64,000 bases of DNA from Sediminispirochaeta smaragdinae DSM 11293. Its GTDB lineage: Bacteria > Spirochaetota > Spirochaetia > DSM-16054 > Sediminispirochaetaceae. Location of the stretch: contig NC_014364.1 in NCBI RefSeq assembly GCF_000143985.1, positions 992,001-1,056,000 of the forward strand, in the 5' to 3' direction. Of the stretch, positions 1 to 64,000 are shown in pieces. Made by a program: the position numbers and the translations under genes. The notes beneath the pieces are model-generated. The model saw only the letters and a program-made list of their open reading frames with translations. It was not told the DNA's origin and did no database searches. Position 1 is the first letter of the stretch. Each line of letters starts with the position of its first letter.

Positions 1-122
1 TTCCCCCTTTTTGTTTAGCGGTATAGTACAATGATCGAAATAGCACCGTCAAGAGTTGAGATTTTTCCTCTCTCCGCAGCTACTTTTCCAAATATTCAAA
101 AATCGATACAATACCGCACATT

Positions 123-854
123 ATGATAGCTACTATTGTGAATTGTATCACAGTTTTCTTCGGTTCACTGATAGGGATCACCGTTCACGCTAAAATTCGG
201 GATGATATTCGGGATGTTGTCTATATCGGCGCCGGATGTATAAGCCTCGTAATCGGACTTCAGATGGCGTTTGAGTCCGCCCGGGTTCTTTACCTGGTTT
301 TCAGCCTTTTCCTCGGTGGTATTCTCGGGACGATCTGGAACATCGAGGGCTGGATCATGCGTTTCGGAACGTTTCTTGAATCCCTGGTAAAACGTGGAAG
401 GCAAGAGACGGCGGAAAACAAGAACTTCGCTCTTGGCTTTCTTAACGCCTCTGTTCTTTTCTGTGTCGGTGCGATGACCATCGTGGGAGCGATGAAGGCT
501 GGGGCCGAGGGGGATTACGACCTCATTCTTATGAAATCGATCATGGACGGTTTTATGGCTATCATGTTCTCTGCGGCCCTTGGGATAGGCGTGATGTTTT
601 CCATTATCACCATTCTTGTCTACCAGGGAGGCTTAACCCTTCTCGCCGGCTGGATCGGGCCGATGATTGGGCAACTCGGCCTGAGTGAGATCTCCGGTGT
701 CGGAGGTGTTCTCGTTATGATGATCGGTATTAATCTCCTTGGGCTCAGGGAGATAAAAACGGCAAATTTCCTTCCCTCCTTGCTGATCGTCCTTGCCTTT
801 ACCGGCGCGGAGCCCTATTGGCTCCCCGCCGCAAAGTCCTTCTTCGGTTTCTAA
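123..854 (+). CDS. DUF554 family integral membrane protein
   Basis: A 243-residue, very hydrophobic protein with about six to seven predicted membrane segments and glycine-rich loops. It matches the DUF554 (YdfK-like) family in length and in its N-terminal pattern, a short hydrophobic stretch followed by a Gly-Ser-Leu-Ile-Gly segment. Family members are inner-membrane proteins of unknown transport or signalling role. It stands alone, converging on the glycogen phosphorylase gene 23 bp downstream. No clear Shine-Dalgarno precedes the ATG, so the start is moderately certain. The function cannot be taken further from sequence. Confidence 0.8.
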   Translation: MIATIVNCITVFFGSLIGITVHAKIRDDIRDVVYIGAGCISLVIGLQMAFESARVLYLVFSLFLGGILGTIWNIEGWIMRFGTFLESLVKRGRQETAENKNFALGFLNASVLFCVGAMTIVGAMKAGAEGDYDLILMKSIMDGFMAIMFSAALGIGVMFSIITILVYQGGLTLLAGWIGPMIGQLGLSEISGVGGVLVMMIGINLLGLREIKTANFLPSLLIVLAFTGAEPYWLPAAKSFFGF

Positions 855-877
855 GGCTTCCACCGGTGCCCCGTCGG

Positions 878-3448
878 CTATCCGTGGCGCCGCTCTTTTT
901 TCGTTCGTCGTTCCTGAATGGCTCGGGCGTCTTCGATAATCTCCCGTGCCGATCCGTCTTCACCCACCGGTCTTGGCCCGATATCCCACACGTCCGATGC
1001 GTATTGGGCGATTGCTCTGTCACTTGAAAATTTCCCTGCCGAAGCGATATTGAGGACTGCCTTTTTGCACCACGCCTCGGGTTCGTTCCTGTAGAGCTGT
1101 TCGGCCCGGCGCTGGGCGTCGGCATAGCTGCGCAGATCGGCAAGGTGGAGGTATCGGTCTCTTCCTCCAAGCAGCATATCTCGAATGGGGTCGAAAATGC
1201 CGGGCTCGGCAAAATTGAAATGGCCTGAAAAGAGCAGTTCTACCGCCCTTCTGATCTCTTCGTCTTCCGTTATATACGGTGACGGGTCGTAGTGAGGGAT
1301 CAAGGCCTCTGCCTCATCGGCTTTTAAGCCGAAAAGGAAAAGATTTTCGGCTCCCGCCTCCTCCGCAATTTCGATGTTTGCTCCATCGAGGGTTCCCATG
1401 GTAAGGGCACCGTTACACATAAACTTCATATTCCCCGTGCCCGAGGCTTCTGTTCCCGCCGTGGATATCTGTTCGGAGACATCTGTAGCAGGAATGATCT
1501 TCTCGGCCAGGCTTACACGGTAGTTGGGAACAAAGTGAAGGGCGAGCTTTCCCTTCATCGCCGTATCGCTATTGACGACCTGGGCGATGTTATTGATAAG
1601 TTTGATAATGAGCTTTGCCATGGCATAACCCGGAGCCGCCTTGCCGGCGATAAGAAAACTCCTCGGCTGAAAATCATCCTTCTTTCCGTCCCTGATCCTG
1701 TTGTAGAGCATGACGATGTGAAGGGCATTGAGAAGCTGCCGCTTATATTCGTGGATCCGCTTAACCTGTACATCGAAAAGGGTGGCGATTTCCAGCCGTA
1801 TCCCCTGCTCCCGCTGCAGTTGAAGTGCCAGGGCCTCTTTTGCCTGTTTCTTAACCTTTCGGAACTCATCGAGAAAGCCGGGATCGTCGGCAAAGGGCTT
1901 CAGCTCGGTAAGCCTGGAAAAATCGGTAATCCATCCTTCTCCGATGGCTCCGGTGATAAGTTCTGCCAGCGGTGGATTTGCCTGAAGAAGCCAGCGCCGC
2001 TGGGTTATGCCGTTTGTCTTGTTGTTGAACCGCTGAGGAAAAATTTGTGCCATCTCCGGTACCAGCCTGCTTTTCAGCAGTTCTGTGTGGAGGGCCGCAA
2101 CTCCGTTCGTCGAGTGGGTTCCGACGATGCTGAGATTCGCCATTCTGATTTGCTTCGGATCACTCTCTTCAACCAGGCTTACCTTTGCGATCTTTGCCAT
2201 ATCACCGGGGAAAACGGTAATCGCTTTCTGAAGAAAGCGGTGGTTGATTTCGTAGATGATCTGAAGGTGTCGCGGTAAAAGCGATTCGAGCATGGGAACC
2301 GGCCACTTTTCCAGCGCTTCGGGCATCAGGGTGTGATTGGTGTAGCCGGTGGAACGGACCGTCACATCCCATGCTTCGTCCCACGCAAGGTGTTCTTCAT
2401 CCATGAGGATACGCATACACTCAGGGATGGTGAGGGATGGATGGGTGTCGTTCAGCTGAATCGCCGCATTCTCGTGGAAACGATCCCAACTTTTTCCCGT
2501 TGCGCGGAAGCGCCTGAAGATATCCCGAAGGGAAGATGAAACGAAGAAGTATTGCTGGCGCAGCCGAAGTTCTTTTCCGAGATAAAGCTTGTCGTTGGGG
2601 TAGAGCACCTTGGTGAGGTTTTCTGCCATCACCTTTGCGCTGACCGCCTCTACATAATCACCGGCATTGAAGTCGTCGAAATCGAACTCCTCCGCAGCCC
2701 TGGCACTCCAGAGCCTGAGGGTGTTGACCGTATCGCCGCCATAGCCGACGATGGGCATGTCATAGGCGATGCCGACCACCGGCTGGGTATCCACCCAGCG
2801 GTAGATGCGTATCCCCTTTTCTCTGGCAGATTCGACCCTGCCGCCGAAATGGACCGGAAAGCTGATATCCGGCCGTTCGATTTCCCATGGATTGCCCCAG
2901 CGGAGCCAGTCGTCGGGCTGTTCCACCTGCATACCGTTCTCTATTTTTTGTCGGAAGATGCCGTAATCGTACCTGAGACCGTACCCTACAGCGGGGATTT
3001 TCATGGTGGCTAAAGAATCCATGAAGCAGGCGGCAAGACGCCCGAGCCCTCCGTTGCCGAGCCCCGCGTCCACTTCCTGATCGGCGAGCTCTTCATAGCG
3101 ATATCCCAGTTCCTCCATTGCCTCACGTACTTCCGGTTCGATACCGAGGTTTATGACGTTGTTGGTCATCGCCCTGCCGATCAAAAATTCGAGAGAGAGA
3201 TAGTAGACGCGCTTTACATCGCTTTGGCGATGGAGCTGTCGTGTCTTGATCCAGCGATGGAGAATCCTGTCCCTAATGGCATAGGCGAGGGCCATGAATC
3301 GATCGTGGTCGGTGGCACTGTATCGATCGTCGCCGAGGGTGTATCTAAGGTGTTCGGCAAAACCCCAGATAATCGATTCTACATCGAAGCCGTTGCGGCT
3401 CGCTCCCTCGTCCTTTCGATTTTCGTCGCTTTTCTTTTTTTCCGTCAT
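878..3448 (-). CDS. glgP: glycogen/starch phosphorylase
   Basis: An 856-residue GT35 alpha-glucan phosphorylase that releases glucose-1-phosphate from glycogen with inorganic phosphate. The whole family length is present. The N-terminal half has the family stretch around Tyr-Tyr-Leu-Ser-Leu-Glu-Phe and Gly-Leu-Gly-Asn-Gly-Gly-Leu-Gly-Arg-Leu. The PLP site Gly-Thr-Gly-Asn-Met-Lys-Phe places the PLP lysine near residue 675. An AGGAGG sequence sits 6-7 bases before the ATG. It lies 26 bp downstream of a GAF/AAA+ regulator on the same strand, so the two are probably co-transcribed. The enzyme should mobilise stored glycogen in the cytoplasm. Confidence 0.96.
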   Translation of the reverse strand: MTEKKKSDENRKDEGASRNGFDVESIIWGFAEHLRYTLGDDRYSATDHDRFMALAYAIRDRILHRWIKTRQLHRQSDVKRVYYLSLEFLIGRAMTNNVINLGIEPEVREAMEELGYRYEELADQEVDAGLGNGGLGRLAACFMDSLATMKIPAVGYGLRYDYGIFRQKIENGMQVEQPDDWLRWGNPWEIERPDISFPVHFGGRVESAREKGIRIYRWVDTQPVVGIAYDMPIVGYGGDTVNTLRLWSARAAEEFDFDDFNAGDYVEAVSAKVMAENLTKVLYPNDKLYLGKELRLRQQYFFVSSSLRDIFRRFRATGKSWDRFHENAAIQLNDTHPSLTIPECMRILMDEEHLAWDEAWDVTVRSTGYTNHTLMPEALEKWPVPMLESLLPRHLQIIYEINHRFLQKAITVFPGDMAKIAKVSLVEESDPKQIRMANLSIVGTHSTNGVAALHTELLKSRLVPEMAQIFPQRFNNKTNGITQRRWLLQANPPLAELITGAIGEGWITDFSRLTELKPFADDPGFLDEFRKVKKQAKEALALQLQREQGIRLEIATLFDVQVKRIHEYKRQLLNALHIVMLYNRIRDGKKDDFQPRSFLIAGKAAPGYAMAKLIIKLINNIAQVVNSDTAMKGKLALHFVPNYRVSLAEKIIPATDVSEQISTAGTEASGTGNMKFMCNGALTMGTLDGANIEIAEEAGAENLFLFGLKADEAEALIPHYDPSPYITEDEEIRRAVELLFSGHFNFAEPGIFDPIRDMLLGGRDRYLHLADLRSYADAQRRAEQLYRNEPEAWCKKAVLNIASAGKFSSDRAIAQYASDVWDIGPRPVGEDGSAREIIEDARAIQERRTKKERRHG

Positions 3449-3474
3449 AGCTGCCTCCTGTGCGGATTCTAAAG

Positions 3475-5022
3475 CTATCTTGGTTTGAAACGACTTGTAT
3501 CTATTTCATATTTGTGAATACGCAATCCCATGATCCGTTCGGTAATGCCGAGGTTTCGTGCAGCCTGGGCGGCATTGCCCTGGGATGATTTCAAGGCCTC
3601 CTGAAGAAGCTCTTTTTCGAACTTCTCCACTTCATCCTGAAGTGTCCCCTTAAAGCGGGTATCGCTCGACTCCGCAGACTGAAGGGTCGGGGGAAGGTGG
3701 TGGCCGTGGATGACCCCGTCGGTGGAAAGGAGGACCGCACGTTCTATCACATTTTCCAGTTCACGAACGTTTCCCGGCCAGTGGTAGATCGAAAGGAGCT
3801 CGATGGCGGGGGTAGATATTCGTTTGATCCGCTTCCCCTGTTTGTGGCCGTACTTTTCCGCAAAAAAATCCGCAAGCTGGAGGATGTCGCTTTTTCGTTT
3901 TCTAAGGGGTGGAACATGGATGGGGAAGACGGCAAGCCGGTAGTAGAGGTCCTCACGAAAACGGTTTTCGGCGATAAACTCTTCGAGATTACGGTTTGTA
4001 GCGGCGACGATTCTGACGTCGACCTTGACCGTCTGGACACCTCCGACCCGTTCGAACTCCCGCTCCTGCAGGACCCGCAGCAGCTTTACCTGGGTTGCCG
4101 GTGAAAGGTCTCCGATTTCATCGAGAAAGATGGTTCCGCCGTCTGCCAGTTCAAAACGACCCTTTCTGCTTTGGTGTGCTCCGGTGAAGGCCCCCTTTTC
4201 GTGGCCAAAGAGTTCACTCTCGATGACCCCTTCGGGAAGGGCCGCGCAGTTTACCTTGATGAAAGGACCCTTTTGCCTCGGACTTGCATAGTGAATGGCA
4301 TGGGCGATCAGCTCTTTTCCCGTACCGCTTTCTCCCCGTATGAGAACCGTTGTATCGCTTGGAGCAACCTGGCTGATGAGGGCATACACCTCTTTCATCG
4401 CTGCGCTGCTTCCTATGATGTTTCTGGGCCGGTAACGCTCTTCCAACTCTTTTTTGAGGCGATTGTTCTCCTCTTCCAGGCGCTGCTTTTCTTCCTCGAT
4501 CTGTCTTCTCAACCTGACGGCCTGGGCTATCATGGATGCGATGATGGTCAGTATCCGAAAGTCCTCATCGGAAGACATTTCATCGCCGCCGACGCGCATG
4601 GCGCTGATGGTTCCCATGATGTCCCTGTTGTGGGTGACCGGAACCGAGATAAAGGAAACCTTTCCTCCGGGAATGGAGGTTCCCGTCTTGTTGAGGAAAC
4701 GCTTATCCTTTTTTATATCGGGGATCACAATGGCCTCGCCAGAGGCGACAACTTGCCCGGTGATTCCCTCGCCCGGTTTATAGACCCCCTTCTTCTGGGC
4801 CTCCCGGCTGAGTTCCGTTGCCGATTCGATGGTGATCAGACCGGTATGGCGGTTCATCAAGGTAACCATACCGTTCCGAAGCTGAACATGCTCGCGCAAA
4901 AGTTCCAGTACCGGTTGGATGGCGTCCTCTATTTCGAGACTTCGATCCAAAGTCTGGCTGACTTCGAACAAAAGTTCCAGTTCTGCTATTTTTCGCCTGT
5001 AATGTTCTGAACTCTCTTCCAT
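3475..5022 (-). CDS. sigma-54-dependent transcriptional activator, NifA-like (GAF-AAA+-Fis)
   Basis: A 515-residue bacterial enhancer-binding protein. An N-terminal GAF domain spans about residues 15-170. A coiled-coil linker rich in Glu/Arg/Leu (about 170-200) leads to the AAA+ sigma-54 interaction domain (about 203-435), with Walker A Gly-Glu-Ser-Gly-Thr-Gly-Lys and the Gly-Ala-Phe-Thr-Gly-Ala loop that contacts sigma-54. A Fis-type helix-turn-helix lies at the C-terminus. The domain order matches the NifA/FhlA group. With no receiver domain, it probably senses a small molecule through GAF. Its position just before glgP suggests that glycogen breakdown, or the gene itself, is among its targets, but I saw no clear -24/-12 promoter close by. 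Confidence 0.88.
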
Positions 5023-5342
5023 AGGTGATTGTATCGTAGACGGTCGACAGACGCTCTGTAAGCAGTACGCCGATATCTCTCCTGCCCCCGCGTTTTATGT
5101 AGATTTCTAAGCAAGGCGGCATGTTATGCACATCTATTGATTGAAACAGTGCCTTCCGCTTATAAGATGTTAGTATAATGAACTTATAAAAACTATGGAA
5201 GCTCTCCTGCTGAGGGGCTTCCGGAATACCTGCGGTAAGAGTCGGAGGATATAGATGGCGCTTGAAAGTTTTAGGGCACCTTTTCCCTCCTCCTCTTGAC
5301 AAAATCATCGTGCTTCTGATAGCTTAACTGCGCGTCAAGCAA
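5023..5342. other. Intergenic region between the NifA-like regulator and tRNA-Thr
   Basis: 320 bp without a gene. The right end carries the promoter of the tRNA-Thr/rpmG run. Around 5172-5179 there is a TATAAT-like box on the plus strand overlapping a TATACT on the minus strand, either of which could start transcription, but neither has a convincing -35 partner. No -24/-12 element was recognised. Nothing else is supported. Confidence 0.5.
5296..5325 (+). promoter_or_regulatory. Promoter for tRNA-Thr/rpmG run
   Basis: A perfect -35 box TTGACA (5296-5301) is followed after 18 bases by TAGCTT (5320-5325), a weak -10. The tRNA begins 18 bases later. The spacing and perfect -35 fit a sigma-70 promoter for the whole tRNA-Thr, rpmG, tRNA-Trp, secE, nusG series. 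Confidence 0.6.
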
Positions 5343-5415
5343 GCCCTTGTAGCTCAGTCGGTAGAGCACCACCATGGTAAGGTGGGGGTCATCGGTTCAA
5401 GTCCGATCGAGGGCT
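5343..5415 (+). tRNA. tRNA-Thr (GGT)
   Basis: A complete 73-base cloverleaf. The acceptor GCCCTTG pairs with CGAGGGC, the D-arm is GCTC/GAGC, the anticodon stem CCACC/GGTGG encloses the loop ATGGTAA (anticodon GGT, reading ACC/ACU), and the T-arm is ATCGG/CCGAT with loop TTCAAGT. The 3' CCA is not encoded. A run of seven T follows one base after the mature end. Confidence 0.97.
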
Positions 5416-5513
5416 CTTTTTTTATCCCTTCGTATGCGTTGACACAGTTGTTCGGTTCAGAGTATTCTCATGAGAACCGTTTATCCCTGCGGGGAAGTAA
5501 GGAGTTTACGGGT

Positions 5514-5690
5514 ATGGCAAGCAAGAAGAAAGGTGCAGTGGAGAAGATTGCGCTGAAATGCGAAGAGTGCGGTCGCAGGAACTATACTACCCAGAAAAAC
5601 CGAAGGAATACCCAGGGAAAGCTTGAGTTCCGGAAGTATTGTAAGTTCGACCGCAAGCACACACTGCATAAGGAAACGAAGATCAAATAG
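5514..5690 (+). CDS. rpmG: 50S ribosomal protein L33
   Basis: A 58-residue basic protein of the L33 family, a component of the large subunit near the E site. The start is the ATG at 5514, chosen because an AAGGAG lies about nine bases upstream and because the residues that follow begin the family domain; longer in-frame readings would run back into the tRNA. The first Cys-x-x-Cys (C16, C19) is kept but the second pair is reduced to a single Cys (C43), so zinc binding is doubtful. It lies between two tRNA genes, only nine bases before tRNA-Trp. Confidence 0.95.
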
Positions 5691-5699
5691 GACCCACAC

Positions 5700-5773
5700 A
5701 GGCCAGTAGCTCCAACGGCTAGAGCGCCGGTCTCCAAAACCGGATGTTGTAGGTTCGAATCCTACCTGGCCTG
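5700..5773 (+). tRNA. tRNA-Trp (CCA)
   Basis: A 74-base cloverleaf with acceptor AGGCCAG/CTGGCCT, anticodon stem CCGGT/ACCGG and loop CTCCAAA (anticodon CCA), and T-arm GTAGG/CCTAC with loop TTCGAAT. The discriminator is G, and the terminal CCA is not encoded. It starts nine bases after the rpmG stop and is followed by an eight-T run and then secE, so it is almost certainly cut from a shared transcript. The tRNA-Trp/secE/nusG order is common in bacteria. Confidence 0.97.
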
Positions 5774-5804
5774 TCTTTTTTTAATTGTTGCGAGGAGCGT
5801 AAGG

Positions 5805-5984
5805 ATGAAAAAGATCCTTCAATTTTTCAAGAATAGTTACGCAGAGTTGCGGCGGGTCGTTTGGCCTAGTCGGGAAGAGGTTATCTCTTCGACAAAGGTT
5901 GTGATCGTGTCGACAGTTCTTTTTGCTCTGGTCCTTGGGATTGTTGATTTTCTGCTTCTCAAGGGTATCGATCTTATTTTTTAA
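5805..5984 (+). CDS. secE: Preprotein translocase subunit SecE
   Basis: A 59-residue single-span protein translating from ATG 5805 (GAGGAG and AAGG just upstream) to TAA at 5982. The conserved cytoplasmic segment Tyr-Ala-Glu-Leu-Arg-Arg-Val-Val-Trp-Pro (residues 12-21) is followed by one membrane helix (about 32-55). This is the minimal SecE form found outside the enterics. It stabilises SecY in the translocon. It is followed by a hairpin and nusG, the usual order. Confidence 0.95.
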   Translation: MKKILQFFKNSYAELRRVVWPSREEVISSTKVVIVSTVLFALVLGIVDFLLLKGIDLIF

Positions 5985-6001
5985 GAGCGGGCATCGGCGC
6001 G

Positions 6002-6046
6002 ACAGAAGCCCAGCGCAGGAAACTTTTCTGCGGGTGGGCTTTCTGT
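6002..6046 (+). promoter_or_regulatory. Strong hairpin between secE and nusG
   Basis: The two arms (about 6002-6018 and 6028-6046) can pair over some 15 positions with small bulges around a nine-base loop. No U-run follows, so it is not a classical terminator. It may be a processing site, a stabiliser or a weak attenuator ahead of nusG. Confidence 0.45.
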
Positions 6047-6063
6047 GTTGAAAGAGGATTTGT

Positions 6064-6618
6064 ATGGCGAAAGGGTGGTATGTTCTTCATACCTATTCAG
6101 GGTATGAGAACAAGATCGAACGGTTTCTCCGAAAGATGATGGGGGACGGTGATTTCGGAGATGCGCTTACCGATGTCAAGGTCCCTTCCGAAGAAGTAGT
6201 TGAAGTGAAGGATGGGAAGAAAAAGGTTACAAACCGAAAATTTCTTCCCGGCTACATACTGCTTGAGATGGATCTGCCCGATCGCGGGTGGAAGGCCGTT
6301 TGTTCACAGATCAAGAAAATTCAAGGTGTTACCGGATTCGTGGGAGCGCCGGTGGGTGCGAAGCCGCAGCCAATCTCTTCCGATGAGGCAAAGGCGATTC
6401 TTCAAAAGAGTGGAGAGATTAAAGCCGATCGTACGGTTCGTCCCCGGCAGAGCTTTAGCGTCGGTGAAGTGGTTCGTATTGTTGACGGTCCCTTTGATAC
6501 CTTTACCGGAAATATCGAAGAGGTTAACCTTGAAAAGGGCAAATTGCGGGTGATGGTCGGTATTTTCGGCCGCTCAACCCCTGTTGAAGTTGATTTTCTT
6601 CAGGTTGAAAAAATCTGA
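6064..6618 (+). CDS. nusG: Transcription termination/antitermination factor NusG
   Basis: 184 residues. The N-terminal NGN domain opens with the Trp-Tyr-Val-Leu-His-Thr-Tyr-Ser-Gly-Tyr-Glu motif. A C-terminal KOW domain (about 128-184) contains Gly-Glu-Val-Val-Arg-Ile-Val-Asp-Gly-Pro-Phe. NusG binds the RNA polymerase clamp, suppresses pausing, and couples to Rho or to S10 on the ribosome. It lies in the standard secE-nusG-rplK order. Confidence 0.97.
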   Translation: MAKGWYVLHTYSGYENKIERFLRKMMGDGDFGDALTDVKVPSEEVVEVKDGKKKVTNRKFLPGYILLEMDLPDRGWKAVCSQIKKIQGVTGFVGAPVGAKPQPISSDEAKAILQKSGEIKADRTVRPRQSFSVGEVVRIVDGPFDTFTGNIEEVNLEKGKLRVMVGIFGRSTPVEVDFLQVEKI

Positions 6619-6697
6619 GGTGATATCTCCTCGTTGAGGAGGGTGATGGGAGTTCTCTTGAAAAAAGGGAACGTCAATACCACACAGGAGCATATGT

Positions 6698-7129
6698 ATG
6701 GCAAAGAAAAAGGTAACCACAGTCATTAAGCTGCAGGTTCCTGCCGGCAAGGCTACACCGGCGCCTCCCGTGGGTCCCGCTTTGGGTCCTCATGGTGTAA
6801 GCGCCCCCCAGTTTTGCCAGCAGTTTAACGACCGGACCAAGGAATTCGAGGCCGGTCTTACCATTCCGGTGGAGATTTCCGTTTATCAGGATCGAAGCTT
6901 CACCTTTATTACCAAAACGCCGCCGGCGGCCGTCCTTATCAAAAAGGCATGCGGTATTACCAGCGGTTCTGCCGAACCTCATAAGGTGAAGGTCGCCAAG
7001 ATCACCAGAGAGCAGCTGCAGCAGATAGCAGAGACGAAGATGCAGGATTTGAGTGCCAACGACATTGAAGCGGCAGTCAAAATCATTGCGGGAACGGCAC
7101 GAAGTATGGGTGTAGAGGTGGCGAACTGA
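6698..7129 (+). CDS. rplK: 50S ribosomal protein L11
   Basis: 143 residues, full family length. The N-terminal proline-rich stretch [10 protein letters not shown], which forms the thiostrepton/EF-G contact region, is intact. CAGGAG precedes the ATG by seven bases. The stop codon overlaps the ATG of rplA by one base, so the two are translationally coupled, as in the classical L11 operon. Confidence 0.97.
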
Positions 7130-7812
7130 TGAAGCGTGGAAAGAAGTATGTTCAGTCACGAGGACAGTTCGATCGTCAGCAGCTTTTTTCTCTTGAGGAA
7201 GGTGTTGCAACGGTGAAGAAACTTGCGTATGCAAAGTTCGACGAAACCGTTGAGTTGTCGATTAATCTTAATATCAAGAAGAGCCAGTCGGTGCGTGATA
7301 CCGTGGTTCTTCCCCACCAGTTTACGGCCGAGAAAAAGGTACTTGTTTTTGCCAAAGGCGACAAAGCCCAGGAAGCGGAAGAAGCAGGCGCCACCTATGT
7401 CGGCGATACCGACCTTGTCGAAAAGATCAAGGGGGGCTGGCTCGATTTTGATGTTGCCGTTGCAACTCCCGATATGATGAAGGATGTTGGGCGGCTCGGA
7501 CCTATTCTCGGACGTCGGGGCTTGATGCCTAACCCGAAAACTCAGACGGTTACCTTTGACATTAAGGGTGCTCTTGCCGAGTTGAAAAAGGGGCGTGTGG
7601 AATTCCGTTCCGACAAAACCGGAGTTATTCACCTTGCGGTCGGTAAGGTTTCCATGGAGCCTTCCAAGGTTACCGAGAATATCAACATCATTATGAATGA
7701 AGTCGAGAAGAAGCGTCCCAGTGATGTTAAGGGTGATTTTGTCAAGACGGTTACCGTTTCCTCTACCATGGGACCTGGTGTGAAGATCGATTTCCGCGAG
7801 GCGGGGGTGTAA
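7129..7812 (+). CDS. rplA: 50S ribosomal protein L1
   Basis: 227 residues forming the L1 stalk protein that binds 23S rRNA and moves deacylated tRNA. Family motifs include [10 protein letters not shown] and Ser-Ser-Thr-Met-Gly-Pro-Gly. It starts on the last base of rplK and ends one base before rplJ. L1 usually represses its own operon by binding the mRNA; I did not identify that site here. Confidence 0.97.
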
Positions 7813-7813
7813 G

Positions 7814-8350
7814 ATGGCTGAATACCAGACAAAGATTCAGGACTACAAGGTCGAAGCGGTAGATTCTCTGAAGAGTGAGTTTGAAGGGGTACAGGATTAT
7901 ATCTTTACCAACTATCGGGGGCTTACCGTTGCTCAAATTACCGAGCTTCGGGATAAGCTGCGAAAAGAAAACGCTCTTTTTAAGGTTGTTAAGAACCGTT
8001 TTGCGAAGATTGCCCTTCGTGATATGGAGCAGCCTGCCGTTGATGAGCATCTGACCGGTCCTACCGCGGTTGCCCTTGCAAAGGGTGAGTCCGGTCCTGT
8101 GGCCAAGATCCTTTTTGAAATTGCCAAGGATCTTCCGCTTGAAGTGAAGGGCGGTATCATTAATGGGAATGTTTTTGATGCGGAGCAGGTCGAGGCCTTC
8201 AGTAAACTGCCGACGCGGCATGAACTGATTGCAATGTTGATGGGGACCATGAGGGCTCCGGTGCAGCATGTCGTATATGTTCTGAACGCAGTTCCCACAA
8301 AATTGGTCAGAACGCTTCAGGCGGTTGCCGACAAGAAGCAGGCCGGTTGA
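7814..8350 (+). CDS. rplJ: 50S ribosomal protein L10
   Basis: 178 residues, the base of the L7/L12 stalk. The N-terminal half carries the family pattern Tyr-Arg-Gly-Leu-Thr-Val plus the Lys-Val-Val-Lys-Asn stretch, and the C-terminal helix that docks L12 dimers is present. It starts one base after rplA stops, so it depends on the upstream gene for translation. Confidence 0.96.
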   Translation: MAEYQTKIQDYKVEAVDSLKSEFEGVQDYIFTNYRGLTVAQITELRDKLRKENALFKVVKNRFAKIALRDMEQPAVDEHLTGPTAVALAKGESGPVAKILFEIAKDLPLEVKGGIINGNVFDAEQVEAFSKLPTRHELIAMLMGTMRAPVQHVVYVLNAVPTKLVRTLQAVADKKQAG

Positions 8351-8462
8351 ATGTAGAAACCTTTCGTCGTCGTTGACGGCGAGTTCATATTAATTGTTCG
8401 ACGTTAGTCTTCGAAAGAAGCCATGCTATCGTCGGGCTTAAAAGATTGAAGGAGAAGATAAT

Positions 8463-8852
8463 ATGGCTGATGTGAAGAAAGAGGATATCCTCGAAGCAAT
8501 TGCGAACATGAGTGTTCTTGAGGTGAGCGAGCTCATCACCATGATGGAAGAGAAGTTCGGTGTTACCGCTGCAGCACCCGTTGCTGTTGCCGCTGCCGGT
8601 GCTGCTCCTGCCGCCGCCGCTGCCGAAGAGGAAGAGAAAACCGAATTCGACGTTATACTTAAGAGTGTTGCCGACGGAAAGAAGATTCCCGTCATTAAGG
8701 AAGTTCGAGCAATTACCGGTCTTGGCCTGAAAGAGGCTAAGGATATCGTTGAAGCCGGTGATAAGGCGATTAAGGAAGGGGTTTCCAAGGAGGATGCTGC
8801 TTCCATGAAGGAGAAGCTTGAGGCTGCTGGCGCCGTTGTTGAGGTGAAATAA
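8463..8852 (+). CDS. rplL: 50S ribosomal protein L7/L12
   Basis: 129 residues. An N-terminal dimerisation helix, an Ala-rich hinge (about residues 36-56) and the globular C-terminal domain with Lys-Val-Ile-Lys-Glu-Val-Arg and Gly-Leu-Gly-Leu-Lys-Glu-Ala-Lys are all present. The protein recruits translation factors. A purine-rich SD (GAAGGAGAAG) precedes the ATG. A 112 bp gap separates it from rplJ. Confidence 0.97.
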
Positions 8853-8899
8853 GTCTTTGGCGATCACGTCGTCTCGAATATTGATTTTGTTACCCATTT

Positions 8900-8937
8900 G
8901 CCACCGGAGAGACAGGTTTCTCCGGTGGCGATTTGTG
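8900..8937 (+). terminator. Attenuator-like hairpin between rplL and rpoB
   Basis: A perfect 11 bp stem (8900-8910 with 8919-8929) with an eight-base loop is followed by a T-rich but interrupted tract. It resembles the partial terminator that lowers rpoBC expression relative to ribosomal proteins in other bacteria. Confidence 0.6.
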
Positions 8938-8982
8938 TCTTTTGAATGAATAGGATACTATCCAACTGTCCAGGGGGGAAGA

Positions 8983-11900
8983 ATGGTTGCTCAAGGCAAA
9001 GCCATTGAACGAACATATATCGGCCAAGAGTTCCAGGAAGTGATGGAGCTGCCGGACCTCGTTGATATTCAGCTCACTTCATACGACCGGTTCCTGCAGC
9101 GTTCTAAGCTCCTCGCCGGCCAGGATCTTGCGGAACAGGGACTTGAAGAAGTTTTTCAGACTGTTTTTCCTATCGAAAGTCCCAACGGGGACATGAGTCT
9201 TGAGTATACCCAGTATACCCTGGATGAGGAAAATATCAAATTTTCTCAGGAAGAATGTAAGCGAAAAGGCCTCACCTATGCGGTTCCTGTCAAGGCGAAG
9301 ATCAATCTTGTCTTTCATGAAACCGGTGAGATTCGTCAGAAGGATATCTATGTCGGGGATATCCCTTTGATGACCGAACGAGGTACCTTCATTATTAATG
9401 GTGCCGAACGTGTTGTTGTTAGTCAGATTCACCGTTCTCCCGGTGTTATTTTTAGTCATGAAAAGGGAATCTTCTCCTCCAGGATAATCCCCTACAGGGG
9501 GTCGTGGCTTGAGTTTGAGATAGACCAGAAAAAAGAGCTGATATATGCCAAGATCGACCGGAAAAAACGGATTCTCGGAAGTCTGTTTCTTAGGGCGCTT
9601 GGCTTTGATACCCGTGAGAAGATGATCGATCTCTTTTACAAGAAGACCTTAGAGCATGTTTCCGAGGAACGGGAGAAGAAAGAGCAGCTGGTGAATAAGG
9701 TTCTCGCCAGGGCCGTCTTTGTCGAGCGGGATGGCGAGACTCGTAAACTCTACCGTGCCGGAGAGAAGCTCCACCCTCATGATGTGGATGAACTACTCCA
9801 TTCCGAGGTTCGTGAGATCGAGGTTATCGACTTCTCTCATCCCGAATCCCTTCACAGTCAAATTATTCTCAACTGTTTTGAGCGTGAAGAGGTCAAGATT
9901 GTCAAGGATGATCCGAATGTCGATGAACCGACGAAAGAGGATGCCCTTATTGCGGTCTATTCGGTTTTGATGCCGGGGGAGCCTATTACCCTCGAAGCTG
10001 CGGAAAAAGACCTTCATTCGATGTTCTTCTCCAGCCGTCGTTACGACCTCGGCAGGGTTGGACGTTATAAACTTAATAAGAAATTCGATTATGAGAATCC
10101 TGATGATTCTCATGTGCTTAGCAAAATGGACATCGTCAACACCATGCTTTTCCTTATCAAGGTCTATATTGGTGAGGCGTATGTTGATGATATCGATCAC
10201 CTTGGAAACCGCCGGATACGTTCGGTTGGTGAGCTTTTGGCAAATCAGCTAAAAACCGCTTTTGCCAGGATGGAGCGAATCGCCAAGGAGCGGATGAGTC
10301 TGAAGGAGACCGATACGGTTCGTCCCCAGGACCTTATCTCCATCAAGCCGGTTGTGGCGGCGATAAAGGAGTTCTTTGGTTCCAGCCAGCTTTCGCAGTT
10401 TATGGACCAGGTAAACCCCCTTGCTGAGCTTACCCATAAGCGGCGGCTCAACGCCCTTGGACCCGGTGGTCTTTCCCGGGATCGTGCGGGTTTCGAGGTC
10501 CGTGATGTTCACTATACCCATTACGGTCGTATGTGTCCCATCGAGACCCCTGAAGGTCCGAATATCGGGCTGATTGTTTCCCTGGCGAACTATACTAAGG
10601 TAAATTCATACGGCTTTCTTGAGGCCCCTTATCGAAAGGTTGTGGATGGTCATGCGACCCGGGATATCGAATACCTCTCCGCAATGGATGAAGAGAAGTA
10701 TAATATTGCCCAGGCCAATGCAAAGATCGATAAAAACGGAACCTTTCTTGATGAGATGATTTCCATACGTAAGGGCGGCGATTATACCACAAAGCCGCCT
10801 TCCGATATCCAATATATGGATGTTTCGCCGAAGCAGGTTATTTCGGTGGCGACCAGCCTTATCCCGTTCCTTGAGCATGATGACGCCAACCGGGCCCTTA
10901 TGGGATCGAACATGCAGCGCCAGGCCGTGCCTCTGGTCTTTCCCGAACCTCCGAGGGTCGGAACCGGAATGGAGGCGAAGACTGCCTACGACTCCGGTGT
11001 CTTGCTTAAGGCAAAACGTTCCGGTGTTGTGGAGCAGGTTACCAGTCTTGAGGTTGTGATCAAACCTGATAATCCTAAGGACGACCATGACCGGGATGTC
11101 TATCACATACAGAAGTTTCAGCGGACGAACCAGGATACCTGTTTTAATCAGAAGCCTGTTGTTTCGCTTGGCCAGAAAATCGATAAGGGTCAGGTCCTTG
11201 CCGACGGACCTGCCACCAGGGCGGGAGAACTTGCTCTGGGTCAAAATATGATAGTCGGTTTTGTTCCATGGAACGGTTATAACTATGAAGATGCCATCCT
11301 GATCAGCGAAAAAGTGGTAAAAGAGGACAGCTATACCTCGATCCATATCAAGGAATTTACCGTCGATGTTCGGGAAACGAAATTGGGTCCTGAAAAGCTG
11401 ACTCGGGATATCCCCAATACCAACGAAAAGTCTCTGGAGCAGCTGGATGAAGAGGGGATTATCAGGATTGGCGCCAAGGTGAAGTCCGGCTATATCCTGG
11501 TCGGAAAGGTGACGCCGAAATCGGAGACCGAAACAACCCCTGAGTTTAAGCTGCTCAACTCGATCTTCGGTGAAAAGGCGAAAGAGGTTCGTGATACCAG
11601 CCTAAAGGTTCCTCATGGAATCGAGGGTACTGTTATCGATGTCCAGCGTCTGCGCCGTTCCGAGGGGGATGATCTTCCTCCCGGGGTGGAAGAAGTTGTT
11701 AAGGTGTTGATCGCCACCAAGCGAAAGTTACGGCAGGGCGATAAGATGGCCGGTCGTCACGGAAACAAGGGGGTCGTTGCACGGGTGCTTCCGGAAGAGG
11801 ATATGCCCTACATGGCCGACGGTACTCCTCTGGATCTTTGCCTTAATCCGTTGGGTGTTCCAAGCCGAATGAACCTCGGCCAGATCCTGGAGACCGAACT

Positions 11901-12483
11901 TGGCTGGGCCGCTCTTGCTCTGGACAAGTGGTTTTCCACTCCGGTCTTTCAGTCTGCAAGCACCGATCAGATCGAACAGAAAATGAAAGAAGCAGGTCTT
12001 CCTGTTGGGGGGAAAACCGTTCTTCGTGACGGACGGACCGGTATCCCTTTTGAGAATTCCGTTTTTGTCGGGGTAATGTATATGCTCAAGCTGCACCACC
12101 TTGTGGATGACAAGATGCATGCACGTTCCACCGGGCCGTACTCGCTGGTTACCCAGCAGCCCCTTGGTGGAAAGGCCCAATTCGGTGGGCAGCGGCTTGG
12201 TGAAATGGAGGTGTGGGCTCTTGAGGCCTACGGTGCCGCCAATACCCTGCAGGAGCTGCTTACCATCAAGTCCGACGATATGAATGGACGAGCAAAGATA
12301 TATGAGAGCATTGTAAAAGGTGAACCTTCGACCGCCGCCGGTGTGCCGGAATCTTTCAATGTTCTTGTGCAGGAGCTGCGTGGACTGGCCCTGGATATGT
12401 CGATCTACGACAGTAAGGGAAAGAGGATTCCGCTGACCGAGCGGGATGAAGAACTGATCAACCGACAGGGAACCCAGTTCTAA
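8983..12483 (+). CDS. rpoB: DNA-directed RNA polymerase subunit beta
   Basis: 1,166 residues, full length for the non-enteric form of beta. The rifampicin pocket region (about residues 467-520) is almost identical to that of other bacteria. However, the residue equivalent to E. coli Ser531 is Asn490 (codon AAC at 10450), and the Asn518 equivalent is Val. Asn at this site is the form reported for rifampicin-resistant spirochaetes. The C-terminal [10 protein letters not shown] segment that contacts beta' is present. It is followed 14 bases later by rpoC. Confidence 0.98.
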
Positions 12484-12497
12484 GAGGAGCGGTTTGG

Positions 12498-15400
12498 ATG
12501 AAAGAAATTCAAGACTTTGACAGTATCATGATACAGCTTGCCTCGCCGGAGCAGATACGAGCCTGGTCCTACGGCGAGGTGAAAAAGCCGGAGACGATTA
12601 ACTACCGAACCCTTCGTCCGGAGAAGGATGGTCTCTTCTGCGAGCGAATTTTCGGGACGACGAAGGAGTGGGAGTGTTACTGCGGTAAGTTTAAATCGAT
12701 TCGTTACAAGGGTGTTATCTGCGACCGTTGCGGTGTTGAGGTTACCCACTTCAAGGTCAGGCGTGAGCGGATGGGGCATATCGAACTTGCCTCTCCTGTG
12801 AGCCACATCTGGTATTATCGCTCTGTTCCCTCTCGCATGGGGCTCCTGCTTGATCTCTCCATTGCTGCTCTTCGTTCGGTGCTCTACTATGAAAAGTATA
12901 TCGTGATCGAGCCCGGTGATACGGACCTGAAGAAGATGGACCTTCTCACGGAGGAAGAATTTAACGAGGCCCGTGAACGGTTCGGAATGAGTTTTACCGC
13001 CGGAATCGGCGCCGAGGCGATTCGCACCCTTCTTGAAGGGCTCGATCTTGATGCCCTTTCGGCCGAGCTTCGTATGAAGATGATCGAGAAAGGGGCAAAA
13101 GCGGACAAACGCCTTTTGAAGCGTATCGAAATTGTTGAAAATTTCAGAGACTCTTCCAACAAGCCCGAGTGGATGATCCTCGATGTTATTCCTGTTATTC
13201 CACCGGAATTACGGCCCATGGTCCAGTTGGATGGTGGAAGGTTTGCCACCAGCGACCTGAATGACCTCTACCGCAGGGTTATCAACCGAAATAATCGTCT
13301 TAAGCGGCTCATGTCGCTTAACGCCCCCGACATCATCATTCGAAACGAAAAACGGATGCTGCAGGAGGCGGTCGACGCCCTTTTTGACAACTCGAAGAAA
13401 AAACGGGTGGTGAAGGGTGCAAGTAATCGCCCCCTTAAATCCCTAAGTGATATGCTGAAAGGAAAGCAGGGCCGTTTCCGGCAGAACCTGCTCGGTAAGC
13501 GCGTAGACTATTCCGGCCGTTCGGTTATCGTCGTCGGACCAAATCTTCGTCTGCATCAGTGCGGGCTTCCCACCAAGATGGCGTTGGAGCTCTTCAAGCC
13601 TTTTATTATGAAGAAATTGGTGGAGCGGGATGTCGTTTATAATATCAAAAAGGCGAAAACCCTCGTGGAGCAGGAGTCTCAGGAGGTCTTTGCCGTTCTC
13701 GATGAGGTGGTAAAGGAGCATCCCGTCCTTCTGAACCGTGCGCCGACCCTGCATAGGCTTGGTATTCAGGCCTTTGAACCGGTGCTTGTGGAAGGAAAAG
13801 CCTTGAAACTGCATCCCTTGGTCTGTCATGCCTACAATGCCGACTTCGACGGCGATCAGATGGCCATTCACGTTCCTCTGACCCAGGCGGCTCAGATCGA
13901 GTGCTGGACCCTGATGCTTAGCAGCAACAACTTGCTGAACCCTGCAAACGGAAGTCCTATTGTTTTCCCGTCTCAGGATATGGTTCTCGGTATTCACTAC
14001 ATGACGAGGATGAAGCCCGGGGATAGGGGCGAAGGGAAGTTTTTCCTTACCTTCGATGAGTTGATGATGGCGGTTGAGGCCCGTTCCGTGGGCTACAATG
14101 CCAAGATTAAGCTCAAAGTCGGTGACGAAGTGGTCGAAACCTGTGCCGGCCGTGCCATCTTCAGCGAGGCGATGCCGGAAGAGGTCGGTTTTGTTAATAA
14201 GCAGCTTGGCGATAAGGAATTACGCTCCCTTGTCGCAGATACCTTTATGGCGCACGGTGCTGCGGTTGCCGTGAAGATGCTCGATTCGATCAAGGATGTC
14301 GGCTTTCGGTATGCCACTGTTTTTGGGGCTACCATCGGTATCGGTGATATCATCATCCCGGAGAAGAAGAAAGGGATGATCGAAGCGGCCAACCAGAAGG
14401 TTCTTGAGATCCAGAATCAGTACCTCCAGGGACATATCACCCAGGAAGAGCGCTATAACCGAACCATCGAGGTGTGGAGTAAAACCAACGAGGATCTTAC
14501 CAACGAGCTGATGAAGGATTTGAAGCAGGATCGAGGCGGTTTTAACCCGGTTCATATGATGGCCGACTCCGGTGCCCGAGGAAGCCGCGCTCAGATCCGT
14601 CAGCTTGCGGGAATGCGTGGTTTGATGGCAAAGCCTTCCGGTGACATTATCGAGTTGCCGATCCGCTCCAACTTTAAAGAGGGGCTCTCCATTATTGAGT
14701 TCTTTATCTCCACCAATGGTGCCCGAAAGGGGCTTGCCGATACCGCACTCAAGACGGCTGACGCAGGTTATCTGACCCGGCGCCTTGTAGATATTGCTCA
14801 GGATGTGGTAACCAACGAGGATGATTGCGGAACCATCAACGGTATCGAGATCAGTGCCCTGAAGGATGGTGAGGAGATTGTTGAATCCCTTGCAGACCGA
14901 ATCGAGGGGCGTTTTACCCTTGAACGGGTAAAGCATCCCATTACCGGCGAGATTATCATCGACGTAAACGAAGAGATAACCAGTGAAATTGCAAAGAAGA
15001 TAGAAGAGATCGGGGTCGAAAAGGTTCGTATCCGTACGGTGCTTACCTGTGAGGCCGAACATGGTGTTTGTCGCAAATGTTACGGACGAAACCTTGCAAC
15101 CGGTCATACCGTCGATATCGGTGAAGCGGTGGGGATCATCGCAGCACAATCGATTGGTCAGCCCGGTACTCAGCTTACCATGCGTACCTTCCATATCGGA
15201 GGTGCCGCCACCAAAATGAGTGAGGAAAACAGGACGGCCCTGAGCTACCCCGTTTTGGTGAAAGAGATTCACGGAAATACCGTTACCCTCGATAGCGGGG
15301 ATGTCCTTTTTACCCGAAAGGGATTTCTTGTCGTTGCAAAGGTAATTAGGGTTCTCGATCTGAAAGATGGTGCGGAGATTGTTATCGCAAATGGGCAGAA

Positions 15401-16775
15401 ACTCTCCGGAGGCGAGGTCCTTGCAAAGCAGGAGGGTGAAGAGCTTCTTGCCAAAGAGGTTGCTTTTGCCTATGTTCCCGAAGAGGGAAAGCGTGTCATC
15501 CTTATTGCCCAGGATCAGAAGCTTGATATCCGCAATGGTGCGGAACTTCTTGTGGGGGAAGGCCATATCGTTCCTGCAAATGAGTCGATTGCAACCTTTG
15601 ACCCCTTTTCCGAACCGATTATTGCCGAGGTCGACGGTAAGGTCCGCTTTGAAGATATCGTTCAGGGAACGACCCTGAAGGAAGAGATAAACGAAGATAC
15701 CGGTAACATTGAAAAGAAAATTACCGAGTTCTCCTTGGAATCGCTTCAGCCTCGTATCGTCATCGAAGATGGAGAGGGGAAGGATCTCGCGACCTATTAT
15801 CTGCCGGGTAACTCCTATCTCAACGTCGAAGATGGTGAAACGGTCCGGCAGGGGCGCGCTCTTGCCAAGTTGCTGAAGGAGAGTGTGAAGACCACCGATA
15901 TCACCGGAGGTCTTCCCCGGGTCGGTGAGCTTTTTGAGGCGCGGCGTCCCAAGAGTGCCGCGGTGCTTGCCCAGATTACCGGTAAGGTCATCTTTAAGAA
16001 TGTTGTAAAAGGTAAGCGCGTTATCGAGGTAGAGGATGATTATCAGCGCTCCTTCAAGCACCTCGTCCCTATGGGAAAGCACATGCTTGTTCGGGATGGA
16101 GACCTTGTTCAAGCCGGGGAGGCGCTGTGCGACGGCGCCACCGATCCCCACGACGTGCTTGATATCCTCGGTGAAAATGCGTTGCAGACCTTTCTTGTCA
16201 ATGAGGTTCAGGAGGTGTACCGGCTCCAGGGTGTAAACATCAACGATAAGCACATCGGTGTGATTATTCGCCAGATGATGCGTAAGGTTGAGATCGTCCG
16301 GGTCGGGGATACCAATTTTATCTATGGTCAGCAGGTTGATAAGTACAAGTTTCACGAGGAAAATCGCAAGGTTATGCGTGAGGGTGGTCAGCCTGCCGTT
16401 GCCAGACCCTTGCTGCTTGGTATTACCAGGGCGTCTCTTAATATCGACTCCTTTATTTCGGCGGCAAGTTTTCAGGAGACCACGAAGGTCTTGACAAATG
16501 CCGCCATAGCTGGTAGTACTGACAACCTGCGGGGTTTGAAAGAGAATGTCATTATCGGACATCTTATTCCCGCCGGAACCGGCATGAAACATTACCGGAA
16601 TATCAAACTGTTTGACGAAAACAGTGAGGATCTGGATGCTTCGGTTCAACAGATTCTTGAACAGAGAAGATTGCAAAAAGAGGCCGAGCGCGAGGCTGGT
16701 CAGGAAGATGTCGATGATGAGGGTGAGGTGAACGAGCCCGAAGCGATTGATCAGAACAATGCCGATGATGAATAG
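12498..16775 (+). CDS. rpoC: DNA-directed RNA polymerase subunit beta'
   Basis: 1,425 residues. The N-terminal zinc site has C60, C62, C75 and C78. The catalytic Mg loop Asn-Ala-Asp-Phe-Asp-Gly-Asp-Gln lies at 447-454 with D449, D451 and D453. The second zinc site is formed by C777, C851, C858 and C861. The bridge helix and trigger loop regions are intact. The C-terminus has an acidic tail rich in Glu/Asp. GAGGAG lies upstream of the ATG. It is co-transcribed with rpoB. Confidence 0.98.
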
Positions 16776-16844
16776 GTGTTGCCTCCATGCTGGGCTTGGC
16801 CCCTTTGCTGATAAAACGATACGTTAAGGGAGTGTATCCAGTAA

Positions 16845-17219
16845 ATGCCGACGATTAACCAACTCGTCCGAAAGGGACGGAAGGAAATTCGAAAGAAGGG
16901 AAAGGCACCGGCCCTCGAAGCGTGCCCGCAGAAGAGGGGTGTCTGTACCAGAGTCATGACAGTCACGCCGAAGAAGCCGAATTCTGCTCTTCGGAAGGTT
17001 GCGCGTGTGCGGCTCACCAACGGGATCGAAGTTACCGCTTATATTCCGGGAATCGGTCATAATCTTCAGGAACATTCGGTTGTTCTCATCCGAGGCGGTC
17101 GTGTAAAGGATCTTCCCGGTGTGCGGTATCACATCGTGCGGGGGGCAAAAGATACTCTTGGCGTTGATGACCGTCGTCAGGGTCGTTCCAAATATGGTGC
17201 TAAGCGGCCGAAGGCGTAA
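16845..17219 (+). CDS. rpsL: 30S ribosomal protein S12
   Basis: 124 residues. The decoding-centre loop Thr-Pro-Lys-Lys-Pro-Asn-Ser (about 41-47) is wild type, so no streptomycin-resistance substitution is visible at the common lysine. AAGGGAG lies upstream of the ATG. rpsG follows eleven bases after the stop. Confidence 0.97.
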
Positions 17220-17230
17220 GGAGGGGAGAG

Positions 17231-17701
17231 ATGTCCAGACGAAGAGTTGCAAAAGAACGCGATATCCTGCCCGATAGCAGATACGGCAGTAAAACCGTTA
17301 GTAAATTTGTTTCCCGGATGATGGTTGATGGAAAAAAGTCTACCGCCACCGGGATTATGTATGACGCTCTCGCCATCATGGCCGAGAAGACCGGCGAAGA
17401 GGCGATGACTGTTTTTCAGAAGGCCTTGGAAAACGTCCGGCCTGTGGTTGAGGTCAAGAGTCGAAGAGTCGGCGGTTCAACCTATCAGGTTCCTGTTGAA
17501 ATTCGGGAAAAGCGTCGTGATGCTTTGGCCATGCGATGGATCATTCAGGCTGCCCGCTCCAGAAGCGGTCGTTCCATGAGTGAGAAGTTGTCTGCCGAAA
17601 TGCTCGATGCCTTTAACTCCACCGGTACCGCTTTTAAGAAAAAAGAGGATACTCACCGGATGGCCGAGGCCAATAAGGCCTTTTCTCACTACCGTTGGTA
17701 G
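17231..17701 (+). CDS. rpsG: 30S ribosomal protein S7
   Basis: 156 residues, the primary binder that nucleates the head of the small subunit. The family start Ser-Arg-Arg-Arg and the helix containing [11 protein letters not shown] are present. It is preceded by GGAGGGGAGAG. In most bacteria fusA would follow; here the next gene is tuf, after a 355 bp leader with its own promoter. Confidence 0.97.
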
Positions 17702-17706
17702 TAAAT

Positions 17707-17743
17707 ACAGCCCTATTCTTCTCTTTTTGATCGATAGGGCTGT
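17707..17743 (+). terminator. Hairpin after rpsG
   Basis: A perfect 10 bp stem (17707-17716 with 17734-17743) with a 17-base loop lies just after the rpsG stop. No U-run follows, so termination would be weak or Rho-assisted. It directly abuts the -35 box of the tuf promoter. Confidence 0.4.
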
Positions 17744-17771
17744 TGACTAAAAAGGCGTTTGATTGTAAGAT
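17743..17771 (+). promoter_or_regulatory. Promoter upstream of tuf
   Basis: TTGACT (17743-17748), a 17-base spacer and TAAGAT (17766-17771): two boxes close to consensus with ideal spacing. It would start a transcript with a leader of about 280 bases before tuf and probably feeds the S10 block as well. Confidence 0.65.
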
Positions 17772-18056
17772 CGCCAACACATAGAGAGTTTTGAGCTCTC
17801 GCATAATGAAGGCTTGTGTGAGCCAAACCGATCGTCCGCCGAGGGATGATGAGGTGGTTCCAGACGCTGTAGCGAATCAAGCAGCCACGTCGGACGGCTG
17901 GATCGACCGTTTCGACCTCTGGAATCCTTCCTTAATTGAACTCATCTTTTTAAACATTCGGGTTTCCCGAACGATCGGTCTCATGTGTGGCTTCCATTTA
18001 TTTAGGAGCTATATAATTAAATTTTATTGTGTGTGGAGAAACACAAGGAGGAACGG
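17772..18056 (+). other. Long structured 5' leader of tuf
   Basis: About 285 bases between the predicted promoter and the tuf ATG with no recognisable gene. Small perfect stems occur, for example TTCGGG/CCCGAA around a three-base loop at 17957-17971 and GAGAG/CTCTC near 17782-17798. A reading frame from ATG 17803 overlaps the start of tuf in another frame and looks unrelated to any protein. It may be a regulatory leader; no known riboswitch class was recognised. Confidence 0.4.
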
Positions 18057-19247
18057 ATGGCTAAGGCAAAATTTGAGAGAACAAAGCCACATATTAACGT
18101 TGGTACCATTGGTCATGTCGATCATGGAAAGACAACTTTGACTGCGGCTATCTCAATGTACTGCGCCAAGCAGACCGGTGACAAGGTTATGAGCTATGAA
18201 GATATCGACAATGCTCCCGAAGAGAAGCAGCGAGGTATCACCATCAATACCCGTCACATCGAATACCAGACTGAGAAACGTCACTATGCTCACGTGGACT
18301 GCCCGGGACACGCCGACTATATCAAGAATATGATTACCGGTGCTGCTCAGATGGACGGTGCTGTCATCGTTGTTGCGGCCACCGACGGAGCAATGGCTCA
18401 GACCAAAGAGCATATCCTTCTTGCTCGTCAGGTTGGTGTACCTGCTTTGATCGTTTTTATCAACAAATGCGATCAGGTTGATGATCCCGATTTGATTGAG
18501 TTGGTAGAGGAAGAGATGCGCGATCTCCTCAAGGAGTATGAATTCCCCGGTGATGAAACTCCGATCATCAAGGGCTCTGCTTTCGAGGCGATGAGTCATA
18601 TCGATGATCCCGAGAAGACCAAGTGCATTGCCGATCTTCTCGATGCTATGGATAGCTATTTTCCGCTTCCCGATCGTGCCGTTGATCTTGATTTCCTGAT
18701 GCCGATTGAGGATATCTTTTCCATTCAGGGACGTGGTACCGTTGTTACCGGCCGTGTGGAACGTGGAGTTATTCATGTAGGTGATGAAATCGAAATCGTC
18801 GGAATCAAAGATACGAAAAAGACCACCTGTACCGGTGTTGAGATGTTTAATAAGCTTCTTGATGAAGGACAGGCCGGTGATAATATCGGCGCTCTTCTTC
18901 GTGGTGTTGATAAAAAGGATGTTGTTCGCGGACAGGTTCTTGCAAAACCGGGAACAATTACTCCCCACAAGAAGTTTAAGGGTGCTATGTATGTGCTGAG
19001 TAAAGAAGAGGGCGGTCGTCACTCGCCTTTCTTTAGCGGCTACCGGCCTCAGTTTTACTTCCGGACCACCGATATTACCGGAACGGTAAATCTGCCCGCC
19101 GATAAGCAGATGGTTATGCCCGGAGATAACGCCGAGCTTGAGATTGAACTTATTCACCCGATTGCCATGGAAAAAGGTCTTCGCTTCGCTATCCGCGAAG
19201 GTGGTAGAACTGTTGCAAGTGGCCAGGTGACCGAGATTATCGAATAA
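18057..19247 (+). CDS. tuf: Elongation factor Tu
   Basis: 396 residues. The ATG at 18057 was chosen because AAGGAGG lies seven bases upstream and the product then starts with the family's Ala-Lys-Ala-Lys-Phe-Glu-Arg; an in-frame ATG ten codons earlier lacks an SD. GTPase motifs: Gly-His-Val-Asp-His-Gly-Lys-Thr (P-loop), Asp-Cys-Pro-Gly-His (G3), Asn-Lys-Cys-Asp (G4). Domains 2 and 3 are complete. EF-Tu delivers aminoacyl-tRNA. No fusA accompanies it. Confidence 0.98.
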
Positions 19248-19257
19248 CGGATTTTCG

Positions 19258-19297
19258 GGCCCCGCGATGCCGGAAGGAGTTCGCGGGGCCGGTTTTT
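19258..19297 (+). terminator. Terminator/attenuator between tuf and rpsJ
   Basis: A perfect GC-rich 10 bp stem (19258-19267 with 19281-19290) around a 13-base loop is followed by GGTTTTT. It would partly end tuf transcripts and so lower the S10 operon relative to tuf. It ends only 12 bases before the rpsJ ATG. Confidence 0.7.
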
Positions 19298-19308
19298 CGG
19301 GAGGAAGA

Positions 19309-19617
19309 ATGGCCAAGGACAGAATCCGCGTGCGGCTGAGAGGTTTTGATGTTGAGCTGATTGATCAGAGCTCACGGGCAATTGTACAAACCGTTGCCAA
19401 GGCTGGTGCCAAGGTTGCCGGGCCCGTACCGCTGCCGACCAGAATTAACAAGTTTACTGTTTTGAGGTCGCCGCATGTGAACAAGAAGTCGCGGGAACAG
19501 TTCGAAATGAGGACTCACAAGCGACTTATAGATATTCTTGATCCTACATCGAAAGTGATGGATGCCCTAATGAAGCTTGAGCTTCCTGCTGGTGTTGATG
19601 TAGAGATTAAGCAGTAA
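19309..19617 (+). CDS. rpsJ: 30S ribosomal protein S10
   Basis: 102 residues starting Met-Ala-Lys-Asp-Arg-Ile-Arg-Val. The ATG at 19309 has GGGAGGAAG directly upstream; an earlier in-frame ATG at 19267 lies inside the terminator stem and is rejected. S10 (NusE) also joins NusG in antitermination. It is the first gene of the S10 block. Confidence 0.96.
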
Positions 19618-19649
19618 GGGTACGAAGAAATCTACAGTCGAGGTATGAC

Positions 19650-20270
19650 ATGTTAGGGCTGATCGGCAAGAAAGTCGGAATGACGCAAATATTTGACGAA
19701 CGTGGGGTTTTGACTCCCGTTACCGTCATCAAGATAGAAGATAACGTTGTTATCGATAAGCGGGACGAAGAGAAGAACGGATACACCGCCTCGGTTATCG
19801 GTGCTGAAGATTTGAAGAGTAAACATGTTACGAAACCGTACGGCGGTCAGTTCCCCGAGAATGTTCATCCCAAAAGGTACCTCGTTGAGATGCGGGACTT
19901 TGAGGCTGAGAGCTCGGTAGGGGAGACCCTCGGAGTCGGAATTTTCAAAGAGATATCTTTTGTGGATGTTGTAGGCACCTCCAAGGGTAAGGGTTACCAG
20001 GGTGCCATGAAGCGGCATGGTTTCAAAGGAGGTAGGGCAACCCACGGTTCCAAGTTTCACAGAGGACTTGGTGGTACCGGAATGGCTGCTACCCCTTCGA
20101 AGGTTTTGAAAGGGGCGAAGATGCCCGGCCGCATGGGTGCTGCAAGGACGACGGTTCAGAATCTGCGTGTTATCAAAGTGGATGAGGAAAAGCAGGTTCT
20201 TATGGTGAAGGGAGCTATTCCCGGTCCGTGCCAGAGTATGGTTATCGTACAAAAAGCGAAGAAGAAATAG
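19650..20270 (+). CDS. rplC: 50S ribosomal protein L3
   Basis: 206 residues. The N-terminus Leu-Gly-Leu-Ile-Gly-Lys-Lys-Val-Gly-Met-Thr-Gln and the extended loop with Gly-Gly-Xaa-Ala-Thr-His-Gly-Ser and Gly-Arg-Met-Gly, which reaches the peptidyl-transferase centre, are intact. Second gene of the S10 block, ten bases before rplD. Confidence 0.97.
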   Translation: MLGLIGKKVGMTQIFDERGVLTPVTVIKIEDNVVIDKRDEEKNGYTASVIGAEDLKSKHVTKPYGGQFPENVHPKRYLVEMRDFEAESSVGETLGVGIFKEISFVDVVGTSKGKGYQGAMKRHGFKGGRATHGSKFHRGLGGTGMAATPSKVLKGAKMPGRMGAARTTVQNLRVIKVDEEKQVLMVKGAIPGPCQSMVIVQKAKKK

Positions 20271-20279
20271 AGGCGAACT

Positions 20280-20909
20280 ATGGATGCTAAGGTCTTTTCA
20301 ATAAAAGGCGAGGAAGTTCGTACCATTGCACTTAATGATTCGGTCTTCGGACGCGAAGTGAGCGAGGGCGCCATTTACTATGCGGTGAACAGCGAACTTG
20401 CAAACCGTCGGGTCGGAACGGCTTGTACGAAGACACGGGCCGAAGTGAAAGGGAGCAATTCCAAGCCCTGGCGACAGAAGGGAACCGGACATGCCAGAAG
20501 TGGGGATAAAAAGTCTCCCGTATGGGTTGGCGGTGGTACGATTTTCGGACCGAAGCCGAGAGATTATGGTTTTCGGTTGCCGAAAAAGATGAAGCGGTTG
20601 GCAATGAAATCCGTTTTATCACTGAAGGCGAAAGAGGATGCCATCAAGGTGGTAGAGGATTTTACCGTTGAAAGCGGTAAGACGAAAGATCTGGTCGGAA
20701 TTCTTAAGGCATTGGTTCCTGAGAAGCGAACCGTTGTTGTGTTGAAAGATGACGACGCCATGATTAGGCGGGCCGGAAAGAATATTCCGTGGGTAAGAAT
20801 GCTCAGTTACAATCGGATGAGTGTCCGTGAGCTTTTTTACGGGAAGAATATTGTGCTTCTTGAGACTGCCGCCGGCAGCCTGAACGACTTCTATGGCGAT
20901 AAGGCGTAA
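20280..20909 (+). CDS. rplD: 50S ribosomal protein L4
   Basis: 209 residues. The long exit-tunnel loop (about 60-95) contains Lys-Pro-Trp-Arg-Gln-Lys-Gly-Thr-Gly-His-Ala-Arg, the family signature. In enterics L4 also represses the S10 operon; no such site is claimed here. It lies between rplC and rplW in the standard order. Confidence 0.96.
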   Translation: MDAKVFSIKGEEVRTIALNDSVFGREVSEGAIYYAVNSELANRRVGTACTKTRAEVKGSNSKPWRQKGTGHARSGDKKSPVWVGGGTIFGPKPRDYGFRLPKKMKRLAMKSVLSLKAKEDAIKVVEDFTVESGKTKDLVGILKALVPEKRTVVVLKDDDAMIRRAGKNIPWVRMLSYNRMSVRELFYGKNIVLLETAAGSLNDFYGDKA

Positions 20910-20919
20910 GGGGGATCAG

Positions 20920-21222
20920 GTGAGAGCGGATCAGATCATTATAGAGCCGGTACTAACGGAAAAATCGAACAGTATGCGGGAAAACGATAAGAAGAAGTAT
21001 ATTTTTCGTGTCGACCCGAAAGCAAATAAGGTACAGGTAATGTACGCCGTTGAGGAACTGTTCAAGGTACGCCCCGTTAAATGTAATATGGTGAGCGTAA
21101 AGGCAAAGCCGAAGACGACCCGTACAAAAGCGGGTATGAGAAAGGGCTCGACGACCGGCTGGAAAAAGGCCATCGTCACCCTCGCTGCCGGCGACAAGAT
21201 CGAACAGATCGAAGGCGTCTAA
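20920..21222 (+). CDS. rplW: 50S ribosomal protein L23
   Basis: 100 residues from a GTG at 20920, giving Met-Arg-Ala-Asp-Gln-Ile-Ile-Ile-Glu-Pro-Val-Leu-Thr-Glu-Lys-Ser, the usual L23 beginning. GGGGG lies four to eight bases upstream. An in-frame ATG at 20893 would overlap rplD by 17 bases and add nine atypical residues, so GTG is preferred. L23 sits at the tunnel exit and docks SRP and trigger factor. Confidence 0.93.
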   Translation: MRADQIIIEPVLTEKSNSMRENDKKKYIFRVDPKANKVQVMYAVEELFKVRPVKCNMVSVKAKPKTTRTKAGMRKGSTTGWKKAIVTLAAGDKIEQIEGV

Positions 21223-21237
21223 GGAGAGGGGGAGAAC

Positions 21238-22062
21238 GTGGCACTTAAGACGTATAAACCAAGAACGCCGAGCCTCCGTTATACGACAAGTCTTTCATTT
21301 GAGGGGCTTTCCGACGGACCCGGTGAGAAAAAACTTACAAAGGGTATACCTTTTAAGGCTGGGCGTGGTGCCGGTGGACGCATAAGCGTTCGGCGCCGTG
21401 GCGGCCGCCATAAAAGGCTTTACAGAACCATAGATTTTCGCAGGGACAAGTTTGATGTTCCCGGAACGGTGAAGGCGATCGAATACGATCCCAATCGTTC
21501 TGCGAATATTGCCCTTGTCTACTATACCGATGGAGAAAAACGGTACATTCTTGCGCCTAAGGGATTGCAGGTCGGCGATTCCGTACAGAGTGGGGCTAAG
21601 TCTCCTCTCCAGATCGGAAATGCGCTTCCTCTTGAAAATATTCCCCTTGGTATGCCTGTTCATAACATCGAGCTGCAGAAGGGGCGCGGCGGACAGATGG
21701 TTCGTGCCGCCGGGGTCAGCGCATCTGTCCTTGCTAAAGAGGGTGATTACGTTACCGTAAAACTTCCCTCCGGTGAAATGAGGATGGTGTTCGGCAAATG
21801 TTTTGCCACCATCGGGATAGTTGGAAATGAAGACCACATGAATGTTGCCGTCGGAAAGGCTGGGCGTTCACGATGGATGGGGCATCGGCCGAAGGTTCGG
21901 GGTGTTGTTATGAACCCTGTTGATCACCCGCATGGCGGTGGTGAAGGAAAAACCTCCGGTGGACGTCATCCTGTTTCTCCCTGGGGTGTTCCTACCAAGG
22001 GCTATAAGACCAGGAAGAAGAGCAAGTCTTCGAGCAAGTTTATCGTCAAAAGACGGAAGTAG
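21238..22062 (+). CDS. rplB: 50S ribosomal protein L2
   Basis: 274 residues starting with GTG; AAGGAGAGGGGGAG lies just before it. The motif His-Pro-His-Gly-Gly-Gly-Glu-Gly, including the histidine near the peptidyl-transferase centre, is present toward the C-terminus. L2 is needed for subunit association. Confidence 0.97.
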
Positions 22063-22072
22063 GAGTTGATAC

Positions 22073-22354
22073 GTGTCCAGATCGATTAAAAAGGGACCCT
22101 TCATTGAGAAGAAGCTGTATAAACGGATCGTCGAAGCCGGTAAGGCCGGGGATAAGAAGATGATCAAGACCTACTCCCGCTGTTCGACGATTATTCCGGA
22201 GATGGTTGGTTTCACCATTTCGGTTTACAACGGGAAGACATGGGTCCCCGTTTATGTGACCGAGAATTTGGTGGGTCACAAGCTTGGCGAATTTGCGCCG
22301 ACGCGTTTTTTTCGGGGTCATGCAGGTTCCGACAAAAAGGCGAGTAAGAGATAG
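22073..22354 (+). CDS. rpsS: 30S ribosomal protein S19
   Basis: 93 residues starting with GTG 22073, giving Ser-Arg-Ser-Ile-Lys-Lys-Gly-Pro-Phe. TAGGAG precedes it. The S19 signature with Lys-Leu-Gly-Glu-Phe-Ala-Pro-Thr-Arg is present. It binds with S13 in the 30S head. Confidence 0.96.
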
Positions 22355-22362
22355 GTGAAGTG

Positions 22363-22725
22363 ATGGAAGGGAAGAAAGGATATCAGGCACATGCCAAGCA
22401 TCTGATGATTTCTCCGAAGAAGCTTCGGCCGATTGCCGACAATGTACGGCGCAAGCCTTATGTTCAGGCTGTCGCCATTCTTGAAAGCATGCCCAATAAG
22501 GGTGCGACATACCTTCGCAAGGTGATTATGTCCGCAGCAGCCAACGCGCTTTCGCAGAATAAAAAGCTTGATGAAGAGATGCTGTATGTGAAAGAGCTTC
22601 AGGTGAATGAGGGCCCCCGTTATAAGCGGGTATGGCCGAGGAGCCGGGGGCGTCGGGATATTTTGCTGAAACGACTCAGCCATATTTCGGTCGTTGTCGA
22701 CGAAATCGCGAACATGGGGGAGTAG
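22363..22725 (+). CDS. rplV: 50S ribosomal protein L22
   Basis: 120 residues. An in-frame GTG directly precedes the ATG at 22363; the ATG gives the better spacing to AGGTGAAG and is used. The tunnel-lining beta-hairpin with Gly-Pro-Arg-Tyr-Lys-Arg-Val-Trp-Pro-Arg-Ser-Arg-Gly-Arg is clear. Its stop is immediately followed by the rpsC ATG. Confidence 0.95.
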   Translation: MEGKKGYQAHAKHLMISPKKLRPIADNVRRKPYVQAVAILESMPNKGATYLRKVIMSAAANALSQNKKLDEEMLYVKELQVNEGPRYKRVWPRSRGRRDILLKRLSHISVVVDEIANMGE

Positions 22726-23427
22726 ATGGGTCAGAAAGTTAATCCGGTAGGAATGCGTCTTGGCATCAACAAGACCTGGAAGTCAAAGTGGTACGTCGAT
22801 CCCCGGGAATATGCGGATACGCTTCATGAAGACCTTGCGCTGAGAAAGGAACTGGAAAGCTGTCCTGAAACGCAGGGAGCCGATATTTCCGATATTGAGA
22901 TTATTCGTCATCCCCAGAGGATTACCATCGTTGTGAAAACCAGTCGTCCCGGTATTATTATCGGTGCGAAGGGTAGCAATATCGAGAAGATCGGTGCTCG
23001 GCTTCAGAAAATTGCCAAGAAGAAGATTCAGATCAAGATAAAGGAAGTAAAGCGACCCGAGGCGGATGCTCAGATTATTGCTGAAAATATCGCCAGGCAG
23101 TTGAAAATGCGGGGAGCTTTCAGAAGAACACTGAAGATGGCGGTGAGTAAGGCCATGCAGTCCGGTGTTCAGGGTGTTAAGGTCCGGATCTCCGGACGGC
23201 TTGGCGGTGCTGAAATGAGCCGTGTCGCTTGGCATCATGAGGGACGGGTTCCTCTTCACACGTTGCGTGCCGATATCGATTATGGCTTTGCCGAATCCAG
23301 GACAACCTTCGGAGTTATCGGCGTAAAGGTGTGGACCTTCAACGGCGAGGTATACCAGAAAGATCAGAAAGAAGATGCCGGACTGCTTGTGCGGAAAAAG
23401 CGTGAGAAGACCGGTGCGAGGAGATAG
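22726..23427 (+). CDS. rpsC: 30S ribosomal protein S3
   Basis: 233 residues. The N-terminal Gly-Gln-Lys-Val-Asn-Pro, a KH domain with Ile-Ile-Ile-Gly-Ala-Lys-Gly (about 78-84) and a basic C-terminal tail are present. It forms the mRNA entry helicase with S4 and S5. It begins on the base after the rplV stop. Confidence 0.97.
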   Translation: MGQKVNPVGMRLGINKTWKSKWYVDPREYADTLHEDLALRKELESCPETQGADISDIEIIRHPQRITIVVKTSRPGIIIGAKGSNIEKIGARLQKIAKKKIQIKIKEVKRPEADAQIIAENIARQLKMRGAFRRTLKMAVSKAMQSGVQGVKVRISGRLGGAEMSRVAWHHEGRVPLHTLRADIDYGFAESRTTFGVIGVKVWTFNGEVYQKDQKEDAGLLVRKKREKTGARR

Positions 23428-23433
23428 CGAGCT

Positions 23434-23850
23434 ATGCTGAGTCCGAAGAGAACCAAATATAGAAAACGGCAGCGTGGGAAGACCGACGGCGTGGCCCGTC
23501 GCGGTACTCATGTTGCCTTCGGTGATTTCGGTCTGGTCGCTCTCGAGCCCAAATGGATTACCAACCGACAGATTGAGGCGGCTCGTATCGCGATGACTAG
23601 ACACGTTAAGCGTGGCGGTAAAGTGTGGATCCGGATCTTTCCGGATATGCCCTATACCAAGAAGCCTGCTGAAACCAGGCAGGGTAAAGGAAAAGGTAAC
23701 CCCGAGGGTTGGGTTGCAGTGGTGAAGAAGGGAGCTGTCATGTTTGAGATGGCTGGCGTCAGCGAAGAGTTGGCACGATCCGCTATGGCTTTAGCTGGTA
23801 GTAAACTCCCGATTAAAACCAAATTTATTGTTAGACGGGATCTGGAGTAG
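23434..23850 (+). CDS. rplP: 50S ribosomal protein L16
   Basis: 138 residues, beginning [10 protein letters not shown]. The signature Arg-Ile-Phe-Pro-Asp and the Met-Gly-Lys-Gly-like Arg-Gln-Gly-Lys-Gly-Lys-Gly stretch are present. L16 positions tRNA near the A site. Confidence 0.96.
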
Positions 23851-23853
23851 CGT

Positions 23854-24057
23854 ATGAAAGATTCATTCAAGGACCTTACCTATCAGGAGTTGGTAGAGAA
23901 GCGAGAAGAGCTGCGGAAGAAGTACCTCGATTTGCGGGTGAATAAGGTCATCGGTCACATGGAAAATCGCCTTGAAATCCGGACGGTACGGCGGAGGCTT
24001 GCCAGTCTGAATGGGATTATCCATGAGTACGCTCTCGGAATTCGGAAGGAATCTTAG
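23854..24057 (+). CDS. rpmC: 50S ribosomal protein L29
   Basis: 67 residues, two long helices with the family pattern Leu-Arg-Lys-Lys-Tyr-Leu-Asp-Leu-Arg near the middle. It sits at the tunnel exit beside L23. It begins three bases after rplP and its stop shares a base with the GTG of rpsQ. Confidence 0.94.
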
Positions 24058-24332
24058 TGGTGAAAGAGAGGCCTGCGGATATGAATAGCCATAAAAAGAG
24101 TTATACCGGAATGGTTGTCAGCGATAAGATGGATAAAACCATCGTCGTTGCGGTAAAAGAGCGTACCCTGCACAGGCTCTACAAGAAGTACGTGAACAAG
24201 ACCAAGAAGCTGAAGGCTCACGATGAGCGCAATGAGGCTGGAGTCGGTGATTTGGTACGTGTTGTAGAGTGTCGCCCCATCAGCAAGGATAAGTGCTGGC
24301 GGCTGACCGAGATTGTTGAACGCGCAAAGTAA
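24057..24332 (+). CDS. rpsQ: 30S ribosomal protein S17
   Basis: 91 residues if read from GTG 24057; a second GTG at 24060 and an ATG at 24081 are alternatives. GGAAGGA at 24044-24050 supports one of the GTGs. The core has Val-Val-Ser-Asp-Lys-Met-Asp-Lys-Thr and the OB-fold of the family. The first eight residues are not typical, so the N-terminus is uncertain. Confidence 0.92.
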
Positions 24333-24355
24333 GACGTGAGGGAGGATGTGCAGTT

Positions 24356-24724
24356 ATGATTCAGATGCAGACAAACCTGACCGTTGCCGACAACAGCGGG
24401 GCTAAACGCGTACAATGTATCAAGGTCCTCGGCGGTTCCAAGCGGAAGACTGCCGGCGTTGGCGACATTATTGTGGTAGCGGTGAAAGATGCCCTGCCGA
24501 ATGGAAATATTAAGAAAGGCGATGTGCAGAAAGCGGTCATTGTTCGGACCAAGAAGGAGTACCGTCGACCGGACGGAACCTATATCAGGTTTGACGATAA
24601 CGCGTGTGTCATTATCGATGCTAACCTTAATCCTAGGGGCAAGCGTATTTTTGGGCCGGTGGCCCGTGAGCTTCGTGAATATGGGTTCATGAAGATTGTC
24701 TCTCTCGCCCCTGAGGTCCTTTAG
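24356..24724 (+). CDS. rplN: 50S ribosomal protein L14
   Basis: 122 residues beginning Met-Ile-Gln-Met-Gln-Thr with the signature Ala-Asp-Asn-Ser-Gly-Ala-Lys. It bridges to 16S rRNA and is the RsfS docking site. Standard place between rpsQ and rplX. Confidence 0.97.
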
Positions 24725-24734
24725 GAGGTTGGTG

Positions 24735-25052
24735 ATGAGTGTTATGAAAACAAAGCTGAAACGGGACGATACGGTAAAGGTTTTGACCGGAAAGGAAAAG
24801 GGAAAGACCGGTAAGATTCTCCGTATCGATCACGCAAAAAACCGGGCCATCGTACAGGGGCTCAACATGGTGAAAAAAGCGGTTCGTCCGAAGAGCCAGC
24901 AGGATAAGGGCGGCATCATTGAGGTTGAAGCCCCCATTGAACTTTCCAATCTTGCCTTTGTGGGTAAGGGTGGACAGACAACCCGGCTTGGTTATCGGTT
25001 TGAGGGCGGAAAAAAGGTCCGCTACGCGAAGAAAAGTGGGGATGCGGTCTGA
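24735..25052 (+). CDS. rplX: 50S ribosomal protein L24
   Basis: 105 residues from ATG 24735, seven bases after TAGGAGG; another ATG three codons on is possible. The KOW motif [12 protein letters not shown] is near the N-terminus. An in-frame ATG at 24696 lies inside rplN and is rejected. Its stop overlaps the rplE ATG by one base. Confidence 0.95.
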
Positions 25053-25606
25053 TGGAACAGTACGTACCTAGATTAAAGACGCTGTACGGCGAAAAGATTG
25101 CTGGCGAACTGATGGAAGAGTTCGCTTATACATCTCGGCAACAGATCCCCGGAATTACCAAGGTTTCGGTAAGTATGGGAGTCGGAGAGGCTTTGAATAA
25201 TAAAAAGCTTCTCGAATCTGCCGTAAAAGAGCTCGAACAGATAACCGGGCAGCATGCCGTAAAGACAAAGGCTCGAAAGTCTATTTCGAATTTTAAGCTG
25301 CGGCAGGGAAATGAGATCGGTGCGAAAGTAACACTTCGCGGCGCTATGATGTGGGAGTTTCTCGATAGACTCATGAATGTGGCTCTCCCTCGTGTTAAGG
25401 ACTTTCGTGGAGTCAATCCCAATGCCTTCGACGGACACGGGAACTACTCCTTGGGTATCCAGGAGCAGATCATTTTCCCCGAGATCGACTACGACAAGAT
25501 CGAGCAGGTGAGTGGATTGAATGTAGCCATCGTTACGACGGCGAATACCGATGGGGAAGCCAGAGAGTTGTTAAAGAAACTTGGCATGCCCTTCAGGAAG
25601 AAATAG
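25052..25606 (+). CDS. rplE: 50S ribosomal protein L5
   Basis: 184 residues, the 5S rRNA binder of the central protuberance. Signature Pro-Arg-Val-Lys-Asp-Phe-Arg-Gly and the region [12 protein letters not shown] are present. It is coupled to rplX by a one-base overlap. Confidence 0.97.
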
Positions 25607-25618
25607 GGGAGCGAGATA

Positions 25619-25804
25619 ATGGCCAAGAAGTCAATGATTATCAAGGCGCGGCGCAAACCGAAGTATATGACCCGAAAGGTCAATCGTTGCCGAATTTGCG
25701 GGCGTCCTCGTGGATACATGCGGAAGTTTCAGATGTGCAGAGTGTGCTTTCGGAAACTGGCGAGCGAGGGAAAAATCCCCGGCGTTACGAAATCGAGCTG
25801 GTAG
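25619..25804 (+). CDS. rpsN: 30S ribosomal protein S14, zinc-binding type
   Basis: 61 residues, the short type Z form. Two Cys-x-x-Cys pairs (C24/C27 and C40/C43) form a zinc ribbon. GGGGAG lies upstream. Standard position between rplE and rpsH. Confidence 0.96.
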
Positions 25805-25813
25805 GAGAGGATA

Positions 25814-26212
25814 ATGGCTATATCGGATCCAGTAGCTGATATGCTGACCAAAATTCGAAATGCCAGCAGAGCTGGGCATGAAAAGGTGGATATTCCCACA
25901 TCAAAGCAAAAACTTGAAGTGGTAAAGATCCTCAAGAATGAGGGGTATATCAAGAACTTTAAAAAGACCAATGTTGATGGTGTGAATAATATCAGGGTGT
26001 TCCTGAAATATACCGAAGAGGATAAACCGGTCATTCACGGAATCGAAAAGATATCCAAACCGGGGCGGCGGGTATATTCCGGATATCGTGATATGCCCAG
26101 AATTTTTAACGGGCACGGCATCATGATTGTATCGACTTCTGTCGGTGTTATCACCGGAAAGAAGGCAGCGGAACAGAAGGTGGGCGGAGAGCTCATCTGC
26201 TCCGTGTGGTAA
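25814..26212 (+). CDS. rpsH: 30S ribosomal protein S8
   Basis: 132 residues with the family start [13 protein letters not shown] and the C-terminal Ser-Thr-Ser-Val-Gly-Val-Ile-Thr signature. In enterics S8 represses the spc operon. Preceded by TAGGAGAGG. Confidence 0.97.
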
Positions 26213-26227
26213 GAGGGGGACTGTCGT

Positions 26228-26767
26228 ATGTCTAGAATAGGTAAGCTTCCCGTCGAGATACCGCAGGGGGTTAGTGTTACTATCACCGACGGCTTTGTGA
26301 CGGTTAAGGGACCTAAGGGAGAACTGAAACAGGACGTTCAGCCTGTGATTACCGTTGCTGTCGAAGGAAATCTCTTGACTGTTGATCGGAAGGATGATTC
26401 CAAGATGGCGCGTTCCTTTCATGGCCTGTATCGTCAGTTGATTCAGAATATGGTAACTGGCGTAACGAAAGGTTTTGAACGCTCTCTCGTGATCAACGGG
26501 GTCGGTTATCGAGCCGAAGTGAAAGGTAATACACTGCTCCTTAACCTTGGATACTCCACTCAGATTGAGTATGAGCTGGAAGAGGGGCTTTCTGTGGCTG
26601 TCGATGCGCAGAATAAGATTACCGTCAGTGGAATAAGCAAAGAGAGAGTAGGTCAGGCTTGTGCTGAGATTCGCTCTATCAGACCTCCTGAACCCTATAA
26701 GGGAAAGGGTGTCAAGTATGAGGAAGAACATATCCGACGTAAGATCGGTAAGTCTGGTGTGAAGTAG
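26228..26767 (+). CDS. rplF: 50S ribosomal protein L6
   Basis: 179 residues; begins Ser-Arg-Ile-Gly-Lys-Leu-Pro-Val and ends with the signature [11 protein letters not shown]. It lies near the sarcin-ricin loop and the factor-binding site. Confidence 0.97.
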
Positions 26768-26783
26768 GTGCGGGAGTAGCAGG

Positions 26784-27152
26784 ATGATAAGTCTTAAGAA
26801 TGTATCGGACAAACGCCGAAAATGGCTCAAGCGGAAGCGGCACATCCGGAAAAGAATTAATGGAACTGCCGTACTTCCCAGAATGTCGGTCTATCGCAGC
26901 AACAGGCATCTCTATGTCCAGGTAATTGATGACTTGGCGGGGAATACCATTGCTTCCGTTAGTACCATGGAATCTGCCTTTAAGGGGCTCAAACCTACGG
27001 TGGAAAATGGTGCCAAGATCGGACAGGAAATTGGTGAGCGTTTGAAGAAAAAGAAAATTGAGAAGGTTGTCTTCGACAGGAATGGTTACCTGTACCACGG
27101 AGTGGTGAAAAGTATTGCCGACGGTGCCCGCAAAGCCGGGATACAGTTCTAG
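26784..27152 (+). CDS. rplR: 50S ribosomal protein L18
   Basis: 122 residues, basic N-terminus ([13 protein letters not shown]) and the C-terminal [10 protein letters not shown] motif. It binds 5S rRNA with L5. Confidence 0.96.
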
Positions 27153-27161
27153 GGGGAAACG

Positions 27162-27656
27162 GTGGAACGAGACAGAGATAATGAATATGTAGAAAAGCTG
27201 ATCAAACTTAACCGCGTTGCCAAGGTGGTCAAGGGTGGTCGACGATTCTCGTTTTCGGCCCTTACTGTTGTCGGTGATCAGAAGGGACGAGTCGGATACG
27301 GCTTTGGAAAGGCTAATGACGTGGCCGAGGCTATTCGAAAAGGAATGGAAAAGGCCAAAAAGAATATGGTTACTGTTCCCATGAAGCGGACTACGCTTCC
27401 CCACGAGGTGGTTGGGCAGTATAAGAGCGCCAGCGTTCTTTTGAAACCGGCGGCTCCCGGTACCGGTGTTATTGCCGGTGGGCCGGTTCGTGCGGTGATG
27501 GATGCCTGTGGTATTCATGATATTCTCAGCAAATCTCTTGGGTCGAAGAATACCATGAACATCGTGAAGGCTGTCTTTGCGGGGTTTGATGAGATTATGG
27601 ACGCCAAGAGCATTGCCAAGACTCGAGGAAAATCACTCAACGAGATGTGGGGTTGA
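27162..27656 (+). CDS. rpsE: 30S ribosomal protein S5
   Basis: 164 residues starting at GTG 27162 after AGGGGGAAAC. The S5 signature with [11 protein letters not shown] and Gly-Lys-Ala-Asn-Asp-Val is intact, as is [11 protein letters not shown]. It contributes to decoding accuracy. Confidence 0.97.
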
Positions 27657-27660
27657 TGGT

Positions 27661-27855
27661 ATGGCGAAAAAGAGTGAGCAAAAGGTGCGGGTAACCCTGA
27701 AAAGGAGCCTGATTGGAAGAAAACCGCAGCAGCGGCGGACTGTGAAGGCGCTTGGTCTGGGAAAGATCGGTAGCAGCGTCGAACATGTGCTTAATCCCTC
27801 CATTAAGGGGATGATTGATGCGGTCTCTCATTTAGTGAAGGTCGAGGAGTTGTAA
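27661..27855 (+). CDS. rpmD: 50S ribosomal protein L30
   Basis: 64 residues from ATG 27661, giving [12 protein letters not shown]. Motifs Ser-Leu-Ile-Gly-Arg and Gly-Leu-Gly-Lys-Ile are typical. A longer reading back to 27577 overlaps rpsE in another frame and is rejected. Starts four bases after rpsE. Confidence 0.94.
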
Positions 27856-27860
27856 AAGCC

Positions 27861-28322
27861 ATGCAGAATCTCAGGGTTCCAGACGGAGCAAGAAAACGTA
27901 AGCAGATAGTAGGGCGCGGAAGCGGTAGTGGCCGCGGCGGTTACTCTGGACGCGGACGAAATGGACAAAATGCCCGGTCAGGTGGTGGTGTTCGCCTTGG
28001 TTTTGAAGGCGGGCAGATGCCCTTGTACCGCCGGATTGCCCGGCGCGGTTTTTCCAATGCGGATTTTCGCGAAGAGTATGAAACGATCAATATCTGCGAT
28101 TTTGTAGGCCGCTTTGATGACGGCGATACCGTTACACTCGAAAGCCTTAAGGAAAAAAAGGTGCTGAAGCAGGGTGTAACCAAGGTAAAGGTCTTGGGAA
28201 ACGGTGAGATCGACAAAAAATTGATGATTCAAGTTGATATGGTTTCTGCCGGAGCGAAGGCCAAAATTGAAAAAGCCGGTGGGAAGGTGACAGGAATAGA
28301 AGAAGGTAACGATGGCAAATAA
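27861..28322 (+). CDS. rplO: 50S ribosomal protein L15
   Basis: 153 residues with the glycine-rich Gly-Arg-Gly-Ser-Gly-Ser-Gly-Arg-Gly-Gly N-terminal region and the C-terminal L15 signature around Lys-Val-Leu-Gly-Asn-Gly-Glu-Ile. The last 11 bases overlap secY, coupling the two. Confidence 0.96.
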   Translation: MQNLRVPDGARKRKQIVGRGSGSGRGGYSGRGRNGQNARSGGGVRLGFEGGQMPLYRRIARRGFSNADFREEYETINICDFVGRFDDGDTVTLESLKEKKVLKQGVTKVKVLGNGEIDKKLMIQVDMVSAGAKAKIEKAGGKVTGIEEGNDGK

Positions 28323-29634
28323 CGCCTTAATTGATGTTTTTCGGGTGAAGGACCTCAGGCAGCGGATCTTTTTTACAATCGGCATGCTTGTGGTCTTTCG
28401 TCTCGGAGCTACGATACCGATTCCCGGGATAAATCTAAACGCGTTAAAGCTTTATTTTATGTCCCAGCAGGGGAGTGGTGGGATAGGTATTACCGAGTAT
28501 ATCAACTTCTTTGCAGGTGGCGCTTTCAAAAACTTTTCCATTTTTATGCTTGGTATCATGCCCTACATCACGGCTCAGATTATCATGCAGCTCTTGGTGT
28601 TGGTATTCCCTTCTTTAAAACGTATCTCCGAGGAAGAGGGCGGACGGAAGAAGATCAACAGGTATACCCGTTATGGTACGATCCTTGTCTGTCTTATTCA
28701 GTCTTATGTGGTTACTCGATATGCCGATTCGATTCCGGACGCTATAACTATGCCGCGACTCCAGTACACCATTATTGCGATGTTGACGGTTACGACTGGT
28801 TCTGTATTCCTTATCTGGATTGGTGATCAAATTACTCAGAGGGGTGTCGGAAACGGTATTTCCCTGCTGATTTTTGCCGGTATCGTCGCCAGAATGCCTA
28901 ATGCCCTCATCAATTTGTTCCGCAAGGTACAGGCCAAGGAATTGAATCCCGTTTTCGTAATCATCGTTGTGGCAATGTTTGTGGTTGTTGTTGCTCTTGT
29001 TGTATATGAACAACAGGGGCAGAGAAAGATTCCGGTTAATTATGCCAAGAGGGTAATCGGCAGGAAAATGTATGGTGCCCAGAGTACCTATATCCCTTTT
29101 AAGATTAACCCCTCAGGCGTTATTCCTGTTATTTTCGCCTCTTCGGTTATGACCTTTCCGTTGCAGATTGCACAGAGCCTCGGACCGGAAGTACGCTGGC
29201 TTGCACGCTTTTCATACTGGCTTCGGCCGCAGGGTGCCCCCTACATTATCATCTACACCCTGTTGATTATTTTCTTTGCGTACTTCTACACCCAGGTTAC
29301 CTTAAATCCTGTGGAGATTGCAAAACAGATAAGGGAAAACGGCGGCTCGATTCCCGGGATTCGGTCTGAAAAGATGGAAGAGTATCTTTCGACTATCTTA
29401 AATCGGATTGTTCTTCCCGGAGCGATTTTCCTTGCCTTTATTGCGGTCATCCCCACACTCATTCAGGGCCTCTTTAACTTTCCGGCGGAAGTTGCTATGC
29501 TCATGGGTGGTACGTCGTTGCTGATCATGGTAGGTGTTGATCTTGACACTATGTCGCAGATTGAAGGTCACCTGAGAATGCATCATCATGATGGATTGGT
29601 AAAGAAGGGCAGAATCAAGTCCAGGAATCTATAA
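28312..29634 (+). CDS. secY: Preprotein translocase subunit SecY
   Basis: 440 residues with ten membrane segments, the protein-conducting channel. The plug/TM2 region has [11 protein letters not shown] and the C5 loop contains Pro-Ser-Leu-Lys-Arg. Partner SecE is encoded at 5.8 kb. rpmJ follows directly, with no adk or map gene between. Confidence 0.98.
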
Positions 29635-29647
29635 AGAGGATAAAGAG

Positions 29648-29761
29648 ATGAAGGTGAGAGCAAGCGTTAAACCGATTTGCGATAAGTGCAAAGTGATTCG
29701 AAGAAACGGTGTTGTTCGCATTATTTGCGAAAATCCGAAACATAAACAGCGGCAGAGGTAG
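29648..29761 (+). CDS. rpmJ: 50S ribosomal protein L36
   Basis: A 37-residue protein read directly from ATG 29648 to TAG. Zinc ligands C11, C14, C27 and H32 are all present, i.e. the zinc-binding form. AAGAGG and AAAGAG lie just upstream. It sits 13 bases after secY and 12 bases before rpsM. Confidence 0.95.
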
Positions 29762-29773
29762 GAGGAAGCCCGG

Positions 29774-30139
29774 ATGGCACGTATTGCTGGTATAGATTTA
29801 CCGAACAAGGCGACCAAAATATCGCTGACCTATATTTATGGCATTGGTCGAAGTTCCGCCATGGAAATTTGTAAGAAAGCGGGTATCGACCCCGATTCCA
29901 AGATGAATGACCTTTCTGCGGAAGATGTTAATAAGCTCAGAACGCTAATCGACAGTGACTATACTGTGGAAGGTCGACTGAGGACTCAGATTGCCTTGAA
30001 TATAAAAAGGCTTATGGATATTGGATGTTACCGTGGTCTTCGGCACAGAAGAGGACTTCCTGTTCGCGGGCAGCGGACAAAGACGAACGCCCGAACGCGA
30101 AAGGGTAAGAAGAAGACCGTCGCGAACAAGAAGAAGTAG
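29774..30139 (+). CDS. rpsM: 30S ribosomal protein S13
   Basis: 121 residues, starting Ala-Arg-Ile-Ala-Gly-Ile-Asp-Leu-Pro. The signature [17 protein letters not shown] is present. It contacts P-site tRNA and forms an intersubunit bridge. Confidence 0.97.
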
Positions 30140-30156
30140 TTCGGAGGAAATAGAAC

Positions 30157-30540
30157 GTGGCGAAAGCAAGCGGAAAGAAAAGAACGAAGAAGACGGTATA
30201 CGAAGGGAATGTATATATACAGGCCACCTTTAACAATACCATTGTGACCGTGACCGACCTCCAGGGAAATACCGTTTCCTGGGCCAGTGCAGGTGGTCTT
30301 GGTTTTCGCGGTGCAAAGAAGTCTACGCCCTATGCGGCCCAGACTACCGCTGAAACGGCTGCCAAGAAGGCCATGGATTACGGTTTGCGGGAAGTGAATG
30401 TCTTTGTGAAGGGTCCGGGAGTCGGCCGTGAGTCAGCTATCCGGTCTCTTGGAAATCTCGGCCTTTCGGTGCGAAGCATCCGGGACGTTACGCCGATCCC
30501 TCACAATGGTTGCCGACCGCGGAAAAGTAGAAGAGTGTAA
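30157..30540 (+). CDS. rpsK: 30S ribosomal protein S11
   Basis: 127 residues starting at GTG 30157 after TCGGAGGAAA. Motifs Thr-Phe-Asn-Asn-Thr-Ile-Val-Thr and [18 protein letters not shown] are family-typical. Platform protein. Confidence 0.97.
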
Positions 30541-30555
30541 AGAGGAAGAATAGCA

Positions 30556-31191
30556 ATGGCCAGATATGTAGGACCACAGTGCAGACTTTGTCGGGCGGAA
30601 AAGACCAAGCTTTTTCTTAAGGGTGAGCGATGTCATACGGGCAAGTGTCCGATCGCAAAGAAAAAAAACCCTCCCGGAAAGGGACCAAGGTTTCGGGCTC
30701 GAAAGATGTCCGACTACGGTATCCAGCTTCGAGAGAAGCAGAAGTTGAGAAGAATGTATGGTCTTCTCGAGAAACAGTTCAAACTCACCTTTGTTGAGGC
30801 TGAACGGCTTAGAGGAAAGACCGGTGAGAATTTGATCATCCTTCTTGAACGACGGCTTGATAATGTGGTGTACCGTCTTCGGTTCGCCAACAGCAGAAAG
30901 CAGGCCCGGCAGTTGGTTTCCCATGGTCACATCCTTGTTAACGGCAAACGGGTAACAATCCCTTCATATGTTGTTCGTCAGGGTGATGAGATCGAAATTC
31001 GTGAAGCCAGTAAGAAGATGGTTGTCATCAAAGATGCCCTCAAGGAATACACGAAAAGCGGTGTGATGCCGTGGATCATGCTTGATCCGGATGCCATGAA
31101 AGGAAGTCTGAGTGCGATTCCCAGAAGGAATGATGTCACCGATCTTTCGGATGTGAACGAGCAGCTCATCGTTGAGCTCTATTCAAGATAG
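30556..31191 (+). CDS. rpsD: 30S ribosomal protein S4
   Basis: 211 residues. An N-terminal zinc-type cluster has C9, C12, C26 and C31, followed by an S4 RNA-binding domain (about 99-160) with Arg-Leu-Asp-Asn-Val-Val-Tyr-Arg. Primary 16S binder; also part of mRNA entry and, in some bacteria, of antitermination and operon repression. Confidence 0.97.
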
Positions 31192-31199
31192 GAGTATCC

Positions 31200-32255
31200 A
31201 TGGCGCGGAAGAATCTGTTAAAGGGATTCAAGAAACCTCGGGGAATCACTTTTGAACATAGTGAACTACAGTCCAACTATGGTAAATTCGTGGCCTACCC
31301 TTTCGAGCGGGGGTTCGGTACGACGGTCGGTAATACGCTTCGGAGAGTTTTGCTCTCTTCGATTCAGGGTTATGCCGTAAGTGCCGTTAAGATTACCTGT
31401 TATAACGAAGAGGGTACTCCGCACATGGTCTCGAGTGAATTTGAAATGGTTCCCGAGGTGGTTGAGGATACACCGGAAATTATTGCAAATCTTAAACAAT
31501 TGCAAATTAAGTTGCCGGAAGAGGTCGAGCAGAAAACCCTTCTCATTGAGTGTAAGGGGCCGGGAGAAATTACGGGTGCCGACTTTGAAAAAGACAATGA
31601 TGTTGAAATTATCAACAAGGATTGGAAAATCCTCACCATGATGGAGAAGGCCAATTTCGATCTGGAAGTCCAGATTGATCTCGGTCGGGGATATGTTCCC
31701 TCTGAAGTAAACGAGAAGTATATCGAAGAGATCGGCACGATTCCGATTGATGCGGTCTTCAGTCCTATAAAGCGTGTTACCTATGGGATCGAGAATACCA
31801 GGGTTGGACAGCGGAGCGATTACGATAAGCTGACGATGGAAATCTACACCGATGGCACGATTGCTCCCGAGGATGCTTTGGCTGAGGCTGCAAAGATTGC
31901 CAAGGATCACTTTACTATTTTCATCAATTTTGATGAGGATGCGATCGATGGTGATGATGATGTTGATGAAGAGGAAGAACGGGTAAGGGCCGTATTGGAT
32001 ACTCCTGTTGAGGAGCTGGAATTGTCGGTTCGTTCGTTCAACTGCCTGAAGAGCGCAAATATCCGGACCATCGGTGACCTGACCCGGAAGACCGAGGAAG
32101 AGATTGCAAAGACCAGAAACTTCGGTAAAAAAAGCCTTCAGGAGATAAAGGAAAAACTGAAGGAGTGGAACCTTAGTCTCGGAATGACCGATTACAGTGT
32201 TTTGAAGACTTCGACAAAACTCCCGATGAACAAGGAAGAAGAAGATGAAGCATAG
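31200..32255 (+). CDS. rpoA: DNA-directed RNA polymerase subunit alpha
   Basis: 351 residues. The N-terminal dimerisation domain includes [13 protein letters not shown]. A flexible acidic linker (about 241-262, rich in Asp/Glu) leads to the C-terminal DNA-binding domain with [10 protein letters not shown]. The last 11 bases overlap rplQ. Confidence 0.98.
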
Positions 32256-32739
32256 AGTTGGATTTAACAGGCTGAGTCGAAGTGCTGCTCACCGCCTTTC
32301 TCTCCACAGGAATATGGCCACCTCTCTGTTCCGTTATGAGAGAATTACCACTACAAAGGCAAAAGCTCTCGCGGTTCGTCGAACAGCTGAGAAAATGATT
32401 ACCCGGGCAAAGGTTGATTCGGTACATAATAGGCGTACTATCGCCAAGGACATCAAGGACAAAGAGATTCTTGCAAAGCTCTTTACCGAAATAGGTCCCC
32501 GTTTTGTAAGCCGACCCGGTGGTTATACGCGTATTCTCAAGTTGGGAAGACGCAAGGGTGATGCCGCCGAAATGGTGATCCTCGAATTGGTCGAAAAGAA
32601 GCAGGAAGAAAAGAAGCCTGCCAAGGCCAAGAAAGCGAAGGCTGTGAAAGAGGATAAGAAGGCAGAGGCCCCCAAGGCGGAAGCCGAGGCTGTTCCTGCT
32701 GAAGAGGAGAAAAAAGAAGCCGCACCTGCCGCTGAATAA
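32245..32739 (+). CDS. rplQ: 50S ribosomal protein L17 with a long charged tail
   Basis: 164 residues. The first ~120 match L17 ([10 protein letters not shown] start; Leu-Phe-Thr-Glu-Ile-Gly-Pro-Arg). The remaining ~45 residues are a low-complexity Lys/Ala/Glu/Pro extension absent from the usual 115-130 residue protein. The tail could bind rRNA or be dispensable. Last gene of the ribosomal run, followed by a strong terminator. Confidence 0.96.
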
Positions 32740-32772
32740 GTTTTCCTATCGTATTTGTAAGGCCTTAGACGA

Positions 32773-32805
32773 CCGTCTCTTCCTGGTGGAGAGACGGTTT
32801 TTTTT
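32773..32805 (+). terminator. Rho-independent terminator after rplQ
   Basis: Perfect 8 bp stem CCGTCTCT/AGAGACGG (32773-32780 with 32790-32797), nine-base loop, then eight T. It closes the ribosomal/rpoA operon and separates it from cstA. Confidence 0.92.
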
Positions 32806-32863
32806 GTCTTCTTTTTCCGGTCGTCTCTGATAATGAGAATTGTGTTTCTATATGGCACTTTTT

Positions 32864-32892
32864 TTGACAAATATCTCAAATGGGTGTTTAAT
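32864..32892 (+). promoter_or_regulatory. Promoter of cstA
   Basis: Consensus -35 TTGACA (32864-32869), 17-base spacer, -10 TTTAAT (32887-32892). The GTATAC-type operator starts on its last base. AGGAGG lies upstream of the cstA ATG. Confidence 0.8.
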
Positions 32893-32905
32893 ATAGTATA
32901 CAACA
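32892..32905. promoter_or_regulatory. GTATAC-type operator at the cstA promoter
   Basis: TATAGTATACAACA; its reverse complement TGTTGTATACTATA differs from the operator of the 44.4 kb permease at one of 14 positions. It covers the end of the -10 box and the likely start site, a position expected to repress. It probably binds an FCD-type GntR protein such as the one at 47.4 kb; the link is inferred from sequence alone. Confidence 0.5.
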
Positions 32906-32926
32906 ATTTCATTTCAGGAGGTTTCC

Positions 32927-34666
32927 ATGGATGCTGTTTTAATTATGATAGTAGCCTTTGTCGGCTATATCATAGCCTACCGGTTGTATGGTGAGTTTGT
33001 CGGAAAAAAGATCTTCCAACTGACGAATCAGAACAAAACACCGGCTGTAGAGTTCACGGATGGTGTCGATTATGTTCCGACAAAACGAGGAATTATATTT
33101 GGTCACCACTTTACTTCCATTGCCGGAACCGGACCGATTGTAGGACCTGCTATCGGTGTCATATGGGGATGGCTGCCGGCGCTCATTTGGGTACTCGTGG
33201 GTTCTATTGTTATGGGAGCGGTACAGGACTTCAGTGTTCTGGTTATGTCGCTCAGGAACCAGGGAAAGTCTATATCCGAAGTCGCAGCGGGATATATCAG
33301 TAAAAGAATTCGTGTAGCCTTTTTCCTGATTGTCTTTATCGAGCTGTGGTTATTTCTGGCTATATTGGGCATGATTATCGCCGTCATTTTTCATATGTAC
33401 CCTGAGGCGGTTTTCCCGGTATGGATGGAGATACCCATTGCTATAATCCTGGGGTGGGCAATTTACAAGCGCAATGCACATGTCAACCGAGCAACCGTTT
33501 TAGCTGTTGTCGCTATGTATATTACCGTTGTTTTAGGCCATGTCATTCCCCTCGACATGCCTACCATCGGCGGGATGCCGGCAACGGGCGTGTGGACCAT
33601 CATACTTTTCATTTACTGCTTTATTGCATCGACACTTCCGGTTACCACCTTGCTCCAGCCTCGAGACTATATCAATGCTTGGGAGCTCTTTATTGCGATG
33701 GGGCTGGTTGTCATCGGTGTCATTGCCGCTTCTTTTAACGGTCTGAAGATTGTTGCTCCTGCTGTCCAGGCCGCTCCTGAGGGAGCTCCGTCTCTCTGGC
33801 CCTTCCTCTTTATTACCATAGCCTGCGGTGCAATATCCGGTTTTCACTCGGTGGTTGCTTCGGGAACGACGGCAAAGCAGGTCGCACAGGAAGAGGATGC
33901 ACAGTTTATCGGATATGGATCCATGCTGATGGAAGGGGCACTTGCGGTCCTCGTCATCATCGCTACTGCCGCCGGTATCGGCCTTGCGGCGCGTGGAGAA
34001 ACCGGGGCGGTTACCGGTCTTGCAAAGTGGACCCAGCATTATGCATCCTGGAGTGCTGCTGCAGGGTTGGGTGCCAAGGTCGGAGCTTTCGTCGAGGGGG
34101 CTGCCAATATGATAAGCTACCTAGGCATTCCCAAATACCTCGGTTTGATCATCATGGGCGTTTTTGTTGCCTCTTTTGCAGGAACCTCTATGGATACCAC
34201 AACAAGACTCCAGCGTTATGTTATTCAGGAATTATTGGGGGCCAACCGTGTAGGTGCTGCCGAGAAAAAAAGTTTTTTCACCAACAAATACGGAGCAACC
34301 ATTCTCGCGTTGCTCACCGCGGGAATTTTGGCCTTCTCGACTGGAGCCGACGGAAAGGGAGCCATGACGCTTTGGCCTCTTTTTGGCGCTAACAACCAGA
34401 CCCTTGCCGCTCTGGCCCTTTTTACCGCTTCGGTCTATCTCAAGAAGAGGGGTGGGAAAAAGTATTTGGTCACCCTGCTCCCTGGCATTTTTATGCTCGT
34501 TCTGACCTTCTGGGCCTTGATTGAGAACGAGATGAGTTATATTGCCGGTACAAAGGTGCTCCTGGGAATTATCAATCTGGCTATTATTCTTATCGTGATT
34601 TTTGTAGCTTTTGAAAGTCTAAAGAAGCTCTTCAGTAAAGAAGATATGCAGGCGGCTCAGGCATAA
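32927..34666 (+). CDS. cstA: CstA-family carbon starvation / pyruvate-peptide transporter
   Basis: A 579-residue polytopic membrane protein with about 15 hydrophobic segments. Near the N-terminus it has the family pattern Pro-Ala-Val-Glu-Phe-Thr-Asp-Gly-Val-Asp-Tyr-Val-Pro-Thr followed by Phe-Gly-His-His-Phe-Thr-Ser-Ile-Ala-Gly. Central Gly-Phe-His-Ser-Val-Val-Ala-Ser-Gly-Thr-Thr and Ala-Gly-Thr-Ser-Met-Asp-Thr-Thr-Thr-Arg are also diagnostic. CstA/BtsT proteins take up pyruvate or peptides. AGGAGG lies six bases before the ATG. A consensus promoter with an overlapping GTATAC operator suggests it is under repression, possibly by the GntR protein of the catabolic cluster. Substrate is not determinable here. 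Confidence 0.92.
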   Translation: MDAVLIMIVAFVGYIIAYRLYGEFVGKKIFQLTNQNKTPAVEFTDGVDYVPTKRGIIFGHHFTSIAGTGPIVGPAIGVIWGWLPALIWVLVGSIVMGAVQDFSVLVMSLRNQGKSISEVAAGYISKRIRVAFFLIVFIELWLFLAILGMIIAVIFHMYPEAVFPVWMEIPIAIILGWAIYKRNAHVNRATVLAVVAMYITVVLGHVIPLDMPTIGGMPATGVWTIILFIYCFIASTLPVTTLLQPRDYINAWELFIAMGLVVIGVIAASFNGLKIVAPAVQAAPEGAPSLWPFLFITIACGAISGFHSVVASGTTAKQVAQEEDAQFIGYGSMLMEGALAVLVIIATAAGIGLAARGETGAVTGLAKWTQHYASWSAAAGLGAKVGAFVEGAANMISYLGIPKYLGLIIMGVFVASFAGTSMDTTTRLQRYVIQELLGANRVGAAEKKSFFTNKYGATILALLTAGILAFSTGADGKGAMTLWPLFGANNQTLAALALFTASVYLKKRGGKKYLVTLLPGIFMLVLTFWALIENEMSYIAGTKVLLGIINLAIILIVIFVAFESLKKLFSKEDMQAAQA

Positions 34667-34674
34667 TGGACTTT

Positions 34675-34711
34675 GCCGGGCGATGTGAGCGTTTCATCGC
34701 CCGGCCTTTTT
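34675..34711 (+). terminator. Rho-independent terminator after cstA
   Basis: Perfect 11 bp GC-rich stem (34675-34685 with 34695-34705), nine-base loop, then C and five T. Confidence 0.92.
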
Positions 34712-34729
34712 CTTGAAGGATGATACTGA

Positions 34730-35179
34730 ATGCTTGAAACATTACTTCATAGAATCCGCCTTCAGGCGTATCTGATGATGGTTCTGTTTTCCCTTGGTTT
34801 GGTGGTGATCTGGTTTATGCGTTATCTGGGGTGGGCCTTTCCCACCGAACCGACCCGTGTTTTATCTATGGTTGGTCTATTGGGGAGCACGACAGGCGCT
34901 GTTGCTCTTCCCATTCTTGTTAGGATGGCTTTTTATCGGAAAAGTGCACGTCAGGGTGGGCTCCGACTGTCTGAATTTTTTCGTATGGAGAGGTACCTCG
35001 TTCTGTGTGTTTTCTTGGGGGCTCTTTTCACGCTCTTTGCTTATCTTGTTCCTGTGTATCGATACCATCTATATCTTTCGGTCTTGGTTACGATATACGG
35101 GATCTATTCGGTTTTTCCTGCCAATAAAACATATAAAAAGGATATTGCTGCTTTTAGGGTAAAATGTGATGAAACATAA
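34730..35179 (+). CDS. Small four-helix membrane protein, unknown
   Basis: 149 residues with about four hydrophobic segments (roughly 13-33, 43-63, 85-107, 112-130) separated by basic loops. I recognise no family. It starts 19 bases after the cstA terminator with AAGGA ahead of the ATG. Its end overlaps the next gene by 11-14 bases, so it forms one translational unit with the small protein and the ArsA-like ATPase. It might be the membrane partner of that ATPase, but this rests only on position. Confidence 0.75.
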   Translation: MLETLLHRIRLQAYLMMVLFSLGLVVIWFMRYLGWAFPTEPTRVLSMVGLLGSTTGAVALPILVRMAFYRKSARQGGLRLSEFFRMERYLVLCVFLGALFTLFAYLVPVYRYHLYLSVLVTIYGIYSVFPANKTYKKDIAAFRVKCDET

Positions 35180-35453
35180 TCGTTTGTGGCTATCTATTCG
35201 TGCTTTTTTTCGTGGATTTCAGCAGGCCATGCTTTACAAAGCAACGGCACAAATCGAGTATGAAATTTCCGAGATGGAAAATTCCTTTACGCTTATGCTT
35301 TTTGGAAATTTCATCGGCTTACCCGGGCCCTCAATGCCCTTAACCTTGGAGTTACTACCGGATATGGGCGGGGAGTTGGAACATATGCTCCTTCGGGCGA
35401 GTCAGACGGGAAACGGTTTGAGTGAGCTTGCAAGTATCATGGGGGAGCCGTGA
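35169..35453 (+). CDS. 94-residue conserved-looking protein upstream of ArsA-like ATPase
   Basis: A small protein read from ATG 35169 (a GTG lies one codon earlier). A basic, amphipathic N-terminal part (Arg-Ala-Phe-Phe-Arg-Gly-Phe) is followed by a hydrophobic Phe-Thr-Leu-Met-Leu-Phe-Gly-Asn-Phe-Ile-Gly-Leu-Pro-Gly-Pro segment and a leucine/glutamate-rich end. No signal peptide. Its stop overlaps the ATG of the ATPase by one base, implying fixed stoichiometry and possibly direct binding. I do not recognise the family with confidence. Confidence 0.75.
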   Translation: MKHNRLWLSIRAFFRGFQQAMLYKATAQIEYEISEMENSFTLMLFGNFIGLPGPSMPLTLELLPDMGGELEHMLLRASQTGNGLSELASIMGEP

Positions 35454-36334
35454 TGCCGCGATATCATATTTTCGTGGGAAAGGGCGGTGTCGGGAAGTCA
35501 ACCTGTTCTTGCCTGGAGGCTCTGAGATTGGCTTCTTCGCAGCGTAAAACGCTGCTTGACTCCATGGATCCTGCCCATAATCTCCATGATATTTTTCGGA
35601 CGGAACTGGGGGCAAAGGGGAAGAAAATTCTGCCGACGCTTACCGTTCGAGAATCAGATACGAGCCAGAAGGGGCGTGAGTATATGGCGGAAATTCGTGG
35701 AGAGTTGAAGAATCTCTACCACTATCAGCAAGCCTTGAACATCGACAAATATTTTAACTTGTTGAAATTTGCTCCTGGTATGGAAGAGTACGCCGCACTT
35801 TTGATTCTTCAGCGATGTTTTGATGAGCGTCGCTACGATGAGCTTGTTATCGATACTCCCCCAACGGCGCTCACCATGAAGATGCTGGCTTTGCCGGGGG
35901 TAAATCTTCACTGGATTCACCATTTAAAAGCGATGAGGGAAGAGATACTTCTAAAGAAAAATCGTGTAGCCGAAATACATAGCGAATCTTCCATCGATCG
36001 AGACCATGATCCGATCTTTTCTCGCCTGGTGCGTATGCAAAAGCGTTACGATACGCTTTTGTCGTTGCTATGTGATCAGGAGCAAACCGAAATCGTACTT
36101 GTCCTTAATGAAGACGAATTGAGCTTTTCGGAAAGCCTTCTGATTAAACGCCAATTGGCGGGGTTTGGAATGGAAATCGGCCGAATCATCGTCAATAAAT
36201 ACACTGGTAGGGGTGATTGGACCGGGCGTGTCGCTGAAGCGTTTCCCAACGTGACTATCTTGCAGAATCCGCTTGCTGATGGGCCTCTTACCGGCATAAC
36301 CGTGTTGAACGAACATCTTTCGAAGTTGGCTTAG
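35453..36334 (+). CDS. ArsA/Get3-like anion-transporting ATPase
   Basis: 293 residues of the deviant-Walker SIMIBI class. The P-loop Gly-Lys-Gly-Gly-Val-Gly-Lys-Ser-Thr is at residues 7-15, switch I resembles Asp-Pro-Ala-His-Asn-Leu (about 41-46) and switch II is Asp-Thr-Pro-Pro-Thr-Ala (about 139-144). It is a single-domain protein, whereas ArsA proper has two repeats. No Cys-x-x-Cys or arsenite-binding triad was seen, and no arsenic genes are nearby, so arsenic export is unlikely. ATG 35453 is used because GGGGGAG is six bases upstream. Role unknown; possibly assembles or delivers a membrane protein. Confidence 0.85.
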   Translation: MPRYHIFVGKGGVGKSTCSCLEALRLASSQRKTLLDSMDPAHNLHDIFRTELGAKGKKILPTLTVRESDTSQKGREYMAEIRGELKNLYHYQQALNIDKYFNLLKFAPGMEEYAALLILQRCFDERRYDELVIDTPPTALTMKMLALPGVNLHWIHHLKAMREEILLKKNRVAEIHSESSIDRDHDPIFSRLVRMQKRYDTLLSLLCDQEQTEIVLVLNEDELSFSESLLIKRQLAGFGMEIGRIIVNKYTGRGDWTGRVAEAFPNVTILQNPLADGPLTGITVLNEHLSKLA

Positions 36335-36358
36335 TGTTTCGAATCCTGGTGATTTTAT
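36335..36358 (-). repeat. Dispersed intergenic repeat, copy 1
   Basis: In the reverse direction it matches the copy at 57759-57782 at 23 of 24 positions. It sits directly after the ArsA-like ATPase stop codon. Confidence 0.7.
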
Positions 36359-36655
36359 TTTCCTGTTTTCCAATGCCGCAGCAGAGGTGGGAAGTTCACG
36401 TGCGCAGCTTGCCCAGAATCTTCTTTCGGACATAGCTGTCTTCGTCCTGCGCTTCAGGCACTCGTTGATAGCATCGAGGCGCAATCCCTGGGGACCAGGA
36501 TAAATATGTCGGTTTTTCCTCTATACGTACTACCGGGTTTCGTAAAAAACAAAATGAACAATTGTTAAAATTTTATTGACGATTGTTATTTACGCCTCGG
36601 AATGCCCATGGTATCCTAAACATAGAACAATAAAAATAGAATGTGAGGTAAAATT
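36335..36655. other. Intergenic region with repeat copy and AT-rich control segment
   Basis: 321 bp. It begins with one copy of the dispersed repeat (36335-36358) and has an 8 bp inverted partner ATCCTGGT/ACCAGGAT at 36343-36350 and 36494-36501, so a ~165 bp element with inverted ends may lie here. The right third is AT-rich, with a perfect palindrome AACAATTGTT (36558-36567) and TTGACG at 36576 ahead of the chemoreceptor gene. No convincing -10 box was found. Confidence 0.45.
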
Positions 36656-38944
36656 TTGGGGAAAAACACGATAGCTTGTATTCTTTCCGGCTCTATTCTA
36701 TTGGCTATAGTTGTTGTGCGTTTACTTCACGCCGGTATAGCGGATCCGATTTTATGTATCCTGACGGCTTTACTTTTTGTAGTCGTCCTCTATGGCTGGG
36801 GAACCTCTTTTATTGCCAACAGACGGCTTGTCCGATATGGCGTGCAGGCCGCCCGTTCTATTCGTAGTCAAGGAATTGCTCCTTTTGAGAGAGCAGTTTG
36901 GGAAATCGCCAGAGGAAATCTTTGTGCCCATGTGGATCTCTCTACTCTTGATGTGACCCCTCCCCCTGGTGCCCTCTACCGATCACTATATTCGGCATTT
37001 TCAGCATCTTCGGATGCAATTGACCGGGCAATGCTCGGTATTGCTTCTCTAACTGCCGAGCCTGTGCGGCGAATTTGTTTTACCGGTATCGACGACTATC
37101 TACACGGCCAACTGATGGGACAGATCGTGGGGGCGCGTCTTGGAGGAGAAGGCGAGATAGCGATTATTGCTGTCAATGAAGAAACCAACTATTCGGTCCT
37201 CCGGGAACGTGGCTTTGTAAATGCACTTCACAATGATTTTTCGAAGATACGAGTTGTTCGGACTGTCTACACAAGCCGTGATCCAAAGCGTGCAAGAGAG
37301 GGGATAAGAAATCTGTTGCAGGATTTTCCGCATCTTGTGGCAGTTTACCAGCTTGAGGAAGCCTCTACCCTGGACAGCCTTGATGAACTTCGGCGTCTGA
37401 AATCTCCGGGAAAGATATCATTTTTCGGACACGGAAAACGAGAGGGCTTTTCCAATTTTTTCCATTCGGGGTACCTAACCACGACGATTACTCAGAGTCC
37501 CTATCTGCAGGGGTATAATCCCCTTGTCTATCTTTTCAATTCGATGGTTTCTTCTTGGAAACCTGAGCATCCTAAGATGCTTATCACGCCGAAGGTCATT
37601 ACCAAAGACAACTTTCGAGAACAGCTGGGACATAGCACAGAAAGTGAAGGCCTTGCCGTGCTTTCGGAAGAGAATCCCTCCAGGGGGCTGAAGCTGGCCT
37701 TTCTGATACCGAAAAATGAGGATTTTTGGCCTCCCGTCTATAAAGGGGCTCATGATGCACGACGGATTCTGGCGGTCAAAAATTGTGAAGTCGATATCAT
37801 ACTACCTCCCAAAGGGAAGGATCACTACGATGTCGATGCCTGGAGGGGCATGATAGAAAGACTTATTGCAGATACGTACGATGGCTTTGCCATTCCTCTT
37901 TTCAGCGATCGTTTGATCCCTGTCATAAACAAGGCCGTGGACAAGGGGCTTCTGGTCGTTACCTATAATCAGGAACCTTTCAGCCTTAGAGGAATGATAC
38001 TTGAAGTAGAAGAAAAGGCCGACCGTGTGGCAAAGATAGGAGAAAAGTTGCGACGTGGGGCGAGTGATTCGGAATCGGCAACTGTCGACATTCAGGATGC
38101 CCTTTCTTCAGTACAGAAGGTTTTGGATTCTCAGCAACAAGAGGTGGAACAAGCACGGCTTGCAATGGATAATCTTTCCTCACTTGTCGGTATAGCTGCC
38201 AGAGAAACTCACTCGGCAGGAAGTCGCGCCGAACAGGTTGCCGCCGCCGCTGTCGGAGGACGAGCGGCTATTATGGCGACTAAGAAGGCCGGCGATCGCT
38301 TGACCTCTTCTACAAGAGCAACACAAAAGCTTATCAACGACCTTGCAAAACGTTCGCGTGAGATAAGGACGATCATCGGCGCCATAGAAGATATTGCGGC
38401 CCAGACCCATTTACTTGCAATGAACGCCTCGATTGAGGCTGCACGAGCCGGAGAGGCCGGTGCCGGGTTTTCCGTTGTGGCGCATGAGATTCGTACCCTG
38501 TCGGAAGGTTCAAGTAGTGCTACGGAAAAGATTACCGCTTTGTTGGAAGAGGTCTTGAATTCGGTGGAAAGTGCCGAAACACATGCTGATGAGGGTGTCG
38601 AGGTTGTCCGTTCCAGTAATGAACAGGTATCAGCGGCGGAGAATCATCTTTCCGAGATAAATGAAGCGGCCTCTGTGAACCGCACAAAGATGGAAGAGGT
38701 CTTGAATGCTCTTTCCGAAATGGAGACCTCGGCACAGAGCGTTGCTACCACTATTCAATCGGTAATGGAAATCCACCACCGAAACAGCGGCCAGTTCGAT
38801 CGCGTACGTCTTTCAAGCGATAAACTGAGCAAACAGATTGTTGCGGTGGCACGGCGTGCAGAGGAGCTGTCGACTCTTGCAAATTCCGAAAAAGAATTGG
38901 TCTGCTCCTTTGAACTTGAGGAGAGCAATAAAAAAAAGGCATAA
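36656..38944 (+). CDS. Methyl-accepting chemotaxis protein with internal PBP-like sensor
   Basis: 762 residues from a TTG start with GTGAGG seven bases upstream. Two closely spaced membrane helices (5-27 and 31-50) are followed by a helical linker (55-135). A region resembling the C-lobe of LacI-type periplasmic binding proteins (about 136-315) comes next, then one like the N-lobe (345-440), and then a classical receptor signalling domain. Its tip (about 579-626) has [14 protein letters not shown]. With no further membrane helix, the ligand domain should be cytoplasmic. No chemotaxis genes adjoin it. Confidence 0.88.
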
Positions 38945-38978
38945 AAAAAGGCATGATCACCTTTCGGCGGCCATGCCT
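38942..38978 (-). terminator. Terminator of the gap-pgk-larA-mae operon
   Basis: Read on the minus strand: stem AGGCATG/CATGCCT (38972-38978 with 38949-38955) with a 16-base loop and then a run of seven T. It lies just after the malic enzyme stop, between convergent genes. Confidence 0.8.
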
Positions 38979-38995
38979 ACTATAAAAGCGGCTAG

Positions 38996-40282
38996 CTATT
39001 TCCAGTACTTTTCCATACGCTTGACAAGGTCTTTTCGGTATGCATCCCAATCAGTTATGGGCTTGCGTGCGACTTTCTCTTCACATGCCGCCTTTGCAAC
39101 AGCGACCGCTTCGTACTCGATGACTCGGGGATCGAAGGGCTTGGGAACGATATAGTTCTGGCCAAAGGAGAATTCCTTGCCACCGTATGCCCGCTTTACA
39201 ATTTCGGGTACGGGCTGTTTTGCAAGTTCGGCAAGGGCTTTACTGGCAGCCATTTTCATGCCTTCGGTTATACCAGTCGCGCGGACATCAAGCGCACCCC
39301 GAAAGATAAAGGGAAAACCGAGGACGTTGTTTATCTGATTGGGATAATCGCTTCGACCGGTGGCCATGATAAGATCTTTTCGTACGGACACGGCTGTGGG
39401 ATAGTCGATTTCGGGATTCGGATTGCTCATTGCAAAGACCACAGGCTGTGATGCCATACTTGCGAGCATCTCCGGTGATACACAGTCGGCAACGGAGAGC
39501 CCCATGAAAACATCGGCACCCTTCATGGCTTCGGCAAGGGTTCGTGCCGTGGTCGAGGAGGCAAATTCCTCTTTCTGAGGTGTCATCCTCTCTGTTCGAC
39601 CCTTGAAGATAACACCCTTGGAATCGCACATAATGACATTTTCTTTTTTGCCTCCTGCGGCAACGAACATTCGTGCACAGCTGATTCCTGCAGCCCCCGC
39701 TCCGTTATAGACGATTTTCATCTCCGAAAGCTTTTTTCCCGTAATTTCCGCCGCATTGATCAGACCTGCGGTGGCTATGATAGCCGTACCGTGCTGATCG
39801 TCGTGGAAGATGGGAATATTTGTTTCAGCCTTCAATCTGTTCTCGATCTCGAAACATTCCGGCGCCTTGATATCTTCGAGGTTCACCCCGCCGAAGGTAG
39901 GCTCCAGCATCTTAACAACCTCGATAAGCTTTTCCGGATCATGAGTATCCACTTCGATATCGAAAACATCGACATCGGCAAACCTTTTAAAGAGGACACC
40001 TTTTCCCTCCATAACCGGCTTGCTTGCAAGGGCTCCCCGATCTCCAAGACCGAGAATAGCGGTACCGTTGCTGATGACCGCTACAAGGTTTCCCCTGTTG
40101 GTATATTCGTATGCGGTTTCTGGGTCCTGCTCAATTTCCAGAACCGGCTTGGCAACCCCCGGCGTATAGGCAAGGGACAGATCCTCTGCGGTCTGACACG
40201 GCTTTGTCGGGACCACCTCGAGTTTCCCCGGTTTCCCGTCAAGTTTGTGGTAGGCCAGGGCCTTCTCTTTTAATTCATCCAT
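38996..40282 (-). CDS. NAD(P)-dependent malic enzyme (oxaloacetate-decarboxylating)
   Basis: 428 residues, the short bacterial/archaeal malic enzyme lacking the phosphotransacetylase-like tail of MaeB. It decarboxylates malate to pyruvate. The N-terminal part has the family pattern Tyr-Thr-Pro-Gly-Val-Ala; the metal site is Asp-Asp-Gln-His-Gly-Thr-Ala and the nucleotide fold contains Gly-Ala-Gly-Ala-Ala-Gly. AGGAGA lies upstream of the ATG. It is the last gene of a four-gene operon with type II GAPDH, PGK and LarA, 36 bases after larA. The coenzyme preference is not clear. Confidence 0.93.
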
Positions 40283-40318
40283 CTCATTAATCTCCTATCG
40301 TTGTTCGTTCGCTTCTTG

Positions 40319-41566
40319 CTATCTTGCTGCTCTCGGGACCGTGACACTGCCGTCAAGCAGAAAGAGAATTGTGGCATCCCTGCCTTTTGTTTTAAGGGCC
40401 TCGTCAATGGCAGCTTGCAGATCGTGCTCCGGGATGATGAAAAAAGAGCTTAACAGTTCATCCGGAAGCTGGGTATAGGCATGGACCTCTCCCCGAAGAA
40501 ACACCTCCGCCATCTTTCCCGCTTTGTGATACCCAAGTTTGTACTCTTTTTGAATTGTTTTGAGTACCCCCTCGGGCGTATCAGAGGAAGAGAGAAGGCG
40601 TGCAAAGGCCTCCTCTCCGATTCCGTCACGGCAGCTTGCGACAAGGATCATCATCCCGCCGTCCTTCATAGCCAGTTTGCCGTTGTCGATTGCCTTCTGT
40701 GCCTGGTAGAGGTCTATATCCATTGGGTATTTGGCGACGCTTACCACGATATCCGCCCGACTGGGGATATCCGCCACAAAAATTTCATCGGCCTTGTCGA
40801 TGGCCTGATAAAAGGACGCATTAATATCGCCGGCGGTTACCGCATAGATGTTGTGGCTTTTGTCCAGAACCGTCATGATCGCAAAGATCTCTTTTTTTAC
40901 CACGGAGAGTGCATCGATCATGTCCTCGTGCACCGGGTTCCCTTCGAGATTGAGCGCCTTTGCTCCGGGGTGTAAGGCATGACGATGGTTCTGTTCGATG
41001 GTGTGGTAACTGGCTATTCCGGGAAGAAATCCCTTTCGTCCACCTGTATAGCCTGCGAAGTAGTGGGGTTCCACCGATCCTATAACGATAATGCTGTCGG
41101 CATCGACACCCATCTTGTTTACGTACATTTCGGTACCGGCCCTGCTGGTCCCGAGGTAGACCATCTCATCTTTTCGTGCATCATGGGCATGGATTTTGTT
41201 CCGGTAGCGTTCGAACAGTTCATCTCCGAATATCTGCCGATACTCCTCTTCCGTGGGGCCTCTATGGACTCCCGTTGCAATGATGAAGGAAGGATCAACC
41301 TTCGCCAGTGCCGGGGCGATGGCGGAGAGAACCGCACGTGTGGGGGTCGGGCGAGTCTGATCGTTGACAATGACCAGTAAGTTCTTCGCTCCGGCTATAA
41401 AGGCTTCGAATGGCTTGCTCTCCACAGGGGAGGCAATGGCTGCATTCACGATACTTGCAGTATCCCCCTTGGCCCGAAGGTCATTCGGTTCGACTACTGC
41501 AAGGACATTTTTATCCGGAACAGTGACGGAAATGGTATCCTTCAAATAGGGAAGTGCTACTTCCAT
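40319..41566 (-). CDS. larA: LarA-like nickel-pincer racemase/epimerase (DUF2088)
   Basis: 415 residues from ATG 41566; a longer reading frame upstream lies within pgk and is rejected. The start overlaps the last ten bases of pgk. Residues matching LarA active-site positions are visible: His101, His168 in Glu-Pro-His, Lys178 in Gly-Gly-Arg-Lys, and His194. The Asp-Gln-Thr-Arg-Pro-Thr motif lies at 69-74. LarA interconverts D- and L-lactate with a nickel-pincer nucleotide cofactor made by LarB/C/E, none of which is in this window. Paralogs act on other 2-hydroxy acids, so the substrate may be lactate, malate or another acid. Confidence 0.85.
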   Translation of the reverse strand: MEVALPYLKDTISVTVPDKNVLAVVEPNDLRAKGDTASIVNAAIASPVESKPFEAFIAGAKNLLVIVNDQTRPTPTRAVLSAIAPALAKVDPSFIIATGVHRGPTEEEYRQIFGDELFERYRNKIHAHDARKDEMVYLGTSRAGTEMYVNKMGVDADSIIVIGSVEPHYFAGYTGGRKGFLPGIASYHTIEQNHRHALHPGAKALNLEGNPVHEDMIDALSVVKKEIFAIMTVLDKSHNIYAVTAGDINASFYQAIDKADEIFVADIPSRADIVVSVAKYPMDIDLYQAQKAIDNGKLAMKDGGMMILVASCRDGIGEEAFARLLSSSDTPEGVLKTIQKEYKLGYHKAGKMAEVFLRGEVHAYTQLPDELLSSFFIIPEHDLQAAIDEALKTKGRDATILFLLDGSVTVPRAAR

Positions 41567-42816
41567 TTCTTCCCGGCCTTTTCCATGGCGGCAATGAGCG
41601 GCAACTTTTTGCCTGAAAGGAAGCGAACCATTGCTCCGCCGGCGGTGCAAACATAACTGTAATCGCTCATATTGGTAAAGCGGGCCGCAGCGTTTACGCT
41701 GTCTCCACCCCCCACTACCGTGTAGCCGGGTGCCGATGCTATTGCCTGCCAAACCCTTTGGGTCCCTTTTGCAAATTTATCATCTTCGAATACCCCGGCA
41801 GGGCCGTTGACGAAGACAGTGCCTGCCGCTTTAATTTCCGCCTCAAAGCGCTCTATCGTTTTTGTTCCAATGTCGAGGAACAGTGCTTCTTTCGGTAACG
41901 CTTCGATGCTTAGCTCCTGCCTTTTGCCGTTTTCTTCGTAGGCAAGGTCGTCGGGGGCGATGATTCTTCCCGGATACTCTTTCAAATATTTGGCCGCAGG
42001 CTCGATGAAAACATCCAGACCCTTGTCTGCAAGGAATTTGTCGGTGGCTTTTCCAAGCCTTCTGCCGGAAGCGATGAGCATCACCTCACCGGTAACACCA
42101 CAGGCAAGGATTTTATCTGCTGTACCCGATGAAAGAACCTGTTCCATCATCCCGAAGGCGTCTGATATCTTTGCTCCGCCGAGAACGAAGACCGAAGGAT
42201 GTTCGGGACTTTTCATTACCTTGGTCAGCGCGGAGACCTCTTTAAAGAAAAGCGGTCCTGCGGCGGAAGGAAGAAGCTCCTGAAAGGCAACCATGCTTGG
42301 GGCGTTTCTGTGTGCTGCAGCAAAAGCGTCGTTAATATAGAGGTCGAATAAGGGGACAAGAGAGCGAACCAAATAGGTATCCAGCATCTCCTCTGCCTTC
42401 AGTTTTACCGCATTCTCAAAGGTTGATATCTCTTCGCAGAGGTAGCGTAGGTTGCCGAGGAGGATGGCCTCGCCTTCGGCAAGTTCCTTTACCTTCTTCT
42501 GGGCCGCCGGGCCGCAGACATCATCGATATAGCCGACTGGCCGTCCGAGACCGTCACTCAGCTTTTGAGCATGTTCTTCCAGTGGGATCAGGTTTTGATA
42601 ATCGAGGGTATCACCCTGGTGCGCGATCATTGCGAGTTTTGCCCCATGATCAAGGAGCCAGGAAATGGTCGGCAGACTTTTCTGTATGCGGTTTTCGTTT
42701 ACGATTCTCTTTGTTTTCGGATCGATGGGGCTGTTGATATCCACGCGTAAAAGCACCCGTTTGCCTTTGACGTCGAATGCCTCCATCGGCTTAAATCCAA
42801 GACTTACTTCAGCCAT
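41557..42816 (-). CDS. pgk: Phosphoglycerate kinase, archaeal-like
   Basis: 419 residues. It transfers phosphate between 1,3-bisphosphoglycerate and ADP. The N-terminal pattern Arg-Val-Asp-Ile-Asn-Ser-Pro-Ile (residues 24-31) replaces the usual bacterial Arg-Val-Asp-Xaa-Asn-Val-Pro and, together with the Ala-His-Gln-Gly region, resembles archaeal PGK. The C-terminal nucleotide loop Val-Val-Gly-Gly-Gly-Asp-Ser is present. It follows the type II GAPDH gene by 76 bases and overlaps larA. A pair of archaeal-type enzymes for consecutive steps suggests joint transfer. Confidence 0.92.
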   Translation of the reverse strand: MAEVSLGFKPMEAFDVKGKRVLLRVDINSPIDPKTKRIVNENRIQKSLPTISWLLDHGAKLAMIAHQGDTLDYQNLIPLEEHAQKLSDGLGRPVGYIDDVCGPAAQKKVKELAEGEAILLGNLRYLCEEISTFENAVKLKAEEMLDTYLVRSLVPLFDLYINDAFAAAHRNAPSMVAFQELLPSAAGPLFFKEVSALTKVMKSPEHPSVFVLGGAKISDAFGMMEQVLSSGTADKILACGVTGEVMLIASGRRLGKATDKFLADKGLDVFIEPAAKYLKEYPGRIIAPDDLAYEENGKRQELSIEALPKEALFLDIGTKTIERFEAEIKAAGTVFVNGPAGVFEDDKFAKGTQRVWQAIASAPGYTVVGGGDSVNAAARFTNMSDYSYVCTAGGAMVRFLSGKKLPLIAAMEKAGKKWK

Positions 42817-42892
42817 GGTACGACTCCTAAAATGGGGCCCTGCCGGGCCCCTTCATGTAAAACGGTACGGCAAAAAAGCCGATCCTCTCCCT

Positions 42893-43915
42893 TTAACCCC
42901 TGGCCTTCATTCCGAGATATTCGTTGGTCTTTGCTACACCTTCGTCCCGGCTTGTCTGCATCTTCAACGCGGCACGGATTGCATCCATATTTTCGGGGAT
43001 AACAACCGCTTCCTGAGGAATGTTGATGGCGAACATAATATCGTCACCGCTGTTTACAATAGTCTCTTCCCACACAGCAATCTCGTACATATCACCGCGG
43101 GGATGGCCCAAGTCCCTGGCGTATTTAAAGAGGCTTGCATTTCCAAGGAAGCCATCCGCCAGACGTACCACACGGATACGGGGATGTGCCTTGAAGATTT
43201 CGAGGAGCTCCTCTTTGTGCATCTTCTTCTTGGTAGTTACCACGGGGGTGATGATATGTCCGTGGGTCACCGGGGTATGGATGAGAATTCCTGTTGCATC
43301 GACATGGGGCATGATGGTCATAAGGTCGAGGGCCTGATGGTTCGGCGCTTCTGCTACCTGCAGGGCATTTGTCAATCCCCTATGATAGTCACCTGGGTCC
43401 GCAACCCTTCGGATGATGGTAATGGCCGTTTTAACAACACCGACGGCCCTGTCGATGGCGTCGATGGCCCTGATGAGCCCTGTTGTGTTGCAGCTGGTGA
43501 GCTTGAGGTAGTCAGCCCCAATACCCTTTTCGTAGTTCGCATAGCCGTGGAAAAAGACATCTGCAACATTGTTTTTTTCTCCACCCTGGAATACCGCCTT
43601 GGTGTTGTATTTTTGGTAGATCTCTTTGTTCTTTGCTCCGACACCGGCATTGGTGGCATCCAGCATGATATCCACTTCCTGGACAAGTTCTTCGAGGGTT
43701 CCGCTAACCGGAATTCCCACATCATCCAGAAGGTTTCTCTTTTCCGGTACCGCCGTAAAAAGTTTATAGGGCATTCCTTTTTCCGCAAGGGCCCTAACGG
43801 GAAGGGTGGGGGCAACGTCGGCGACCCCGACCAGCTCCATATCTTTCTGCCGTGCAACTCCGTCGGCCAATCTCTGGCCAATAACTCCGTATCCGGCTAC
43901 TCCAACCTTAACCAT
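42893..43915 (-). CDS. Type II (archaeal-type) glyceraldehyde-3-phosphate dehydrogenase
   Basis: 340 residues from ATG 43915, which has AGGAGG seven bases upstream; eight extra codons to 43939 lack support. The N-terminal Rossmann motif Gly-Val-Ala-Gly-Tyr-Gly-Val-Ile-Gly-Gln-Arg and the catalytic Ser-Cys-Asn-Thr-Thr-Gly-Leu (Cys142) are those of the archaeal class, not of bacterial GapA (Ser-Cys-Thr-Thr-Asn). It oxidises glyceraldehyde 3-phosphate with NAD(P). First gene of the operon, behind a near-consensus promoter. Confidence 0.93.
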   Translation of the reverse strand: MVKVGVAGYGVIGQRLADGVARQKDMELVGVADVAPTLPVRALAEKGMPYKLFTAVPEKRNLLDDVGIPVSGTLEELVQEVDIMLDATNAGVGAKNKEIYQKYNTKAVFQGGEKNNVADVFFHGYANYEKGIGADYLKLTSCNTTGLIRAIDAIDRAVGVVKTAITIIRRVADPGDYHRGLTNALQVAEAPNHQALDLMTIMPHVDATGILIHTPVTHGHIITPVVTTKKKMHKEELLEIFKAHPRIRVVRLADGFLGNASLFKYARDLGHPRGDMYEIAVWEETIVNSGDDIMFAINIPQEAVVIPENMDAIRAALKMQTSRDEGVAKTNEYLGMKARG

Positions 43916-43960
43916 GTGTAATCCTCCTATTAATCTCAATAATTTGCCTGTTTGTCTGAT

Positions 43961-43989
43961 ATTATAACTTTATTTTTCGTAGATGGCAA
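43961..43989 (-). promoter_or_regulatory. Promoter of the GAPDH-II operon
   Basis: On the minus strand TTGCCA (43989-43984), a 17-base spacer and a perfect TATAAT (43966-43961). About 45 bases separate the -10 box from the start codon. Confidence 0.8.
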
Positions 43990-44065
43990 CTCATTTCGCC
44001 TGACCATGGGGAATTCTCGCGCTGCCGCTGCCAGTCTCCGGCTCAGGGCAGTTGTAAGGGGACCC

Positions 44066-44085
44066 TACTGTTCGGAATCCTGGTG
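44066..44085 (-). repeat. Dispersed intergenic repeat, copy 2
   Basis: Left end of the 149 bp element; its reverse complement differs from CACCAGGATTCGGAACAGTA at one position. Confidence 0.75.
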
Positions 44086-44194
44086 GTATGCATGCCCTTT
44101 TGCCGGTAAAATCCTTGCTTTTATGTCGGTGCTTACTTTTTTCGATCGTTCGACTTTCAATTGACTGCGGGAAAAAGAATTGTGTCGCTTTCAT

Positions 44195-44214
44195 CACCAG
44201 GATTCGGAACAGTA
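44195..44214 (+). repeat. Dispersed intergenic repeat, copy 3
   Basis: CACCAGGATTCGGAACAGTA, identical over 20 bases to the copy at 57763-57782 and inverted relative to copy 2. Confidence 0.8.
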
Positions 44215-44338
44215 ATTTAATTTTATCGATTGGCCTTCTCCTCCTGAGCTTCCGTACCTGGCTCGTTGTGCATGTTTAATGCGAAAACACGATACGAAGT
44301 GACTGAGAAAAAGGGATGAAAAATTTCAATAGTTTTTC

Positions 44339-44367
44339 TTGTCAATTAAATATTCATGTTGTATACT
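44339..44367 (+). promoter_or_regulatory. Promoter of the permease/lyase operon
   Basis: TTGTCA (44339-44344), 17-base spacer, TATACT (44362-44367). The -10 box lies inside the GTATAC-type operator, so repressor binding would exclude polymerase. The transcript would have a leader of about 455 bases. Confidence 0.75.
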
Positions 44368-44370
44368 ACA
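44357..44370. promoter_or_regulatory. GTATAC operator of the permease operon
   Basis: TGTTGTATACTACA, an imperfect dyad centred on GTATAC. Near-identical sites overlap the -10 boxes of the gntR gene and the dehydrogenase operon. FCD-family GntR repressors commonly bind GTATAC-centred dyads. Confidence 0.7.
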
Positions 44371-44509
44371 CGAAGCCAATGGGGATACAAAAGGTCTTAA
44401 AGACTTGATTTGACTTCATAAGTTCTTGAGGAACTCCGGCCGTATGAGGATCACAGGATAATTAACAGGCAATCCCGTGAGTCGTTTTTCAATAAATAAG
44501 GAGGAAATT

Positions 44510-44620
44510 ATGTCAAGTTCTACGAGCCTGAGTGAGATCCTTGCGGAAAGGGGAGGCGGCAATCACTTGCGCTATGCGTGCATGACTATCGCGCAAATCG
44601 GGCAGCCCCGGACTATTTGA
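44510..44620 (+). CDS. 36-residue leader reading frame
   Basis: ATG 44510 is preceded by AAGGAGG at optimal distance and runs 36 codons to TGA 44618. The product (beginning Met-Ser-Ser-Ser-Thr-Ser-Leu-Ser-Glu-Ile) resembles no family I know. A perfect 20 bp palindrome starts nine bases after the stop. It could be a regulatory leader peptide or the intact start of a decayed gene. Confidence 0.35.
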   Translation: MSSSTSLSEILAERGGGNHLRYACMTIAQIGQPRTI

Positions 44621-44629
44621 CGATTTCTG

Positions 44630-44649
44630 CGGGATGAGCGCTCATCCCG
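44630..44649. promoter_or_regulatory. Perfect 20 bp palindrome in the permease leader
   Basis: CGGGATGAGC followed by its exact reverse complement GCTCATCCCG. As RNA it would form a tight hairpin; as DNA it could be an operator. No U-run follows, so simple termination is unlikely. Confidence 0.5.
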
Positions 44650-44781
44650 GTTGAGCGAAATGCTTCACCGCCAGGCATTAACATGAAAGGATAATTTCCT
44701 GAAGTGTATAGGCGGGGGATAGACGGCCTATGCGGCGTCCTAAATGCGCCCATACCGGACACGAGCCCTAAGGAGGGTACC

Positions 44782-44838
44782 ATGTTCGGTAATCAGATAA
44801 ATCAGAAGAAAGGCAGAGACGAAAAACTATGGACATGA
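44782..44838 (+). CDS. 18-residue leader peptide overlapping the permease start
   Basis: ATG 44782 follows AAGGAGGG. Eighteen codons end at TGA 44836-44838, ten bases inside the permease gene (ATG 44829) in another frame. The permease ATG itself has no good ribosome site, so ribosomes ending on this peptide may reinitiate there. This is a plausible coupling device, not a proven gene. Confidence 0.4.
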   Translation: MFGNQINQKKGRDEKLWT

Positions 44839-46142
44839 TAGTGATTTTATTGGGCCTTGCGATGTTGCTTGTGCTCACGCTTAAAAAGGTTCCGGTTGTG
44901 TATGCAGCCGCGGTTAGCGTTATTTTTATCGCGGTATTCAGTGGATTGCCCGTCGTTAAAACCGTCACGGGTGATTATATGGCAGGCTTTGCTGGCTTCG
45001 TTAAGGCCGCATGGCTCATGTTGCTGTTGGGAGCGCTCCTCTCAACGCTCATGGATGTTACGGGCGCTGCCAGCTCGATAGCGGCGTTTATCCTTAATAA
45101 ATTCGGCGTCAAGCGCGCTATTCCGGCTATCGTCATCGCCGGTGGTCTGCTTACGTTCGGTGGTGTTTCCTCGTTCGTTTCGTGCTTCGCTTTGTATCCC
45201 ATAACGTTGGCAGTTTTCAGGAAGGCGAACCTGCCGCGGTACCTGATTCCCGCCACGATAGGTGCGGGAATTTTTACCTGGGTGACCATGCTTCCCGGTA
45301 ACCCCCAGATCCAGAACATTATTCCTTCCAGTTATTTGCCCACGAACGCCATGGCAGCTCCTGTTATCGGTACGGTATGCGGTTTATTCACGCTGGTCTT
45401 GATTATCGTGTACCTAACCATCGAAGCGAATCGCGCGAACAAAAAAGGCCTCGGATTTGAGATAGACGAAGAAACGAAAAATGTGCTGATGAAAGCCGAT
45501 GAAATGGAAAAAAGCGGAAAATTGCCGAACGTTATTCTCTCAATTCTCCCGATCATTGCTATCGCTGTGGTGCTGAATGTCTTTCACATGGATATCTCTG
45601 TTGCGTTATTGTCGGGCATCGTGCTGTGCGTCATCCTGTTTTTCAAGAATATCACCGGGGTCAGAAAGATACTTAACGTTTCAGTGGATAGCGCGGCACG
45701 GACGATCATAAACGCCTCGGCCATAGTCGCCATAGGGGCTGTTATAAAGGTCGCTCCCGGCTTTAATAAAATTGTTGACCTCATCCTCAATTTCAGTCAT
45801 TCGGGTGGAAACCCGCTCATTATCTTCGGTGGAGCAACCACACTTCTGTGCGGTTTGAACGCATCCGGTATGGGCGGCCTGTCGACGACCCTGTCGGTTT
45901 TAGCTGAACCCTTCATGGCTATGGGCGTTAACCCGGATATTATGCACCGAATCGGTGTTATTGCTTCCGTCGGCCTGGATAGCTTGCCGCATAGTGGAGG
46001 AATCGTCGCGGTGCTCGCGATTTCCGGCGTTTCATACAAGGACGGATATAAGCACCTATTCATAACCACGGTCGTCATTACGTTGCTCACGCTCGTATTG
46101 GCGTTGATCATGGGAAATATTATGTATCCCATCGCAGGGTAG
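44829..46142 (+). CDS. GntP-family permease
   Basis: 437 residues with 12-13 hydrophobic segments, of the GntP (gluconate/H+ symporter) family of the ion transporter superfamily. Features include the early Met-Leu-Leu-Leu-Gly-Ala-Leu-Leu region, Gly-Gly-Val-Ser-Ser-Phe-Val and a C-terminal Asp-Ser-Leu-Pro-His-Ser-Gly-Gly loop typical of the group. Members import gluconate, 2-keto-gluconate-like acids, glycerate, hydroxybutyrate or threonate/erythronate. It is first in a two-gene operon with a lyase-superfamily protein and under the GTATAC operator. The imported acid is probably the inducer or substrate of the cluster. Confidence 0.85.
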   Translation: MDMIVILLGLAMLLVLTLKKVPVVYAAAVSVIFIAVFSGLPVVKTVTGDYMAGFAGFVKAAWLMLLLGALLSTLMDVTGAASSIAAFILNKFGVKRAIPAIVIAGGLLTFGGVSSFVSCFALYPITLAVFRKANLPRYLIPATIGAGIFTWVTMLPGNPQIQNIIPSSYLPTNAMAAPVIGTVCGLFTLVLIIVYLTIEANRANKKGLGFEIDEETKNVLMKADEMEKSGKLPNVILSILPIIAIAVVLNVFHMDISVALLSGIVLCVILFFKNITGVRKILNVSVDSAARTIINASAIVAIGAVIKVAPGFNKIVDLILNFSHSGGNPLIIFGGATTLLCGLNASGMGGLSTTLSVLAEPFMAMGVNPDIMHRIGVIASVGLDSLPHSGGIVAVLAISGVSYKDGYKHLFITTVVITLLTLVLALIMGNIMYPIAG

Positions 46143-46182
46143 GTGTTCGTTTCTGAAGCACATTCATGTTAAGGAGAAAACA

Positions 46183-47148
46183 ATGGGTAAATACGAAAAA
46201 CAACCGGTAAAGTCGTTCAAGGATTTAGTGGTGAACGAGCAGATTTTTGCGCCGTGTGTATGGGATTGCCGTTCAGCAAGGGCTGCTGAGTTGTCCGGAT
46301 TTAAGGCCCTCATGTTGAGTGGCGGACAGCTGGCAGAAAGCGTGGCAGGACTCCCGGATATCGGTCTGATCACCGCCGACGATGTAGTTCAGTCGACCGA
46401 ACGTATCTGCAACTATTCTTCGCTTCCGCTTATCGTGGACGCGGACGACGGATTTGGCGATACCCCGCTGACGACCTACCGCCTTATCAAGCGCCTAATC
46501 AACGCTGGAGCTAAGGGCTGCACCCTCGATGATACCACGGGAATAAGGGGATGGAATCGTTGGGGCTTTGCCATGATGAACGGCTATAAAGATGGCGACA
46601 TCAAACATGAAGTCGTTTCGAAGGAGAAGTGGTTAGCAAAGATCGCCGCAAGCCTCGAAGCTGCGAAGGAAGCGGATTTCCTTGTGATCGCACGAACGGA
46701 ATGCAAGTTGCAATATGGACTTGATGAGGCGATCAGCCGGTGCAAGGCCGCAGAAGCCATGGCCGAGGAAATGGGTGTCGATATCATGACACTCATCATC
46801 GGCCTTAAGACTATCGAAGAAGCCAAAGTGGTGAATGAAGAAGTCAAGGGCTGGAAGATGTGGCCCGATGTCATGAGCAAAAACGGGAAGCCCGATGTGG
46901 ATCTCAGGGATGTGGAGCCTTACGGTTTTAACTTCGTTACCTGTCATTTCCTGGAAAAGGCCTCGATGTTCGGTATGTACGATTATGGAAAGCACGTGGT
47001 TGTGGACCGAAACACCGTCTATGCGGATGACCACGACATGGGCGGAATGCCTGCAGAAGACATGCCGAAATGGGTGGATATGGGGCTCAACTATTGGATC
47101 GGAATTGAGGAAGAATTTAACGATACGGCCAAAAAATTCACCAACTAA
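46183..47148 (+). CDS. PEP mutase / isocitrate lyase superfamily protein
   Basis: 321 residues, a TIM-barrel of the phosphoenolpyruvate mutase/isocitrate lyase superfamily. Metal-binding positions are seen as Asp86, Asp88 and Asp89 and Asp116/Asp117, plus Ile-Ala-Arg-Thr (169-172). The Lys-Arg/Lys-Cys-Gly-His loop used by isocitrate and methylisocitrate lyases is replaced by a tryptophan-containing segment (Gly-Trp-Asn-Arg-Trp-Gly, 123-128), so the usual catalytic cysteine is missing. AAGGAG precedes the ATG. It probably cleaves or hydrolyses an unusual 2-hydroxy or 2-oxo acid delivered by the adjacent permease. Confidence 0.82.
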   Translation: MGKYEKQPVKSFKDLVVNEQIFAPCVWDCRSARAAELSGFKALMLSGGQLAESVAGLPDIGLITADDVVQSTERICNYSSLPLIVDADDGFGDTPLTTYRLIKRLINAGAKGCTLDDTTGIRGWNRWGFAMMNGYKDGDIKHEVVSKEKWLAKIAASLEAAKEADFLVIARTECKLQYGLDEAISRCKAAEAMAEEMGVDIMTLIIGLKTIEEAKVVNEEVKGWKMWPDVMSKNGKPDVDLRDVEPYGFNFVTCHFLEKASMFGMYDYGKHVVVDRNTVYADDHDMGGMPAEDMPKWVDMGLNYWIGIEEEFNDTAKKFTN

Positions 47149-47412
47149 TTGATGATCCTCAATAGGAAGTCATAACGCGCTTGGAAACCGGACTGACCCA
47201 CAATGTAAACCGTTTCGGTTGGGTGGGAAAACGGCCGCTAACGGGATTGAACCATTTCCGAGCGCGGTAAACTTGGGTCTTGAGCTTCAAGGCCGGAAAG
47301 GATCGCAGTACATTAGGAGACAATGGAATACCTGAGCTTTTATGTTGATATATTGATGACGCATGTTGTATACTTTCCTCACTCGTAGTCTGGAGTCGAG
47401 AGGAGGCTGTAA
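47149..47412. other. Intergenic region before gntR
   Basis: 264 bp. It holds several small inverted repeats but no clear terminator for the lyase gene. The right part carries the gntR promoter and operator. Confidence 0.4.
47345..47377 (+). promoter_or_regulatory. gntR promoter with overlapping GTATAC operator
   Basis: TTGATA (47345-47350), 18-base spacer, TATACT (47369-47374). The operator TGTTGTATACTTTC (47364-47377) covers the -10, which suggests autoregulation. Confidence 0.65.
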
Positions 47413-48093
47413 ATGGAAAATCGAGACCTAAAGACTGTTGCATACGAGATTTTGAGAAAAAAGCTCATCAATTGTGAATACGCCCCGGGGAGTATCCTCA
47501 ACGAGGCCCAAATTTGTAACGAACTAGGCCTGAGTAGGACGCCGATACGGGAGGCCTTGAATCGTATAGCGAACGAGGGGTTTGTGCGTATACTGCCCAA
47601 AAAGGGCATTTTTGTCACGGAGATATCGCTCAACGATGTTATGCAAATATTCCAGGCCAGGCTCGAAATCGAGCCGGTCGCGGTTAGGATGGCCGGAATG
47701 GCTCTCCCGGAGAAAGAACTTCTCAGTTTCAGAGAGGCGTTTTCAGGGGAAGATCCTGACGTTCAAGTCGGATACCGACTGGACACGGCCATGCATCTTT
47801 TCATTATCGAATACTGCGGTAATCGATTCATTATCGATATGATGAGGAAACTGTTCGACGAGAACACGCGAGTGATTATCTCGAGTAAGCAGAATCAGTG
47901 TAAGATCCATGATGCACGCCTGGAACATCTTGAGATCATAGACCTGCTTCTTTCTCGTGACATCGAAAAGGCCGCTCAGGCGATGGCAAGCCACATCGAA
48001 AGTTGTAAAAAGGCAGCCCTCGATTATTTTTATACCATGCAGCCTTTCTCCGTAAAACCGAGTGGTAATTACAAGAAGGATTTCTTCTCCTAA
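47413..48093 (+). CDS. GntR-family transcriptional regulator, FCD subfamily
   Basis: 226 residues. An N-terminal winged helix-turn-helix (about 8-72) has the pattern Gly-Leu-Ser-Arg-Thr-Pro-Ile-Arg-Glu-Ala-Leu-Asn-Arg. An all-helical FCD effector domain (about 80-210) carries the histidines/aspartate expected for a metal-assisted carboxylate ligand (Asp-Thr-Ala-Met-His, and a later His near the C-terminus). Such proteins repress sugar-acid catabolic genes and release DNA on binding the acid. The three GTATAC sites in the cluster, one at its own promoter, are the obvious targets. GGAGG lies upstream of the ATG. Confidence 0.9.
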   Translation: MENRDLKTVAYEILRKKLINCEYAPGSILNEAQICNELGLSRTPIREALNRIANEGFVRILPKKGIFVTEISLNDVMQIFQARLEIEPVAVRMAGMALPEKELLSFREAFSGEDPDVQVGYRLDTAMHLFIIEYCGNRFIIDMMRKLFDENTRVIISSKQNQCKIHDARLEHLEIIDLLLSRDIEKAAQAMASHIESCKKAALDYFYTMQPFSVKPSGNYKKDFFS

Positions 48094-48161
48094 TCCGGAA
48101 TATCGGTAAAGCACTATGCCGAGCGAACATTACGTGAAGGCTAGTGCTTTTTTATATTATC

Positions 48162-48175
48162 AGTTGTATACTACA
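48162..48175. promoter_or_regulatory. GTATAC operator and -10 of the dehydrogenase operon
   Basis: AGTTGTATACTACA, 13 of 14 identical to the permease operator. It contains the -10 hexamer TATACT (48167-48172); the -35 region (GTGCTT at 48144) is poor. A leader of about 115 bases follows. Confidence 0.65.
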
Positions 48176-48290
48176 GTAATATTAAATAGAATACTAAAGT
48201 ATATAATAAAGGGCGATTTACTAACTCACCGCATAACAGAAATCGTCACACCCGACCGTAATGCGGCCATACAACGAGGAGAATACCGAA

Positions 48291-49274
48291 ATGAAGAAGA
48301 TCGTATCTTTATTTGGAGAAGAATCAGACGTCTTTACGTCCCTAAACGAGAAAGCCCGGGCCTATGCGGCGTCGCTCAGTCTGGAATACGTATGGACACC
48401 CATGATCCCCTTCCAGGAGAGCGCTGCCATTGAGGCCCTTAAGGACGCCGATGCAGGTATCATCGACATTGATCCTTATGGAGAATCCATTTTTAAGGAG
48501 ATAGCTGACCGTACAAAGTTACTCGTCCGCTTCGGTGTAGGCTTTGATAAGGTAGATTTGGCAGCCGCGTCCCGCTTCGGTATAGCTGTTTGCCGTACGG
48601 CTGGTGCCAACACGCTGGGGGTCGCAGAGATGGCTTTGACGCTTATCCTGACAACGCGGCGCATGATTGCCACCAACCAAAAGTGCGTAGCCAGCGGACA
48701 GTGGACGAAAAACGTCGCCCATGAGACCATCGGCAGCACCCTAGGTATAGTCGGTTTCGGAGCCATTGGACAAGCCGTCGCCGATCTCCTCAAGGGGTTC
48801 AATTGCAAGATCCTGGCTTACGACCCCTATCTCAACGAGGCGGCTATGAGAGCCAAGGGGGTCAAACCGACAACCCTTGAGGAGCTATTCACTACTGCTG
48901 ACGCGATTTCTCTCCACCTGCCCTATACTACGGAGACCCACAACCTCATCGGTCGAAAGTTGCTCGAACGTATGAAACCCTCGTCCATCATAGTCAACAC
49001 GTCCCGTGGAAACATCATCGACGAGGAAGCCCTGTACGAAGTGTTGGCCAGTAACAAGATAGCCGGAGCCGGGCTGGACGTATTCGGCGTGGAGCCACTC
49101 CCTCTTTCTTCACCTCTCCTCAGTCTCGAAAACATCGTTATGACCCCGCATGTGTCCAGTCAAACCCATGAGTCACTATGGCGCATCTACGAGCTTGCCA
49201 TAGACATCGCATCGGACTTCTTCGCCGGAAGAGAGCCGAAACATCTGCTCAATCCGGAATATCGCGCGCGATAG
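48291..49274 (+). CDS. D-isomer-specific 2-hydroxyacid dehydrogenase
   Basis: 327 residues from ATG 48291, which has GAGGAG nine bases upstream; an ATG ten codons earlier has none. The NAD(P) fold has Gly-Phe-Gly-Ala-Ile-Gly (155-160) with an acidic Asp178 after strand 2, suggesting NAD. Catalytic Arg239, Glu268 and His287 are in place. It resembles phosphoglycerate dehydrogenase/glyoxylate reductase relatives. It is the first gene of a five-gene operon with a kinase and two pentulose-phosphate epimerases, so it may oxidise or reduce the sugar acid that enters the pathway. Confidence 0.88.
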   Translation: MKKIVSLFGEESDVFTSLNEKARAYAASLSLEYVWTPMIPFQESAAIEALKDADAGIIDIDPYGESIFKEIADRTKLLVRFGVGFDKVDLAAASRFGIAVCRTAGANTLGVAEMALTLILTTRRMIATNQKCVASGQWTKNVAHETIGSTLGIVGFGAIGQAVADLLKGFNCKILAYDPYLNEAAMRAKGVKPTTLEELFTTADAISLHLPYTTETHNLIGRKLLERMKPSSIIVNTSRGNIIDEEALYEVLASNKIAGAGLDVFGVEPLPLSSPLLSLENIVMTPHVSSQTHESLWRIYELAIDIASDFFAGREPKHLLNPEYRAR

Positions 49275-49283
49275 GAGATCCGT

Positions 49284-50792
49284 ATGGAACGATACGCTAT
49301 CGGAGTTGATAATGGCGGGACAGTCATTAAGGCGGCTCTATTCGACATGAGGGGTACTGAGTTAGCGGTTTCTTCACGGCAGACAAAAATGCATACGCCG
49401 AAGTCGGGGTATACAGAGCGGGACATGGAAGAGGTATGGCTTGCCAATTGTGGCTGCATTCGTGACGTTGTCGAGTCATCGGACGTGGATATTCGGTCTA
49501 TCATCGGTGTCGCCATAGGCGGTCACGGCAAGGGGCTCTACCCATGGGGCAAGAACGACCGACCTGCGTATCACGGCATCGTCTCCACCGATAATAGGGC
49601 GTGGAGATACCCCGAACGCTGGCAACTGGACGGCACGGCCGATAGACTTTACCCGCAAATATGTCAGAAGCTCATTTCTTGTCAGCAGGCCTCGCTGCTT
49701 GCGTGGATGAAGGATAACGAAAAGGCTGCGTACGACAATATTCGTTGGGTCTTTTCGGTTAAGGATTACATTCGCTATCGTCTGACGGGAGAGGCCTACT
49801 GCGAGGTAACCGATATCTCCGGCTCAGGGCTTATGGACGTGAGCAAGACCCGGTTCGACCGTGAGTTGTTGGGGGTTTTAGGCATCGAGGAAGTCTACGA
49901 ATGCCTTGCTCCGATCCGCTATTCCTCTGACCCTTGCGGGGTGATCACCAACGAGGCATCCCGGCTCACCGGTTTGCCCGTCGGCACGCCGGTCGCCGGG
50001 GGCATGGTTGACATAGACGCCTGTGCCGTGGCCATGAACATGCAATCGCCCGATCAGCTCTGCACCATAACCGGTACCTGGAGCATCAACGAGTTTATTT
50101 CCACCAAACCCGTACTCGGGACTGCCATCGCCATGAATTCGCTTTACGCCGTTCCGGGCTACTATCTCCTCGAGGAGTGCAGCGCCACGAGTGCGGGGAA
50201 TCTCGAATGGTTCATAGAGCGATTCCTATGCGAAGAACGTACGAATCAGGTAAACCTCTATCGCTGGATAGACCAGACCGTCGATGCGCTGTCACCGGCC
50301 GATAGCGAGATTTACTATCTGCCCTTTCTCTACGGCTCCAATAGGCATCCTCTGGCCAAGGGAAGTTTCTTGGGGCTCACTTCGTATCATGGGAAATCCC
50401 ACATGCTCCGCGCCGTTTTCGAGGGTGTTGCTTTCTCTCATAAGACCCATATCGATAGGCTTCTTTCGGTTCGACCAGCGCCCGCTGCCATCCGGATGGC
50501 CGGGGGGGCCGCAAACTCGACTGTCTGGGTTCAGATGTTCGCTGACGTGCTCGGCTTCCCGATCGAGACGGTAGCAGGGGTCAAGGAACTCGGCGCTCTG
50601 GGTTGCGCCATGGCCGCTGCAGTGGCGGCCGGGGTGTATCCCGACTATAAAGCCGCCGGAGCGGCTATGGTGAGCGTCAACGCCCCTGTTGCCCCGAATG
50701 AAACCCGTGTCGGCATCTACCGAGAGAAATACAGAAAGTATGAGGCATTATGCCGGGCTCTCGACTCGGTATGGGGTGAATTCGCCGTTTGA
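49284..50792 (+). CDS. FGGY-family carbohydrate kinase, L-xylulokinase-like
   Basis: 502 residues. The ATP site Asp-Asn-Gly-Gly-Thr (9-13), probable catalytic Asp243 in Gly-Gly-Met-Val-Asp, and a C-terminal FGGY signature (Gly-Gly-Ala-Ala-Asn-Ser, then Gln-Met-Phe-Ala-Asp-Val-Leu-Gly) are present. The region Gly-Lys-Gly-Leu and the general layout resemble LyxK more than XylB. It likely phosphorylates L-xylulose or a 3-keto sugar acid such as 3-keto-L-gulonate. TAGGAG precedes the ATG. It lies nine bases after the dehydrogenase. Confidence 0.85.
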   Translation: MERYAIGVDNGGTVIKAALFDMRGTELAVSSRQTKMHTPKSGYTERDMEEVWLANCGCIRDVVESSDVDIRSIIGVAIGGHGKGLYPWGKNDRPAYHGIVSTDNRAWRYPERWQLDGTADRLYPQICQKLISCQQASLLAWMKDNEKAAYDNIRWVFSVKDYIRYRLTGEAYCEVTDISGSGLMDVSKTRFDRELLGVLGIEEVYECLAPIRYSSDPCGVITNEASRLTGLPVGTPVAGGMVDIDACAVAMNMQSPDQLCTITGTWSINEFISTKPVLGTAIAMNSLYAVPGYYLLEECSATSAGNLEWFIERFLCEERTNQVNLYRWIDQTVDALSPADSEIYYLPFLYGSNRHPLAKGSFLGLTSYHGKSHMLRAVFEGVAFSHKTHIDRLLSVRPAPAAIRMAGGAANSTVWVQMFADVLGFPIETVAGVKELGALGCAMAAAVAAGVYPDYKAAGAAMVSVNAPVAPNETRVGIYREKYRKYEALCRALDSVWGEFAV

Positions 50793-50833
50793 TGGCGCTG
50801 GCGCCGCCTAAAAGCGCCTGAAGGAGAACCATC

Positions 50834-51532
50834 GTGTTAGAAGATCTTAAACGCGCCGTATGGGAAGCCAATATCGAGCTTCCCCGGCATGGGCTCGTGA
50901 CCTTTACCTGGGGTAACGTCTCGGGCATAGACCGCGATCGCGGGTTGATTGTGATAAAGCCTTCCGGAGTGGAGTACGCCGACATGAAGAGCGAGGATAT
51001 GGTTGTCGTCGACATGGAAGGAACATGTGTCGAAGAAAAGCTGAATCCGTCATCCGATACGCCGACGCATGTCGAGCTCTACAAGGCTTTTCCTGACATT
51101 GGCGGAATCGTCCATACCCATAGTCGCTGGGCCACCATTTTCGCCCAGGCTGGCAGGGGAATTCCGGCCCTGGGAACGACGCATGCCGATTACTTTTACG
51201 GGGAAATACCCTGCACGCGGCCCATGACGAAGCAAGAGATAGCCGAAGCCTACGAAAAGGAGACGGGATCCGTTATCATCGAGCGCTTCAAGAGGCTGAA
51301 ACCGAATTCTATCCCCGGTGTGGTCGTGTATGGCCACGGGCCCTTCGCCTGGGGAGATAGTCCCCTGGAGGCAGTGCACAACGCCGTCGTCATGGAGGAG
51401 GCCGCCATGATGGCCTGGCACTGTATCACCCTATCCGGCAGCATCGAGCCTATATCGCAGGATCTTCTGGATAAGCACTTCCTCCGTAAACACGGCGCAA
51501 ACGCTTATTACGGCCAGTCAGGTACGAGGTAA
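50834..51532 (+). CDS. L-ribulose-5-phosphate 4-epimerase family protein
   Basis: 232 residues of the AraD/UlaF/SgbE class II aldolase-like family, starting at GTG 50834 after AAGGAG. Zinc ligands are His94, His96 and His168; Asp76 lies in Ser-Ser-Asp-Thr-Pro-Thr-His, and the Gly-Asn-Val-Ser phosphate loop is at 27-30. It converts L-ribulose-5-P to D-xylulose-5-P, which enters the pentose phosphate pathway. UlaF/SgbE-type function is favoured by the neighbouring LyxK- and UlaE-like genes; the symbol is left open for that reason. Confidence 0.9.
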
Positions 51533-51535
51533 CCC

Positions 51536-52555
51536 ATGACTTTTACCAAGATCAAGCTGGGGGATATTCCCTATTGTTACGCCGTAAGCCACGGTCTCAT
51601 AGACGGACGCGAGGTTCTGCTATTTGCAGCCGAGGCCGATGGGCCCTGCCTCGCATTCGATGCAGAAACGTTTACGTCGGAGTCCATCTGGGAACATCCC
51701 GGCGGGACTATGGCCGTCGTGCCCCGATCGGACGGTGAGATTCTCGCCATTCAGCGGTTTTATCCCGGATTCGAGGCCAAGGAGGCTGAAATAGTCCGCG
51801 CCGTTAAGGCTGGAACATGGTGGAATGTTTCGCCCCTCTTGAAGCTGCCCTATGTTCATCGTTTCGACATCCTCCAGAGGGGCGGCGTGAAATACATCCT
51901 CTGCTGTACCGTCTGTTCATGTAAGACGAGCGTAGAGGACTGGAGTTCACCGGGGCAATTATTCGCTGCCGAATTGCCCGACGACATGGAGGGCCCCATA
52001 GAACTCATACCCATCGCCGACGGAATGACCAGAAACCATGGCTACTCCAAGATACGTCGGGATGGGTTCGATAAGGCCTGGACGGCTTGTGACCAGGGGC
52101 TCTTCGAGGTAACGCCCCCCGAGCGGCAAGGAGAGAAGTGGCAGGTCCAGGTGCTTTACGAAAAAGCCATCTCCGACATTGCGCTCTGTGACATAGACGG
52201 CGACGGGGTAGATGAGCTGGCCATGATTGAGCCCTTTCACGGCGATGCCTTCTCCGTCTACAAACGTACGGAAGGCGGCCTTGCGCTTATGTATACCTAC
52301 CCGAAACCCATGAGCTTCGTGCACGCGATATGGGGCGGGCTCCTTCGGGGCAGACCGGCCTTCATCGGCGGTTGTCGTGGCTCCGATAGGGATCTCTTTG
52401 TCCTGAGATGGAACGGAGACCACATAGTCAGCGAGGTCATCGAGATGGGGGGCGGTCCCAGTAACGTCATGGTCGTCAATGGCCCCGATCGGGACCTTAT
52501 AGCTGTGGCAAATCGCGAGATAGGCGAGGCCGCGGTGTTTATCGTGGAGGATTGA
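51536..52555 (+). CDS. Beta-propeller-like protein with FG-GAP/VCBS-type repeat, unknown
   Basis: 339 residues, no signal peptide or membrane segment, so cytoplasmic. Repeated short beta-rich blocks are spaced about 45-60 residues, one with a calcium-loop-like Asp-Ile-Asp-Gly-Asp-Gly-Val-Asp-Glu-Leu (about 219-228) as in FG-GAP/VCBS propellers. Three cysteines cluster near 123-129. It begins three bases after the epimerase and ends one base before the next, so it is a genuine pathway member. It may be a lactonase, a sugar-acid dehydratase-like propeller or a binding protein; I cannot assign a reaction. Confidence 0.75.
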   Translation: MTFTKIKLGDIPYCYAVSHGLIDGREVLLFAAEADGPCLAFDAETFTSESIWEHPGGTMAVVPRSDGEILAIQRFYPGFEAKEAEIVRAVKAGTWWNVSPLLKLPYVHRFDILQRGGVKYILCCTVCSCKTSVEDWSSPGQLFAAELPDDMEGPIELIPIADGMTRNHGYSKIRRDGFDKAWTACDQGLFEVTPPERQGEKWQVQVLYEKAISDIALCDIDGDGVDELAMIEPFHGDAFSVYKRTEGGLALMYTYPKPMSFVHAIWGGLLRGRPAFIGGCRGSDRDLFVLRWNGDHIVSEVIEMGGGPSNVMVVNGPDRDLIAVANREIGEAAVFIVED

Positions 52556-52556
52556 C

Positions 52557-53414
52557 GTGGAACGATACACGCTAGGACTCTACGAAAAAAGCATGCCATC
52601 GAGCCTGTCGCTGGCCGAGAAGTTAACCGTGGCGAGCGAGGCCTCATATGACTACATTGAGTTGTCCATTGACGAGACCGATGAAAAGTTGAATCGGCTT
52701 TCCTGGGATCATTCCGAACGGAAGGGGCTTTTGGATGCCATGGACTCCATAGGCATACGTATCCGGTCAATTTGCCTAAGCGGTCACCGCAAATATCCCC
52801 TGGGGCATCCCGACTTCGCAGTGCGTCAACGCAGCATGGCCATCATGTGCGATGCCATATGTCTCGCTTCGGATTTGGGAATTCGACTCATTCAGATAGC
52901 CGGTTATGATGTTTATTATGTGCCCTCCTCCGAAGAAAGCAAAAAACGTTTCGCCGAGAATATCGCCATCGCTGTAGAGGTTGCTGCGAGGGAAGGAGTC
53001 ATCCTCGCCTTCGAGACCATGGAGACCCCCTTCATGGATACGACGGCGAAGGCTATGCACTGGGTACATGAGATGGACTCGCCATACCTTCAGGTCTATC
53101 CTGATACAGGCAACGTTACGAATGCTGCCGCGCTCTATGGAACAACCCTGGAGGCGGACCTGGGCACCGGACACGGGCATTTGGCTGCCTTGCATCTCAA
53201 AGAGTCCAATCCTGGTGTATATCGTGAGGTGCCTTACGGCCATGGCCACGTCGATTTTAAGGAGGCGACCAAGGTTGCCCTCTCCCTTGGAGTGCGCATG
53301 TTCGTGGGCGAATTCTGGTACACCGGTGAGGAAGACTGGAGGAACTTACTCAAGGAGAATGGGCTTTTCCTTAGGTCAGCGTTGAAAGAAGGGGAGAAGG
53401 CTCTCGGACTTTAA
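52557..53414 (+). CDS. L-ribulose-5-phosphate 3-epimerase (UlaE/SgbU-like)
   Basis: 285 residues from GTG 52557, a xylose-isomerase-like TIM barrel. Family features include Glu-Leu-Ser-Ile-Asp-Glu near the N-terminus, catalytic-type Glu in Phe-Glu-Thr-Met-Glu, metal ligands in Tyr-Pro-Asp-Thr-Gly-Asn and His-Leu-Lys-Glu, and a C-terminal Gly-Glu-Phe-Trp. It converts L-xylulose-5-P to L-ribulose-5-P, feeding the 4-epimerase encoded two genes upstream. It ends the operon; no clear terminator follows. Confidence 0.9.
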   Translation: MERYTLGLYEKSMPSSLSLAEKLTVASEASYDYIELSIDETDEKLNRLSWDHSERKGLLDAMDSIGIRIRSICLSGHRKYPLGHPDFAVRQRSMAIMCDAICLASDLGIRLIQIAGYDVYYVPSSEESKKRFAENIAIAVEVAAREGVILAFETMETPFMDTTAKAMHWVHEMDSPYLQVYPDTGNVTNAAALYGTTLEADLGTGHGHLAALHLKESNPGVYREVPYGHGHVDFKEATKVALSLGVRMFVGEFWYTGEEDWRNLLKENGLFLRSALKEGEKALGL

Positions 53415-53622
53415 TCACGGGCGCAATTGAGCCTGACCTTACCCTTGGGGTGACAATCTTCCCATCGATAACGTATCTCTACATTCCTGGATGCTTCATG
53501 TCTTTTGGGGCACGTTCCTGTGTCTTTTCCGCGTGACGCCCGCGACAGTTTCCTATCCCTGCATCCTTCGACAGCCCCGTCAACTCCAGTTACGAGTGAC
53601 GGTGATCATGTAATAATCAGGA
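53415..53622. other. Intergenic region between the catabolic operon and the methyltransferase
   Basis: 208 bp between convergent genes. A six-base stem CCGTCA/TGACGG near 53577-53603 lacks a U-run. No recognisable terminator or gene. Confidence 0.4.
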
Positions 53623-54273
53623 CTACTGTATTTTTCTTGCTAGAACAGCATACCAATCCACATCCATAAAGATACTTTCACTGCCTATCTCAAATATGGC
53701 TTCAGTCTTTGATCCAAAGTTGTGAAAAATATCATGATTGTATCGCTTTATAATCTCAAATCCGGCTTCTTCCAAGTATTTCTCTAAAAGATTCCATCTG
53801 ATTGGATAATAGGTTGGTATAGTTTCAATTTTTCTGCTTAATATTTTGTCCCAGTTTCTTATATCAAAATAGAAATAGCCATGACTTCTAATCTGATCGG
53901 CAAAATTTTTTATTGCTTTCTGCAAGTCAGTATTCGAAACATGAGGTAATGAATTCCCTGTGGAAATTAAGCAATCGACTTTATTATCTAGGTTTATTTC
54001 CCGAAAATCTTTCTGAAAAACTTCTATTTCTAAACCTTCCTGTTGAATATAGTTTCTTGCCAGGGTAATCATATTCTCACTTAAATCTGAGCCACTCATT
54101 GAGTATCCCATTTTATATAGGGGATACGTTAGCGATCCACTCCCAAAGGTACAATCATGCATGGTATCAATGTTGTACGGACTAAAAATTTTAGCATAAT
54201 ACTCAATGAAGCTAGCTTCAGCGGCTTTATTTGACGTAGGTTTCCAAGAATCCGAATCATAAGAATTCACCAT
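53623..54273 (-). CDS. Class I SAM-dependent methyltransferase, possibly internally shortened
   Basis: 216 residues, noticeably more AT-rich than the neighbours. Motif I Asp-Cys-Thr-Phe-Gly-Ser-Gly (about 40-46), the acidic Gly-Ser-Asp-Leu-Ser (about 60-64) and motif IV-like Cys-Leu-Ile-Ser-Thr-Gly-Asn-Ser are present. After about residue 155 the protein jumps from a Tyr-Pro strand directly to the C-terminal Leu-Leu-Glu-Lys-Tyr-Leu-Glu-Glu-Ala-Gly-Phe helix, where relatives usually have some 50 more residues. It may be an in-frame deletion. Composition suggests recent transfer. Substrate unknown. Confidence 0.7.
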   Translation of the reverse strand: MVNSYDSDSWKPTSNKAAEASFIEYYAKIFSPYNIDTMHDCTFGSGSLTYPLYKMGYSMSGSDLSENMITLARNYIQQEGLEIEVFQKDFREINLDNKVDCLISTGNSLPHVSNTDLQKAIKNFADQIRSHGYFYFDIRNWDKILSRKIETIPTYYPIRWNLLEKYLEEAGFEIIKRYNHDIFHNFGSKTEAIFEIGSESIFMDVDWYAVLARKIQ

Positions 54274-54760
54274 ATGTTTTCTCCCTGAAAAAGGTTCAAT
54301 TTTGAAAACCAGTAAAAAGCAAAGTTCATTACGCCTTTCGCTTGGTCCTCTGTGAATTATACGGTGGACATAGTATAACTACTGGAAACCGAAGAAGCAA
54401 TCAACCTTCGCTTTATGCCCGTTTTCCAAGTTCAATTATCACATAATGAGCACCTGCATTCATGCAGATGTTTTGGCATGTGGAGAAACGGCTGTGGTAG
54501 TTCTGGGGAGCAGCCGAAAAAACCGGTTGTAATAAATCCCTTATTACCGAAAAGGTATCGTAGCGCTATCCCCTGTCGCATCGTCGGCGCGAAGAGCGGA
54601 ACCATCGCAATCAGGCGAAAGAAGACCCTGCCGCAGTCAGGATTTTCCAGTCCTGCGATTATTCTGAGCAACGATTTATCGACATGTTCTCTTTTGCAGT
54701 CGCTGCCGCCGGTTTTTATTTTGCTGGAACAAAGTGCAACAATGGGATACACTTTCTGCC
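54274..54760. other. Intergenic region with a probable ABC-ATPase remnant
   Basis: About 490 bp. The left end is AT-rich and probably carries the methyltransferase promoter. In the right part the minus strand encodes a fragment like an ABC ATPase but no intact gene. No other feature is supported. Confidence 0.4.
54618..54671 (-). pseudogene. ABC transporter ATPase fragment
   Basis: The minus-strand translation reads [16 protein letters not shown], which is the stretch that normally follows Walker A (Gly-Lys-Ser-Thr) in ABC ATPases. The P-loop itself and the rest are degraded, so this looks like the relic of a lost transporter gene. It could be chance, since only ~16 residues match. Confidence 0.35.
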
Positions 54761-55810
54761 ATGAGTTACTCCTATCGTGATGCCGCTGTACTCAAAACAA
54801 TCCTGGAGCGGTTAAAATATCTCTGTGCGTTTCCGTCGCCGACCGGCTTTGCCGAACCGCTTGCGGATGAGCTTGAAAAACGGCTCTCGGCTGCCGGATT
54901 TGTATGTGAGAGGATGCATAAGGGAGAATTGTTGTGCCATCTCGGAGGAGAGGGGCGACCTTTGGTCTACTCCGCTCACCTTGATACCCTGGGGGCCATG
55001 GTCCGTACGATAAAATCCAACGGAAGGCTTCGTTTTGCGAAGATCGGCTCGTATCCCGACCACTCTGTCGAGCGGGAGAATTGTGTGGTCCATACTGCAT
55101 CGGGGCTTTCTTATAGTGGCACGGTACAATTTTTCAACCCTTCCGTTCATGCAAGCAAGGATGCTTCAGAGGCCAAGCGAAGCGATGAAAATCTTGAAAT
55201 CGTCCTTGATCAATGTGTTGATTCTGATACCCAGTGCAGGGAACTTGGGATCGCTCCGGGAGATTGGATTTCCTTTGATCCGAGGACCGTCATCACCGAG
55301 ACGGGGTTTATCAAAAGCCGGCATCTCGACGATAAGGCTGCCGTAGCAGTGCTTTTGGCTTTATCCGATGCAGCCGCCGACGGGTCCTTTCAGCCGAAGC
55401 GACGCTTGTCACTCTTCTTTTCACTTCATGAAGAGGTCGGGCATGGAGGGGCAACCGGATTCGGAAGCGATGTCGGAGAGTTTATTGCAGTGGATATGGG
55501 GGTAGTTGGAGAGGACCTTTCCGGTTCCGATACCACGATTTCTATATGCGCCATGGATTCCAGAGGCCCCTTTGATCGGAAGATCCTGCGAGGATTAACC
55601 GCTGCCGCTCATTCGCTCAATGTCGACTTTGCACTGGATGTCTATCCCTTTTACGGAAGTGATGCCGATGCCGCACTTTTCGCGGGTAATGACCTTCGTC
55701 ACGGATTGATCGGGCCTGGGGTTTCGGCAAGTCATGGCTACGAGCGGACCCACTGCCGTGCCCTTGACGATCTTTTTGCTGTTCTTAAGCACTACGCTGA
55801 AATCGATTAA
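54761..55810 (+). CDS. M42 family metallopeptidase
   Basis: 349 residues from ATG 54761; an in-frame GTG at 54734 is an alternative, and neither has a strong SD. The di-metal site of M42 aminopeptidases is visible: Ser-Ala-His-Leu-Asp-Thr, Leu-Asp-Asp-Lys-Ala-Ala, His-Glu-Glu-Val-Gly-His-Gly-Gly, Val-Asp-Met-Gly and the final His in Gly-Tyr-Glu-Arg-Thr-His. These are cytoplasmic, often tetrahedral aminopeptidases acting on peptides. The transporter gene follows 18 bases later. Confidence 0.9.
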
Positions 55811-55828
55811 ACGAGTAAAGGTTAACGT

Positions 55829-56671
55829 ATGGGATATCTTTTCCTTTCCGTCGCATGTGCCGTTCTCATTGGCCATCTTTTTAAATACCGAGAAAAGCGG
55901 GATCTACCGATCTATCCCATATTGATGACAAATTATGTGGTTGCCATTGTATTGAGCATCATACGATCCGATCACTTTTCTCTCTCCGGTATGAGCCCCG
56001 GAGCCTTTTTTCTTGCCGTGCTGTTGGGTACACTTTTTGTTTTCTGCTACGCATTGATGAATCTTGCGATTCCAAGGCTTGGGGTTTCAATTACGGTTTC
56101 CTTGGGCAGGCTTTCCCTCGTCATACCAACCCTCTGTTCCATCCTGCTGTTTTCCGAAAGCGTTGATTGGAAACAAACCATAGGGCTGGTTCTTGCGCTT
56201 GCCATTATTCCGCTTTCGGGGGAGGAGATTCCCGATCGCCAGAACCTGCGTCGCCTGGTCCATGGTGGTCTTGGCTGGGCCCTCGTTCTCTTTTTCTTTT
56301 TCGGTATGAACGATCTTATATTCAAATTGAAAAGTGAGTTCTATCTCTCTCTTGACACGAACTCCTTCCTTTTTGTCGTCTACATTATCTCTCTTCTTTT
56401 TTCCATCCTATGGATTAGAATTCGTAAGAATCGTATCACCCCCAGAACTATTCTTCTTGGGGTGATACTTGGCTTGGTAAATTATCATGCGGCGGTCTTT
56501 TTTATGAAAGCTGTTGAGCTGCTTCCAGGGATGATTGCCTATCCGCTTAACGGCATCTCCATCATTGTACTTACCAGCATCACCAGTGCCTTTGTCTGGA
56601 GAGAGAAGCTGAAAGCGCACAACTATCTATTCCTTGGAGGTTCCCTGATCGCAATCTGGCTCTTGTTTTAA
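55829..56671 (+). CDS. EamA/DMT-superfamily transporter
   Basis: 280 residues with ten membrane segments arranged as two five-helix halves, as in drug/metabolite transporters. The segment Ala-Leu-Met-Asn-Leu-Ala-Ile-Pro-Arg-Leu-Gly-Val-Ser and the C-terminal Tyr-Pro-Leu-Asn-Gly-Ile-Ser are typical of the superfamily. Substrate unknown. It is probably co-transcribed with the M42 peptidase and YitT genes. Confidence 0.82.
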   Translation: MGYLFLSVACAVLIGHLFKYREKRDLPIYPILMTNYVVAIVLSIIRSDHFSLSGMSPGAFFLAVLLGTLFVFCYALMNLAIPRLGVSITVSLGRLSLVIPTLCSILLFSESVDWKQTIGLVLALAIIPLSGEEIPDRQNLRRLVHGGLGWALVLFFFFGMNDLIFKLKSEFYLSLDTNSFLFVVYIISLLFSILWIRIRKNRITPRTILLGVILGLVNYHAAVFFMKAVELLPGMIAYPLNGISIIVLTSITSAFVWREKLKAHNYLFLGGSLIAIWLLF

Positions 56672-56687
56672 ATAGTGGGAGGAGTGT

Positions 56688-57653
56688 ATGTCCGAGGGTG
56701 TGATGCGAAAGCATAGCTTTTTTTCACTGTTTCGCCAACTCTGCGGGATTTTTGCCGGCAGCCTTGTATACGGAATCGGGCTGTCCTGGTTTCTGGTCCC
56801 CTTTAAAATCGTTCCCGGCGGAGTAGGGGGGCTTAGCCAAATTCTCTATCACATGTTCGGCTGGAGTATGGGAATCAGTATGATTATCATGAATCTCCCC
56901 CTCTGGATCATTGGGATAGTGTTCGTCGGCAGGCAGTTCGGCTTTGGGACCTTTGTCGGCTTTTTTGTTAGTGCTCTTATGACCGATCTTGTAGCGCCTG
57001 CGCGTCTGTATCGCTGGAATCTTATGCGGGATCTTATTGAAAAATACAATACGAAAAATGGTGTCTTGACCTCTCCTTTTACCTGGGCCCTTACCGATGA
57101 TATTTTTGTTGCAGCCATCGCCGGTTCGATTCTGATGGGAATAGGCATCGGCCTTATCTTCAAGAGCAGGGCATCTACGGGAGGGACCGATATCCCCGTT
57201 GCTCTCATGAAGAAGAAATTCAATATCTCGATTGGAAATGGCTATCTTATCATCGAGTCGGTCATCATTCTTTTTACCGGCTTTGTCTTTAGGGATATCA
57301 ATATAATCATTTGGAGCTACTTTGCCCTTTTCCTTTCCTCGCGCTTTGCGGACATCATGACCGAAGGTTTTAGTCGGGTAAAGGCTGCCTATATTATCTC
57401 TATGGACGACGGAGCGGTTGAACGGATAAAGGAACGAATCTACGACGAAATGGATCGGGGGGTAACGTTCCTGAGGGGCATGGGCTCCTATTCACGAAAA
57501 GGAATCAAGGTGATTTATGTAACCTTTCATATGCGTCAGACCGCCGTTCTCAAACGAATTGCTTTGGAGGAAGATCCCAAGGTGTTTATGGTTATGCATG
57601 ATGTGCATGATGTGGTGGGGTACGGTTTTAAAACAAGATCTCTTGAAATGTAA
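56688..57653 (+). CDS. YitT family membrane protein (DUF161 + DUF2179)
   Basis: 321 residues. Six or so membrane segments fill the first ~215 residues, with Val-Pro-Gly-Gly-Val-Gly-Gly-Leu-Ser-Gln and Ser-Thr-Gly-Gly-Thr-Asp patterns of the family. A C-terminal soluble DUF2179 domain (about 235-320) resembles nucleotide-binding regulatory domains. Function not established. GGGAGGAG precedes the ATG; a TTG/ATG four codons further in is less likely. Confidence 0.88.
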   Translation: MSEGVMRKHSFFSLFRQLCGIFAGSLVYGIGLSWFLVPFKIVPGGVGGLSQILYHMFGWSMGISMIIMNLPLWIIGIVFVGRQFGFGTFVGFFVSALMTDLVAPARLYRWNLMRDLIEKYNTKNGVLTSPFTWALTDDIFVAAIAGSILMGIGIGLIFKSRASTGGTDIPVALMKKKFNISIGNGYLIIESVIILFTGFVFRDINIIIWSYFALFLSSRFADIMTEGFSRVKAAYIISMDDGAVERIKERIYDEMDRGVTFLRGMGSYSRKGIKVIYVTFHMRQTAVLKRIALEEDPKVFMVMHDVHDVVGYGFKTRSLEM

Positions 57654-57672
57654 ACGTAGAAGAAGAAATTGT

Positions 57673-57709
57673 CCCATGAGCCGGACGAAAGAGAACTGCG
57701 GCTCATGGG
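57673..57709. terminator. Shared hairpin between yitT and the osmoprotectant operon
   Basis: Perfect 11 bp stem CCCATGAGCCG/CGGCTCATGGG with a 15-base loop. On the minus strand it is followed by a pyrimidine-rich ACAATTTCTTCTTCT, on the plus strand by no T-run, so it probably serves the minus-strand operon best. Confidence 0.6.
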
Positions 57710-57762
57710 TGTGAAAGATTGACTTATGGTACTGTCTTGCCTCTCATACTGATCTATAAAAT

Positions 57763-57782
57763 CACCAGGATTCGGAACAGTA
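57763..57782 (+). repeat. Dispersed intergenic repeat, copy 4
   Basis: CACCAGGATTCGGAACAGTA, identical to 44195-44214 and in the same orientation 13.5 kb away. With four more bases on the left it also matches copy 1 (36335-36358) inverted, 23 of 24. Confidence 0.8.
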
Positions 57783-57787
57783 CATGT

Positions 57788-58726
57788 CTATTCAATTAAT
57801 CCATTATCTTTCAAGAACTCTTGTGCCACCATTTTAGCCGGTAACCCCTCCGCGTCGACCCGATAATTTAAACCCTGCATTGTTGTGTCATCAAGGAGCT
57901 GGGCAAGGGGTTTCATGATATCGGCAATCTCTGGATGTTTGTCGATGACCTCTTTTCGCACGGTTACCGCAAGGTTGTAGACGGGAAAGAAGTTCTTATC
58001 GTCGGAAAGAACCCTTAGACCGTATTTTTTTAAGAGACCATCGGTGGCGAAGACCATGGCAACATCAACTTGACCTCGGTCGAGAGCCTCGTAGGAGAGT
58101 CCTACATCCATCGTTTTTACCTGTTTTTTCGCTACCGTGAAATCATAGGTTTCGGCCATTTTAAAGAATCCATCGGGTCGTTCGTAAAACTCTTGATCGA
58201 TACCGAAATTCAGAGCCTCCGGCTGTTTCGAAACGTAGCTAGCGAGATTACCTATTGAGGCGATATCGAGCTCTTTTGCTTCGTCCTGCTTCATTGCAAG
58301 GGCGTAGGTGTTGTTGAGCTCCCATCGATCGAGCCAGACAATATTGTGGTCGGCCAGATCCTCTTCCTTTACCTTTGCAAAAAGTGTTTCCGGATCGGTA
58401 ATTGTTGTGTCGTGCCCAAGGTATACGGACCATGCCGTACCCGTATATTCGGCATAAAGATCTGTCTGTCCTGTTTCAAGACCGTCTCTGGTAATTTTGC
58501 TTCCGGTGCCGAATTGTTCCTTTACCTCGAAACCCTTATTCCTCAGAAGTTCTGCCATCATGTTGCCCACGATGTATTGTTCTGTGAAATTCTTTGCTCC
58601 GACGGTTACTCTTCCCTTCTGCTCCTCTTTTCCCGCCTCCTCTTTTTTGGCACATCCCGGAAATAGGATGGCCGATGTAAGGACGACAATAGCAAAGGCC
58701 GCAAAAATTCTAGCTTTTTGTCTCAT
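57788..58726 (-). CDS. Osmoprotectant ABC transporter substrate-binding lipoprotein (OpuCC/OsmF-like)
   Basis: 312 residues. A lipoprotein signal peptide ends in Leu-Phe-Pro-Gly-Cys with the lipidated Cys at about 25. The binding domain begins Val-Thr-Val-Gly-Ala-Lys-Asn-Phe-Thr-Glu-Gln and contains Asp-Leu-Tyr-Ala-Glu-Tyr-Thr-Gly-Thr-Ala-Trp, both typical of glycine betaine/choline/carnitine binders of the OpuC group. It is anchored outside the inner membrane. Last gene of the operon, 50 bases after the second permease. AGGAG precedes the ATG. Confidence 0.93.
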   Translation of the reverse strand: MRQKARIFAAFAIVVLTSAILFPGCAKKEEAGKEEQKGRVTVGAKNFTEQYIVGNMMAELLRNKGFEVKEQFGTGSKITRDGLETGQTDLYAEYTGTAWSVYLGHDTTITDPETLFAKVKEEDLADHNIVWLDRWELNNTYALAMKQDEAKELDIASIGNLASYVSKQPEALNFGIDQEFYERPDGFFKMAETYDFTVAKKQVKTMDVGLSYEALDRGQVDVAMVFATDGLLKKYGLRVLSDDKNFFPVYNLAVTVRKEVIDKHPEIADIMKPLAQLLDDTTMQGLNYRVDAEGLPAKMVAQEFLKDNGLIE

Positions 58727-58776
58727 GATCTTCTCCTCTCTGTACAGATAGTGTTCTTCGATATTAAAACTCTGCC

Positions 58777-59424
58777 TTATCGGCCGAGTTTTAATCCTTT
58801 CGGCGTTACTCGCCGTTCCATTATGGCAAGGAAGGTATCTACGATAATTGCGATAAGTGCGGTTAATAGTGCGCCCGTAAGTATGATGTAGTTTTTATTA
58901 AGTTTGAGTCCGATAAAAATGAGGTCTCCCAATCCCCCTCCGCCGATTACCGCGGCAACGGTGGCTGTTCCCACATTGATAGTTGCGGCACTTCGTATGC
59001 CGGCCATGATAACGGGGCTGGCCATAGGAAACTTAATGTTCCATAGGATTTGGCGGTCGGTCAGTCCTATGCCTCTGGCCGCTTCGATTGTTTTGGTATC
59101 GATACTCATTAAGCCGCTGGTTGCATTGAAGACAATAGGGACCAGGCTGTAGAAGAAAAGTGCAATGATTGCCGGCCTCATACCGATACCGACAATGAGG
59201 AATACAAGGGCTACGACGGCAATAGACGGAACGGCCTGGGCCGCCGCTGTTATCGTTAGAATGATTCTGCCGAGATCCCTCCTCTTCTCATTGCTGGCGG
59301 CAATCGCGACGGCAAGTCCTATGATCACGGTGAAAAAGATTGAAACGGAAAAAAGGATCAGGTGCTGCCCTACGAGGGCAAGTATTTGTTCCCGGTTTTC
59401 CGAGACATATGCTACTATCGACAT
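58777..59424 (-). CDS. Osmoprotectant ABC transporter permease (OpuCD-like)
   Basis: 215 residues, five to six membrane segments and the EAA loop Glu-Ala-Ala-Arg-Gly-Ile-Gly-Leu-Thr that contacts the ATPase. ATG 59424 overlaps the stop of the ATPase gene and has AGGAGG upstream; a TTG one codon earlier is too close to it. It pairs with the permease at 60.5 kb to form the channel. Confidence 0.92.
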   Translation of the reverse strand: MSIVAYVSENREQILALVGQHLILFSVSIFFTVIIGLAVAIAASNEKRRDLGRIILTITAAAQAVPSIAVVALVFLIVGIGMRPAIIALFFYSLVPIVFNATSGLMSIDTKTIEAARGIGLTDRQILWNIKFPMASPVIMAGIRSAATINVGTATVAAVIGGGGLGDLIFIGLKLNKNYIILTGALLTALIAIIVDTFLAIMERRVTPKGLKLGR

Positions 59425-60524
59425 CAATCCTCCTGTGCCTTTTTGAATTCATTGAAAATGTCTTCGAGGTTTATGGCTCCGACGAAGCGGTTGCCCTCGG
59501 TGACGACAGGGAGCGAGCTCTCCCCTGCATCAATCATCAAGCTGAAGGTCTCCTGGAGGTTATTGTTTTTTTCTACCGTAACCACGTTGTCGATAAATGA
59601 GAGGTGTGGTTGGGGATCCTTTCTGCTTTTTTCCAGGGCGAAAAGGCCGAGAAATTTCTCGTCGCTGTCGGTAACGATCGCAACCCGCTTTCCCTTTTCT
59701 TCCATCTTTCGGATAACGGCTTCCGGCTTATCCGCTTTGTGTACCTGCACATATCCCGTGGTGACGATGTAGTCTTTGTTTTTCTTTAGGACAAGGGCCT
59801 TGATGTTTCGATCATGACCAAGGAGTTTTTCTACAAATTTGTTTTCAGGTTCGTACAAAATGTTATTTACATTGTCATATTGCACAAGATTCCCGTTTTG
59901 CATGATTGCAATCTTGTCGCCGAGCTTTATCGCCTCATTGATATCATGGGTAACGAAGACGATAGTCTTTTCTATCTTTTCCTGAATCGATAAGAAAGAG
60001 TCGTGCAGGCGAGAGCGATTGATCGGATCAATGGCGCCGAAGGGTTCGTCCATGAGTAGAATTTCCGGATCGGCAGCAAGAGCACGTGCAAGCCCCACCC
60101 GCTGCCTTTCTCCTCCGGAGAGCTGCAAGGGGTATTTATGAACGTAGCTACCGTTTAGGGTCACAAGATGCAGTAGCTCATCCACCCTGTTTTTAATTTT
60201 CCGCTCATCCCATCCAATGAGCCTCGGTACCATCGCTATGTTTGTAAAGACGTCCATATGGGGAAAGAGTCCGGTTTCTTGGATGACGTAACCGATGCTT
60301 CTTCGTAGCTGTACCGCATCGAGATCGTAGATTGAACGGCCGGAGATCGTAATATCCCCTTCGGTGGCATCGATCAATCGGTTGATCATTTTTAACGTTG
60401 TGGTTTTCCCACACCCGGAAGGACCGATCAGCATGGTAATCTTTCCCTGTTCGATGGTCATAGAGAGGTCTTGTACTGCAAGTTTCTTATCAAATCGTTT
60501 AGTTACACGTTTGAGCTCTATCAT
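59424..60524 (-). CDS. Osmoprotectant ABC transporter ATP-binding protein with CBS pair
   Basis: 366 residues from ATG 60524, which shares ATGA with the stop of the upstream permease. The ABC domain (1-240) has Walker A Gly-Pro-Ser-Gly-Cys-Gly-Lys-Thr-Thr, signature Leu-Ser-Gly-Gly-Glu-Arg-Gln-Arg and Walker B Leu-Leu-Met-Asp-Glu-Pro. Two CBS domains (about 250-365) follow, which in OpuA/OpuC sense ionic strength or c-di-AMP. A longer reading frame back to 60578 lies within the permease gene. Confidence 0.94.
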   Translation of the reverse strand: MIELKRVTKRFDKKLAVQDLSMTIEQGKITMLIGPSGCGKTTTLKMINRLIDATEGDITISGRSIYDLDAVQLRRSIGYVIQETGLFPHMDVFTNIAMVPRLIGWDERKIKNRVDELLHLVTLNGSYVHKYPLQLSGGERQRVGLARALAADPEILLMDEPFGAIDPINRSRLHDSFLSIQEKIEKTIVFVTHDINEAIKLGDKIAIMQNGNLVQYDNVNNILYEPENKFVEKLLGHDRNIKALVLKKNKDYIVTTGYVQVHKADKPEAVIRKMEEKGKRVAIVTDSDEKFLGLFALEKSRKDPQPHLSFIDNVVTVEKNNNLQETFSLMIDAGESSLPVVTEGNRFVGAINLEDIFNEFKKAQED

Positions 60525-61156
60525 TCTATACGCTCCTCCGATACGGGGGTGATTTTCAATCCGCGAGGGGTCAGCCATTCTTCGACTTTCATGAGAAGCA
60601 TGTTGATTCCTATACCGAGGGCCGATACTACAAGGGCTCCGGAAAGCACCATAAGAAAGTTGGCTCGTCCGATTCCGCTGAAGATGAAATAGCCGAGACC
60701 TCCGGCTCCTACCAGAGAGGCGTATGTAGCAACGCTGACACCGAGTACAATGGCGTTTCGCACCCCTGCCATGATGACCGGAATCGAAAGCGGGAGTTTT
60801 ATGCGGAAGAGTATCTGCTGTCCGGTCAGGCCGATTCCCTTTGCAGCTTCGATCATCCGGGGAGACACGCTATTGAGGGCTGCATAGGTGTTTCGAATGA
60901 TTGGTAAAAGGGAATACATCATAATTGCCAGAATAGCTGGGGTTATACCGATGCCGAGTTTAACGGGCGCCAGAACAACAACCATGATTCCAAAGAGTGC
61001 CAAACTGGGGATGGTCATCAGGATACTGCAGATATAAATAATGATCTTTGCCAATTTGGGTTTGCCCGATATGAAAAAACCAATGGGTACGCTGATGATA
61101 ATCGAGAAGGGAATGCTGAGAAGCACAACCTTGAGATGCTGGAGAAACTGCAGCAA
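60521..61156 (-). CDS. Osmoprotectant ABC transporter permease (OpuCB-like), start uncertain
   Basis: At least 211 residues with five to six membrane segments and the EAA loop Glu-Ala-Ala-Lys-Gly-Ile-Gly-Leu-Thr. The listed start is a TTG at 61156 without a ribosome site. The frame stays open for 17 more codons, up to a TAA at 61208-61210 that overlaps a strong AAGGAGGG (61202-61209). The extra residues look like the usual N-terminus of such permeases, and the only fitting initiator there would be ATT at 61196-61198. First gene of the operon. Confidence 0.88.
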   Translation of the reverse strand: MLQFLQHLKVVLLSIPFSIIISVPIGFFISGKPKLAKIIIYICSILMTIPSLALFGIMVVVLAPVKLGIGITPAILAIMMYSLLPIIRNTYAALNSVSPRMIEAAKGIGLTGQQILFRIKLPLSIPVIMAGVRNAIVLGVSVATYASLVGAGGLGYFIFSGIGRANFLMVLSGALVVSALGIGINMLLMKVEEWLTPRGLKITPVSEERIE

Positions 61157-61198
61157 CAGGGTCGGCCCATAATAATGAAGATAGGTCGAAAGGTTAAT

Positions 61199-61519
61199 AA
61201 GCCCTCCTTATATTCTGAATTGTATTTATTAGTATAAACAAATTATTGATGATTGGTCAATGAAATGATATTTAAAATTTGTGATGTAAGTATGTTATGT
61301 ATGATTTAATTGTTTACAATAATAGTAATTATATTATGTTTTCCTTGTTTTGAGAGGAATATCAGCTTTTAGTGTTACGTTTAATAAAATATACTGCTAA
61401 ATATATTATCATGGAGAAAAATTCCATAGATTGATTTCTTTAGAGCTGTAAAGAAGACTGGTCGTAAAAATGAAAACCATGTAGAATAAATGGCAGAGAT
61501 CGTTTCGGAGGTCGTATGG
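61199..61519. other. AT-rich divergent control region between opuC-type operon and marR
   Basis: About 320 bp, strongly AT-rich. It contains the leftward operon promoter and SD. The marR side has several AT-rich tracts but no clear promoter consensus. Divergence suggests the MarR protein controls the transporter. Confidence 0.5.
61231..61260 (-). promoter_or_regulatory. Promoter of the osmoprotectant transporter operon
   Basis: On the minus strand TTGACC (61260-61255), 18-base spacer, TATACT (61236-61231). AAGGAGGG follows about 22 bases downstream of the -10. Confidence 0.7.
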
Positions 61520-61996
61520 ATGCCTGAACACTATGATATCAGCTACGATGTGCTTGTTACGCTTCGGCGGATCATTAGAGCAATCGATATGCATTCAAAG
61601 AGACTTGGCAAAGAATATGGACTTACCGGTCCACAGCTCATGATTCTGAAAGAAATTCGATCGGGTACGGATATCACCATCGGTCATGTAGCCAAGAAAG
61701 TTTCCCTGAGCCAGGCTACGGTCACCAATATTATCGACCGCCTTGAAAAGCGGGGTATGGTAACCAGGGAACGCAGTACCCTCGACAAGCGGAGGGTCAT
61801 TGTACGAACCACCGATAAGGCCGAAGAGATACTGAAAACCAATCCCTCGGTGCTTCAGGCCGATTTTATCAATAGCTTCCAAACCCTAGAAACATGGGAA
61901 CAGAATCTTATCCTCTCATCCCTTCAGCGGATTGCCACGATGATGGGTGCTGAGCATATATCATTTCCCGAAGAAGAGGTGGGACAGTTTATATAG
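61520..61996 (+). CDS. MarR-family transcriptional regulator
   Basis: 158 residues from ATG 61520, chosen because GGAGGT lies seven bases upstream; an ATG at 61490 has no SD. A winged helix (about 35-105) with Val-Ala-Lys-Lys-Val-Ser-Leu-Ser-Gln-Ala-Thr-Val-Thr-Asn-Ile and wing Asp-Lys-Arg-Arg is clear. It is divergent from the osmoprotectant operon and may be its regulator, similar in arrangement to GbsR/OpuCR-type control. The last eight bases overlap a small convergent gene. Confidence 0.9.
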   Translation: MPEHYDISYDVLVTLRRIIRAIDMHSKRLGKEYGLTGPQLMILKEIRSGTDITIGHVAKKVSLSQATVTNIIDRLEKRGMVTRERSTLDKRRVIVRTTDKAEEILKTNPSVLQADFINSFQTLETWEQNLILSSLQRIATMMGAEHISFPEEEVGQFI

Positions 61997-62159
61997 TGGT
62001 ATCGATCCGGGTTCCTCGCTGGTCGTCCCACTGCTCATAGTGATGCGTGTCGGGAGCCTCGACAGGTGGATGTTCTTCTTCCTCTGGAGGAACTTCTTCC
62101 ACCGGGCCGGGAACCGGGCTTGGGTATGTATTCGGGGCGATTGAATCTATATCGGACAT
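61989..62159 (-). CDS. 56-residue Pro/Glu-rich small protein
   Basis: ATG 62159 is preceded by AAGGAGGT at seven bases and by TTGCCG-N17-TATATT (minus strand, roughly 62204-62176). The product is acidic, with a Pro/Glu-rich middle (residues 12-36) and no membrane segment. It converges on and overlaps the end of marR by eight bases. I know no family; the strong expression signals argue that it is real. Confidence 0.6.
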   Translation of the reverse strand: MSDIDSIAPNTYPSPVPGPVEEVPPEEEEHPPVEAPDTHHYEQWDDQRGTRIDTTI

Positions 62160-62210
62160 AGAAACACCTCCTTGTATTAATATAAAAAATTCCGTAAGGA
62201 GCGGCAAGAA

Positions 62211-63329
62211 ATGAAAGATCAACGACATGATGAGCTGGCGAAACTGCTGGTAGAATACTCTATCCGCCTGCAAGCGGGGGAGCGCTGTCTGATTCAGAGC
62301 GTCGATGTTCCTGTTGAAATGGTGGAAGCACTGATACGTGCGGTATATGCAGTGGGCGGACATCCGATTGTCAATATGACCAGTGAACGGGTGCAGCGGG
62401 CCCTTGCTGCCGAAGCGAGTGTTGAAAGCATTGCCTCGCTTGCTGAGACCGAATCGGATCGCATGAAAAAGATGGACGCCTATATTGGGATCAGGGCCTC
62501 CTGGAACGAGCTGGAAATGGGGGATATCGGCGCCGATAAAAGCAGCCTGTATCGAACCAATTACGTGCAGCCCGTTCATTTCGGTATTCGGGTGCCTCAC
62601 ACAAAGTGGGTTGTGCTCCGCTATCCTACACCAACCATGGCATATCAGGCTGCCATGTCCACCGAGGCCTTTGAGGATTTTTACTATCGAGTTTCCGTTG
62701 GAGTGGATTATGCGGCAATGAGCCGGGCCATGGATCGAGCCGAGGAATTCCTTTCCCTGGCAAAATCGGTTCACATCACCGGGCCGGGGACCGATCTCCG
62801 CTTTTCTATCGAGGGCCTTCCTGCCGTCAAGTGTGACGGGAGCGCCAACATTCCCGATGGGGAGGTGTATACCTGTCCTGTTCGTGAGAGCGTTGAGGGG
62901 ATGATTTCGTATAACACCCCCTCGACGCTGGATGGATTTACCTACCGTGATATCTCTTTCCGATTTGAAAAGGGGCGGATCATCGAGGCAAAGGCAAACG
63001 ACAGTGAACGTATCAACCAGGTGCTTGATACGGATGATGGGGCACGCTATATCGGGGAATTCTCCTTTGGATGCAACCCCTGGATCGAAAGTCCCATGGA
63101 CAATACCCTTTTCGACGAAAAGATTGCGGGGTCGTTTCACTTTACACCGGGGAATGCCTATGACGACTGCGACAATGGAAACCGCAGTGCGGTTCACTGG
63201 GACCTCGTTTGCATTCAGCGACCGGAGTGGGGCGGTGGTGAGATCAGCATCGACGGCGAATTGATCCGGAAGGATGGCCGCTTCGTCCATGAAGCCTTCC
63301 AGGCCTTGAATCCCGACCGTCTGAAATAG
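62211..63329 (+). CDS. M29 family aminopeptidase (AmpS/PepS-like)
   Basis: 372 residues. The C-terminal metal region has His-Phe-Thr-Pro-Gly-Asn-Ala-Tyr, Asn-Arg-Ser-Ala-Val-His-Trp-Asp-Leu-Val, the pattern of thermophilic M29 metallopeptidases, and two glutamates earlier (Pro-Asp-Gly-Glu, Val-Arg-Glu-Ser-Val-Glu-Gly) match family metal ligands. It is cytoplasmic and removes N-terminal residues from peptides. AAGGAG is nine bases before the ATG. It stands alone. Confidence 0.88.
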   Translation: MKDQRHDELAKLLVEYSIRLQAGERCLIQSVDVPVEMVEALIRAVYAVGGHPIVNMTSERVQRALAAEASVESIASLAETESDRMKKMDAYIGIRASWNELEMGDIGADKSSLYRTNYVQPVHFGIRVPHTKWVVLRYPTPTMAYQAAMSTEAFEDFYYRVSVGVDYAAMSRAMDRAEEFLSLAKSVHITGPGTDLRFSIEGLPAVKCDGSANIPDGEVYTCPVRESVEGMISYNTPSTLDGFTYRDISFRFEKGRIIEAKANDSERINQVLDTDDGARYIGEFSFGCNPWIESPMDNTLFDEKIAGSFHFTPGNAYDDCDNGNRSAVHWDLVCIQRPEWGGGEISIDGELIRKDGRFVHEAFQALNPDRLK

Positions 63330-63368
63330 TGTAAGAGAGGAATCGTTGTCCGTTGCGGCTTCTTTTCA

Positions 63369-64000
63369 CTAAAGGTCTGGATACACCCAGGGAAGCTCCG
63401 GCGTCGGTATAGGGCTACAGCGCTCTGTTTCGATTGCCGGAACCCTGTAGCTTTCTCCCGTTGAGGGGTTGTAATAGCTGGTTTCGGTAAGGCGACCGGT
63501 TATCCTGTACCACTGGCTTTCTCCTGTTACGGCAGGCAGTACTTCCGGGTTGTGTATCAGAAAACCGATGGTAAGGACGTCCGCCGCGCAGCACCACATC
63601 AGCATTCGTCCGAGTAATACCTGCCCCTCCTGAAGCCCTGCTCCGGTATGGATAAAGCCGTCGACCGTGATCTCTCTTCCCATATAGGCTTCATGATGAT
63701 CATAGAGCTCTTGGTACCACCAGTAGTAGTGTTCCTGGTCCAGCACGATAGGCCCCTCCGGAGGAATCTTCTCTTCCCCTTCTTCCTGCCTCTGAACCGT
63801 CGGCTTCTGTGTGTTCACGATGGATACGGCCTGGCTCCCTGAGGCTTCCGGAAACCGCGCAGTATAGATTCCCGGAAGAAAAAGCAAGGGGAGGAAGAAG
63901 GCCAACATGCCGTCCTTCGGCGCTGGGGCGCCTGTGATGGCAAAGAGAAGAAACAAGGCCGATGCGGCAAGCAGCACAGGGATGTAGCGGGGGACGAGAA
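63369..64000 (-). CDS. YcgQ/DUF1980 (TIGR03943) family membrane protein, partial
   Basis: At least 210 residues, with the N-terminus beyond the window edge; an in-frame GTG at 63977 is probably internal because the frame stays open to base 64000. A hydrophobic N-terminal part (two helices) is followed by a soluble domain with His-Glu-Ala-Tyr-Met-Gly-Arg-Glu-Ile-Thr-Val-Asp-Gly-Phe, Cys-Cys-Ala-Ala-Asp and a C-terminal OB-like fold, typical of this family. YcgQ partners a DUF318 permease, expected just past the edge. Confidence 0.8.
   Translation of the reverse strand, partial: LVPRYIPVLLAASALFLLFAITGAPAPKDGMLAFFLPLLFLPGIYTARFPEASGSQAVSIVNTQKPTVQRQEEGEEKIPPEGPIVLDQEHYYWWYQELYDHHEAYMGREITVDGFIHTGAGLQEGQVLLGRMLMWCCAADVLTIGFLIHNPEVLPAVTGESQWYRITGRLTETSYYNPSTGESYRVPAIETERCSPIPTPELPWVYPDL

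Follow-up and report, generated by a model that had tools for sequence, protein, structure and literature searches.

A membrane-anchored chemoreceptor of Sediminispirochaeta smaragdinae with a circularly permuted, putatively cytoplasmic binding-protein domain

A chemoreceptor gene was analysed in a 64,000-nucleotide stretch of the Sediminispirochaeta smaragdinae DSM 11293 genome (the window). Its product is probably a membrane-anchored MCP in which a permuted type I binding-protein sensor sits between a HAMP-like linker and the signalling helix, a grading that applies to the best explanation as a whole. The lobes of the sensor have not simply changed places; the domain is circularly permuted, starting with N-lobe strand 5, continuing with the C-lobe and ending with the rest of the N-lobe. 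Related receptors form a patchily distributed family that is scattered over several bacterial phyla.

Gene and domain architecture

The gene (36656..38944, + strand) encodes 762 residues from a TTG start, with a GAGGT motif at 36645–36649, six bases upstream of the start (by eye), and matches the Pfam families MCPsignal and Peripla_BP_4. The segment 36656..36820 (+) encodes two N-terminal membrane helices, which correspond to a modelled helix of residues 2–25 and the first part of a helix of residues 31–85. The HAMP-like linker follows (36821..37051, +), comprising the second part of helix 31–85, a connector and helix 106–132. Linker residue Gly87 is invariant in 52 sequences. The Pfam HAMP family matches seven of 15 family members at E ≤ 1 (best 8.6e-5) and does not match the window protein. 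No HTH family was found by Pfam in residues 1–133 at E ≤ 1, unlike in LacI-family regulators.

The first part of the sensor, with N-lobe strand 5 and the C-lobe (residues 139–321), is encoded at 37070..37618 (+), and the second part, with N-lobe strands 1–4 (residues 339–440), at 37670..37975 (+), ending just past Asn438. The output helix starts immediately behind the permuted domain (residues 444–488; 37985..38119, +). The MCP signalling domain (residues 541–705; 38276..38770, +) matches PF00015 with an E-value of 3.8e-30 and carries the conserved hairpin tip motif (by eye). The S. smaragdinae genome contains ten CheW-domain matches.

Order of the sensor halves and predicted structure

Positions 90–246 of the Peripla_BP_4 profile match residues 134–289, and positions 6–89 follow at about residues 352–440. 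Both parts are significant separately (1.5e-18 for the C-part alone and 4.7e-8 for the N-part alone), and the canonical order, N-lobe then C-lobe in one stretch, is absent from the sensor in the Pfam comparison. Among the 71 Peripla_BP_4 matches listed in the organism's own genome, only that of the window ORF runs from C-part to N-part. A canonical-order HMM, built from proteins with the N-lobe first, was applied to 65 family members including the window protein and placed the C-part ahead of the N-part in every one. The arrangement recurs across several phyla and is not a single oddity. Since each half scores alone and all members agree, a chance or annotation artefact was rejected.

The preliminary description had read the sensor as a LacI-type C-lobe followed by an N-lobe. 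The order is borne out by Pfam, the HMM and AlphaFold2, but the exchange is not a clean swap, as the cut falls between N-lobe strands 4 and 5. In the window protein it corresponds to RbsB residues 91/93, in the loop between these strands and directly after the D89 position. D89 is the ligand position of strand 4 in RbsB, whose sequence was retrieved for this comparison.

AlphaFold2 modelled residues 123–463, from 54 sequences, as a single bilobed fold (pLDDT of 91.2 and pTM of 0.89). A second model, of residues 1–489 (pLDDT of 88.6) comprises helices 2–25, 31–85 and 106–132, the sensor and an output helix from residue 444. In the list of structural matches from VIA-align, the model residues spanned by at least a fifth of the rows were 2–209. 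The canonical entry 2qvc_A aligned over exactly this range (Z-score of 24.8 and r.m.s.d. of 4.2 Å over 206 residues), and 3g1w_B aligned over 188 residues (Z-score of 25.6 and r.m.s.d. of 1.9 Å); the canonical entries 5ocp_A, 2rjo and 4ry8_B covered a wider range, yet only 204–209 of their residues were aligned. The permuted protein TpMglB-2 (6bgc_B) aligned over model residues 5–307, with 286 residues (Z-score of 21.2 and r.m.s.d. of 3.7 Å), compared with at most 212 in all other rows listed. TpMglB-2 is thus matched over both lobes and the canonical proteins are not. Foldseek aligned 372 columns with 5jx2, 350 with 6bgd, 251 with 5er3 and at most 226 with the other entries listed. With the model of residues 1–489, TpMglB-2 (6bgc_A) aligned over 352 columns at 5.1 Å, and canonical matches of about 280–320 columns have r.m.s.d. 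values of about 13–17 Å and are meaningless.

TpMglB-2 of Treponema pallidum (Tp0684; PDB entries 5JX2, 6BGC and 6BGD) is described as a proposed 'type Ic' binding protein, in which the first three N-lobe strands are relocated to the C terminus by a cut before strand 4 (PMC4990184). It resembles the window family in having a type I bilobed fold permuted within the N-lobe, with an alignment that spans both lobes. The two differ in the cut, which lies before strand 4 in TpMglB-2 and after strand 4 in the window family, one strand apart. They also differ in setting: TpMglB-2 is a secreted ABC-transporter lipoprotein without a signalling domain, whereas the window protein combines two membrane helices with an MCP fusion. 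Five 380-residue proteins of the Treponema group (L058, L060, L063, L065 and L066) were considered as TpMglB-2 and rejected, as their N-lobe comes first. The best Foldseek match, a Rhodopirellula baltica binding protein (PDB entry 5ER3, whose title names it as an ABC transporter protein), aligns in sequence without a break across the junction of C-lobe and N-lobe, which suggests that 5ER3 may itself be permuted; its cut would lie elsewhere.

Distribution, topology and ancestry of the family

A scan of genome contigs yielded 60 loci, 53 of which hold a whole permuted sensor. The 65 proteins tested are the window protein, the products of these 53 loci and 11 relatives (L010–L019 and L044); near-duplicates, such as L017/L018 and L069/L070, were kept. 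The seven loci set aside are L098, L119 and L120, which are cut by contig ends, and L124–L127, which have another architecture or are fragments. L045, L046 and second copies in genomes G052 and G055 are members outside the 65. Alignment A4 excludes nine of the 60 loci. The family occurs in Spirochaetes (Treponema among them), Chloroflexi including Leptolinea tardivitalis, Bacteroidetes, Melioribacter, KSB1, Acidobacteria and other assemblies. Counted as ORFs of more than 700 residues that span both lobes, it is present in 11 of 98 genomes of the organism's own group, its own genome included, and in eight of 296 at the level of the phylum. In the class of Leptolinea, none of 149 genomes besides the query carries it, and one 378-residue ORF matches part of it only; of 147 genomes in the phylum to which the L081 genome belongs, one has the family besides the query genome.

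Output HMMs assign an MCP domain to 61 of the 65 members and a GGDEF diguanylate cyclase domain to the other four (L071, L072, L091 and L094), which form one clade in the FastTree tree; the assignment of L071 was also made by Pfam. Locus L068 encodes a tandem pair of permuted receptors.

The preliminary description had placed two membrane helices within the first 50 residues and a cytoplasmic sensor at residues 136–440. A hydropathy scan agrees, to within a few residues: it marks segments 6–24 and 27–45 of the window protein, none inside or behind the sensor and thus no missed helix between sensor and signalling domain. In the family, whose topology counts, like the output counts, are HMM-based, the sensor is free of hydrophobic segments in all 65 members, and in 64 none lies behind it; the exception, L123, has a marginal one in the signalling part. 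Ahead of the sensor, 49 members have two hydrophobic segments, 15 have one and L096, whose N terminus seems cut, has none. The 49 two-helix members have on average 2.94 Lys and Arg residues before the helices, 0.96 between and 2.73 after them, although in eight of the 49 the count in the intervening loop equals or exceeds that in the segment after the helices. Nine of the 15 one-segment members have 3–6 Lys and Arg residues in the next 15 residues and six have none; in these six, a second helix may lie below the threshold. Because the MCP output is cytoplasmic and no helix intervenes, the sensor should be cytoplasmic too, as judged from the sequences.

For the FastTree tree, the lobes were rearranged to canonical order. 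All 65 permuted proteins form one clade (support 0.763), which joins five secreted spirochaete binding proteins (L024, L026, L020, L047 and L021) with a support of 0.995. L048 and the Clostridial domains come next outward (0.94), followed by LacI-type regulators among others (0.963). The closest canonical relatives are the secreted spirochaete proteins, with LacI-type proteins further out. Because the permuted proteins form one clade beside these secreted proteins, the tree favours a single permutation event with a secreted binding protein as its starting point. The sensor begins with a T-x-E-P motif that recurs as N-x-E-P at its end, with an overlap of only a few residues. The doubled EP motif is only suggestive of a duplicated crossover loop such as would arise from tandem duplication and trimming. 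In two loci of the nearest canonical binding proteins, URO-D-family genes (L129, 9842–11107; L131, 420–1667) adjoin the ABC genes; they may hint at the ancestral substrate and name no ligand.

The relatives in the tree differ from the permuted family in order and setting. The five spirochaete Peripla_BP_4 proteins have the canonical order and a signal peptide (by eye), with ABC-type genes adjacent in the loci inspected. Clostridial chemoreceptors (L124 of Caloramator quimbayensis, 6573–8870, L125 and L126, the last assigned by reading) likewise combine an MCP with a domain of the binding-protein type whose position places it in the cytoplasm, but this domain stands behind the MCP and in canonical order, with profile positions 7–254 unbroken in L124. 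LacI-family regulators (L049, L052, L064 and L067) share the cytoplasmic Peripla_BP-type sensor and differ by their HTH domain, canonical order and more distant place in the tree.

Binding cleft, gene context and proposed signalling

Ligand-contact positions of RbsB were compared across the 65 members. The position of R141 is Arg in all 65 (Arg183 in the window protein) and that of F214 is His in all 65 (His259). Gln occupies the Q235 position in 58 members (Gln280), Asn the D89 position in 63 (Asn438), and Trp or Phe the F16 position in 64 (Trp358). The D215 position is Asp in 58, Glu in three and Gly in four, including the window protein. By these counts, the cleft is retained yet altered relative to RbsB. 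Because Gly replaces Asp at the D215 position in its clade (four of 65), the window receptor may bind another ligand or bind weakly.

At locus L132, an RbsA-like ATPase gene, a BPD_transp_2 (RbsC-like) permease gene and the receptor gene (13987–16487, − strand) stand in a row, and the receptor start overlaps the permease stop (ATGA). The RbsA-like label stems from tblastn grouping and reading, and the permease was assigned by Pfam BPD_transp_2. An FGGY kinase and a DeoR regulator are encoded in the vicinity. Such coupling to a transporter is clear in this one relative only. An FGGY kinase gene also lies a few kilobases off, on the opposite strand and without operon structure, in nine Chloroflexi loci (L097, L100, L102, L105, L106, L108, L109, L115 and L123). 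Elsewhere, the receptor genes have diverse neighbours (helicase-like, aldo/keto reductase, GH30, SpoIIE, YceI and deaminase), which indicate no clear ligand.

No sugar-transport gene was noticed beside the window gene among the neighbours searched, which were part of the total. An ArsA-type ATPase (35450–36334; Pfam E-value of 1.1e-45) is encoded upstream, at a distance of 322 bases from the receptor gene, and follows two small ORFs to which Pfam assigned no clear family; no arsenic genes were noticed. Downstream, at 40319–43939 (− strand), is a row of genes that, by eye, we take to encode a lactate-racemase-like protein, phosphoglycerate kinase and an archaeal-type glyceraldehyde-3-phosphate dehydrogenase.

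S. smaragdinae uses several sugars and polyols (PMC3035371). Because of the transporter, FGGY kinase and DeoR context of L132, the putative ligand is most likely a carbohydrate-like metabolite or polyol inside the cell, which is a best guess. The internal sugar or metabolite sensor suggested in the preliminary description is plausible.

A farther-reaching interpretation, in which we have moderate confidence, is that these cross-phylum cytoplasmic receptors arose when a secreted sugar-binding protein was internalised by permutation, so that the ligand end of strand 4 became the root of the output helix, and that they drive MCPs and diguanylate cyclases and report imported carbohydrate directly. 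In the model that we regard as probable overall, the ligand would be a small polar molecule, presumably a sugar, a polyol or a metabolite related to these, which would bind between the lobes once it had entered the cell. The cut after N-lobe strand 4 roots the output helix about six residues behind the ligand-contact position Asn438, and should also bring the ends of the domain close together, allowing the sensor to fit into a helical stalk. As the cleft closes, the output helix would be bent or rotated, and its motion would change CheA activity through the MCP tip. The cell would thereby steer by what it had already taken up.

Two alternatives concern what the sensor responds to. The permuted domain could do without a small ligand and instead dock a partner protein, for example a transporter or a metabolic enzyme, that reports nutrient uptake. 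The Asp lost at the D215 position in the window clade and the start–stop coupling of the L132 receptor to an ABC permease would suit such docking, but we consider it unlikely, given that Arg183, His259, Gln280, Asn438 and Trp358 are kept in most of the 65 members across several phyla, as fits a cleft in use. It is also improbable, to a similar or slightly greater degree, that energy or membrane state provides the main signal by way of the membrane helices and the HAMP-like linker, with the binding domain only tuning it. The two N-terminal hydrophobic segments of most members agree with this idea; against it, members with a single helix exist, and the mean column identity is 29% in the linker (15 sequences) versus 53% in the sensor (54 sequences).

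The other two alternatives question the architecture itself. An extracytoplasmic sensor, reached through an overlooked helix or an inverted topology, would be in keeping with the secreted nature of the nearest canonical relatives. It is very improbable in view of the hydropathy scan of the family, the necessarily cytoplasmic MCP output and the segment rich in Lys and Arg that follows the last helix in most members. Least credible of all, with an almost negligible probability, is a chance fusion that left two unrelated lobes side by side: the same canonical proteins (for example G019:C45, G048:C70 and G006:C31) are matched by both halves, in reversed order, the model is one bilobed fold, and nothing was found in favour of such a fusion.

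Natural permutation of the type I fold is already known from TpMglB-2, a secreted protein and the one well-studied, solved case that we found in print. In a limited literature search that included few subscription papers, no binding-protein domain that is permuted or cytoplasmic was found in a chemoreceptor, and consultation of PMC13401364 yielded nothing on this point. Here, the permutation occurs in receptors that share a conserved cut site of their own, should place the domain in the opposite compartment and have two kinds of output. Two questions thereby become testable: by what means a Venus-flytrap domain that lies in line with a coiled coil relays its signal, and whether internal sugar guides the movement of some bacteria. 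The family also offers a natural model for biosensors based on permuted binding proteins. If these receptors do report imported carbohydrate directly, metabolism-dependent taxis would have a molecular route that needs no periplasmic sensor.
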